Position numbers and translations under genes: made by a program | Notes under the pieces: generated by a model | Seen by the model: only the letters and a program-made list of their open reading frames with translations | Told to the model about the DNA's origin: nothing | Database searches by the model: none | Part shown: piece by piece, positions 1 to 38,621 of the stretch | Layout of the letters: each line of letters starts with the position of its first letter | How positions within the stretch are numbered: the first letter of the stretch is position 1 | Source: Nonomuraea rhizosphaerae | GTDB taxonomy: Bacteria > Actinomycetota > Actinomycetes > Streptosporangiales > Streptosporangiaceae | DNA length: 38,621 bases | Direction of reading: 5' to 3' | Assembly (NCBI RefSeq): GCF_019396405.1 | Contig: NZ_JAHKRL010000550.1 | Coordinates: forward strand, 1 to 38,621

Positions 1-544
1 GCGGCGCGGCGGCCCCGCCGTCGAGCTGCTCGACCACGGCGGCCAGCCGCTCGGCCGCCGGTCCGGTGACCGTGCGGGGGCTCTGCGTCTGCAGCACGAA
101 CCCGGTGACGTAGTGGGACAACGTGGTGATCGTCCGCAGCGCGAGCACCGGCGTGAACCCGCGGGCCACCATGGCCGCCAGCTCCTCGTTGAACATCCGC
201 AGCGTGGCCGGGCCGAGCTGCCCCGCCGTGGAGACGATCCGGGCGCCGTCGCGGTGGGCGAGCAGCGAGTCGCGGTACGACCGCGCGCGCCTGGCCAGCC
301 ACTCCTGCCAGGTCTCGCCCTCCTTCGGCGGCCCCATCCCGGCGGCCAGCACCATCGCCTCGGCCATCCCGTCCAGCAGCTCCTGCTTCGTCCGGATGTG
401 CCAGTAGAGGGCGGGTGAGCGGACGCCGAGCTCGGCGGCGAGCCGGCGCACGGTCAGGCCGTCCAGGCCGACCTCGTCCAGCAGCCGCAGGGCGGTCTCG
501 ATCATCGTCTCCCGGGTCACCGGAGCCCGTTTGCTCGCGTCCAT
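1..544 (-). CDS. TetR family transcriptional regulator (C-terminus cut by window edge)
   Basis: A DNA-binding repressor of the TetR family. The N-terminal 60 residues hold a clear helix-turn-helix, with LTVRRLAAELGVRSPALYWH as the recognition part, followed by KQELLDGMAEAM. The rest resembles the TetR_C_1 ligand-binding type that follows drug or metabolite efflux repressors. The ATG at 544 is chosen because it starts MDASKRAPVTRE, just ahead of the first HTH helix. The reading frame is open to base 1, so the stop lies outside. A perfect inverted repeat at 555-569 sits about 10 bp upstream of the start, which suggests autoregulation. The regulated partner gene is not visible here. The family is certain; the ligand is unknown. 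Confidence 0.9.
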   Translation of the reverse strand, partial: MDASKRAPVTRETMIETALRLLDEVGLDGLTVRRLAAELGVRSPALYWHIRTKQELLDGMAEAMVLAAGMGPPKEGETWQEWLARRARSYRDSLLAHRDGARIVSTAGQLGPATLRMFNEELAAMVARGFTPVLALRTITTLSHYVTGFVLQTQSPRTVTGPAAERLAAVVEQLDGGAAAP

Positions 545-554
545 CGAACGACAC

Positions 555-569
555 CTTAGCAGCGCTAAG
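555..569. promoter_or_regulatory. Probable TetR operator
   Basis: CTTAGC-AGC-GCTAAG is a perfect inverted repeat with 6-bp arms and a 3-bp spacer, 10 bp upstream of the tetR-like start. The TTAGC-n3-GCTAA shape is common for actinobacterial TetR repressors, so autorepression is likely. Confidence 0.65.
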
Positions 570-616
570 TCATCCGAGCCGGGCCTCGATCGTCGCGGCC
601 CGGCTCCCGCGGACGG

Positions 617-1060
617 TCACGACAGGGCGGGCACCTCCCTCAGCAGCCGCGAGCGCCACGGGCACCACACGTTCCCCGGCAGGAACGAGCCGCCCACCTC
701 CGCGAGATGCGCCTGCACGTACGAGGGCGTCGCGTCGCACACCTCGACGGCGTTGGAGAAGAACACGACCGACGCCGGGTCGAGATGGTAGCTCCAGCCC
801 GGGTTGTAGCGGGCGGGGCTCTTGACGATCGTCCCCTTCACGTGGATGCGGTCCGTCTGGAGGCCCTTGATGATGTTCCTCGCCTCGGTGATCCTGGCCG
901 GGTCGGTGAGCATGAAGATCACCCTGCCGGTGTCGGGCGGCACGTCGAACTGGAAGTAGGCCACGGCGGAGGCGCGCGCCGCGACGGCGGGTTGTGTGAC
1001 GGCGAGCATCGCGATCGCTGCGCAGATGCCAGCCAGTGCGGTGGTACGTCGTTTGAACAC
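617..1060 (-). CDS. Small secreted protein, BP74-N-domain-like
   Basis: A 147-residue exported protein. Residues 1-27 form a Sec-type signal peptide (MFKRR basic start, hydrophobic core, cleavage near AVAA). The mature part begins AYFQFDVPPDTGRVIFMLTD and contains IVKSPARYNPGWSYHLDP, two cysteines (in EVCDAT and VWCPW) that could form a disulfide, and a C-terminal WCPWRSRLLREV. From memory this matches small actinobacterial proteins with a domain like the N-terminal domain of Dictyostelium BP74, called calmodulin-binding in some databases; the biochemical role is unknown. The start is a GTG at 1060 with an AAGG-type site upstream. It stands alone between the tetR-like gene and the two-component system. 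Confidence 0.75.
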   Translation of the reverse strand: MFKRRTTALAGICAAIAMLAVTQPAVAARASAVAYFQFDVPPDTGRVIFMLTDPARITEARNIIKGLQTDRIHVKGTIVKSPARYNPGWSYHLDPASVVFFSNAVEVCDATPSYVQAHLAEVGGSFLPGNVWCPWRSRLLREVPALS

Positions 1061-1451
1061 GCCCGCACCTTATGACAATTCATCCGGTGCGGCCGAGGAT
1101 CTCTCAACCGGGGCACAACCTCCGGCAGCGGTGAACACACGACCGGAAAAAGGCGCCCTCCCGCTGCCTCATCACGTCGGCTGCTCCTCGACCTGGAGCT
1201 CCTAAGTAGAAGGATCTCCTTCTCCAGGAAGGAATCTCCCACCCCGAGGTAGAAGATCTCTCCCCCGGTCACGTTCCAGGAGGTGCGAAGCGGTGCCGTA
1301 CGGCAGCACACCGGAGTTACGTTCCTTACGCACGCCCCCAACGGCTGCGCACGATTGGGGCCGTGCACGCCGCACGGCCGGGCGGTCCATGCCCCCAGGC
1401 AGCACGTCCGACCGTGCGGCGCCCACCGTCCCCACCCATGGGCGGTCCTGG
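1061..1451. other. Non-coding gap upstream of the secreted protein gene
   Basis: No convincing gene was seen. The short open frames here have no supporting SD or recognisable product. The stretch must hold the promoter of the 617-1060 gene and the 3' end of the response-regulator transcript. Its main structure is the repeat and hairpin cluster at 1192-1264. Confidence 0.6.
1192..1264. repeat. Hairpin plus spaced GGATCTCC-like repeats
   Basis: AGAAGGA (1208-1214) and TCCTTCT (1217-1223) form a perfect palindrome with a 2-bp centre, flanked by CCTGG (1192-1196) and CCAGG (1224-1228), which can extend the stem with a bulge. Similar GGATCTCC-type words recur near 1212, 1231 and 1254, and GTAGAAG starts at both 1206 and 1249. 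It lies about 150-200 bp upstream of the secreted protein gene. It could be an operator cluster or a transcript-end structure; which one cannot be decided. Confidence 0.45.
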
Positions 1452-2126
1452 TCAGCGGCGCAGGCCGGCCTGCTGGGCCAGGAGTCCCGCCTGGGTGCGG
1501 TTGGCGCAGTCCAGCTTGGTCAGCATGCGGGACACGTAACTCCTGACGGTGGCCTCGGAGAGGTGCAGGCGGTCGGCGATCTGCGCGTTCGTGAGCCCTT
1601 CGCCGAGACAGGCCAGGAGGTCGGTCTCCCGGCCGGTGAGCCGGCCGACCAGGGCACCGGCCTGCTCCCTGGACTCCCGCTCGTCGGTACGGGCGGCCAG
1701 CAGCCGCCCGGTGGCGACCGGCGACAGGACGGTGTGGCCGCCCGCCGCCACGCGTACCAGCCCGATCAGCTCCCTCGGCGGCGTCGACTTGACGAGGTAA
1801 CCGGCGGCTCCGGCGTTCATGGCGCCCATGACGTGGCGGTCGGCGTCGAAGGTCGTCAACGCGACGACCACCGGCGGATCCGGCAGGGCGCGAATCCGCT
1901 CGATCGCGGTCAGTCCGTCCATGACCGGCATGCGCAGGTCCATCAGGACCAGGTCGGGACGGTGCCTGAGGGTCGCCGCGACGCCCTGCTCGCCGTCGTG
2001 GGCGGTCTCGACCACCTGGATGTCGCCGGCGGTGCCGAGAATGGTGCGCAGGTGCTCGCACACCATGGGCTCGTCGTCGACCACCACGACCCGGATCACC
2101 GGCCCGGACGTCTCCTCATGACTCAT
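1452..2126 (-). CDS. NarL/FixJ-type response regulator
   Basis: A 224-residue two-component response regulator. The receiver domain (about residues 10-125) has the acidic pair D17/D18, the phospho-acceptor D63 in LVLMDLRMP, the conserved threonine in ALTTFD and K113 in GYLVKS. The LuxR-type HTH (about residues 155-220) reads LTGRETDLLACLGEGLTNAQ and continues with IADRLHLSEATVRSYVSRML. The ATG at 2126 lies inside the last codons of the kinase gene, an 11-bp overlap, so the pair is translationally coupled. Target genes are unknown; the divergent secreted carboxylesterase is the nearest candidate. Confidence 0.95.
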   Translation of the reverse strand: MSHEETSGPVIRVVVVDDEPMVCEHLRTILGTAGDIQVVETAHDGEQGVAATLRHRPDLVLMDLRMPVMDGLTAIERIRALPDPPVVVALTTFDADRHVMGAMNAGAAGYLVKSTPPRELIGLVRVAAGGHTVLSPVATGRLLAARTDERESREQAGALVGRLTGRETDLLACLGEGLTNAQIADRLHLSEATVRSYVSRMLTKLDCANRTQAGLLAQQAGLRR

Positions 2127-3420
2127 CGCGCGAATCCTCCCGAGCGGACGGGCGTCCCGGATCCTCCGGAGCGGGAGGGTCGGCGGGATGCTCCTGAGCG
2201 GACAGGTCGGCGGGGAGGTCCGCGTGGACCTCGAAGCCGCCCTCGGAGGTCCGGCCTGCGGTCAGCGTGCCTCCCATCAGCGTGACGCGCCGCCGCAGCC
2301 CGCGCAGGCCGCTCCCGGACCCGGCCGCCGCCAGCGTCGCGGGCACCCCGGTGACGGCCTGGCCGGAGGGGGCCGGGTTGCGCACGGTCACCTCCAGGCG
2401 GGTCCGGCCGTGCCGCACCCGTACCTCGACCGGAGCCCCCGGCGCGTGCTTGGCGGCGTTGGTGAGCGTCTCCCGGACGATCTGCCGGACGGTCAGCTCG
2501 ACCAGCGGCGAGGTCACCCCCTGACCCTCCCGTACGAGCGTCGCCGCCACCCCGGCCGCCCGCGAGGCCGCCACCAGCTCCGGAACCTCCGGCACCACGT
2601 CGTGCAGGGCCTCCCTGCGGGGCGCGCGCAGGACGCTCACCAGGTCGCGCAGCTCGTCCAGTGCCTGGCAGCCGATGCCGCGCACCTGTTCGGCCGCCTT
2701 GCGGGTGGCCTCCTCGGACGCCGTCACCTCCAGCGCCCCGGCCTGCAGCACCATCAGGTTCACCCGGTGGGTGACCAGGTCGTGCATCTCCTCGGCCAGC
2801 CGCACCCGCTCCTGCTGCCGCGCCTGCTCGGCGTACAGCAGACGTTCGGCCTCGGCCCGTTCGGCCCGTTCGGTCAGCGCGCGCAGGAGCCGCCGCCGGG
2901 CGCCCAGATAGAGCCCGAGCAGCGCCGGGACGGCAGTGTGGAGCACGGCGTTGGCGGCGATGCCCTGGTCAGGGGCCCACGGCCGGGCGGCGACCAGCGT
3001 CAGCACGGCCACCAGGGCCCACACCGGCCGCCGCCGGCCGCTCGGGGCGTCCGACAGAGCCATGGCGTGGATCGCGACGGTCATCGCGCTCGGCGTCCAC
3101 AGCTCGGCGGAGAGCTGCAGCTCGATGAGCGCGTCCGGCGCGGACAGCATCACCAGCCTGCCCGCGATCGCCACCGCCGCCATCACCGCCGCCACGGCGA
3201 CCGGGGCGCGCCGGCGCAGCACCATGACCGGGCTCGCGGCGATCTGCGGCACCGCCACCGCCCACAGCAGATGAGCGGGCAAGGACGGCCCCCAGGCGCG
3301 CACGAGCACGGCCGCCAGCCCGGCGGTCAGCACCGCGCTCGCCACCAGGACGCCGACCACCACCGCGTCGGCCGCCGCCTCCGTCCTGGACGACCGCTGC
3401 CTGCCTGTCACGAATGTCAC
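2116..3420 (-). CDS. Membrane sensor histidine kinase (HisKA_3 type)
   Basis: A 434-residue kinase partnering the NarL-type regulator just downstream. Residues 15-180 contain several hydrophobic membrane segments, so sensing is probably in or near the membrane. The dimerisation/phospho-acceptor motif is LAEEMHDLVTHRV with H213. The ATPase domain has the N-box RETLTNAAKHAPG (around N321) and the G-box GSGSGLRGLRRRV (around 378-390). The C-terminal 40 residues are a Pro/Glu/Asp-rich tail. The start is GTG at 3420 (MTFVTGRQ). It is divergently arranged with the carboxylesterase gene and shares a 144-bp intergenic region carrying a 46-bp imperfect palindrome. The stimulus is unknown. Confidence 0.95.
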   Translation of the reverse strand: MTFVTGRQRSSRTEAAADAVVVGVLVASAVLTAGLAAVLVRAWGPSLPAHLLWAVAVPQIAASPVMVLRRRAPVAVAAVMAAVAIAGRLVMLSAPDALIELQLSAELWTPSAMTVAIHAMALSDAPSGRRRPVWALVAVLTLVAARPWAPDQGIAANAVLHTAVPALLGLYLGARRRLLRALTERAERAEAERLLYAEQARQQERVRLAEEMHDLVTHRVNLMVLQAGALEVTASEEATRKAAEQVRGIGCQALDELRDLVSVLRAPRREALHDVVPEVPELVAASRAAGVAATLVREGQGVTSPLVELTVRQIVRETLTNAAKHAPGAPVEVRVRHGRTRLEVTVRNPAPSGQAVTGVPATLAAAGSGSGLRGLRRRVTLMGGTLTAGRTSEGGFEVHADLPADLSAQEHPADPPAPEDPGRPSAREDSRDES

Positions 3421-3503
3421 GTTATGGCAGGACGGCCGCTCCGGACACCGACGAATGTTGCGGATCCCGCGCCTGTTCGCCCACGTTGTACGGTGTCGCG
3501 GCC

Positions 3504-3549
3504 CCGTGACCGCTCGGTTGACTGCCGGTACTCGACCGATCGATCACGG
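3504..3549. promoter_or_regulatory. 46-bp imperfect palindrome in the divergent promoter region
   Basis: The two 23-bp halves, centred between 3526 and 3527, match at 18 of 23 positions. The outer arms are CCGTGACCG and CGATCACGG; the inner arms are CTCGGTTGA and TCGACCGAT. It ends 15 bp before the carboxylesterase ATG. It could bind a regulator dimer or tetramer, or form an mRNA stem at the ribosome entry region. Confidence 0.55.
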
Positions 3550-3564
3550 GATGAGGCAGCGAAC

Positions 3565-5175
3565 ATGAGCTCACGACAACGATGCGCGAGAGCCTTCGCG
3601 GCGTTCCTGGCAGCGGCCCTCGCGACGGTGTCCACCGGCGCCGCCACGGCCTGCGCCGCGAGCGGACGAACTCCCGCCGTGGCCACCACCGGCGGCGCTA
3701 CGGTACGCACCGACGCCGGGTCGATCCGCGGCCGGATCACCGGCGACCAGCGACTGTTTCGCGGAATCCCCTACGCCGCGCCGCCGGTGGGCGCCCTGCG
3801 GTGGGCGTCCCCCGAGCCGGTTCACCCCTGGACGGGCACCCGGCAGGCGACCGAGGCGGCGCCGCGATGCGCGCAGAACGCCGAGCAGGGAGCCGCGAGC
3901 GACGCCGAGGACTGCCTGTACCTCAACGTCACGACCCCCGCCCGGACGGACGCCCGCCACCCGCTCCCCGTCCTGGTCTGGGTGCACGGCGGAGGGTTCT
4001 TCGGAGGCGCCGGCAGCGACTACGACGCCCGCCGCCTGGCCGTGCGGGGCCGGGCGATCGTGGTGACCGTCAACTACCGGCTGGGCGTCTTCGGCTTCTT
4101 CGCCCATCCGGCGCTCGGCCGCGACGGCGGCGACTTCGGGCTGGAGGACCAGATGGCGGCGCTGCGCTGGACGCGCCGCAACGCCGCGGCCTTCGGCGGC
4201 GACCCGCGCAACGTCACGCTGTCCGGCCAGTCCGCCGGCGCGTTCAGCACCTGCGCCCTGCTCACCGCTCCCGCCGCGAAGGGCCTGTTCGACAAGGCGA
4301 TCGTGCAGAGCGGCTCCTGCTCCGTCAACTACCCGAAGAACGGCCTGGCCCCCGGCCTGCCGCCCTACACGCCGCTCATGCCGCGCGAGTTCGCGGAGAC
4401 CTTCGGCAAGCAGTCGGCCGCCGCGCTCGGCTGCGCCACGGCCGCCGACGTCCTGGCCTGCCTGCGGAAGACGCCGGTGAACAAGCTGCTGCCGATGACG
4501 CAGCGGTTCGCCTTCCCCGCGTACGGCACCAAGGTGCTGCCGCGCAGGCCGGCCGACGTGCTGAGCGGCGGCGACGCCCGCCCCGTTCCGATGATCGTCG
4601 GTCACAACCGGGACGAGATGCGGCTGTACGTGTCCGCCGCCCAGGCTCAGCAGCCCATCGACGCGGCCCGCTACCGCGAACTGCTCCAGGACACCTTCGG
4701 CGCGGACGCGACCCGCGCCGAACGCGCCTACCCCGCCTCCGATGCTGTCGCTCCCGCTCTGGCCTGGGCGAACGTCCTCACCGACCGTGGCTGGGCCTGC
4801 CCCACCCGGGACGACGAACGAACCCTGGCCCGCCGCGCGCCCGTCTACGCCTACGAGTTCGCCGACCGGGACGCCCCGTCGGTCACGCCGCCCACCGAAG
4901 GCTTCCCGATGGGCGCCGCGCACGGCTCCGAACTGCCCTACCTCTGGACGCCCGGCCGCTTCACCGCCGCCCAGCAGAAGCTGTCCGACGACATGATCCG
5001 CTACTGGACCGCTTTCGCCCGGACCGGCGACCCCAACCAGAAGGGCCTGCCCGCGTGGCCGCGCTTCGACGGCCGGAACGGCCGCACCCAGTCACTGGCA
5101 CCCGGCCCGCACGGCATCCGTAGCGTCGACCTGACCTCCGCCCGCCACTGCGACCTGTGGGCCAAGACCTCCTGA
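3565..5175 (+). CDS. Secreted type-B carboxylesterase
   Basis: A 536-residue alpha/beta-hydrolase of the carboxylesterase/para-nitrobenzyl esterase family, predicted to be exported: residues 1-32 are a signal peptide ending near ATACAAS. The oxyanion-hole motif HGGGF lies at 141-145. The nucleophile elbow is GQSAG (221-225, Ser223), where the family usually has GESAG. The acidic residue is probably the Glu in GHNRDEM, and the catalytic His is in GAAHGSELPYLW. EDCLYLNV is the second family signature. The reading frame is open far upstream, but the ATG at 3565 is chosen because it gives the signal peptide and follows GAGG. Substrate unknown; ester hydrolysis outside the cell is the inference. 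It could be controlled by the divergent two-component system. Confidence 0.92.
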   Translation: MSSRQRCARAFAAFLAAALATVSTGAATACAASGRTPAVATTGGATVRTDAGSIRGRITGDQRLFRGIPYAAPPVGALRWASPEPVHPWTGTRQATEAAPRCAQNAEQGAASDAEDCLYLNVTTPARTDARHPLPVLVWVHGGGFFGGAGSDYDARRLAVRGRAIVVTVNYRLGVFGFFAHPALGRDGGDFGLEDQMAALRWTRRNAAAFGGDPRNVTLSGQSAGAFSTCALLTAPAAKGLFDKAIVQSGSCSVNYPKNGLAPGLPPYTPLMPREFAETFGKQSAAALGCATAADVLACLRKTPVNKLLPMTQRFAFPAYGTKVLPRRPADVLSGGDARPVPMIVGHNRDEMRLYVSAAQAQQPIDAARYRELLQDTFGADATRAERAYPASDAVAPALAWANVLTDRGWACPTRDDERTLARRAPVYAYEFADRDAPSVTPPTEGFPMGAAHGSELPYLWTPGRFTAAQQKLSDDMIRYWTAFARTGDPNQKGLPAWPRFDGRNGRTQSLAPGPHGIRSVDLTSARHCDLWAKTS

Positions 5176-5370
5176 TCCGACCGGCCCGTCAAGGCGGCCC
5201 CAGATGAGCCGTCGAGGCGATCTCCACGACGGACAGATCGTCCAGGGTCGTGATCGCACAAGACGGCACCCCCCGATCCGGCATCCCCGATCACCGCGAC
5301 CGCCCTGCCACTCGATATCCGGGTAGCCGATCACAACGGCACCAGAGAGGAACCACTACGGTGACCGCCC

Positions 5371-6225
5371 ATGAGAATCGTCATCGTCGGCGGCAGCGGC
5401 TTCCTCGGCAGCGAACTCGTCCGCCTGTCCACCGCGGCCGGCCACACGGTGGCCGCCACCTACCTGACCCGGCCAGGCCCGATGACGAACGTCGGCTGGC
5501 TGCCCCTCGACGTCCGCGACCGCGCGGCCGTGACCGACCGGATCAGCGCGTTCGGTCCGGACGCGGTGATCAACGCGGCCTACCGCCAGTCGGACTGGAC
5601 GACAACGGCTGCGGGCGCCGCCCACGTGGCCCTCGCGACCGCCGCGAACGGAGGGCGTTTGGTGCACGTGTCCAGCGACGCCGTCTTCTCCGGCGACGCG
5701 CTCACCTATCCCGAGGACGCCGTCCCCGATCCGATCACTCCTTACGGAGCGGCGAAGGCAGCCGCCGAAGTAGCCGTGCGGGCGATCGCCCCGACCGCGG
5801 CCATCGTACGGACGTCATTGATCATCGGTGACGGCGGCTCCTCCCACGAGGCCCTCGTGCACTCGCTGGCCACCGACCGCGGAAAGGGCGTGCTGTTCAC
5901 CGACGAGATCCGCTGCCCCGTGCACGTCAGCGATCTCGCCGCGGCGCTCCTGGAACTCGCGGCCTCCGAGCAGCCGGGGATCCACCACGTCGCCGGGCCG
6001 GAGCCGATGAGCCGGTACGAGCTGGGGCGCCTCATCGCGTCGCGCGACGGCCTCGACCCGGCCCGCCTGCCGTCCGGCCGTCGCGCCGGCTCGGGCCTGC
6101 GGGGGCCGGTGGACGTGCGCTTGGACTGCGGGAACACCCAGAAGCGTCTGCGGACCAGGCTGCGCGGGGCGCGAGAGTTCGTGAGCCGGCGCGCTGTGCG
6201 ACTCCACGAGACGGAAGGTCCCTGA
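5371..6225 (+). CDS. RmlD-like SDR / NAD(P)-dependent sugar reductase
   Basis: A 284-residue extended short-chain dehydrogenase similar to dTDP-4-dehydrorhamnose reductases. The Rossmann nucleotide-binding motif GGSGFLGS is at residues 7-14, VHVSSDAVFSG carries the catalytic Ser region, and the YxxxK pair is Y125 and K129 in YGAAK. The C-terminal part (about 165-270) matches the RmlD substrate-binding half, with HHVAGPEPMSRYELG. No other deoxysugar genes lie near, so a role in rhamnose synthesis is doubtful and it may reduce another NDP-sugar or small ketone. The start is the ATG at 5371. It stands alone, about 195 bp after the carboxylesterase gene. Confidence 0.85.
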   Translation: MRIVIVGGSGFLGSELVRLSTAAGHTVAATYLTRPGPMTNVGWLPLDVRDRAAVTDRISAFGPDAVINAAYRQSDWTTTAAGAAHVALATAANGGRLVHVSSDAVFSGDALTYPEDAVPDPITPYGAAKAAAEVAVRAIAPTAAIVRTSLIIGDGGSSHEALVHSLATDRGKGVLFTDEIRCPVHVSDLAAALLELAASEQPGIHHVAGPEPMSRYELGRLIASRDGLDPARLPSGRRAGSGLRGPVDVRLDCGNTQKRLRTRLRGAREFVSRRAVRLHETEGP

Positions 6226-6333
6226 CGAGAGCCGGGGCCCCGATCTCCGGTGTGCCCTGGACGCGCAGGCTCGGGCCCGTGCAGCGGTAGCGTCAGGCGG
6301 CCGGTTTATGATCGTACGCCGGGGGTCGACACG

Positions 6334-8157
6334 ATGTTGCGGGCGTTCTTCAGGACCGAGGCGGGCAGCACCAGCGCACTGCTGGCCGCGACCCTCCTGG
6401 CCCTGATCTGGGCCAACTCCCCCTGGCCGGACACGTACGAGTCGTTCTGGCACACCAACATGGGCCTGAGCTTCGGCACCGCCGAGTTCGAGCTGGACCT
6501 GCGCCACTGGGTCAACGACGGCCTGATGACCGTTTTCTTCTTCATCATCGGCCTGGAGGTCTCGTACGAGGCCAGGCTCGGCCAGCTCAGGGACAGGCGG
6601 CTGATCGCCGTCCCGGCGGTGGCGGCGCTGGGCGGGATGCTGGTGCCGGCGGCCGTCTACCTGGTGTTCAACGCGGGCGGTCCCGGGGCGGGCGGCTGGG
6701 GGGTGCCGATCGCGACGGACACTGCGTTCGTGCTCGGCATGCTGGCCATCGTCGGCGCGAGGTGCCCGGAGCCGTTGCGGGTGTTCCTGCTGACGCTGGC
6801 CATCGTGGACGACATCCTGGCGATCATCATCATCGCCGTCTTCTACACCGAGCGCCTGGACCTGGTCGCGCTGGTGACGGCCGCGGTGCTGCTGGTGGCG
6901 ATCGTGACGTTGCGGTGGCTGAGGATCTGGCGGGCGCCCGCGTACATCGTGCTGGGGTTCGCGTTGTGGGTGGCCACGCTGGAGAGCGGCGTGCATCCGA
7001 CGCTGGTGGGCATCGCGCTGGGGATCCTGGTGTTCGTGTACGCGCCCAGCGACCAGAAGCTGCTGCGGGCCGACGAGGCGGTGCACGAGTTCACCAACGA
7101 CCCGAACCCGCGCGCGGCCCGGGAGGCGGCGCGCACGCTGCGGATGGCCGTCTCGGTGAACGAGCGGCTGCAGCTGCGCCTGCATCCGTGGAGCAGTTAC
7201 GTGATCGTGCCGGTGTTCGCGCTGGCCAACGCGGGGGTGCGGCTCGACGGTGAGACGTTGCGGGCGGCGGTGACCTCGCCCGTCGCGATCGGGGTGGCGG
7301 CGGGGCTGCTGCTGGGGAAGTTCGCCGGGATCTGGCTGGGCACGTGGCTGCCGCTGCGGTTCGGGTGGGGGATCCTGCCCGGGAACCTGGTGTGGGGGCA
7401 GTTGCTGGGCGGGGCGGCGGTGTCGGGCATCGGGTTCACGGTGGCGCTGTTCATCGTGGACCTGGCGTTCGACGACCAGGCGGTGCAGAGCCAGGCGAAG
7501 ATCGGCATCCTGGCCGGGAGCCTGCTGTCGGCGCTGATGGGCTGGCTGGTGTTCCGGATGGCGTGGGACCGGGGCGGGGTGTGCGCGCCGCCCGACGCCG
7601 AGCCGCAGGAGGAGCTGCCCGAGCTGCTGTCGGTCCCGGTCGGGCCGGACGACCACGTACGGGGGCCGGCCAAGGCCGCGGTCACGATCGTCGAGTACGG
7701 CGACTTCGAATGCCCCTACTGCGGACGTCTCCACCCGATCCTGGAGGAGCTGCTGCGCAAGCGGAAGGACGTGCGGCTGGTGTTCCGGCACTTCCCGCTG
7801 ACCACGCTGCATCCGCGAGCGATGCCCGCCGCGCTGGTCTCCGAGGCGGCGGCGGAGGCGGGCAGGTTCTGGGAGATGCACGACCTGCTGTACGAGAACC
7901 AGCGTTTCCTGACCGACGAGGACCTGGCGCGTCACGCGGCCGCACTGGATGTGGAGCCGTGGGCCGACGTGCCGAGGCGGCTGGAACGGGTCGCGCGCGA
8001 CCAGGAGTCGGGACGGGCGAGCGGCGTGCGGGGAACGCCTACGCTGTTCCTCAACGGTGTCCGCTACCACGGGGGCATGGACCTCGGATCGATCACCAGA
8101 GCGGTGGAAAGCCTCCGCGAATCCACGTACGGTGATCATCCTAAGAGCACGGAGTGA
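6334..8157 (+). CDS. nhaA: NhaA Na+/H+ antiporter fused to a DsbA-like thioredoxin domain
   Basis: A 607-residue fusion protein. Residues 1-405 are NhaA: multiple membrane helices, D129 in PIATDTAFVLGM and the ion-binding pair D159/D160 in LAIVDDILA, which correspond to the essential aspartates of E. coli NhaA (D133, D163, D164). After a short acidic linker, residues 440-600 are a DsbA-type thioredoxin fold with active site C460-P-Y-C463 (EYGDFECPYCGRLHP) and the cis-proline in RGTPTLFLNG. Such fusions are known in actinobacteria. A TATGAT -10-like box lies at 6307-6312. The ATG at 6334 has a G-rich SD eight bases upstream; an upstream in-frame start would add residues unlike NhaA. Na+/H+ exchange at the membrane is well supported; the partner of the redox domain is not known. 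Confidence 0.95.
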   Translation: MLRAFFRTEAGSTSALLAATLLALIWANSPWPDTYESFWHTNMGLSFGTAEFELDLRHWVNDGLMTVFFFIIGLEVSYEARLGQLRDRRLIAVPAVAALGGMLVPAAVYLVFNAGGPGAGGWGVPIATDTAFVLGMLAIVGARCPEPLRVFLLTLAIVDDILAIIIIAVFYTERLDLVALVTAAVLLVAIVTLRWLRIWRAPAYIVLGFALWVATLESGVHPTLVGIALGILVFVYAPSDQKLLRADEAVHEFTNDPNPRAAREAARTLRMAVSVNERLQLRLHPWSSYVIVPVFALANAGVRLDGETLRAAVTSPVAIGVAAGLLLGKFAGIWLGTWLPLRFGWGILPGNLVWGQLLGGAAVSGIGFTVALFIVDLAFDDQAVQSQAKIGILAGSLLSALMGWLVFRMAWDRGGVCAPPDAEPQEELPELLSVPVGPDDHVRGPAKAAVTIVEYGDFECPYCGRLHPILEELLRKRKDVRLVFRHFPLTTLHPRAMPAALVSEAAAEAGRFWEMHDLLYENQRFLTDEDLARHAAALDVEPWADVPRRLERVARDQESGRASGVRGTPTLFLNGVRYHGGMDLGSITRAVESLRESTYGDHPKSTE

Positions 8158-8169
8158 ACCGAGGGAAAC

Positions 8170-8637
8170 ATGTTGGCGCAGAACATACCGTTCATCCTGT
8201 TCGAAGTGTTGATCATGGTTCTGCTGGTCGCGGGGATCATCCTGACGGCGCGGGCCAAGGCGGAGCACGGCCGGGCGGCCGTGCTGGGCATGTACGGCTG
8301 CGTCGTGCTCCTGGTGGGCGAGGTGTACACCCTGGTGCGCGGCCTGTGGCTGCCCCTGTTCCTCCAGAGCTTCGACTACAACGTGATCACCGCACTGCTG
8401 CTGGGCCTGGTCGGCTTCGTGTTCACCGCCGGCGGTCTCGGGCTGCTGATCTGGGCGGTGGTCGCCCGCCGTTCGCCGTCGCCGCTCGGCCAGCAGCACG
8501 GTCAGCAGCCCGGCTGGCAGCAGCAGGCGCAGGCTCCTCCGAGCTGGCAGCCGCAGTCCCCGCCGCAGCCGCCGCCCGGTCAGCAGCCCGGCTGGCAGAA
8601 CCCCGACCCGCCCGGCTGGCAGAACCCGCAGCCCTGA
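8170..8637 (+). CDS. Small membrane protein with Gln/Pro-rich tail
   Basis: A 155-residue protein. Three hydrophobic segments lie at about residues 8-27, 37-58 and 72-96, followed by a basic stop-transfer ARR and a tail of about 50 residues made of Q, P, W and G with repeated QQPGWQ and PGWQNP words. No catalytic motif is visible. The ATG at 8170 follows GAGGG with good spacing and lies 12 bp after the NhaA fusion, so the two are likely co-transcribed. A similar Pro/Gln-rich composition opens the next gene, suggesting the pair acts together at the membrane. Function unknown. Confidence 0.8.
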   Translation: MLAQNIPFILFEVLIMVLLVAGIILTARAKAEHGRAAVLGMYGCVVLLVGEVYTLVRGLWLPLFLQSFDYNVITALLLGLVGFVFTAGGLGLLIWAVVARRSPSPLGQQHGQQPGWQQQAQAPPSWQPQSPPQPPPGQQPGWQNPDPPGWQNPQP

Positions 8638-8729
8638 TCCCCGGCGCCGCCGGACCGGCCGCCTGACGACCCGTTCGACGGCCGGGGATGGGACAATGTT
8701 GGTAAAACCCGCTGAAGCGTCGAGGGATC

Positions 8730-9632
8730 ATGAATCCAGAGCAGCCAGCGTCCGACCCGAACCGGACCGTCAGGCACCGCTGGCCCCTGCCCCCACAGCC
8801 GCAGCAGCCTCCGGCCCCGCAGCCGCAACCGACGTGGCCGCCGCAGCCGACGTGGCCACCGCCGCAACAGCAACAAGAGCAACAGCCGACCGAGCGCGTG
8901 CCGCCGCCCGAGCAGACCTGGCCGCCCCATCAGCAACAGCAGCAGGCCGGTGAGCCGCCGGGCACGCGGCGCCTGCCGTACACCCCCGACATGCTGCCCG
9001 ACGTCACCCAGTACGAGGCCCCGCCCCCCAAGTCGGGCTGGCGCTGGGCCATCGTGGTCGGCGGCATCGCGATCCTGGTGGCGGCCGCGGCCATAGCCGT
9101 CATCCTGTGGGGCAACAGCAACGCCGAGAAGCCCGCTCCCACGCCCACCGCCTCTCAGGGAGCGGCCAAGGGGGCCGCCAAGGTCAACGACGCCAAGGCC
9201 GGCCTCTCGTACGCGATCCCGAAGGGCTGGAAGAAGGCCGACCGCCCGGAGTTCACCTCCGGCCTGACCTCGGGCGGCACGGTCGTGTACGCCTTCACCC
9301 AGGCCCAGGACGCCGCGGGCGGCACGTCGACGTCCGAGCAGCTCCAGGCCAAGGCGGACGCGGTGGGCCTGGAGACGGCCAGGCGGCTCATGCCCGACCT
9401 CGGCAGCCGCGACCAGCTGCGCACCCGCGCCGTGTCGGTCGGCGGGCAGCCGGGGGCGACGGCGTCGTTCCACGTCGTGTTCAAGAGCGCGACCAAAGAC
9501 CCCGCCTACGTCCGCATCGTGGCCGTCCAGACCGCCGGCGGCGTCTCGTACGTGTACGGCAGCACGACCCCCGACGGCGAGGAGGCCCGGCAGGCGCTCG
9601 ACAAGGTCCTGGACAGCGTCACGCCCGCGTGA
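8730..9632 (+). CDS. Single-pass membrane protein with Pro/Gln-rich cytoplasmic segment
   Basis: A 300-residue protein. Residues 1-90 are rich in P and Q (repeats of QPTWPP and runs of Gln). One membrane helix follows a basic/Trp flank at about 110-131 (WAIVVGGIAILVAAAAIAVI). The outer part (about 150-300) begins LSYAIPKGWKKAD and contains several predicted strands, recalling LpqN/PsbP-like extracellular domains of actinobacterial membrane proteins. Topology is probably N-in, C-out. The ATG at 8730 follows GAGGGATC. The stop overlaps the stop of the convergent gene by 14 bp. No enzymatic residues are recognised; function unknown. Confidence 0.85.
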   Translation: MNPEQPASDPNRTVRHRWPLPPQPQQPPAPQPQPTWPPQPTWPPPQQQQEQQPTERVPPPEQTWPPHQQQQQAGEPPGTRRLPYTPDMLPDVTQYEAPPPKSGWRWAIVVGGIAILVAAAAIAVILWGNSNAEKPAPTPTASQGAAKGAAKVNDAKAGLSYAIPKGWKKADRPEFTSGLTSGGTVVYAFTQAQDAAGGTSTSEQLQAKADAVGLETARRLMPDLGSRDQLRTRAVSVGGQPGATASFHVVFKSATKDPAYVRIVAVQTAGGVSYVYGSTTPDGEEARQALDKVLDSVTPA

Positions 9633-10065
9633 ACTCCATGATCCAGTTCGTCTCCCAGGTCTCGCCGTCCCGCGCGTAGGCCTGCTCCCACCGGCACGCG
9701 TCCGGCCCGTCCACGGTCCAGAGGAAGCGGCAGGGCACGGTCCCGCCCTCGAAGGGGTCCTCGCCGTGGAACTCGCCCCGCCCGCCGGAGAAGGAGCCCA
9801 CCATGGGCGGGTCCAGCACTCCCCTGGCGCTGCTGGACCAGTGGATCGTCCACAGCCCGGTGTCCGGGTTGAACAGCCGCAGCGTCAGCCCGGCCCACTG
9901 CTTGGTCGGGAAGGTGATCTCGTCGAAGCTGGCACCGCCCGAGAAGTGCGTGCTCGCCCGCGAGAACCCGGGGAACTCCTCCCATTCGGTGCTGCCCGTC
10001 AGCGGCTTGACGAGCCTGCGGTTGAGGACGTTCCAGGAGCCGGCGAAAAAGTCGAAGTCGTTCAT
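9619..10065 (-). CDS. DUF1579-like small protein
   Basis: A 148-residue soluble protein starting MNDFDFFAGSWNVLNRRL, with an F-x-x-G-x-W opening of the kind seen in DUF1579/lipocalin-like proteins. It is rich in Trp and in predicted strands (WTIHWSSS, FLWTVDGPD, WETNWIMEF). No catalytic motif is seen. The ATG at 10065 is preferred over an upstream GTG because the longer form would run into the operator. A TACCTT -10-like box ends 6 bp before the ATG, so the mRNA may be leaderless. It diverges from the WYL regulator across a perfect operator and is the most likely regulated target. Confidence 0.8.
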   Translation of the reverse strand: MNDFDFFAGSWNVLNRRLVKPLTGSTEWEEFPGFSRASTHFSGGASFDEITFPTKQWAGLTLRLFNPDTGLWTIHWSSSARGVLDPPMVGSFSGGRGEFHGEDPFEGGTVPCRFLWTVDGPDACRWEQAYARDGETWETNWIMEFTRA

Positions 10066-10084
10066 GCGGCGAAGGTAGACCCGG

Positions 10085-10109
10085 GTCACTGACAGGTAGT
10101 GTCAGTGAC
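10085..10109. promoter_or_regulatory. Operator of the divergent WYL regulator / DUF1579-like pair
   Basis: GTCACTGACA (10085-10094), a 5-bp spacer and TGTCAGTGAC (10100-10109) form a perfect 10-bp-arm inverted repeat. Its right arm directly abuts the GTG start of the WYL gene. TAGTGT inside it (10097-10102) could be a -10 box giving a leaderless transcript, so repressor binding would cover the promoter itself. Confidence 0.75.
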
Positions 10110-11084
10110 GTGCGCGCCTCCCGGCTGGTCTCCTTGCTGCTGCTCCTGCAGACCCGCGGCCGCATGACCGCCCACGAGCTGGCCGAACGCCTTGAGGTGT
10201 CCGTACGGACGATCTACCGCGACGTCGAGTCCCTGCACACCGCGGGCATCCCCCTGTACGGCGACGCCGGCCCGAACGGCGGCTACCAGCTCCTCGACGG
10301 CTACCGCACCCGGCTGACCGGCCTGACGACCGACGAGGCGGAGTCGCTGTTCCTGGCCGGGCTGCCGGGGCCGGCGGCCGAGCTGGGGCTGGGCGCCGTG
10401 GTGACGGCCGCGCAGCTCAAGCTCATGGCGGCGCTGCCGGTCGAGTTACGCGACCGGGCCGGGCGGATCCAGGAGCGCTTCCACCTGGACGCCCCGACCT
10501 GGTACCGCGACCCCGAACCGGTGACCCATCTGCCCGCCGTGGCCGCCGCCGTCTGGAACGAGCGGGTCCTTCAGGTCCGCTACCGCCGCTGGAAGGCCCC
10601 GCAGGAGGTGGAGCGGCGGCTGGAGCCGTACGGGCTGGTCGTCAAGGCGGGCACCTGGTATCTGGTGGCGCGCTGCGGCGAGCACGTACGCACCTACCGG
10701 GTCTCGCAGATCCTCGGCCTGCACCCGCTGGAGGAGCGCTTCACCCGCCCGGACGGCTTCGACCTGGCCGCCTACTGGCAGGAGTACCTGGCCGAGTTCG
10801 AGGAGCGGCTGCGCTGGGGCGAGGCGGTGGTCCGGCTGTCGCCGCGCGGCCTGACGCTGCTGGCCAACCTGATGACGCCCGGCGTGGTCGCGGCGGCGAG
10901 GCAGAGCGCCCAGCCGCCCGACGACGAGGGCTGGACGCGGGTGACGGTGCCGATCGAGTCGGTCGGGCACGCGCTGGGCGAGTTCCTGCGGCTCGGCGCC
11001 GAGGCCGAGGTCCTGGCCCCGGCCGAGCTGCGGGAGCTGATGGCGAGCACCGCGAGGCGGCTGAGCCAGCGCTACGACGGGTGA
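10110..11084 (+). CDS. YafY-type HTH / WYL-domain transcriptional regulator
   Basis: A 324-residue regulator. Residues 1-60 carry an HTH_11/DeoR-like helix-turn-helix ([20 protein letters not shown], then [14 protein letters not shown] as the wing). Residues 135-220 form the WYL ligand-sensing domain ([39 protein letters not shown]). The remaining part is the WYL C-terminal extension. WYL domains bind small ligands or nucleic acid; the ligand here is unknown. The GTG at 10110 directly follows the operator arm and leaves no room for an SD, pointing to leaderless translation. Its stop overlaps the end of the convergent ABC ATPase gene by 13 bp. Confidence 0.93.
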
Positions 11085-12055
11085 GCGGCCGCCCAGCAGT
11101 GCGTCCACCGTCCCTCGCCCAGCGAGGTCCGCTCCGGCACCCGCTCCGAGCACACCGGCATCACCAGCGGGCAGCGCGGATGGAAGCGGCACCCGCTCGG
11201 CGGGTCGATCAGGCTCGGCGGCTCCCCCAGCCGGACGGTCTCGGGCGCGGTCACCCGGTCGGGGTCGGGAGCCGACTCCAGCAGCAGCCGCGTGTACGGG
11301 TGGGCCGGCGACTGGGTGAGCGCCTCGGCCTCGCCGCTCTCGATGAGCCGCCCGGCGTACATGACGGTGATGTCCTGGGCGAAGTAGCGGGCGCTGGCGA
11401 TGTCGTGCGTGATGTACAGCAGCGCCAGCCCGCTCTCGTCGGCCAGCTTCTCCAGCAGCCGCAGCACACCGAGCCGGATCGACACGTCGAGCATGGAGAC
11501 CGGCTCGTCGGCGATCAGCGCCACGGGCTGGACGGCCAGCGCGCGGGCGATGGCCACCCGCTGCCGCTGGCCGCCGGACAGCTCGTGCGGCATCTTGTCC
11601 ATGAACTGCTCGACCGGGGTGAGGCTGACCCTTTCCAGCAGTTCGGCCACCTGCTCCTGCTCGTCCGCGTCCGAGCGGACGTGTCCGTGGATGCGCAGCG
11701 GCCTGGCCAGGTGGTAGCGGACCCGGTGGAAGGGGTTCAGCGACGCGAACGGGTCCTGGAAGATGAGCTGCACCTGGCGGCGGTAGGCGCGGAAGGCGGC
11801 GCCGCGGTGCGCCTTGACCGGCTCGCCGTGCAGCAGCACCTCCCCCGACGTGGCCGGGTACACCTGGGCCAGCAGCCGCGCGACCGTGCTCTTGCCGCAG
11901 CCGCTCTCGCCGACCAGCGCGGTGACCGTCCCGGCGCGCAGCCCCAGCGACACGTCGTCCACGGCGCGCACCGGCGGGCGCCTGCCCCACCGGCCGCCGC
12001 GGGCGGCGGTGAAGTGCTTGGTGAGGTCACGGCCCTCCAGCACGAAGTCGCTCAC
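11072..12055 (-). CDS. Oligopeptide-type ABC transporter ATP-binding protein (DppF/OppF-like)
   Basis: A 327-residue ATPase, the second of two in this importer. Walker A is GESGCGKST, the signature is [15 protein letters not shown], Walker B is [13 protein letters not shown] and the switch His is in YITHDIAS. The C-terminal oligopeptide-transporter extension has the cysteine motif [15 protein letters not shown] plus a late Cys in THCWAA. The GTG at 12055 is chosen because it gives [11 protein letters not shown] and overlaps the previous stop as GTGA, with AAGGGGG upstream. It is the last gene of a seven-gene overlapping operon. Walker B is followed by SMLD rather than the usual SALD, a minor variant also seen in related transporters. 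Confidence 0.93.
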
Positions 12056-13038
12056 CGGAGCACCCCCTTGTCGTCGTTCAGCAGGCAGGCGACCTGCCCC
12101 TCCACCCCTGGCAGCAGGGCCGGGCGGCGTGCCGAGCACTCCTCCACGGCGAACCGGCAGCGCGGGTGGAAGGCGCAGCCGGACGGCAGTGACCGCAGGT
12201 CGGGCGGGGTGCCGGGGATGCCGAGCAGCTCCTCGCGGGGCCCGTGCAGCCGAGGGAAGGAGCGCAGCAGCCCCAGCGTGTACGGGTGGCTGGGCGACCT
12301 GTGCAGCGCCTTGGCCGAGCCCGTCTCCACCACCCGCCCGGCGTACATGATGGCGATCCGGTCGGAGATCTCCATCAGCAGCGACAGGTCGTGGGTGATG
12401 AACACGACCGCGAAGCCGTACTCCTGCCGCAACGCCTTGATCTCGTGCAGGATCTCCCGCTGGACGACCACGTCGAGCGCGGTGGTCGGCTCGTCCATGA
12501 TGATGATCTCGGGGTTGAGCGCCAGCGCGATGGCGATGGCGGCGCGCTGGCGCATGCCCCCGGACAGCTCGTGCGGGTAGCCGCGCCGCCGGTCGGCGCT
12601 GATGCCGACGCGCTGGAGCAGCTCGACCGTGCGCTCGGTGCGCTCCTTGCGCGGCATGTCCGGCGCGTGGACGCGCAGCACGTCGTCGATCTGAGCGCCG
12701 ACCGTGCTGACCGGGTTGAGCGCGTTCATGGCGCTCTGGAAGACGACGGCCAGTTCCTTCCAGCGGAAGGCGCGCAGCTCCTTCCTCCCGAGCTTGAGCA
12801 CGTCGACCGGCCCGCCGTCCCTGCGGTGGTGGACGACCGAGCCGCCGGTGATCGCGGCGGGCGGGCGCAGCAGCCTGGCGACGGCGTTGGCCAGCGTCGA
12901 CTTGCCGCTGCCGCTCTCGCCCGCGAGGCCGAGGATCTCGCCTCTGCGCAGGTCGAGCGAGACATCGGCGACCGCGTGCACGGCCCCGCTGCCGGACAGG
13001 TAGTCGACGCTGAGGTCGCGGATCTCCAGAACGTTCAT
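12052..13038 (-). CDS. Oligopeptide-type ABC transporter ATP-binding protein (DppD/OppD-like)
   Basis: A 328-residue ATPase that would pair with the next subunit to power import. Walker A is GESGSGKST, the signature [15 protein letters not shown], Walker [14 protein letters not shown] and the H-loop VFITHDLS. The C-terminal extension contains [15 protein letters not shown], the cysteine cluster typical of DppD/OppD proteins. The ATG at 13038 overlaps the upstream permease stop (ATGA), so translation is coupled. The gene ends in another 4-nt overlap with the next ATPase. Confidence 0.94.
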
Positions 13039-13862
13039 GCGCGGGCCTTCCGAACCTTGATCGTCCGCAGCCTGGGGTTGGCGATCTCGTCGATGCCGAA
13101 GTTGACCAGCGCGAGGCCGGTGCCGATCAGCGCGATGCACAGGCCCGGCGGGATGAACCACCACCACGCCCCGATGAGCAGCGCCTGCCCGTTCTGGGCG
13201 AAGTACAGCATGCTGCCCCAGCTCACCGTGGACAGGTCGGCCAGGCCGAGGAAGGACAGCCCGGCCTCGGCCAGGATCGCGCCGACGACGGTGGCCAGGA
13301 AGCTGGTGGCGATCACCGGCAGCAGCACGGGCAGGATCTCGAAGAAGATGATCCGCAGCGGCCGCTCGCCGCTGGCCCTGGCCGCCTCGACGAAGTCGCG
13401 CCGCCGCACCGACAGCGTCTGGGCGCGCAGCACGCGGGCGCCCCACGCCCAGCCGGTGACGGCGATCACGACGGCGACGGAGGCGACGCCGCGCTGCGGC
13501 AGGTAGCCGGCCAGCACGATGATCAGCGGCAGCGAGGGCAGCACCAGGAAGATGTTCGTCAGCACCGAGAACGTCTCGTCGATCGCGCCGCCGAAGTAGC
13601 CGCCGACCAGGCCGACCGCCACGGCCAGCAGGGTCGCGATCACCGCCGACAGCACGCCGACGCCCATCGAGACGCGGGCCCCGTACACGATCTGGACGAG
13701 GATGTCCTGGCCGGTCTGCGTGGTGCCGAGCCAGTGCGCCGAAGACGGCCCTTGCAGCCCGTCGTTGCTGGTGGCGGCCGGGTCGGCGCCGATGAGCAGC
13801 GGCCCGGCGATCGCCATGAGCGTGAAGAAGGCGAGGATGGCCACGCCGGCCTTGATCTTCAT
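13035..13862 (-). CDS. Oligopeptide-type ABC transporter permease (DppC/OppC-like)
   Basis: A 275-residue inner-membrane permease. It begins [20 protein letters not shown] (first membrane helix), then the [20 protein letters not shown] segment typical of DppC N-termini ([10 protein letters not shown]). The EAA loop that docks on the ATPases reads [20 protein letters not shown]. About six membrane segments are seen. The ATG at 13862 overlaps the dppB-like stop by 4 nt; the reading frame remains open upstream, but that part is antisense-like and out of keeping with the family. Confidence 0.93.
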
Positions 13863-14830
13863 TGCTTGGTCCGTGGGTCGAGGATCAGGTACGCGAGGTC
13901 GGCCAGGAAGTTGGCGACGAGCACGGCGAGCGAGATGACCAGGAAGATGCCCTGCATGAGCGGGAAGTCCTCGTTCTCCACGCCTTTGAGGAGCATCGAC
14001 CCGATTCCCGGATAGGAGAAGACGATCTCGGTCAGCACCGAGCCGCCGACCACGAAGCCGAGCGAGAGGGCGAAGCTGGTGATGTTCGGCAGGATCGCGT
14101 TGCGGGCCGCGTACGCCCACATGACGCGCCTGCTGGTCAGCCCCTTGGCCTCGGCCATCACGACGTAGTCCTCGCCGAGCGTGGTCACCATGACGTTGCG
14201 CATGCCGAGGATGCGGTCGGCCATCGAGGCCACCACGATCGTGACGCCGGGCAGCACCGCGTGGTAGAGCACGCTCCCGGCGAACTCGCCGGTGAGGCCG
14301 GCAGTGACGTCCAGCCCGTACGCGCGCGAGACCGGGAACCACTGCAGCGTCACCCCGAACACGAACACCAGGGCCAGCGCGACCCAGAAGTACGGCACCG
14401 CGTGCATGAACGTGGCGGCCGGCAGCACCCCGTCCAGCCAGGTGCCGCGCTTCCAGGCCATCAGCACGCCGAGCGAGGTGCCGATCAGGTAGCTGATCAC
14501 CGTGGCGACGCCGACGAGCCCGACCGTCCACGGCAGGCTGCCGGCGATCACCGACGACACCTCGGTGGGGAAGAACGTGATCGAGCGGCCCAGCTCCCCA
14601 TGAGCGAGATTGCCCAGATAGTCCAGGTACTGCTGCCACAGCCCGGCGTCGCTGAGCCCGAAGGCCCGCCGCATCGCCTCGATGGCGGCGGGGTCCACGT
14701 TGTCCTTCATCCGGGCCACCAGCAGCTCGACCGGGTCCCCCGGCATGAGCCGGGGGATCAGGAAGTTGAGCGTGACGGCGGCCCAGGCCGTGAGCAGGTA
14801 GAACCCGAGCCGCCTGGCCAGGAACCTCAC
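13859..14830 (-). CDS. Oligopeptide-type ABC transporter permease (DppB/OppB-like)
   Basis: A 323-residue permease with six membrane segments. The N-terminus MRFLARRLGFYLLTAWAAVT and the following FLIPRLMPGDP are diagnostic of the DppB family, and the EAA loop reads EAKGLTSRRVMWAYAARNAI. The GTG at 14830 overlaps the binding-protein stop as GTGA. It pairs with the DppC-like subunit to form the transmembrane pathway. Confidence 0.94.
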   Translation of the reverse strand: MRFLARRLGFYLLTAWAAVTLNFLIPRLMPGDPVELLVARMKDNVDPAAIEAMRRAFGLSDAGLWQQYLDYLGNLAHGELGRSITFFPTEVSSVIAGSLPWTVGLVGVATVISYLIGTSLGVLMAWKRGTWLDGVLPAATFMHAVPYFWVALALVFVFGVTLQWFPVSRAYGLDVTAGLTGEFAGSVLYHAVLPGVTIVVASMADRILGMRNVMVTTLGEDYVVMAEAKGLTSRRVMWAYAARNAILPNITSFALSLGFVVGGSVLTEIVFSYPGIGSMLLKGVENEDFPLMQGIFLVISLAVLVANFLADLAYLILDPRTKQ

Positions 14831-16437
14831 TTCGACGCCGGTTTGAGGTGCAGCAGGACCACGGCCGCGTCCGGCGAGGTGTACGGCGAGGGCATCGCGT
14901 ACGGGTCCTGCTCGGACGGCCAGCCGACGTACTTGCTGGTCCGGAACTGCGCCCAGGACGGGCTGTAGAACAGCGGCACGGCCGGCAGCTTCTCCACCAT
15001 GATCTTGCCGAGCCCCTGGGTGGCCCGCTCCTGCTCGGCCTGGTCCTCGGTGGCGGCGTACTCGTCGATCAGCTTGTCGGTCGCCGGGTCCTTCCAGCGC
15101 TCGTAGTTGCCGGTCGCGGCCTTGCCGACGGGCTGGGCGAGGCCGCCGTACAGCAGCGAGCGGAGCTGGAAGTACGGCGTCGGCCCGGAGGCGGCGGCCC
15201 TGATCGTGAGGTCGTAGTCGCCCTTGCCGACCTTGGACACCCAGTCGGCGAACGCGACGCCCCGCGTGTCCACCTTGATCCCGACCTTGGCGAGATCCTC
15301 CCGGATGAGCTGGGCGGCGTTCACCCAGTCGGTGAACGGCGAGGGCACCAGCAGCGTGAAGCTCAGCTTGGCCGGGTCGATGCCCTTGAGCAGTTCCTTC
15401 GCCTTCTCGACGTCCACCTTGAAGGCCGCGTCCTTGTACTCCGGCGGCAGGTACGCCTCACCGCCGGGCATCGGCACGCCGGTCGGGTGCGCGACCTTGG
15501 TGTAGCCGCGCTCGGCCACCCGTACGATCTTGTCCCGGTCGACGGCCAGGCTGATGGCCTGCCGCACCTCGGGCTTGGCCAGGGTCTCGTCGGCCTGGTT
15601 CGGCAGCAGGTTGACCAGGCCCTCGGGCGGGAAGTAGAAGCGGTTCACGTCGGGCTTGCCCTGGACGTAGATCTTCTCCATGTCGGGCACGAAAGCGCCC
15701 GCCCAGTCCAGTTCGCCCTGCTGCAGCGCCGTCTGCACGGCGTTGGCGGTGTAGGCCGGGAACTTCACCGACGGCACCTCGGGCTTGCCCGGCTGCCAGT
15801 ATCCCGGGTTCTTCTCCATCTCGTAGATCTGCGCGCTGAACGTCGACAGCTTGAACGGGCCCGTGCCGACCGGCTTGGGGTTGGTGAAGGTGACCGGGTC
15901 CTTCTCCTTCTCCCACAGGTGCTTGGCCACGATCGGGGTGTTGCCGGCGATGTTGTACAGCTTGGCGTAGGAGGTGCTCTTCAGCATGACCTGCACCTTG
16001 TCGGGCGCCAGGACCTTGGTGCCGGCGATCTCCAGCGCGTTCTTGTTGAGCTGGGCGTTCTTGGAGATCAGGTCGAAGGAGAACGCCACGTCGTCGGCGG
16101 TGAACGGCTGCCCGTCCGTCCACTTCACGCCCTGCCTGAGGGTGAACGTCAGGGTCTTGCCCTCGTCGGACCATTCGTGCTTGAGCGCCAGCCACGGGGT
16201 GATCTCTCCGGGCTTGAGCTTGTTGAAGAACTCAAGCGTCTCGTAGATCATCCCGACCGTGCCGAAGTTCACGTTCTCCAGGTGGTACGGGTTGAAGTCC
16301 TCCTGGAACGTTCCCGCGTCCACGGCGTGGACGACCAGCGGCGCCGCGCCGGTGGAGGCGCCCTTGCCGCCCGTGGAGCTCGAACATCCCGCCACCGCGA
16401 CGACCAACGCCGCGACGGCTGCCAGGCTTCGTTTCAT
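14827..16437 (-). CDS. ABC transporter substrate-binding lipoprotein (SBP family 5)
   Basis: A 536-residue extracellular binding protein of the peptide/nickel family. The lipoprotein signal peptide ends in the lipobox AVAGC with lipidated C18, then a Ser/Gly-rich linker. Family features include TLTFTLRQGVKWTDGQPFTA followed by DDVAFSF, and the later PVGTGPFKL and AISLAVDRDKIV. Members bind oligopeptides, but many bind oligosaccharides or other amino compounds. The neighbouring PIG-L-like and GNAT genes make an acetylated amino sugar or similar ligand a reasonable guess, not a demonstrated one. The ATG at 16437 overlaps the PIG-L stop by 4 nt. Confidence 0.94.
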   Translation of the reverse strand: MKRSLAAVAALVVAVAGCSSSTGGKGASTGAAPLVVHAVDAGTFQEDFNPYHLENVNFGTVGMIYETLEFFNKLKPGEITPWLALKHEWSDEGKTLTFTLRQGVKWTDGQPFTADDVAFSFDLISKNAQLNKNALEIAGTKVLAPDKVQVMLKSTSYAKLYNIAGNTPIVAKHLWEKEKDPVTFTNPKPVGTGPFKLSTFSAQIYEMEKNPGYWQPGKPEVPSVKFPAYTANAVQTALQQGELDWAGAFVPDMEKIYVQGKPDVNRFYFPPEGLVNLLPNQADETLAKPEVRQAISLAVDRDKIVRVAERGYTKVAHPTGVPMPGGEAYLPPEYKDAAFKVDVEKAKELLKGIDPAKLSFTLLVPSPFTDWVNAAQLIREDLAKVGIKVDTRGVAFADWVSKVGKGDYDLTIRAAASGPTPYFQLRSLLYGGLAQPVGKAATGNYERWKDPATDKLIDEYAATEDQAEQERATQGLGKIMVEKLPAVPLFYSPSWAQFRTSKYVGWPSEQDPYAMPSPYTSPDAAVVLLHLKPASK

Positions 16438-17144
16438 TGGGGTGCTGCCTTTCCGAAATAGCTCACCCGGAGATCACGGGAGCCCTTCGGGGCGGCGAAC
16501 GCCTGGGCCCGGCGCATTCCGGCGGGTGCCCCGCGCACGATCGTCAGCGCGCGGTAGTAGTCCACGTACGGGAATCCGTACGTCTCTCCTCGGGCGTACG
16601 CGTAACCCGTGATCGCCTTCGACCAGACCTCGTAGGCCTCGTCCGACAGGTCGACGAACACGTCCGGCGTGTAGCCGTCGGCGTCCTCCCAGTTGTCCGC
16701 GTAGTAGAGCTCGCTCGCCCAGTACGCGGGCAGCTCGCGCTCGAGCGTCTTCAGGCCGCCGTAGAAACGGGCGTCCTGCACGATCCGGTGGGTGCGGGCG
16801 TGGTCCTTGTGGATGGACTCGCTCCAGTGGGTGAGCAGCACGTCCGGCCGCAGCTCCCTGATCAGGTCGCCGACCCGCATCTTGACGTCCTCGTCCTCGG
16901 GCAGCAGGCCGTCCTCGTAGTCGAGGAAGCGGACGCCGGCGCCGATCGCCGCGGCGAACGTCTCGGCCTCCGCGCGCTTCTGCTTCGCGTACTCGGGGAC
17001 GGGCAGGCGCGGGTGGCCGCGCTCGCCGAGCGTCAGGTGCAGCAGCGTCGCGCGGTCGCCGCGCAGGACGTGCTGGGCGAGCACCGCGCCGGCGGTCAGG
17101 TCGAGGTCGCCGGCGTGGGCGCCGATCGCGAGTACGTGCGTCAT
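16434..17144 (-). CDS. PIG-L family deacetylase with altered metal/base motif
   Basis: A 236-residue protein of the LmbE/PIG-L fold, whose members are Zn-dependent de-N-acetylases such as MshB. The usual AHPDDE motif reads AHAGDLD: H10 and D13 keep the two metal ligands, but the position of the general-base Asp (MshB D15) is Gly12. The second motif is HKDHARTH (H112, H115, H119), giving the third ligand. The GxHAGD variant is, from memory, found in a recognised subgroup, so the protein need not be dead but may use another base or substrate. It sits between the GNAT gene (ATGA overlap) and the binding protein (ATGA overlap), so it probably acts on the imported ligand in the cytoplasm. Confidence 0.9.
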   Translation of the reverse strand: MTHVLAIGAHAGDLDLTAGAVLAQHVLRGDRATLLHLTLGERGHPRLPVPEYAKQKRAEAETFAAAIGAGVRFLDYEDGLLPEDEDVKMRVGDLIRELRPDVLLTHWSESIHKDHARTHRIVQDARFYGGLKTLERELPAYWASELYYADNWEDADGYTPDVFVDLSDEAYEVWSKAITGYAYARGETYGFPYVDYYRALTIVRGAPAGMRRAQAFAAPKGSRDLRVSYFGKAAPQ

Positions 17145-18178
17145 GCCTCAAGCCTCATCACGTGGAACCGCCTGGTGATCTCGTAGCCGGCCCTGGTGTA
17201 CAGGTGTCCGGCCGGGCTGGCCTCGCCCGTCCACAAGAACCAGGACGAATGCAGTCCTTCGGCGCGCATCATGGTCATGGTGAGATGCAGCAGGATCTTC
17301 CCCAGGCCGGTGCCGCGCTCGCCCTCGTCCACCCCGAACGGGCCGAACCGCTCGGGAATCCCCCGGTAGGCGGCGTAGAGCGCGAACCCGACGATGCGCC
17401 CATGGGCGCCCGCGCCTCCGCTCCCCCACTCAGTCCCGCGCTCGCTCTCCCCCTCGCCCTCGCCCTCGCCCTCGCTTTCGCTCTCGCTCTCGCTCTCGCT
17501 CTCGCGCTTCGCGATGATCATGCGCTTGGTGTCGCGGTGCTGCCTGATCGCCTCGCCCCAGTCGGGGTTGAAGGCGTCGGCCGCGAAGCGGATCAGCTCC
17601 GGCAGCTCCCCCTCGGTCGGGGGGCGGAACTCGTAGCCCTCGCTCACCCGCTTGGCCCGCAGGTCGTGCACCTCGCCGGGCGTCACGTACCCGACCAGCG
17701 TCCGGTCCATCGCGACCGGCGAGTACAGCGTCCGGAACCCCAGCCCGGTCAGCAGCCGGAACCCGTCCGGGTACAGCTCGGCGTCGGCCCCCGGCAGCAC
17801 GTAGTTGGGGGTGTAGGAGGCGAAGTCGATCCTGGTCCTGCCGTGCCCCTTCAGGAAGGCGACGGCCTCGCCGAGCAGCCTGCGTCCCAGGCCGGAGCCG
17901 CGGTGCTCGGGGGTGACGAAGAAGAACGGGATCCAGCCGGTGTCCGGCTCCAGGTCGGTCCCGGGCGCGAGCGGCGTCCGCCTGCGCACCGCGTACGCGC
18001 AGCCCGCCACCTGACCGTCGGCCACGGCGACGCGCAGGCCCTCCGGATCGAAGTTCGGATCGAGCAGTACGCAGTCGCGTAACCAGCCGGCGGTCGTCGG
18101 ATCGGCCGGCATGCTCCGGTTCCAGGCGTCGGTCAGCAGGAGCTCGTCCCCCGACGTGAACGCACGGACAGTGACCAT
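17141..18178 (-). CDS. Tandem GNAT N-acetyltransferase, first gene of the transporter operon
   Basis: A 345-residue protein with two GNAT domains. Domain 1 (about 1-155) has the acetyl-CoA loop VTPEHRGSGLGRRLLGEAV. Domain 2 (about 190-345) has DEGERGTGLGKILLHLTMTM and ends in the typical LYTRAGYEITRRF. Between strands of domain 2 (about residues 225-245) lies a run of SE then GE dipeptides encoded by ten 6-bp repeats, an unusual insertion. The ATG at 18178 has AAAGGA upstream. The stop overlaps the PIG-L start by 4 nt. It probably transfers an acetyl group to an amine; the acceptor is unknown but, given the operon, may be the imported compound or its deacetylated product. Confidence 0.9.
   Translation of the reverse strand: MVTVRAFTSGDELLLTDAWNRSMPADPTTAGWLRDCVLLDPNFDPEGLRVAVADGQVAGCAYAVRRRTPLAPGTDLEPDTGWIPFFFVTPEHRGSGLGRRLLGEAVAFLKGHGRTRIDFASYTPNYVLPGADAELYPDGFRLLTGLGFRTLYSPVAMDRTLVGYVTPGEVHDLRAKRVSEGYEFRPPTEGELPELIRFAADAFNPDWGEAIRQHRDTKRMIIAKRESESESESESEGEGEGEGESERGTEWGSGGAGAHGRIVGFALYAAYRGIPERFGPFGVDEGERGTGLGKILLHLTMTMMRAEGLHSSWFLWTGEASPAGHLYTRAGYEITRRFHVMRLEA
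17444..17503. repeat. Ten-unit hexanucleotide repeat inside the GNAT gene
   Basis: Ten consecutive 6-bp units (GCTCTC, CCCTC-type and GCCCTC variants on the + strand) encode alternating Ser-Glu and Gly-Glu dipeptides on the - strand. The unit length keeps the frame, so copy number could change without breaking the gene. Two sub-blocks, SE and GE, suggest separate expansions. Confidence 0.85.
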
Positions 18179-18289
18179 GGTGGTCCTTTCACCCTGGGCT
18201 CTCCCGTAACACCCTTCCGAGTGACAACCGCCACGGTCAAGACGAATCGGGAAGAAAGTTTCATCGATGCGATAACAGACGAAGCTTTA

Positions 18290-18304
18290 TTTCGCCAGGC
18301 GAAA
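18290..18304. promoter_or_regulatory. Palindrome upstream of the seven-gene transporter operon
   Basis: TTTCGCC-A-GGCGAAA is a perfect inverted repeat, 112 bp before the first start codon of the operon and 41 bp after the stop of the ClpX-zinc-finger gene. It has no following T-run, so an operator is more likely than a terminator. Confidence 0.45.
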
Positions 18305-18344
18305 CCGGACACCCTGAATTCCGGCTCCTGATGCGTTCGGCCGC

Positions 18345-18875
18345 CTATTCGGCCTGTGCGGTGACGATCTCATCGCACAACCGCACACACTGGTCGCAGA
18401 TCCGCACCCCGGGACCGGCCACCACCGTCGCCACCTCCGCGGCCGTCTTGCCGCAGAAGGAGCAGGCCAGATCACTGCCGGCCGGCACGAGGGCGAGATG
18501 CGCCATGGCCGAGCGCGGCTCACGGACGACCTCACCGGCCAGCCGCACACAACCGTCGCAGATGAACACCCCCGGCCCGGCCACGAGCCGCGCGACCTGG
18601 GCCTTGCCGGACCCGCAGAAGGTGCACGCCGGATCGGCGGCCTTCCGGCGCGAGCGCCACCCCATGGCGCCACCGGACGCCTCGACCATCTGGTGCACCC
18701 GCTGATGGCTCAGGTCCAGCGCCTCGGCGATCTCCCGCAGCGAGGCTCCCGCCAGGTGCAGCCGCCGTACGGCGTGGTGGTACTCGGCCTTGGCCCGCTC
18801 CGCGTGCTCCTGCGCCTCGCTCCATCGGGTGCCTGCCGCCTCCGCCTGGCCGAGCAGCCCCTCATCGAGTGCCAT
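18345..18875 (-). CDS. HTH protein with two ClpX-type C4 zinc fingers
   Basis: A 176-residue protein. Residues 1-50 are helical and charged; an HTH follows at about 42-68 ([20 protein letters not shown]). Two copies of the ClpX N-terminal zinc-finger motif come next: [19 protein letters not shown] with its CDGC partner, and [19 protein letters not shown] with its CDQC partner, each with four cysteines. No AAA+ domain is present. In ClpX this finger dimerises and binds substrates or adaptors, so the protein may link DNA binding to Clp proteolysis; that is inference. The ATG at 18875 is preferred to an upstream TTG that would run through the inverted repeat. It lies 27 bp after the amidohydrolase stop. 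Confidence 0.85.
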
Positions 18876-18876
18876 G

Positions 18877-18895
18877 TGTCTACCATAGCTAGACA
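18877..18895. promoter_or_regulatory. Inverted repeat at the start of the HTH/zinc-finger gene
   Basis: TGTCTA-n7-TAGACA, a perfect 6-bp-arm repeat, ends one base before the ATG at 18875. Since the product has an HTH, autoregulation is plausible; the site would also block translation or transcription at the gene start. Confidence 0.5.
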
Positions 18896-18902
18896 AACTC
18901 TC

Positions 18903-20516
18903 CTAATACACCCGCTCCCCCGCGAGCCACGTCCCCAGCACCGGGACACTCCCCACCGACGTCGGCTCGACCCGCCGCGGATCGTCCCCCAGCAGCACCA
19001 GGTCGGCGTCCGTCCCCACCGCCAGCACCCCGCGCCGGCGCTCGGCGAACGCCTGCCACGCCACGCCGCTCGTGTACGCGCGCAACGCCTCCTCCACCGG
19101 CAGCCGCTCGTCCGGCGTCCACGCCGCGCCCCCGTCCACCGTCCGCCTGGTGATCGCGATCTGGATGCCGAGCAGCGGCTCCTGCGAGCTGACCGGCCAG
19201 TCGCTGCCGAACGACAGCGCCGTGCCGAGCCGCGACAACGTCCTCATCGGGTACTGCGCCGCCGCCCGCGCCGCCCCGAGCCGCGGGATCGTCAGCTCCG
19301 TCTGCAGCGGGTCGAGCTGCGCCCACAACGGCTCGAAGTTCGCGATGACCCCCAGCTCGGCGAACCGCGGCAGGTCGGCGGGGTCCACGAGCTGCGTGTG
19401 CGCGATCACCGGCCGCCGGTCCCAGGGCTCGTTCCGCGCCGCCGCCTCTTGAATGGCGTCCAGCGCCGCCCGCACCCCGCCGTCGCCGATGGCGTGGATG
19501 TGCGCCTGGAACCCGTCGGCGTCGAACGCCGCCACCGCCTCGGCGAGCGCGGCGGGCTCCCAGACGGGCATGCCGCACGAATGCGGCGCGTCCTCGTAGG
19601 GCGCCAGCATCGCCGCCGTCCCGCCCTCGATGACCCCGTCGGCGAAGAACTTCACCGTACGAGCGGTGACCAGCCCTTCCGTACGGGCGGAAACCACCCC
19701 TTCCGTGCGAGCGGCCACCACCCCTTCCACCTTCGCCCGCTGCGTCCCGAACTCCGCCCGCTGTTCCGGCCACCTGTCCGGATCCGCCCTCAGCCCCAGA
19801 TTCACCCGAAATTTCAGGACATCCCGCCGCGCCGCCTCCACATAGGCGTCCACCATGTACGGCTCCACCCACGCGTCCTGCACCCACGTGATCCCGTACG
19901 CCGCCATGGCCCGCCCCGCCTCAGCCACCCCCTCCACCAGCTCGTCCATGCTCTTGCCCGGCACCAGATCCAGCACGAGGTCACAGGCGTGCCACTCGCG
20001 CAACGTCCCCATGGGCGTGCCGTCCCCGCGCCGCACGATCCACCCCAGCCGAGGGTCCGGCGTCTCCGCCGTGATCCCCGCCCGCTCCAGCGCGGCGGTG
20101 TTGCACCAGACCGTGTGATAGTCGTACGCCCTCAGCACCACCGGCCGATCGGGCACCACCGCGTCCAGCCAGCGGGCGTCGAACGCGCCGCCGGGGACGA
20201 TCGTCGGGTCGTAACTGCCGCCGACGATCCACTCCAGGCCGGGGTTCTCGCTCGCGTACCGGGCCACCTCGGCGACGATGTCCGCGACCGTCATACGGCC
20301 CTTGACCTGCGGGCCTTGAGCTTCCAGGCCACCGAAGAGCGGATGCGCGTGCCCGTCCCCGAACGCCGGCATGAGAAACCCGCCCTGGAGATCGACCCGC
20401 TCACCGTCAATGCGCAGGGCGTCATCGCCCAGGGCAGTGATCCGGCCGCCGGTCACGGCCAGGGCATGAGTGTGGCCGGTGCCTGTCCAGACAGCACCAC
20501 CGGTGAAAATCGTCAC
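18903..20516 (-). CDS. YtcJ-type metal-dependent amidohydrolase
   Basis: A 537-residue amidohydrolase_3 family enzyme. The N-terminal strand region MTIFTGGAVWTGTG and C-terminal VGTDADLVLLGDDPRRVE build the small beta domain; metal ligands include GDGHAH (residues about 53-58), the Lys/Glu region VKFFADG, AHIHAIGDGG, VIAHTQLV and FGSDWPVS. Members hydrolyse amides such as formamides or hydantoin-like rings; the substrate is unknown. Just before VKFFADG there are three tandem 8-residue repeats (EGVVAART type) that look inserted. The GTG at 20516 overlaps the NACHT gene stop by 4 nt, so the two genes are translationally linked. Confidence 0.9.
   Translation of the reverse strand: MTIFTGGAVWTGTGHTHALAVTGGRITALGDDALRIDGERVDLQGGFLMPAFGDGHAHPLFGGLEAQGPQVKGRMTVADIVAEVARYASENPGLEWIVGGSYDPTIVPGGAFDARWLDAVVPDRPVVLRAYDYHTVWCNTAALERAGITAETPDPRLGWIVRRGDGTPMGTLREWHACDLVLDLVPGKSMDELVEGVAEAGRAMAAYGITWVQDAWVEPYMVDAYVEAARRDVLKFRVNLGLRADPDRWPEQRAEFGTQRAKVEGVVAARTEGVVSARTEGLVTARTVKFFADGVIEGGTAAMLAPYEDAPHSCGMPVWEPAALAEAVAAFDADGFQAHIHAIGDGGVRAALDAIQEAAARNEPWDRRPVIAHTQLVDPADLPRFAELGVIANFEPLWAQLDPLQTELTIPRLGAARAAAQYPMRTLSRLGTALSFGSDWPVSSQEPLLGIQIAITRRTVDGGAAWTPDERLPVEEALRAYTSGVAWQAFAERRRGVLAVGTDADLVLLGDDPRRVEPTSVGSVPVLGTWLAGERVY
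19657..19728. repeat. Three tandem 24-bp repeats in the amidohydrolase gene
   Basis: Units at 19657-19680, 19681-19704 and 19705-19728 are near-identical (each ends CCTTCC and starts GTACG or GTGCG). On the - strand they encode EGVVAART, EGVVSART and EGLVTART, so the reading frame is kept. Confidence 0.9.
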
Positions 20517-23086
20517 GGAGCGGTCCGCCTCAACATTGCACGAACATGCGTTATGAAGGTGCGCGCTGACTCAGACGACTCCTCGATCCGTGCCATCAGC
20601 TCTTCGGCGTCCTCGTCGGGGCAATCCGCAAGATGACCTGCCATCACCCGCTCCAGCAACCAGGCATCACCTCTTCCCTCCCACTCATTGATCGCGGCGG
20701 AGTATGTCGCGATCTCGGCGGTCAGGCCTTCATTCGCAAGCATCAGCACTCTCAGCAGAGTGTGCAGCCGCACGCCGATCAGTCCGCTCGTCGTGTGCGC
20801 CAGCGGCCTCATGGCATGGGTCAACGCGAACATGTCGAGCTGATAGGAAAACACAGCCTCGTCCTGCATCCGCAGAACGTCCGAGTTATCCAGCTCGGTG
20901 AGCGGCAACCCCTCGAAGACATCGCCCATGAGTGTCAGCGCGATGTCCGCCCCCTCGGGACAGGCCGCGACCACGTCCACGATGCTGCGCCACTCCTCCG
21001 CCGCGCACTGCGAGCGCCACAGCAGCGCGTACCGCCGCCACTCCGTCACCACGTCCTCGTACCCCGGCATGAGGACACTCGCGTGCACAACATCCCCACC
21101 CGCCAGCGCCATCAACATCAGGTTCGCCGAGTAGTAGGCGTACCGCCGCTGCGGCCCGGCGATCCACGGCCGGTACCCCGGGTACGCGTGGTCCTCCCGC
21201 GTCTCCAACCGCCGGAACAGCCTGATGACCAGGTCCCGCCAGCCCGCCCCGTCCTGCTCCGCCATCTCCCCCAGGAACGACAGGACGGGCGTCCGGCTGG
21301 AGAGCGTCGCCCACGACAGCAGGGCTCGCATCAGCCCGTCGTCGACATCCCTCGCGACCGCCGCCGACTCCTGCACCCGCAGGTCGCGCAGCAGCGAGGC
21401 CAGCAGCCTGGCGATGAGGAACTCCCCGAACGTGGCGTGCAGGAACTCGAACGTCCGCAACGCCCGCCCGTCCCGGTTGGCCCGCGCCTCGTGAACGAAG
21501 AAGAACTTCCCCGGAGCCAGCTCCCCCGCCGTCAGCGGCGTCGCGAACCCCGGCTCCTTCTCAGGCCGACCCGCCAGCCTCAACCCCCTGAGGTCGGCGT
21601 CGAACTCCTCCCCGGTCGTCCACTGCCGTCCCCGGTTGAACATCGAGAACGCCACGCACGCCAGCTGCACCATCTCCCGCTCGACCAGCGCCGGGACCTG
21701 GTCCTTGAGGTAGGACTTGACCAGCTCCCGCTCCACGAACCTCCGCATGAGCCGCTCGTACAGCTCCACCTGCCTCAACTGGGCGGCCGACAGCAGCGCG
21801 TTCCCGTCGGCGTCGTAGAGCGCCAGCATCAGCAGCAGCAACGGCTGCCCGGCGAGCGGCCCCTGCGCCCTGGCCACCTCAGGACTTAACGGAGAAAGAC
21901 CCCGTTCTCTGAAATATCCGGCGTTGTTGTGGTTCCACACGGTGAGCCAGTGATCGATCTGCTCGTCGTCGAACGGCTCCAGCCTGGCGACGACCGTTCC
22001 CTCCGGGAAGCTCGCCCGCCCGGCCACCGCCGTACGCGAGGTGACCACGAACGCCACGGCCCGTCCGGCGTCCATCTCCCGCCGCTGGAACTGGACGACC
22101 TTCTCCAGGTAGTCGGTCTGCCGCACCCCGGTCGCCTGCAGCAGTTCGTCGAACCCGTCGAGGAAGACCACCCGCAGCACGCCGGCGGCTCCCCTGGCCA
22201 GCGCGGGCCACTCCACCCGCTCCCCGCTCAGCCCGTACACGGCCTGCTCGATCTGCCGCTGCAGGTCCGCCTCCGCCGCGACCTCGCGCAACGGCACCCT
22301 GATCGGCAGGAACCGCTCCTGCGGCAGCGTCGCGGACAGCATCTTCGTCAGCACGGACTTCCCGGCCCCCGGCTGGCCGAGCACCACCAGCGGAACCCTG
22401 GTGGCCATCCCGCTGGTCAGGTACCCGGCCAGGAACCCCGGCAGATCCCGCCGCACCTCCCGGCCCGCCCACTCCGACTCCGCGCCCGGGTCGCCGCCCA
22501 GCTCCCGGACGTCGGCGACGCGGAACTGCGGCGTGATGTAGGCCTGTCCGAGCATGGGCAGCCGCATCCCCTCCGGCACGTCCCCCGTCTCGGCGATCGG
22601 CCGCCGCAGCACGGCGCGGTGCAGCCGCGAAATCGTCTCAAGCTGAGCGGGCAGCGCCTCCCCCGCCGGCCCCGGCAGGAGCAACTGCCGCAGATCCGCC
22701 AGCTGCCGCCGCGTCGCCTGCCCGTCGAGCATCCCGGCCCAGAGCGCGAACTCGGGAACCTCCACCGCCAGCTGCCGGAACCGCTCCTCGTACCGCCCCA
22801 CGGCCGCCGGCTCCAGCGCGTCCCGGCACAGCGCGCGCGCCCTCTCCCACTCCGCCTCGTCAAGCGCCTCCCGCGCCCGAAGCCCGCCGAAGAAGTCCAC
22901 CAGCCCAGCGGCGCAGGCCGAGTACACCCGCCGGACCCGGTGAACATTCCGCTCGAAGGGCCACTGCGGCGCCGGGCAGGGCACGTCGTCCATGTCCAGC
23001 AGCACGCCCTGCTCGTCCCTGCTGAGCCGCCTCAGTCCAGGAGGCAACTCCAGGCCACGCAGGGCCTCCAGGAAGGAGGTGATCAC
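20513..23086 (-). CDS. NACHT-domain NTPase, main part of a frame interrupted upstream
   Basis: An 857-residue open frame for a STAND-type NTPase. Walker A is GQPGAGKS (K243), Walker B is VVFLDGFDELL (D310, D313/E314), followed by a sensor-like FVVTSRTAV and a winged-helix-like region; the C-terminal 450 residues are helical, with no LRR or TPR repeat seen and no membrane anchor. Related bacterial NACHT proteins include antiphage defence proteins. The frame continues upstream of the GTG at 23086 with good family-like sequence (DLIDAKGELIKVGNDLL, RTERLEAAHALLV) back to an ATG at 23323, but a TGA at 23216-23218 cuts it. The GTG at 23086 has no SD, so expression of this part is doubtful. The stop overlaps the amidohydrolase start (GTGA). 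Confidence 0.85.
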   Translation of the reverse strand: MITSFLEALRGLELPPGLRRLSRDEQGVLLDMDDVPCPAPQWPFERNVHRVRRVYSACAAGLVDFFGGLRAREALDEAEWERARALCRDALEPAAVGRYEERFRQLAVEVPEFALWAGMLDGQATRRQLADLRQLLLPGPAGEALPAQLETISRLHRAVLRRPIAETGDVPEGMRLPMLGQAYITPQFRVADVRELGGDPGAESEWAGREVRRDLPGFLAGYLTSGMATRVPLVVLGQPGAGKSVLTKMLSATLPQERFLPIRVPLREVAAEADLQRQIEQAVYGLSGERVEWPALARGAAGVLRVVFLDGFDELLQATGVRQTDYLEKVVQFQRREMDAGRAVAFVVTSRTAVAGRASFPEGTVVARLEPFDDEQIDHWLTVWNHNNAGYFRERGLSPLSPEVARAQGPLAGQPLLLLMLALYDADGNALLSAAQLRQVELYERLMRRFVERELVKSYLKDQVPALVEREMVQLACVAFSMFNRGRQWTTGEEFDADLRGLRLAGRPEKEPGFATPLTAGELAPGKFFFVHEARANRDGRALRTFEFLHATFGEFLIARLLASLLRDLRVQESAAVARDVDDGLMRALLSWATLSSRTPVLSFLGEMAEQDGAGWRDLVIRLFRRLETREDHAYPGYRPWIAGPQRRYAYYSANLMLMALAGGDVVHASVLMPGYEDVVTEWRRYALLWRSQCAAEEWRSIVDVVAACPEGADIALTLMGDVFEGLPLTELDNSDVLRMQDEAVFSYQLDMFALTHAMRPLAHTTSGLIGVRLHTLLRVLMLANEGLTAEIATYSAAINEWEGRGDAWLLERVMAGHLADCPDEDAEELMARIEESSESARTFITHVRAMLRRTAP

Positions 23087-23215
23087 CAGAAGCGCGTGGG
23101 CGGCCTCCAGCCGTTCGGTGCGGCTGCTCCACCTCGTGTCCGAGCGCCACTCCCGCCACCGGCCGAGCAGATCGTTCCCGACCTTGATCAGCTCACCCTT
23201 GGCGTCGATCAGATC

Positions 23216-23323
23216 TCAGGCACCGAGCGTGCCGACCCCCAGAACGGTGTCGAGCACCTTGATCGCCGGATCCGTCCCGCCGAGCAACCGGACCGCGTCG
23301 CTGTACCGATATCCCCGCGCCAT
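23216..23323 (-). pseudogene. Amino-terminal fragment of the NACHT gene ending in an in-frame TGA
   Basis: The ATG at 23323 opens 35 codons, starting MARGYRYSDAVRLLGG and ending VLGVGTLGA, then TGA at 23216-23218. In the same frame the sequence continues with DLIDAKGEL and joins the long NACHT frame, so the original protein would have about 936 residues. RYSDAVRLLGG is the typical opening of actinobacterial NACHT proteins with a helical N-terminal domain. A TGG-to-TGA change (Trp) would explain the stop. It may be a true null mutation, a sequencing error or read-through. Confidence 0.8.
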
Positions 23324-23331
23324 GCGGGGAT
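23311..23331. promoter_or_regulatory. Hairpin holding the NACHT ATG in its loop
   Basis: On the coding (-) strand, ATCCCCGC (23331-23324), the loop ATGGC (23323-23319) and GCGGGGAT (23318-23311) form a perfect 8-bp stem whose 5-nt loop begins with the start codon. An AAGG word lies 13 bp upstream of the ATG. Such a stem could limit ribosome access. Confidence 0.65.
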
Positions 23332-23443
23332 CGTAACCTTCTGATCACCGCGGAGCGTACGGTTGCGGCCGGAGCCCCCTGGCGTTGACCGGACGCATGC
23401 GCTCCACCCCGCAAGGCCGCGTCGCCGACGCGCAGGACAGAAC

Positions 23444-23890
23444 TCATGCGGCCCCGAAAACTGGACGCCCCGGCGACACCTCCTCGTCGTCCGGCACGCC
23501 GATGTTCTGGGAGGCGGTCAGCAGCCACCGCCCGTCCTCCTTGGCCATGATCCACAGCGGCGACCCCACGTCCACCCCGTCAGGTGTCCGGTACACCTGC
23601 CGCAGCTTGACGGCGGCGACGTCGGGGCGGATGAACAGCACATGCTCCAGCTCGAACGTGACGCTGAGGCCCCGCATCCCCCCGGGAAGCACCTGATGGG
23701 TGAATGCGGAGATCGCGTCGAGGCCGTAGAGGCGCCTGCCGCCACCCGTCGTCCAGATGGCGTCGGCCCGGAACAGGCCGAGGAACTCGTCGGGAAGCTC
23801 GTTGTTCTGGGAGTGTTCCACGGTGGCGACCACCTGCTTGATCGCTTCGATCTCGGCTTCGCGGGCCGGTGCGGCGATGTCTGTGCTCAT
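23444..23890 (-). CDS. SnoaL-like / SgcJ-EcaC family protein
   Basis: A 148-residue protein of the NTF2-like superfamily (SgcJ/EcaC or DUF4440 type). It begins MSTDIAAPAREAEIEAIKQV and shows the typical LFRADAIWTTGGGRRLYGLD, FELEHVLFIRPDVAAVKL and WIMAKEDGRWLLTASQNIGV. These small cone-shaped folds often act as isomerases, hydrolases or ligand binders; no function can be assigned. A GTG nine bases upstream (23899) is an alternative start with a GAGG site, but that site is part of a MerR-type promoter whose predicted transcription start falls at about 23890, favouring a leaderless mRNA from the ATG. Confidence 0.82.
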   Translation of the reverse strand: MSTDIAAPAREAEIEAIKQVVATVEHSQNNELPDEFLGLFRADAIWTTGGGRRLYGLDAISAFTHQVLPGGMRGLSVTFELEHVLFIRPDVAAVKLRQVYRTPDGVDVGSPLWIMAKEDGRWLLTASQNIGVPDDEEVSPGRPVFGAA

Positions 23891-23897
23891 GAATCCC

Positions 23898-23928
23898 ACT
23901 GTGGTTCCTCAACCATGCTTGAGGTCAA
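23898..23928 (-). promoter_or_regulatory. MerR/SoxR-type promoter of the SnoaL-like gene
   Basis: On the - strand: -35 TTGACC (23928-23923), a 19-bp spacer, and a -10-like CACAGT (23903-23898). The perfect inverted repeat CCTCAA-n6-TTGAGG (23924-23907) fills the spacer. A 19-bp spacer with such a palindrome is the hallmark of promoters activated by MerR-family regulators. No MerR gene is in the window. Confidence 0.65.
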
Positions 23929-24092
23929 GACGGTTTCCCTTTCTGCCACCGCGCCTCCGCGATCCACTGACTGATCGATGTCTCAGTCGATGGCGCTGGC
24001 CGACTCGATCGGCTGACAGGGCACACGTGGGCGAAGCCCGCGCTCAGGACAAGCGCCCCGGAGCGAAGCGGAGGCCCTTTGGCAGGGGAATA

Positions 24093-24119
24093 CCCGAGCG
24101 GCAGTGAGGACCACTCGGG
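24093..24119 (-). terminator. Hairpin downstream of tRNA-Ala, possible terminator
   Basis: Arms at 24093-24101 and 24111-24119 (CCCGAGCGG and CCACTCGGG) pair at 8 of 9 positions around a 9-nt loop. It lies 50 bp past the tRNA 3' end in the direction of tRNA transcription. No long U-run follows, so the call is tentative. Confidence 0.35.
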
Positions 24120-24168
24120 GCGAGGAACAACGGCCAGCCGCCCAAACGGGCAACAGGTGGATGCGGGG

Positions 24169-24241
24169 TGGAGCTATGGGGATTCGAACCCCAGACCTCC
24201 TCCATGCCATGGAGGCGCGCTACCAACTGCGCCATAGCCCC
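24169..24241 (-). tRNA. tRNA-Ala (anticodon GGC)
   Basis: The 73-nt cloverleaf folds fully on the - strand: acceptor GGGGCTA with TAGCTCC, including the G3:U70 pair that identifies alanine tRNAs, D-arm with AGTTGGTA, anticodon stem CCTCC/GGAGG with loop ATGGCAT (anticodon GGC), and T-arm with TTCGAAT. The discriminator base is A. The 3' CCA is not encoded (ACC then CC). It lies between two loci with damaged genes. Confidence 0.97.
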
Positions 24242-24306
24242 TGGTCACCGCCACGGATCCCCCCGTCACGGCGCTCCGCGAGCATACAACCATCCCCCGA
24301 TTAAAC

Positions 24307-25299
24307 CTAATCGCGCCGCCCCTGAGCCGCCCGCGTCACCAGCACCGCCAGCCCGTCGAGCTGCCGCCGCAGCCCGAACTCGAACAGCGAGTCCAGGTCC
24401 ATGTCCAGCCCCGGCTGCACGATCACCCGCGCCATGGTCGGGAACCCCCCGGACGACAGGACGTCGGCCAGCCGCCCCTCCCGGGCCCGCATCCAGTCGT
24501 CGTCGGTGACGTCGGTCTCGGCCCGCGCCTGGGTCTCCGCGTCCAGGCTGGTCGCGACCCCCCGGACGAAGCTGGCGAGGGTGACGCTGGCGTGCAGCAT
24601 GGCGTTCGGGCTGAGGCCGAGCCCGTCGATGGCGCGCAGCAGCCACTCGGTGTGCGCCATCCCATTGCGTACGAACTCCGGCCGCATCAGCGGAATGGCC
24701 TGCGCCAGCCATGGATGCCGCCGGTAGAGGTGCCATTGCAGCCGCAGCGACACCTCCAGCTGGGCCCGCCATCCGGGCGGCGGTTTCGCGGGCAGCGGCT
24801 CCTCGCCGTAGGCGGCGTCCGCCATCAGGTGGACGAGTTCTTCCTTGCTCCGTACGTGCCGGTACAGCGACATGGCCGAGGCCCCCAGCTCGGTGGCGAT
24901 CCGCCGCATGGAGACGGCGGCCAGCCCTTCGCTGTCGGCGATCCTGATGGCCGCCCGCAGGATGCGTCCTCTGGTCAGCTCGGGGATCGGCCGCCGGGCG
25001 CCGATGCCGAACGTCGTGCCGCGGTCCGCCCAGGCGACACTGCCGGCCGCCCGTGGCTCGAAGCGGGACTCGTCCCATTCGTGTCCCACCACGACGGTGC
25101 CGACGCCGGGCACCGCCCGTACCAGACCCTCGTCCCGCAGCGCCGCGATGGCCTTGCTGGCCGTCGCCATCGCCACGCCCCACTCGCGCACGATCTGCCG
25201 CGTGGACGGGATCCGGTCCCCGGGCGAGAGTTCGCCGACGCCGATGCGCCGCCTGATCTCGGCGACGATCCGCAGGTACGGCGGCTCACCTCGCTCCAC
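24307..25299 (-). CDS. GntR-HTH / TetR fusion transcriptional regulator
   Basis: A 330-residue regulator with two DNA-binding modules. Residues 1-72 form a GntR winged helix (PPYLRIVAEIRRRIGVGELS, then PGDRIPSTRQIVREWGVAMA). From about residue 105 a TetR HTH follows (LAAVSMRRIATELGASAMSL, YRHVRSKEELV), with a TetR_C_1 type ligand domain to the end. GntR-TetR fusions are known in actinomycetes, usually next to the gene they repress. The GTG at 25299 (MERGEPPYLRI) follows GGGAGG; the GTG at 25314 is an alternative. The divergent neighbour is a decayed FAD monooxygenase gene behind a palindrome, so this repressor has probably lost its target. Confidence 0.9.
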   Translation of the reverse strand: MERGEPPYLRIVAEIRRRIGVGELSPGDRIPSTRQIVREWGVAMATASKAIAALRDEGLVRAVPGVGTVVVGHEWDESRFEPRAAGSVAWADRGTTFGIGARRPIPELTRGRILRAAIRIADSEGLAAVSMRRIATELGASAMSLYRHVRSKEELVHLMADAAYGEEPLPAKPPPGWRAQLEVSLRLQWHLYRRHPWLAQAIPLMRPEFVRNGMAHTEWLLRAIDGLGLSPNAMLHASVTLASFVRGVATSLDAETQARAETDVTDDDWMRAREGRLADVLSSGGFPTMARVIVQPGLDMDLDSLFEFGLRRQLDGLAVLVTRAAQGRRD

Positions 25300-25410
25300 G
25301 AGACCTCCCGTCACATGCGCTCCAGCGCGGCCGGCGACATAACACCACATCACCGCCGAACACCGCACCAGACAAAACGAGCCGGTATTGCCCGCTAAAT
25401 CCGTACGTAC

Positions 25411-25433
25411 TTATGGTGCGGCGTACACCGTAA
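25411..25433. promoter_or_regulatory. Probable operator of the GntR-TetR regulator
   Basis: TTATGGTG (25411-25418) and CACCGTAA (25426-25433) form an inverted repeat with 7 of 8 matches around a 7-bp centre; the inner CGGCGTACACCG is also near-palindromic. It lies just upstream of the SD of the decayed monooxygenase gene, as expected for a repressor site. Confidence 0.6.
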
Positions 25434-25447
25434 ACAGGAGAGCACCA

Positions 25448-25781
25448 ATACGAAACATTCTGATCTCCGGCGCAAGCACAAACGGCCCCGCTCGCGTACT
25501 GACTCGCCCGCCACGGTGGTGGAACGCCCCCCGTACGAGGGCAGGCAGGGAGGAAACTTCCGCAGCACCGCCCAGTCACGCGTACTCGACCTGATGGTCG
25601 CAGGCGTTCACGGCGTACGAAGAGCGCCTCCGCCCCTACGCCAAGCAGGCACGCGGCAGCAAGAGGCCCCCGGCCAAACGGTCCCAGATCTGAACCCGCG
25701 ACCAGCAGATGCACATGCTGTCACACCCGGCCGGCCGGGAAGCTGACGTCGAAGACCTCCGACGCCGTCACGCTCCCCGAC
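25448..25781 (+). pseudogene. Remnant of a FAD-dependent monooxygenase gene
   Basis: Pieces of a flavin monooxygenase of the NILISGASIAGPA type can be followed in order through several frames. 25448: RNILISGAST-GPA, the FAD-binding start, with ATA where ATG is expected and an intact AGGAG seven bases upstream. 25491: LAY-stop-LARHG (TGA at 25500-25502). 25516: VVERPPYEGRQGG. 25604: AFTAYEERLRPYAKQA, a C-terminal helix of the family. 25740: KLTSKTSDAVTLPD, the usual end. At least four frame changes and a loss of most of the middle (the family is near 390 residues; about 110 codons remain) show it is dead. It faces the GntR-TetR regulator across an operator-like repeat. Assignment is by memory of the family, so homology should be confirmed. 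Confidence 0.62.
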
Positions 25782-25808
25782 CGCACCACCACAACACGCG
25801 CTCGAACG

Positions 25809-26432
25809 TCAGGCGTCGGGCCGGTCGTCGCTGTTGACAGGCTCGGGCAGCGTGCCCGCGTTGTGCTCGAGCAGCCGCCACCCCCGGCGCCCTTCCTGCA
25901 GCACCGACCAGGAGCAGTTGCCCAGCCCCCCGATGGCGGGCCACAACTCCTCGGGCAGCCCGAGCATCTCGCAGATGCCCAGCCGCAGCGCGGCCCCGTG
26001 CGAGGCCACCACCAGCAGCCCGTCACGGTCGAGCCGGTCGGCCCAGCGCCGCATGGAGCCCGCCACCCGGCGGGCGACGTCACCGACGGGCTCGCCGTCG
26101 GGCGCCTCCCAGGCGACGTACTCCTCCGGCCAGCGCGCCGCGATCTCGTCGCGGGTCAGGCCCTCCCACAGGCCGCCGCCGCGCTCACGCAGGTCCTTGT
26201 CGACCGCCACGTCGAGGTTGACGATCCGGCCGAGCGCGAGCGCGGTCTCGTGGGCCCGCTGGAGGTCGGAGGAGACGATCAGCGTGGGCCGCAGCGACGC
26301 CAGCAGCGACCCGGCCCGGGCCGCCTGGGCGATGCCGGTCTCGTCGAGCGGGATGTCGGAGTGGCCCTGGAATCGGTGCTCGACGTTCCACAGCGTCTGG
26401 CCGTGTCTGAGACAGACGATCCTCTTGCTCAT
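25809..26432 (-). CDS. Histidine phosphatase (phosphoglycerate mutase-like, GpgP-type position)
   Basis: A 207-residue histidine-phosphatase fold. The catalytic motif is LRHGQTLWN near the N-terminus (His phosphorylated during catalysis); SSDLQRAHETA carries the second Arg, E is in LRERGGGLWEG, and the second His is in VVASHGAALR. The order nadD - rsfS - phosphatase is the one in Mycobacterium tuberculosis, where the phosphatase is glucosyl-3-phosphoglycerate phosphatase GpgP; by position this gene is its counterpart, but substrate cannot be read from the sequence. The ATG at 26432 lies 22 bp after the rsfS stop, so co-transcription is likely. Confidence 0.92.
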   Translation of the reverse strand: MSKRIVCLRHGQTLWNVEHRFQGHSDIPLDETGIAQAARAGSLLASLRPTLIVSSDLQRAHETALALGRIVNLDVAVDKDLRERGGGLWEGLTRDEIAARWPEEYVAWEAPDGEPVGDVARRVAGSMRRWADRLDRDGLLVVASHGAALRLGICEMLGLPEELWPAIGGLGNCSWSVLQEGRRGWRLLEHNAGTLPEPVNSDDRPDA

Positions 26433-26454
26433 GCAGACGCCTCGGCGGACGGCT

Positions 26455-26850
26455 TCACGTGCGGGCCCGCTGGATGTTCACCTGCACGACGCTCTCCGGC
26501 AGCCCGATGGGCGGGCAGTCCTTCCAGAGGCGCTCCAGCGCGTAGAAGGTGCGGTCCTCCTCGTGCTGCACGTGCACGACGATGTCGAGGTAGTCGAGCA
26601 GCACCCAGCGGCCCTCGCGCTCGCCCTCGCGGCGCACGGGCTTGGCGTCGGCCTCGATGCGCAGCCTGTCCTCGATCTCGTCGACGATGGCGCGTACCTG
26701 GCGATCGTTCGTGGCGGAGCAGAGCAGGAAGGCGTCGGTGATGACGAGTTGCTCGCTGACGTCGTAGGCGAGGATGTCATCGGCCAGCTTGTCGGCCGCG
26801 GCCTCCGCGGCGATCTGGACGAGCTGGACGGCTCTTTCGGATGCGGTCAC
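26455..26850 (-). CDS. rsfS: Ribosomal silencing factor RsfS
   Basis: A 131-residue RsfS/Iojap protein that binds ribosomal protein L14 and blocks joining of the 50S and 30S subunits when nutrients are scarce. Family features: ADKLADDILAYDVSEQLVIT with DAFLLCSATNDRQVRAIVDE following, then the closing WVLLDYLDIVVHVQHEEDR and FYALERLWKDCP. Length is normal. The start is a GTG at 26850 (MTASERAVQL). It lies 91 bp after nadD in the conserved order. Confidence 0.96.
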   Translation of the reverse strand: MTASERAVQLVQIAAEAAADKLADDILAYDVSEQLVITDAFLLCSATNDRQVRAIVDEIEDRLRIEADAKPVRREGEREGRWVLLDYLDIVVHVQHEEDRTFYALERLWKDCPPIGLPESVVQVNIQRART

Positions 26851-26941
26851 GATGCGGGTCGGTCCTCCTGTGTCGGCAACATGCCCCTATGTCGAGGGTA
26901 CCCGTTACCGCTCCCGTGCCCCACGTACGGCACGAGCACCT

Positions 26942-27559
26942 TCACCCCTCCGCGCGATAAAGACCCCTTTTGTTGATGTATTGCACGATTCCATCAGGCA
27001 CGAGGTACCAGATCGGCTCGTCCTTCTCCACCCGCTGCCGGCACTCCGACGACGAGATGGCCAAGGCCGGGATCTCCAGCAGCGTCACCTTGCCCTCGGG
27101 CAGGCCAGGATCGTGCAAGGTGTGGCCGGGCCGGGTGCAGCCCACGAAGTGCGCCAGCTCGAACAGCTCGTCGGCGTCCTGCCAGGTCAATATGGCGCCG
27201 AGCGCGTCGGCGCCGGTGATGAAGTAGAGCTCCGACTCCGGTCCGTAGATCTCGGCGACGTCCCTCAGCGTGTCGATCGTGAACGTGGGGCCGGGACGGT
27301 CGACGTCCACCCTGCTCACCGAGAAGCGCGGGTTCGACGCGGTCGCGATCACGGTCATCAGATAACGGTCCTCGGGCGCGGACACCACGCGCTCCGCCTT
27401 CTGGTACGGCCGTCCCGTGGGCACGAAGACGACCTCGTCGAGATCGAAGTGATGGGCAACTTCGCTGGCGGCGACCAGGTGACCGTGGTGAATCGGGTCG
27501 AACGTCCCACCCATCACACCCACGCGTCGCTTCCCCTGGACACTCGGCGCGTTCATCAT
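26942..27559 (-). CDS. nadD: Nicotinate-nucleotide adenylyltransferase NadD
   Basis: A 205-residue enzyme that adenylylates nicotinate mononucleotide to deamido-NAD in NAD synthesis. The nucleotidyltransferase motif [12 protein letters not shown] (residues 17-28) and the ISSSECRQR motif (C-terminal ISSTxxR type) are both present, with [20 protein letters not shown] between them. The first ATG at 27559 follows AAGGT with good spacing; a second ATG directly follows. It diverges from the M48 peptidase gene over 107 bp, which contains inverted copies of its own start region. Confidence 0.97.
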
Positions 27560-27633
27560 GAAACGGACCTTACGCGGGCGTCATTCGGCAACATCATGGG
27601 ACCCCCCTGGTGATGAACGCGGTGATGAACGCG
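27549..27633. repeat. Inverted and tandem copies of the nadD start region
   Basis: CGCGTTCATCA (27549-27559), which covers the nadD start, recurs inverted as TGATGAACGCG at 27611-27621 and again at 27623-27633. The last two are in tandem with a 12-bp period. Together they can pair across the divergent promoter. Confidence 0.75.
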
Positions 27634-27666
27634 CGCACCGCCCGATGCCGACGTAGCATGCCGGGC

Positions 27667-28698
27667 ATGACGACCACCCCGGACCGAAACCGCGTCCAAC
27701 TGCCCGGCATCTCGTCTCGTGCCTATGAACACCCCGCAGACCGGTCCGCGCTGGTCGCTCTGCGGAAGTTGAGTGGGTTCGACACGGTTCTCAAGCAGAT
27801 GTCCGGCCTCATCAGCGAGCGCCGGCTGCGCCTGATGTACCTGGCGTCGGCCGTGCGCGTCAGCGAGACCCAGTTCCGCTCCCTCTACGACATGGGCCGC
27901 GACGCCGCCTACACCCTCGACCTCCACCGGATCCCCGAGATCTACGTCCAGCAGGACCCGCGGGTCCAGGCCATGGCCATCGGCTTCGACGACCCGTTCA
28001 TCGTCGTCACCACCGGCCTGCTCAACCTCATGAACGAGGAGGAGCAGCGCTTCGTCATCGGACACGAGACCGCGCACATCCTGTCAGGCCACGCCGTCTA
28101 CCGGACGATGCTCGACATCCTCACCCGCCTGGCCACCCGCGTCGCCTGGATCCCGCTCGGCTACATCGGCCTGCGCGCGATCGTCGCGGGCCTGGAGGAG
28201 TGGTACCGCAAGTCGGAGCTGTCCTGCGACCGCGGCGGTCTGCTCGTCGGCCAGGACCCCGAGGCGTCCAAGCGTGCGCTGATGAAGCTCGCCGGCGGCG
28301 ACTACACCCACGAGATGAACATCGAGGCGTTCCTGGAGCAGTACCAGGAGTACGACACCGCGGGCGACCTTCGCGACGGCTTCCTCAAGGTGCTCAACCT
28401 GCTCGGCACCACCCACCCGTTCGCCGTGGTGCGCGTGGCCGAGCTCGACAAGTGGCACCGCGGCGGCGAGTACGAGCGCATCCTCGGCGGCGACTACCCG
28501 CGCAGGGAGGACGACCCCAACGCGAGGGTCACCGACGAGATCAAGGCCGCGGCCGAGTCCTACCGCGCGTCGTGGTCCCAGTCGCAGGATCCGTTCATCG
28601 GCGTGCTGCGCGACGTGGCAGAGGGCGCGGTCAACGCGGGCGAGCGCATCTTCAACCGCTTCTCCCGCCGCGACGGCAGCCAGGGCGGCCAGGGCTGA
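27667..28698 (+). CDS. M48 family zinc metallopeptidase
   Basis: A 343-residue peptidase. The zinc motif HETAH (HExxH, H133/E134/H137) lies in RFVIGHETAHILSGH; the third ligand is probably the Glu of SELSCDRGG. A hydrophobic stretch around TRVAWIPLGYIGLRAIVAG may touch or cross the membrane. QDPRVQAMAIGFDDPFIVVT is typical of the M48-like group with a conserved pre-domain; the C-terminal 70 residues are charged. The ATG at 27667 is preferred to in-frame starts from 27610 because the upstream codons look like duplicated sequence; a TAGCAT box 7 bp before it suggests a leaderless mRNA. Substrate unknown. Confidence 0.92.
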   Translation: MTTTPDRNRVQLPGISSRAYEHPADRSALVALRKLSGFDTVLKQMSGLISERRLRLMYLASAVRVSETQFRSLYDMGRDAAYTLDLHRIPEIYVQQDPRVQAMAIGFDDPFIVVTTGLLNLMNEEEQRFVIGHETAHILSGHAVYRTMLDILTRLATRVAWIPLGYIGLRAIVAGLEEWYRKSELSCDRGGLLVGQDPEASKRALMKLAGGDYTHEMNIEAFLEQYQEYDTAGDLRDGFLKVLNLLGTTHPFAVVRVAELDKWHRGGEYERILGGDYPRREDDPNARVTDEIKAAAESYRASWSQSQDPFIGVLRDVAEGAVNAGERIFNRFSRRDGSQGGQG

Positions 28699-28725
28699 TC
28701 ACCCGGCGGCACCGCACCCGGTCAG

Positions 28726-30522
28726 CTACAACAGCAACGCGATAGCGCGCACCGCCGCCGCGCACAGGGCGACGAACCCGCCCAGCACGGCCAGTGCGCG
28801 CAGCCCTTCCCTGCGCAGCTCGGGCAGGCGGGCACCGACCCGCTCGATCTCGCGTCCGGTGATGCCGCCGCACAGCATCCCGAACACGACGCCTGCGGCC
28901 GTGACAGGCGCCGGCTGCTGCCACCAGTCAGGCTCGATCTGGCCGCCGCCGGTCAGCCAGAGCGCTCCGCCCGACGCCACCGCGACGGGCACCCCGGGCC
29001 AGACCACTCCGGTCACGGCCGACGCCGCGAACGCGAACGGGAAGAACACCACACGCAGCGACACTCTGACCCGGCGTGAGGCGCGCTTCCTGACCAGCCA
29101 GTGACTCATCCAGAGCGTCCTGGTCAGCAGGACGAACACGGCCGTGATGGCGATCGTCGCGATCGGCCAGATCACCGACGCCACCACGCACGGCACGGCC
29201 AGCACGGCGAGCAGCAGCAGCGCCGCGTTGCCCGCGGGCAGCGTGGTGGAGCCCGCCTCGGCGCGCAGGCCGGTGCCGCGCGTGCGCGGCTTGCCGGTCG
29301 CGGTCCGTGTGCGGATCCGTGCGGGCGTGGCCTTGGCGCCTTCGCCCGTACGGCTCCGCACCGCCGCGCCCTCACTCGTGCGGCCCCGCGCGGCCGCGCC
29401 CTCACCGGTGCGGCCGCGCACGGCGGCGTTCTCGCCGGTGCGACCCCGCGGCGTGGCGCCCTTGGCGTCCGGAGTCGTCCGTGCCCGGGGCGTCGGCGTC
29501 TTGGCGTCCGGAGGTGTCCGGCCCCGAGGGGTGGCGGCCTTTCCGTCCGCGGTCGTGCGGGATCGAGGAGTGGTGCCCTTCCCTTCCGGGTTCGTCCGCG
29601 TCCGAGGGGCAGGCGCCTTCGCCTCCTCGTTGGTACGGGCCCGCGCCGCGGCGTCCTCGGCCGCCCGGCCCCGCGGCGCCTTGACCTCGTCGTCCACGGC
29701 GGGGGCGGACAGCGGCACCTCGGGCGCGCCGGTCACCTTGGCCAGGCGCGAGAGCCGGTCGGCCAGCAGCGCGGCCGTCGGGCGCTTGCCGGGCTCACGG
29801 TTGAGGGCGGCCCGCACCAGCGGCAGCAGCGCCACCGGCACGCCCTTGAGGTCGGCCTGCCCGTTGAGCACCGCGTACATCTGCGCCTCGGCGGTCCCCC
29901 GCCCGAACGTGGGCCGCCCGGTCGCCGCGAACGCCACCGTCGCCGCCCACGCGTGCACGTCGGCGGGCGAGTCGACCTGCTCGTCGGCGAAGATCTCCGG
30001 CGCGGTGTAGCCGGGCGTGCCGAGGAAGGTGCCGGTCATGGTGAGCCGGGTGGCGTCGAGCACCTGCGCGATGCCGAAGTCGATGAGCACGGGCCCGTCG
30101 GTGCCCATGAGGATGTTGGCCGGCTTGAGGTCGCGGTGCACCACGCCGGCCGCGTGGATGATGGCCAGCGCGGTGGCGATGCCCTGCGCCAGCTCCACCA
30201 GCTCCGCCATCGTGAGCGGGCCGCTGCGCCGTACGCGGTCGAGCAGCGTGACGCCCTCGATGTGCTCCATGACCAGGTACGGGCGCGCGGACGACAGGTC
30301 GGCGTCCAGCACCTTGGCCACGTACGGGCTCTCCACCCGGCGCAGCGCGCGCACCTCGCGTTCGAGCCTGACCCTGGACGAGCTGTCCTCGGCCAGGTCG
30401 TGCAGGACCTTGAGCGCGACGCGTTCGCCACGGCGGGCGCTGGCGAGGTAGACCTCACCCATGCCGCCCCGGCCGAGCCGCTCGAGCAGGGTGTACGGCC
30501 CGACCTTGCCGAGCTTGCTCAC
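28726..30522 (-). CDS. Membrane Ser/Thr protein kinase with repetitive linker
   Basis: A 598-residue PknB-type kinase. The glycine loop GRGGMGEVY, ATP-binding K38, catalytic D131 in VVHRDLKPANIL, DFG at 148-150 and APE (TAPEIF) show an active-type kinase domain (residues 9-262). A linker (about 275-430) is built from RGRT/PRART-type repeats of 10-12 residues, rich in Arg, Thr, Ala and Lys. The C-terminal 165 residues hold four hydrophobic segments, so the kinase is cytoplasmic and membrane-tethered, with no PASTA or sensor domain. The GTG at 30522 follows GAGGGA. It lies 79 bp after the small membrane protein gene. Substrates unknown. Confidence 0.94.
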   Translation of the reverse strand: MSKLGKVGPYTLLERLGRGGMGEVYLASARRGERVALKVLHDLAEDSSSRVRLEREVRALRRVESPYVAKVLDADLSSARPYLVMEHIEGVTLLDRVRRSGPLTMAELVELAQGIATALAIIHAAGVVHRDLKPANILMGTDGPVLIDFGIAQVLDATRLTMTGTFLGTPGYTAPEIFADEQVDSPADVHAWAATVAFAATGRPTFGRGTAEAQMYAVLNGQADLKGVPVALLPLVRAALNREPGKRPTAALLADRLSRLAKVTGAPEVPLSAPAVDDEVKAPRGRAAEDAAARARTNEEAKAPAPRTRTNPEGKGTTPRSRTTADGKAATPRGRTPPDAKTPTPRARTTPDAKGATPRGRTGENAAVRGRTGEGAAARGRTSEGAAVRSRTGEGAKATPARIRTRTATGKPRTRGTGLRAEAGSTTLPAGNAALLLLAVLAVPCVVASVIWPIATIAITAVFVLLTRTLWMSHWLVRKRASRRVRVSLRVVFFPFAFAASAVTGVVWPGVPVAVASGGALWLTGGGQIEPDWWQQPAPVTAAGVVFGMLCGGITGREIERVGARLPELRREGLRALAVLGGFVALCAAAVRAIALLL

Positions 30523-30601
30523 CGTCCCTCCCTGCCCGGGCCCATAAGGGACACAACCCTAGCGCCGAGATCGGCGACAACGGTTGCGGCGCGCCGAAGC
30601 T

Positions 30602-30778
30602 TTATCGGCGAGGTTGATCGGACAGCATGCTGTCGAGCTCGGCCGTGGGCTCCGCCGACAGGTTCCTGCGTCCTTTCCTGCGCCAGTTGACGTGGCCCTG
30701 GCTCTCCAGCCAGAGCATCAGCCGGTCGGCGCCGAACAGCACGGCCGCCGAGAAGGCCAGGGCGATGACGATCTCCAT
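30602..30778 (-). CDS. Small membrane protein, 58 residues
   Basis: An uninterrupted 59-codon frame starting at the ATG at 30778: MEIVIALAFSAAVLFGADRL, then MLWLESQGHVNWRRKGRRNL, then an acidic tail ending in SDQPRR. One N-terminal membrane helix, a Trp/His belt and a basic patch are as expected for a real single-pass protein with a cytoplasmic tail. GGAG lies close to the ATG. It sits between proA and the kinase gene on the same strand, with short gaps on both sides. Function unknown. Confidence 0.65.
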   Translation of the reverse strand: MEIVIALAFSAAVLFGADRLMLWLESQGHVNWRRKGRRNLSAEPTAELDSMLSDQPRR

Positions 30779-30844
30779 GCGCTCCAGTCAAGCGAGCCCC
30801 TCCGCCGGCCGGTCACGCCGACACGCCGCCACGGCGTAATCCGG

Positions 30845-32125
30845 TCAGGCGCCTGACCCGGAGATGACCGTACCCGCTGACGCGCGAAGATGCCCTTCAC
30901 CGGTGTAGATCCACTTGGTGGAGGTGAGCTCCGGCAGGCCCATCGGGCCGCGCGCGTGCAGCTTCTGCGTGGAGATGCCGATCTCCGCGCCGAACCCGAA
31001 CTCGCCGCCGTCGGTGAACCGCGTCGAGGCGTTGACCGCGACGGCCGCCGAGTCGACCAGCGACACGAACCTGCGGGCCGCCCGCTGCGAGCGCGTCACG
31101 ATGGCGTCGGTGTGCGCCGAGCCGTAGCGCCTGATGTGGGCCACGGCCTCCTCCAGGGAGCCGACGACCGCGGCGGCGATGTCGAGCGAGAGGTACTCGG
31201 TCAGGAAGTCGTCCTCGGTGACGGGCACGACCTCGCCGTACGCGGCGATCCCCGCGTCGCCGTGCACGGTCACGCCCGCCTCGGCCAGCGCCCGCAGCGC
31301 CTTGGGCACGAACGCGCCGGCCACGTCGGCGTGCACCAGGAACGTCTCGGCCGCGTTGCACACCGACGGCCGCTGCGCCTTGGAGTTGACCAGGATCTCG
31401 ACGGCCAGGTCGACGTCCGCCTCCGCGTCCACGTACACGTGGCAGTTGCCGACGCCCGTCTCGATCACCGGGACCGTCGACTCCTCGACCACGGAGTTGA
31501 TCAGGGAGGCGCCGCCGCGCGGGATCAGCACGTCGACCAGGCCGCGGGCGCGCATCAGCTCCTTGACGGAGTCGCGGCTGAGCCCCGGCACGAGCTGCAC
31601 GGCCCCGGCCGGCACCTCGGTGCCGGCCAGCGCCTCCTGCATGACCCGCACGAGCACGGTGTTGGAGGAGTAGGCGCTGGACGAGCCGCGCAGCAGGACG
31701 GCGTTGCCGCTCTTGAGGCAGAGCGCGGCGGCGTCCACGGTGACGTTGGGGCGGCCCTCGTAGATGATGCCGATCACGCCGAGCGGCACCCTGACCTGGC
31801 GCAGCTCCAGGCCGTTGGGCAGCGTGCTGCCCCTGACCACCTCGCCGACGGGGTCGGGCAGGTCGGCCACGTCGCGGACGGCCTCGGCGATGGCCTCGAT
31901 CCGGGGCCCGTCGAGGCGCAGCCGGTCGATCATCGCCTCGGCGGTGCCCTGCTCGCGGGCCTGCTCCACGTCCTTGGCGTTGGCCTCGACGATCTCGGCG
32001 GTGTGGGCCACGAGGGCGTCGGCGATCACGCGCAGGGCATGGTCCTTGGGCGCGCGCGGCAGCGGGGCCAGCTCGGCGGCGGCCTCTCGTGCCGCGTGGG
32101 CGACCTTCAGGAACTCTGTGCTCAT
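30845..32125 (-). CDS. proA: Gamma-glutamyl phosphate reductase ProA
   Basis: A 426-residue NADPH-dependent reductase that makes glutamate-5-semialdehyde, the second step of proline synthesis, after ProB. It is an aldehyde-dehydrogenase-fold protein with the catalytic Cys in [10 protein letters not shown] and the signatures [20 protein letters not shown] and [10 protein letters not shown]. The ATG at 32125 gives a start of normal length ([10 protein letters not shown]). It follows proB with an 81-bp gap that contains a strong hairpin, and precedes the 58-residue membrane protein. Confidence 0.97.
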
Positions 32126-32182
32126 TGCTCCGCCTCACTCCGCTGCCCGGGCTCCGGGTTGGGCCCGTCGATGCCTTCCCGG

Positions 32183-32200
32183 CCCGCTCCGGGGAGCGGG
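32183..32200 (-). terminator. GC-rich hairpin between proB and proA
   Basis: CCCGCTCC (32183-32190), a 2-nt centre and GGAGCGGG (32193-32200) are a perfect palindrome starting 6 bp after the proB stop. No U-run follows, so it may be an attenuator or mRNA-stability element rather than a full terminator. Confidence 0.4.
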
Positions 32201-32206
32201 ACGAGG

Positions 32207-33325
32207 TCAGTTGTGGGTTTCCAGTATGACGATGTCGTCGCGGTGGATCAGCTCGCGTTCATATTCCGGACCGAGCTCGCTGCCCAGCTCCCGCGTCGAG
32301 CGGCCGAGCAGCCCGGGGATCTCCACCGCGTCGAAGTTGACCAGCCCGCGGGCCACCACGGCGCCGCGCGGCCCGCACAGGTCGACCGGGTCGCCGGCCG
32401 CGAAGTCGCCCTCCACCGAGGTCACCCCGGCGGGCAGCAGCGACTTGCGCCTGGTGACGACGGCCTCGACCGCGCCGTCGTCGAGCAGCAGCCGGCCGCG
32501 CCCCGTGGTGGCGTGGGCCAGCCAGAGCAGCCGCGTGCCGGGGTGGCGGCCGCCCGGATGGAAGTACGTCCCGACGTCGGCCCCGGTGAGCGCCTGGGCG
32601 GCGTGGGCGGCGGCGGTGAGCACCACGGGCACGCCCGCGCCGGTGGCGATCCTGGCGGCCTGCACCTTGGTCACCATGCCGCCGGTGCCGACGGCCGCGC
32701 CGCTCTTGCCCAGCTCGACGCCGACCAGGTCCTGGGGGCCGCGGATCTCGGCCAGCCGGCGCGATCCGCTGCGGCTGGGCGGCCCGTCGTAGAGGGCGTC
32801 CACGTCGGAGAGCAGGACCAGCGCGTCGGCGTGGACGAGGTGGCTGACCAGGGCGGCCAGCCGGTCGTTGTCGCCGAAGCGGATCTCGTCGGTGGCGACG
32901 GTGTCGTTCTCGTTGACGATCGGCACGATGCCGAGCTCCAGCAGCCGGGCCAGCGTGCGCTGGGCGTTGGCGTGGTGGGCGCGGCGCATCATGTCGTCGG
33001 CGGTCAGCAGCACCTGCCCGACACGCAGGCCGTAGCGGGCGAAGGAGGAGGTGTAGCGGGCGACGAGCACGCCCTGCCCGACGGACGCGGCCGCCTGCTG
33101 GGTGGCCAGGTCACGCGGGCGCACGCTCAGCCCCAGCGGGCCGAGGCCCGCCGCGATGGCTCCCGAGGACACCAGGACGATCTGCGTCCCGTGCCGGCGG
33201 CGCGCCGCCAGGACGTCGACGAGGGCGTCGACCCGGTCGACGTCGATCGTGCCCTGTGGGGTGGTCAGCGACGACGAGCCCACCTTGACGACGACCTTCG
33301 ACGCCGATCTGATCTGTTCCCGCAC
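32207..33325 (-). CDS. proB: Glutamate 5-kinase ProB with PUA domain
   Basis: A 372-residue kinase that phosphorylates glutamate in the first step of proline synthesis. The amino-acid-kinase domain (1-255) has KVVVKVGSSSLT, VLVSSGAIAAGL, VPIVNENDTVATDEIRFGDN and GTGGMVTKVQAA; the C-terminal 100 residues are a PUA domain (GRLLLDDGAVEAV, VARGLVNFDA). The GTG at 33325 is preferred to a TTG six bases upstream because an AGG lies eight bases before it. It lies 89 bp after obg. Feedback control by proline is known for the family. Confidence 0.96.
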   Translation of the reverse strand: MREQIRSASKVVVKVGSSSLTTPQGTIDVDRVDALVDVLAARRRHGTQIVLVSSGAIAAGLGPLGLSVRPRDLATQQAAASVGQGVLVARYTSSFARYGLRVGQVLLTADDMMRRAHHANAQRTLARLLELGIVPIVNENDTVATDEIRFGDNDRLAALVSHLVHADALVLLSDVDALYDGPPSRSGSRRLAEIRGPQDLVGVELGKSGAAVGTGGMVTKVQAARIATGAGVPVVLTAAAHAAQALTGADVGTYFHPGGRHPGTRLLWLAHATTGRGRLLLDDGAVEAVVTRRKSLLPAGVTSVEGDFAAGDPVDLCGPRGAVVARGLVNFDAVEIPGLLGRSTRELGSELGPEYERELIHRDDIVILETHN

Positions 33326-33414
33326 CGTCAAAGCCTATCGGAGCCGCGGAGCCCGTCTCCTCGAAGTTCTCGGGCCTCAGGGTTTGCGGGCCTCGGGGCA
33401 TCCTGGGGCAGCCG

Positions 33415-34767
33415 TCACCCCAGCCGGTTGTCGGTCCCGCGCGGCCCCTGGCGTACGGACTCGGCGTGCAGCGTGGGCTGCCAGTCGAAGACGTACCCGC
33501 CCTCCATGGACCCGATGACGACCTCGGCTCCCGCCGTGGCACCGGCCTTGACCAGCTCCTCCTCGACCCCGAGCCGCTCCAGCCGGTCGGCCAGGTAGCC
33601 CACGGCCTCGTCGTTGGTGAAGTCGGTCTGCCGGATCCACCGCTCGGGCTTCTCGCCGGTGACCTGGAACAGGTTCTCGTTGACCCGCCGCACCTTGAAC
33701 CCGGCCTCGCCGAGCTGCTTGGGCCGCAGGACCAGCCGGGTCGGCTCCTCGACGGGCTTGTTCGCGCGGGCCGCGGCCACCCATTCGCCCATCGCGTACG
33801 TCAGCTCCCGCAGCCCGTCGTGCGTGGCGGCCGACACGGTGAACACCTGCAGCCCCCGCCCCTCGAACTCGGCGCGCACCATCTCGGCCAGCTCACGGGC
33901 GTCGGGAACGTCCGCCTTGTTCAGCACGACCATGCGGGGCCGCCCTTCGAGCTTCCCGTACGCCTCCAGCTCCGCCTCGATCACCTCGTAGTCGGTGATC
34001 GGGTCGCGGCCGGGCTCCATGGTCGCGCAGTCGATGACGTGCACGAGCATGTCGCACCGCTCGACGTGCCGGAGGAACTCGTGCCCGAGCCCCTTGCCCT
34101 GCGAGGCCCCCGGGATCAACCCAGGCACGTCGGCCACGGTGAAGACGGTGTCCCCGGCGGTGACAACCCCGAGGTTGGGGATCAACGTGGTGAAGGGGTA
34201 GTCGGCGATCTTCGGCCGGGCCGCCGACAAGGCCGCGATCAGCGACGACTTCCCGGCGCTGGGAAACCCGACCAGCGCGACGTCGGCCACGCTCTTGAGC
34301 TCCAGCATGACGTCGAGCGCGTCACCGGGCTCCCCCAGCAGGGCGAACCCGGGCGCCTTGCGCCGCGTGGTGGCCAGCGCCGCGTTGCCGAGCCCGCCGT
34401 GGCCGCCCTCGGCGATGACGTACCGGGTGCCGGCCCCCACCAGGTCGACCAGCACCTCGCCGCTGCCGGCGTCCTTGACGACGGTCCCGTTGGGCACGGG
34501 AAGAATGACGTCCCCGCCGTTGGCCCCGTCCCGGTTGGACCCCTGCCCCTGCTTGCCGTTGTCGGCCTTGCGGTGCGGCCTGCGGTGGTAGTCCAGCAAA
34601 GTGGCGGTGTTGGGGTCCACCTCCAGGATCACCGCGCCGCCACGCCCGCCGTTGCCGCCGTCGGGCCCGCCCAAGGGCTTGAACTTCTCCCGGTGGATGG
34701 ACGCGCACCCGTTCCCGCCGTCCCCGGCGTGAATGTGCAACACCACCTGATCAACGAAGTCCGCCAT
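33415..34767 (-). CDS. obg: Obg/CgtA GTPase
   Basis: A 450-residue GTPase involved in 50S assembly and stress signalling. The Gly-rich Obg domain (1-158) has [15 protein letters not shown] and [12 protein letters not shown]. The G domain has G1 [10 protein letters not shown]3 [10 protein letters not shown] and G4 NKAD. A C-terminal OCT domain (about 345-430), as in Gram-positive homologues, begins after [12 protein letters not shown]. The ATG at 34767 follows GGAGGAG with 7-bp spacing; an upstream in-frame start would add residues with no family match. It follows rpmA with a 226-bp gap holding a strong hairpin. Confidence 0.97.
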
Positions 34768-34947
34768 GCCGACACTCCTCCATCTCATCTGACGTATCCA
34801 TGACCGGGGCCAGGAATGCGCACGTCACGGCGCCCAGCCCCGTGAACCGGAGGAGCGTGCCCCTGGACGGACGCCAGCCCCGTGCCAGGGGTGGGTCCGG
34901 CCCATGCCTGCCGTAAAAAGTTTTCGAAAGCCCTTAACACGCGCGAA

Positions 34948-34973
34948 GGGGCAGGCCGCGAACGGCCCACCCC
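34948..34973 (-). terminator. Strong hairpin after rpmA
   Basis: An 11-bp stem (two G-U wobbles in RNA) closed by a TTCG tetraloop on the - strand, starting about 20 bp past the rpmA stop. A T-rich stretch follows only after 30 bp. It could partly terminate the ribosomal-protein transcript and reduce read-through into obg. Confidence 0.5.
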
Positions 34974-34993
34974 AGAAACGCGGCAGAAAAGAT

Positions 34994-35251
34994 CTACTCC
35001 GCCAGCGGAACGATGCTCACCGCGCGGCGCCCGCGCTTGACGCCGAACTGCACGTGCCCCGCCGCGAGCGCGAACAGCGTGTCGTCGCCGCCGCGGCCGA
35101 CGTTGTCGCCGGGGTGGAAGTGGGTGCCACGCTGGCGGACGATGATCTCGCCCGCGTTGACCAGCTGGCCGCCGAAGCGCTTGACGCCCAGGCGCTGGGC
35201 GTTGGAGTCACGGCCGTTCCGGGTGGACGACGCGCCCTTCTTGTGTGCCAT
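34994..35251 (-). CDS. rpmA: 50S ribosomal protein L27
   Basis: An 85-residue L27, beginning [20 protein letters not shown] and containing [19 protein letters not shown] and [10 protein letters not shown], all diagnostic. The ATG at 35251 follows GGGAG. The N-terminus matches the form without a cleaved leader found in actinobacteria. It lies 15 bp after rplU, so the pair is one transcript. Confidence 0.98.
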
Positions 35252-35266
35252 CTCTCTAACTCCCGA

Positions 35267-35569
35267 TCAGGCCTGGTCGATGCCGGTGATCTTCACCTGG
35301 GTGTACCGCTGGCGGTGACCCTGGCGCTTCTTGTAACCGGTCTTGTTCTTGTACTTGAGAATGCGGATCTTCGGGCCCTTGGTCTCGCCGAGGATCTCGG
35401 CGCTCACCAGGAACTTGCCCGCCTCCGTGGTCACATCGCCGTCGTTGACGACGAGCACCGTGGGCAGCGAAACCGAAGAGCCGACCTCGCCGGCGACCTT
35501 GTCCACCTCGAGGACGTCACCGACGGAGACCTTCTGCTGCCTGCCGCCGCAACGAACGATCGCGTACAC
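35267..35569 (-). CDS. rplU: 50S ribosomal protein L21
   Basis: A 100-residue L21 with [20 protein letters not shown] and the RNA-binding end [20 protein letters not shown]. The GTG at 35569 follows AAGGG with good spacing. The 200 bp upstream hold a leader and probably a promoter (TACTCT -10-like box near the end of the rne/rng gap). L21 is made in equal amounts with L27. Confidence 0.98.
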
Positions 35570-35770
35570 CGCGGAACCCTTCTACTGACTTCTGAATGCT
35601 GCGCCCGGCATTCGGTGCTGTCTGGAACCGACGAACCGAGTAGGCGCGCGAACAGGGCGCGCCGCTGGACGCACCGATTCTCAAGAGTACCGGATTAACG
35701 GTGCCCTGGTCGAACCGGACGGATCGTCGGGGCAGTCCGCCGAGGAGCGCTCCCTCGCGGGAGCGCCTGG

Positions 35771-38621
35771 CTACTCGGCTGACTTGGCTCGGCGGGAGCG
35801 TCGCCGCCCTCTGCCGGAAGTCTGGCCCGCCTGGTCGTCCTCCGAGGGGACGTCATCAAGCGCACCGGTCACGGTATCACGGCTGCCGGAGTCCTTCGCC
35901 GCGGAAACCTTGTCGGAGACCGCCTTCTCGACCGCCATCTTGCCCTGCGTGCCGCGCGGCTCCTGCTTGGCCTCCACCGGCTCGGTCGAGACGATCAGCC
36001 CGCGCCCGTTGCAGCAGTCGCACGGCGTCGAGAACGCCTCCAGCAGCCCCTGCCCGACCCGCTTGCGCGTCATCTGCACCAGGCCCAGCGAGGTGACCTC
36101 GGCCACCTGGTGCTTGGTCCTGTCGCGCGCCAGGCACTCGAGCAGCCGCCGCAGCACCAGGTCGCGGTTCGACTCCAGCACCATGTCGATGAAGTCGATC
36201 ACGATGATGCCGCCGATGTCGCGCAGCCTGAGCTGGCGGACGATCTCCTCGGCCGCCTCCAGGTTGTTGCGGGTGACGGTCTCCTCCAGGTTGCCGCCCT
36301 GGCCGGTGAACTTGCCGGTGTTGACGTCGACGACGGTCATCGCCTCGGTACGGTCGATCACCAGCGAGCCGCCGCTGGGCAGCCACACCTTGCGCTCCAT
36401 CGCCTTGCCGAGCTGCTCGTCGATCCGGTACGACTCGAACACATCGCCCTGCTCGGTGTCCCACTTCGACAGCCGCTCGGCCAGGTGCGGCGCGACGTAC
36501 TTGACGTACTCGTCGACCGTCTCCCAGGCGTCCTCGCCCTGGACGACCAGGTTCGTGAAGTCCTCGTTGAACACGTCCCGCACGACCCGGATGGTCAGGT
36601 CGGGCTCGGCCGACAGCAGCTCGGGCGGGCTGGCCCCCTTGGCCTTCTTCTGGATGTTCTCCCACTGGGCCGACAGACGGGCCACGTCGCGGGCCAGCTC
36701 GTCCTCGGAGGCGCCCTCGGCGGCCGTACGGACGATCACGCCGGCGTTCTCCGGCATGACCTTCTTCAGGATGCTCTTGAGCCGCGTCCGCTCCTTGTCG
36801 GGCAGCTTGCGGCTGATGCCGGTCATCGACCCGTCGGGCACGTACACCAGATAGCGGCCGGGCAGGCTGATCTGCGAGGTCAGGCGGGCGCCCTTGTGGC
36901 CGATCGGGTCCTTGGTGACCTGCACCAGCACCGACTGGCCGGACTTCAGCGCCGACTCGATGCGCTTGGGCTGGCCCTCCAGGCCGGCGGTGTCGAAGTT
37001 CACCTCACCCGCGTACAGGACGGCGTTGCGCCCCTTGCCGACGTCGACGAAGGCGGCCTCCATCGACGGCAGCACGTTCTGGACCTTGCCCAGGTAGACG
37101 TTGCCCACGTACGACTGACTGGCCTCGCGGTTGACGTAGTGCTCGACGAGCACGCCGTCCTCCAGCACCGCGATCTGCGTGCGGTCGCCCTGGCGGCGCA
37201 CCACCATCATCCGGTCGACCGACTCGCGCCTGGCCAGGAACTCGGACTCGGTGATGATCGGCGGACGCCTGCGGCCCAGCTCGCGGCCCTCGCGGCGGCG
37301 CTGCTTCTTGGCCTCCAGCCTGGTGGAGCCGCGCACGCTCTGCACGCCGTCGGCGGAGGTGTCGAGCGCGGCCCGGCCCGAACGGGGGGCGCGGATGCGC
37401 ACGACGGTGTTGGGCGGGTCGTCGCCGGCCGGCTCTGCGGGCTCGTCCGCGCCACGGCGGCGACGCCGGCGACGGCGGCGCGAGCTGGAGGCTTCCTCCT
37501 CCTGGCCGTCGTCGGCCTGGTCCTCGTCCTCGCCCTCCTCCGAGTCGTCCCCCTCGTCGGAGTCGTCACGCTCACCGCGCGCCTTGCCACGGCCCCTGCC
37601 GCCACGGCGGCGCCGACGGCGGCGGCTGCCGCCCTCCTCCTCCTGGTCGTCGGAGGACTCACCCTCGTCGTCCGTGACGTCCTCCACGGCCTCCTCAGGC
37701 TCGGGGGCGGGCGGCTGAGGCTGGGGCACGGGCTCCGGCTCGGGCTTGGCGGGCTTGGCCCTGGTGGGGTCGGGCGCCTGGAACAGCGGCGCGAAGATCG
37801 CGGCCGGACGCTGGAACCCCGCCGCGCCCTGCTGGCTCTGCCTGCGCGCGGACAGCCCGAACGGGTCCGACAGCAGGCTCGGCCGGCCGTCGTCCTCGTC
37901 GAGGTCCTCGCCGGCGGGCTCGTCGTCGAGCGGCTCGTCCTCGGGCAGCAGCTCGGTGACGTCCTCCTCGTCGGCGTCGGCGCTGCCGTCGCGCGCGGCG
38001 GCGGCCTCACCCGCGGCGGCGGCGATCTCGGCCTCACGGGCGGGCGCCGGCTCGGCGACCTCCTCGGGCTCGGCCTTCTTGCGGGTGCGGCGCCGCTTGA
38101 CCGGAGCGGCCTCCTCGGCGACCTCGGCCCCACCGCCGGTCGCACCGTCTACGACGCCGCCGTCAGTGACCCCACCGCTGGTGTCCTGACCTGCCGCGAC
38201 GTCCCCCTGCACGGCCTCCGCGGCCGCCTGGGCGGCTTCCGCCTCCGCAGCCTTCTTGCTGGTACGCCGGCGCGTCGTCGTGGCCGTGGACCGCGTACGC
38301 GTGGCTCTCTTGGGCTTCTCCTCAGCGACGGCCTCGGCCGGGGCGCTGTCCGGGGTGACCGTCTCCGCGACGGCGGCCTCCGTCACGCTCTCCGGCGCGC
38401 CCATCATCGCCCCGCCCGTCGCGACCCCGCCCACCGCGGGCTCGCTCGTCGTGGCGGCCGCGGCTTGAGCGGCCGGAGCGGCCGTGGCCGGGGCGGCGGC
38501 GGACGGCTCGTCGGGCAACTCGGGCGGAGGCCCGGCCGGCCGGCTCGCTGATCGGCGACGCCTGGTCACCTTTGGCTGTTCAGTTGTCTCCCCGTCGGGG
38601 CCGTTGGCCCCGCCCCTGGGC
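35771..38621 (-). CDS. RNase E/G family endoribonuclease, N-terminus beyond window
   Basis: An RNase E/G of more than 932 residues that processes rRNA and decays mRNA. Numbered from the GTG at 38569, residues 1-400 are disordered and low in complexity: Ala/Glu/Pro-rich, then Arg runs with Asp/Glu blocks. The catalytic part has an S1 domain (VGNVYLGKVQNVLPSMEAAF), VTKDPIGHKGARLTSQISLP, the Mg-binding D748 in VVDVNTGK and D792 in IVIDFIDM, and a Zn-link CDCC in place of the usual CPxC. The frame stays open upstream of the GTG to the window end (GDETTEQPKV-like residues), and no SD precedes that GTG, so the true start probably lies outside. It heads the rplU-rpmA-obg block. Confidence 0.9.
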   Translation of the reverse strand, partial: PRGGANGPDGETTEQPKVTRRRRSASRPAGPPPELPDEPSAAAPATAAPAAQAAAATTSEPAVGGVATGGAMMGAPESVTEAAVAETVTPDSAPAEAVAEEKPKRATRTRSTATTTRRRTSKKAAEAEAAQAAAEAVQGDVAAGQDTSGGVTDGGVVDGATGGGAEVAEEAAPVKRRRTRKKAEPEEVAEPAPAREAEIAAAAGEAAAARDGSADADEEDVTELLPEDEPLDDEPAGEDLDEDDGRPSLLSDPFGLSARRQSQQGAAGFQRPAAIFAPLFQAPDPTRAKPAKPEPEPVPQPQPPAPEPEEAVEDVTDDEGESSDDQEEEGGSRRRRRRRGGRGRGKARGERDDSDEGDDSEEGEDEDQADDGQEEEASSSRRRRRRRRRGADEPAEPAGDDPPNTVVRIRAPRSGRAALDTSADGVQSVRGSTRLEAKKQRRREGRELGRRRPPIITESEFLARRESVDRMMVVRRQGDRTQIAVLEDGVLVEHYVNREASQSYVGNVYLGKVQNVLPSMEAAFVDVGKGRNAVLYAGEVNFDTAGLEGQPKRIESALKSGQSVLVQVTKDPIGHKGARLTSQISLPGRYLVYVPDGSMTGISRKLPDKERTRLKSILKKVMPENAGVIVRTAAEGASEDELARDVARLSAQWENIQKKAKGASPPELLSAEPDLTIRVVRDVFNEDFTNLVVQGEDAWETVDEYVKYVAPHLAERLSKWDTEQGDVFESYRIDEQLGKAMERKVWLPSGGSLVIDRTEAMTVVDVNTGKFTGQGGNLEETVTRNNLEAAEEIVRQLRLRDIGGIIVIDFIDMVLESNRDLVLRRLLECLARDRTKHQVAEVTSLGLVQMTRKRVGQGLLEAFSTPCDCCNGRGLIVSTEPVEAKQEPRGTQGKMAVEKAVSDKVSAAKDSGSRDTVTGALDDVPSEDDQAGQTSGRGRRRSRRAKSAE

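Follow-up and report, generated by a model that had tools for sequence, protein, structure and literature searches.

A probable recent nonsense allele of an NNH7-NACHT-like STAND NTPase gene in Nonomuraea rhizosphaerae

Introduction

Does an in-frame TGA near the start of a long STAND NTPase gene in Nonomuraea rhizosphaerae mark a lost gene, a sequence error, or a stop that the cell can pass? The gene lies in the window, by which we mean the whole 38,621-nt stretch that was analyzed (contig NZ_JAHKRL010000550.1). A first-pass annotation had described it as a NACHT NTPase gene in which a change from a Trp codon to TGA would explain the stop, and which could be a recent loss or a switchable or suppressed allele. 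We consider it probable that a gene of a known kind has here taken an ordinary and recent nonsense change, Trp codon 36 to TGA, and that the allele is null or nearly so.

Results

The frame is open except at codon 36

Re-reading the minus strand from 23323 to 20513 confirmed the in-frame TGA at codon 36 and the continuing frame. From the ATG at 23323, 35 codons encode MARGYRYSDAVRLLGGTDPAIKVLDTVLGVGTLGA and are followed by the TGA. The same frame then runs on as DLIDAKGELIKV... for 900 sense codons, with no further stop until the terminal TGA at 20515-20513. The longest conventional ORF would start only at a GTG at 23086 (codon 80). The features of the locus, all on the minus strand, are:

18903..20516, minus strand: amidohydrolase gene (Amidohydro_3), whose GTG start overlaps the stop of the NACHT-like gene (GTGA)
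20513..23323, minus strand: interrupted NNH7-NACHT-like STAND NTPase gene, open but for codon 36, with NNH7 on either side of the stop and a start common to the 11 closest genus copies
22139..22378, minus strand: P-loop (GQPGAGKS) to LDGFDELLQ, NACHT-like core, residues 316-395, conserved in a 7-sequence alignment
22727..23215, minus strand: remainder of NNH7 after the stop (downstream protein 151.6 bits; genome match 22727-23317 with one TGA)
23216..23218, minus strand: in-frame TGA, codon 36
23219..23323, minus strand: N-terminal 35 codons, first piece of NNH7 (PF22738, 28.7 bits, profile 2-34)
23330..23335, minus strand: TANNNT (TACGAT), -10-like, 6 nt before the ATG

The 35-residue piece alone exceeds the Pfam NNH7 cut-off of 27 bits, and the piece after the stop matches profile positions 47-224. 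Matches in both pieces are more than chance would give, indicating one domain cut in two. Read through the TGA as a single genome match, NNH7 scores 189.4 bits with one TGA, and the gene belongs to the Pfam family.

The NACHT label of the first-pass annotation stood in part. GQPGAGKS (one position being Ala or Ser) and LDGFDE, which we take to be a P-loop and an acidic Walker B-type motif, are kept in all seven aligned sequences. The Pfam NACHT profile (PF05729), in contrast, reaches only 18.1 bits (E 0.0025) against a cut-off of 26.7, and we therefore call the core NACHT-like. AAA_22, at 23.4 bits, is likewise under its cut-off. As judged from its sequence, the intact protein carries NNH7, then a P-loop core of NACHT-like type, then a C-terminal region. 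The more distant matches mostly stop at about residue 750 of the 900-residue query, which would fit a variable sensor at the C-terminus.

An AlphaFold model of residues 1-215 has a mean pLDDT of 77.1, falling to block means of about 44-58 in the stretch that surrounds the stop (residues 21-50). A Foldseek search of this model against the PDB gave no known fold for NNH7 at E ≤0.001 (best E 0.6), and searching PDB sequences with the alignment gave no match at E 0.01. A membrane-inserting helix at the NNH7 N-terminus was also considered. Peak hydropathy is at least 1.6 in 13 of 50 N-termini, but the remainder of the domain reaches this value in 10 of 50, and the idea is not convincing; in the window N-terminus hydropathy reaches 1.27.

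Close relatives have a sense codon at the stop column

We searched 98 genomes, including the window's own, and found a match in 51. The stop column was compared in 29 relatives with recovered loci, leaving out one fragment (L028). The 11 closest are all the places in the genus, other than that of the window gene itself, with an E value no higher than 1e-200. Eight have Trp (TGG) at the column, three have Gly or Ala, and none has a stop, which bears out the claim that a TGG was lost to TGA. All 11 open with RYx(D/E)AV and have an ATG 35 or 36 codons ahead of the column; none of them starts past the stop. No stop was found at the column in any of the 29, the residue in the more distant 18 being read without gaps and so approximate. 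A stop that interrupts a domain where homologues have a sense codon is what marks a pseudogene or nonsense allele, and this one does so. A scan of the genome collection with the window protein alone as query confirmed no relative.

A second set, 79 named loci plus the nearest intact genus relative (G016), was aligned with MAFFT. Drawn from the best 80 of 331 hits, it may under-represent badly broken copies, and it shares some genomes with the first set. Among these best 80, the column is Leu or Ile in 65, Trp in three, a gap in one and another residue in 11. In all 79 named loci among them the frame reaches at least 35 residues ahead of the column, and no stop was seen there.

The intact Nonomuraea NNH7-NACHT-like genes, of which the nearest has 66% identity, share with the window gene the start, NNH7 and the P-loop core, and the nearest also share its C-terminal region. 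They differ in having other neighbors and no in-frame stop at this place. Residue 35, beside the stop, is also unusual: it is Ala in the window gene, where each of the 11 closest copies carries Met, Val, Leu or Ile. This hints slightly that changes may be tolerated at the site.

The remaining sequence is not visibly decayed

Unique changes were counted in the window gene and in G016 against six outgroups. The counts (window/G016) were 57/83, 54/80, 57/68, 49/60, 38/48 and 41/45, lower for the window each time. The two genes have a pairwise dN of 0.269 and dS of 1.01. Apart from the stop column, 256 columns are invariant in seven relatives, and the window gene differs at 6 of them; a leave-one-out count over the same seven gave departures at 4 to 24 of 254-274 columns. 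The remainder of the gene looks normally constrained, with no sign of long decay in its sequence, so the change is either young or an error. If the base is real the lesion is young, in keeping with the recent loss proposed by the first-pass annotation. The close match to relatives is, on sequence grounds, equally expected from a sequence error or from a still-functional gene.

By our count, about one in nine NNH7 copies in the genus is broken

To place the window allele among its relatives, we took the NNH7 matches from 54 genomes of the genus. The search gave 92 rows from 49 genomes, and two rows fell short of the family cut-off. Joining split pairs in G010 and G044 reduced these to 90 NNH7 copies, of which 10 were judged broken or eroded: the window copy (G000), G012, G016:C119, G051, G010, G044, G007:C1, G042:C17, G022:C51 and G027:C8. 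For the nine copies from outside the window we ran tblastn on stretches of sequence from these loci as a check, and the other 80 were judged on domain coverage and open-frame length only (738 or more).

Like the window copy, the nine are interrupted or eroded NNH7-NACHT genes. They are frameshifted, deleted or fragments, whereas the window copy has one lesion only. Among the 92 rows, a stop inside the NNH7 match occurs only in the window and in the G051 relic, from a single-contig genome, where a TGA likewise sits in a Trp position. In G010, also a single-contig genome, the broken gene (L057 3909-4542) changes frame at profile positions 36-41. This break lies near the position of the window's stop but looks like a frameshift, and the nearness is probably coincidence.

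A broken fraction of about one in nine is as expected if such immune-type genes are gained and lost quickly. The window allele adds one case to this frequent breakage and alone matters little. Among 15 of 50 papers matching on premature stops, pseudogenes, defense systems and NACHT, none treats broken bacterial NACHT genes, as judged from titles and the opening parts of abstracts.

One NNH7-NACHT-like copy in G044 (G044:C2, L050 5676-12764) has an open frame of some 2360 residues, much longer than in its relatives; part of it, ahead of the homologous ATG, may be open by chance. An aldehyde dehydrogenase gene lies directly ahead of the NNH7-NACHT-like copy in G044 (L041 10828-12396), and genes sharing its C-terminal end precede several other NNH7-NACHT-like copies.

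The start may be leaderless

The -10-like element ahead of the ATG is shared by part of the clade. Of 12 clade members, four (among them the window gene) have TANNNT starting 12 or 13 nt before the ATG, versus 2.2% in base shuffles. Four more have xATAAT at the same place by eye, and neither motif is seen in the other four. The pattern suggests a leaderless start, with translation that would open at the ATG and terminate at codon 36.

Discussion

How the allele may have arisen and what else could explain it

In the explanation we favor, a full-length NNH7-NACHT-like STAND gene took one point change that made Trp codon 36 a TGA. Ribosomes starting at the ATG, on what is probably a leaderless transcript, would terminate after 35 residues within the effector-side helical domain, and little or no protein would be made, leaving the allele null or near-null. 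It would be recent because nothing else in the gene is visibly decayed. Its main rival is an artefact of consensus calling or assembly, or a variant from a minority strain that entered the consensus, with the gene intact in most cells; we regard this as rather unlikely. The genome (5.9 Mb in 555 contigs, 64% complete) is incomplete and fragmented, from which we judge it probably a metagenome bin, and an intact, constrained remainder is what an error predicts. Against this, an assembly full of error stops finds no support in two control families from the same genome. ABC_tran had internal stops in 0 of 138 matches (150 of 226 first-look candidates scored). In MFS_1, 4 of 88 matches were flagged, and all four proved on inspection to be natural gene ends, leaving none with a real internal stop. 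Over the 47,233 matched codons, a few counted twice, the rule of three allows at most about 0.06 error stops per 936-codon gene, compared with a broken fraction of 9/89 among the other genus NNH7 copies. Since real breakage is common in the family, we prefer a true nonsense allele over an error and infer that the consensus base is correct.

A later start might still give a working protein, either shortened from the GTG at codon 80 or comprising the NACHT-like core and C-terminus from ATG codons 253/257. The long open frame past the stop would allow this, and a purine-rich, GGAGG-like stretch lies near codons 253/257. We think it improbable: in the 11 closest copies conservation starts right from the ATG, the named loci among the best 80 of 331 hits all extend at least 35 residues ahead of the column, and a start at codon 80, the first in frame past the stop, loses over a third of NNH7 while 253/257 loses all of it. 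Codon 80 is also without a good ribosome-binding site, and none of the restart candidates has a convincing Shine-Dalgarno site. Less probable still is that UGA is read through or suppressed, the TGA acting as a throttle or switch on the protein. The lack of further decay would fit, but the 44 tRNA genes found have ordinary anticodons, including one tRNA-Trp (CCA) and no UGA-reading tRNA (UCA), which in a genome 64% complete is weak evidence of absence. The best tRNA-Sec match has 42.5 bits, under the cut-off of 47, and ARAGORN calls it tRNA-Ser. Folding of the 65 nt around and after the TGA is ordinary (z -0.39; 68 of 200 shuffles as good), which also speaks against a structured read-through signal. 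With neither a tRNA-Sec over the cut-off nor a hairpin signal after the TGA in this incomplete genome, we rejected a selenoprotein. The column is moreover without a stop in the 29 relatives and in the 79 named loci among the best 80 of 331. The switchable or suppressed allele of the first-pass annotation accordingly found no backing. A variant in which the TGA allele is tolerated and either reversible or read through at a low level, keeping a costly, self-harming STAND protein near-silent while rare revertant or mistranslated molecules protect a few cells, seems to us very improbable too. Were the stop functional, it would be a new way of checking an NLR-like protein; nothing found supports that.

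A possible role in defense

Under the favored explanation, the protein lost would be an NLR-like one, and an antiphage function of the intact protein is plausible by analogy. The bNACHT antiphage proteins (bNACHT25 and others) are described as having an N-terminal effector, a central NACHT and a C-terminal sensor (PMC12169576), a tripartite plan common to the window protein. They differ in that bNACHT25 is described with a nuclease effector and shown defense (PMC12169576), whereas for NNH7 we found neither a known fold nor a known activity. By this analogy the C-terminus would sense an invader, oligomerization would follow and the N-terminal domain would act (PMC12169576). Searches for defense families gave nothing of weight: the best PADLOC match has 15.9 bits, and NCBIfam EruA has 18.2 bits versus a cut-off of 1000.

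The G016 copy stands after genes for Cse1/Cse2, CT1975 (Cas7-type), Cas5 and CRISPR_assoc (Cas6-type) and before a transposase-like gene. The cas genes are presumably type I-E. This neighborhood gives limited contextual support for a defense role. By eye, this nearest intact relative (L040 2024-12180) also follows an apparent CRISPR array.

In an even sample of the phylum, with up to 7 candidates scored per genome, NNH7 is present in at least six of 396 genomes at E 0.001 and over the cut-off in at least three, the window's own included. Many further actinobacterial genera have proteins that are related along most of their length.

Neighboring genes

A conserved NACHT-amidohydrolase operon was also considered. 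It was not borne out in the four genus relatives of the amidohydrolase that were found: their genes either sit on a different contig from NNH7 or belong to genomes with no NNH7 match among those listed. A tRNA-Ala gene (GGC) at 24167-24241 lies just upstream of a DUF4440/SnoaL-like gene and the NACHT-like gene. Integration at this tRNA was considered and rejected, as none of the eight direct-repeat families of 18 nt or longer between 17000 and 24400 includes the tRNA and no att-like repeat was seen. Inside the amidohydrolase gene, three 24-nt direct repeats stand in tandem at 19655-19726, each unit coding for 8 residues if in frame. At about 17390-17490, within an acetyltransferase-like gene (17141-18178), a run of Ser-Glu and then Gly-Glu codons forms a simple-sequence stretch.
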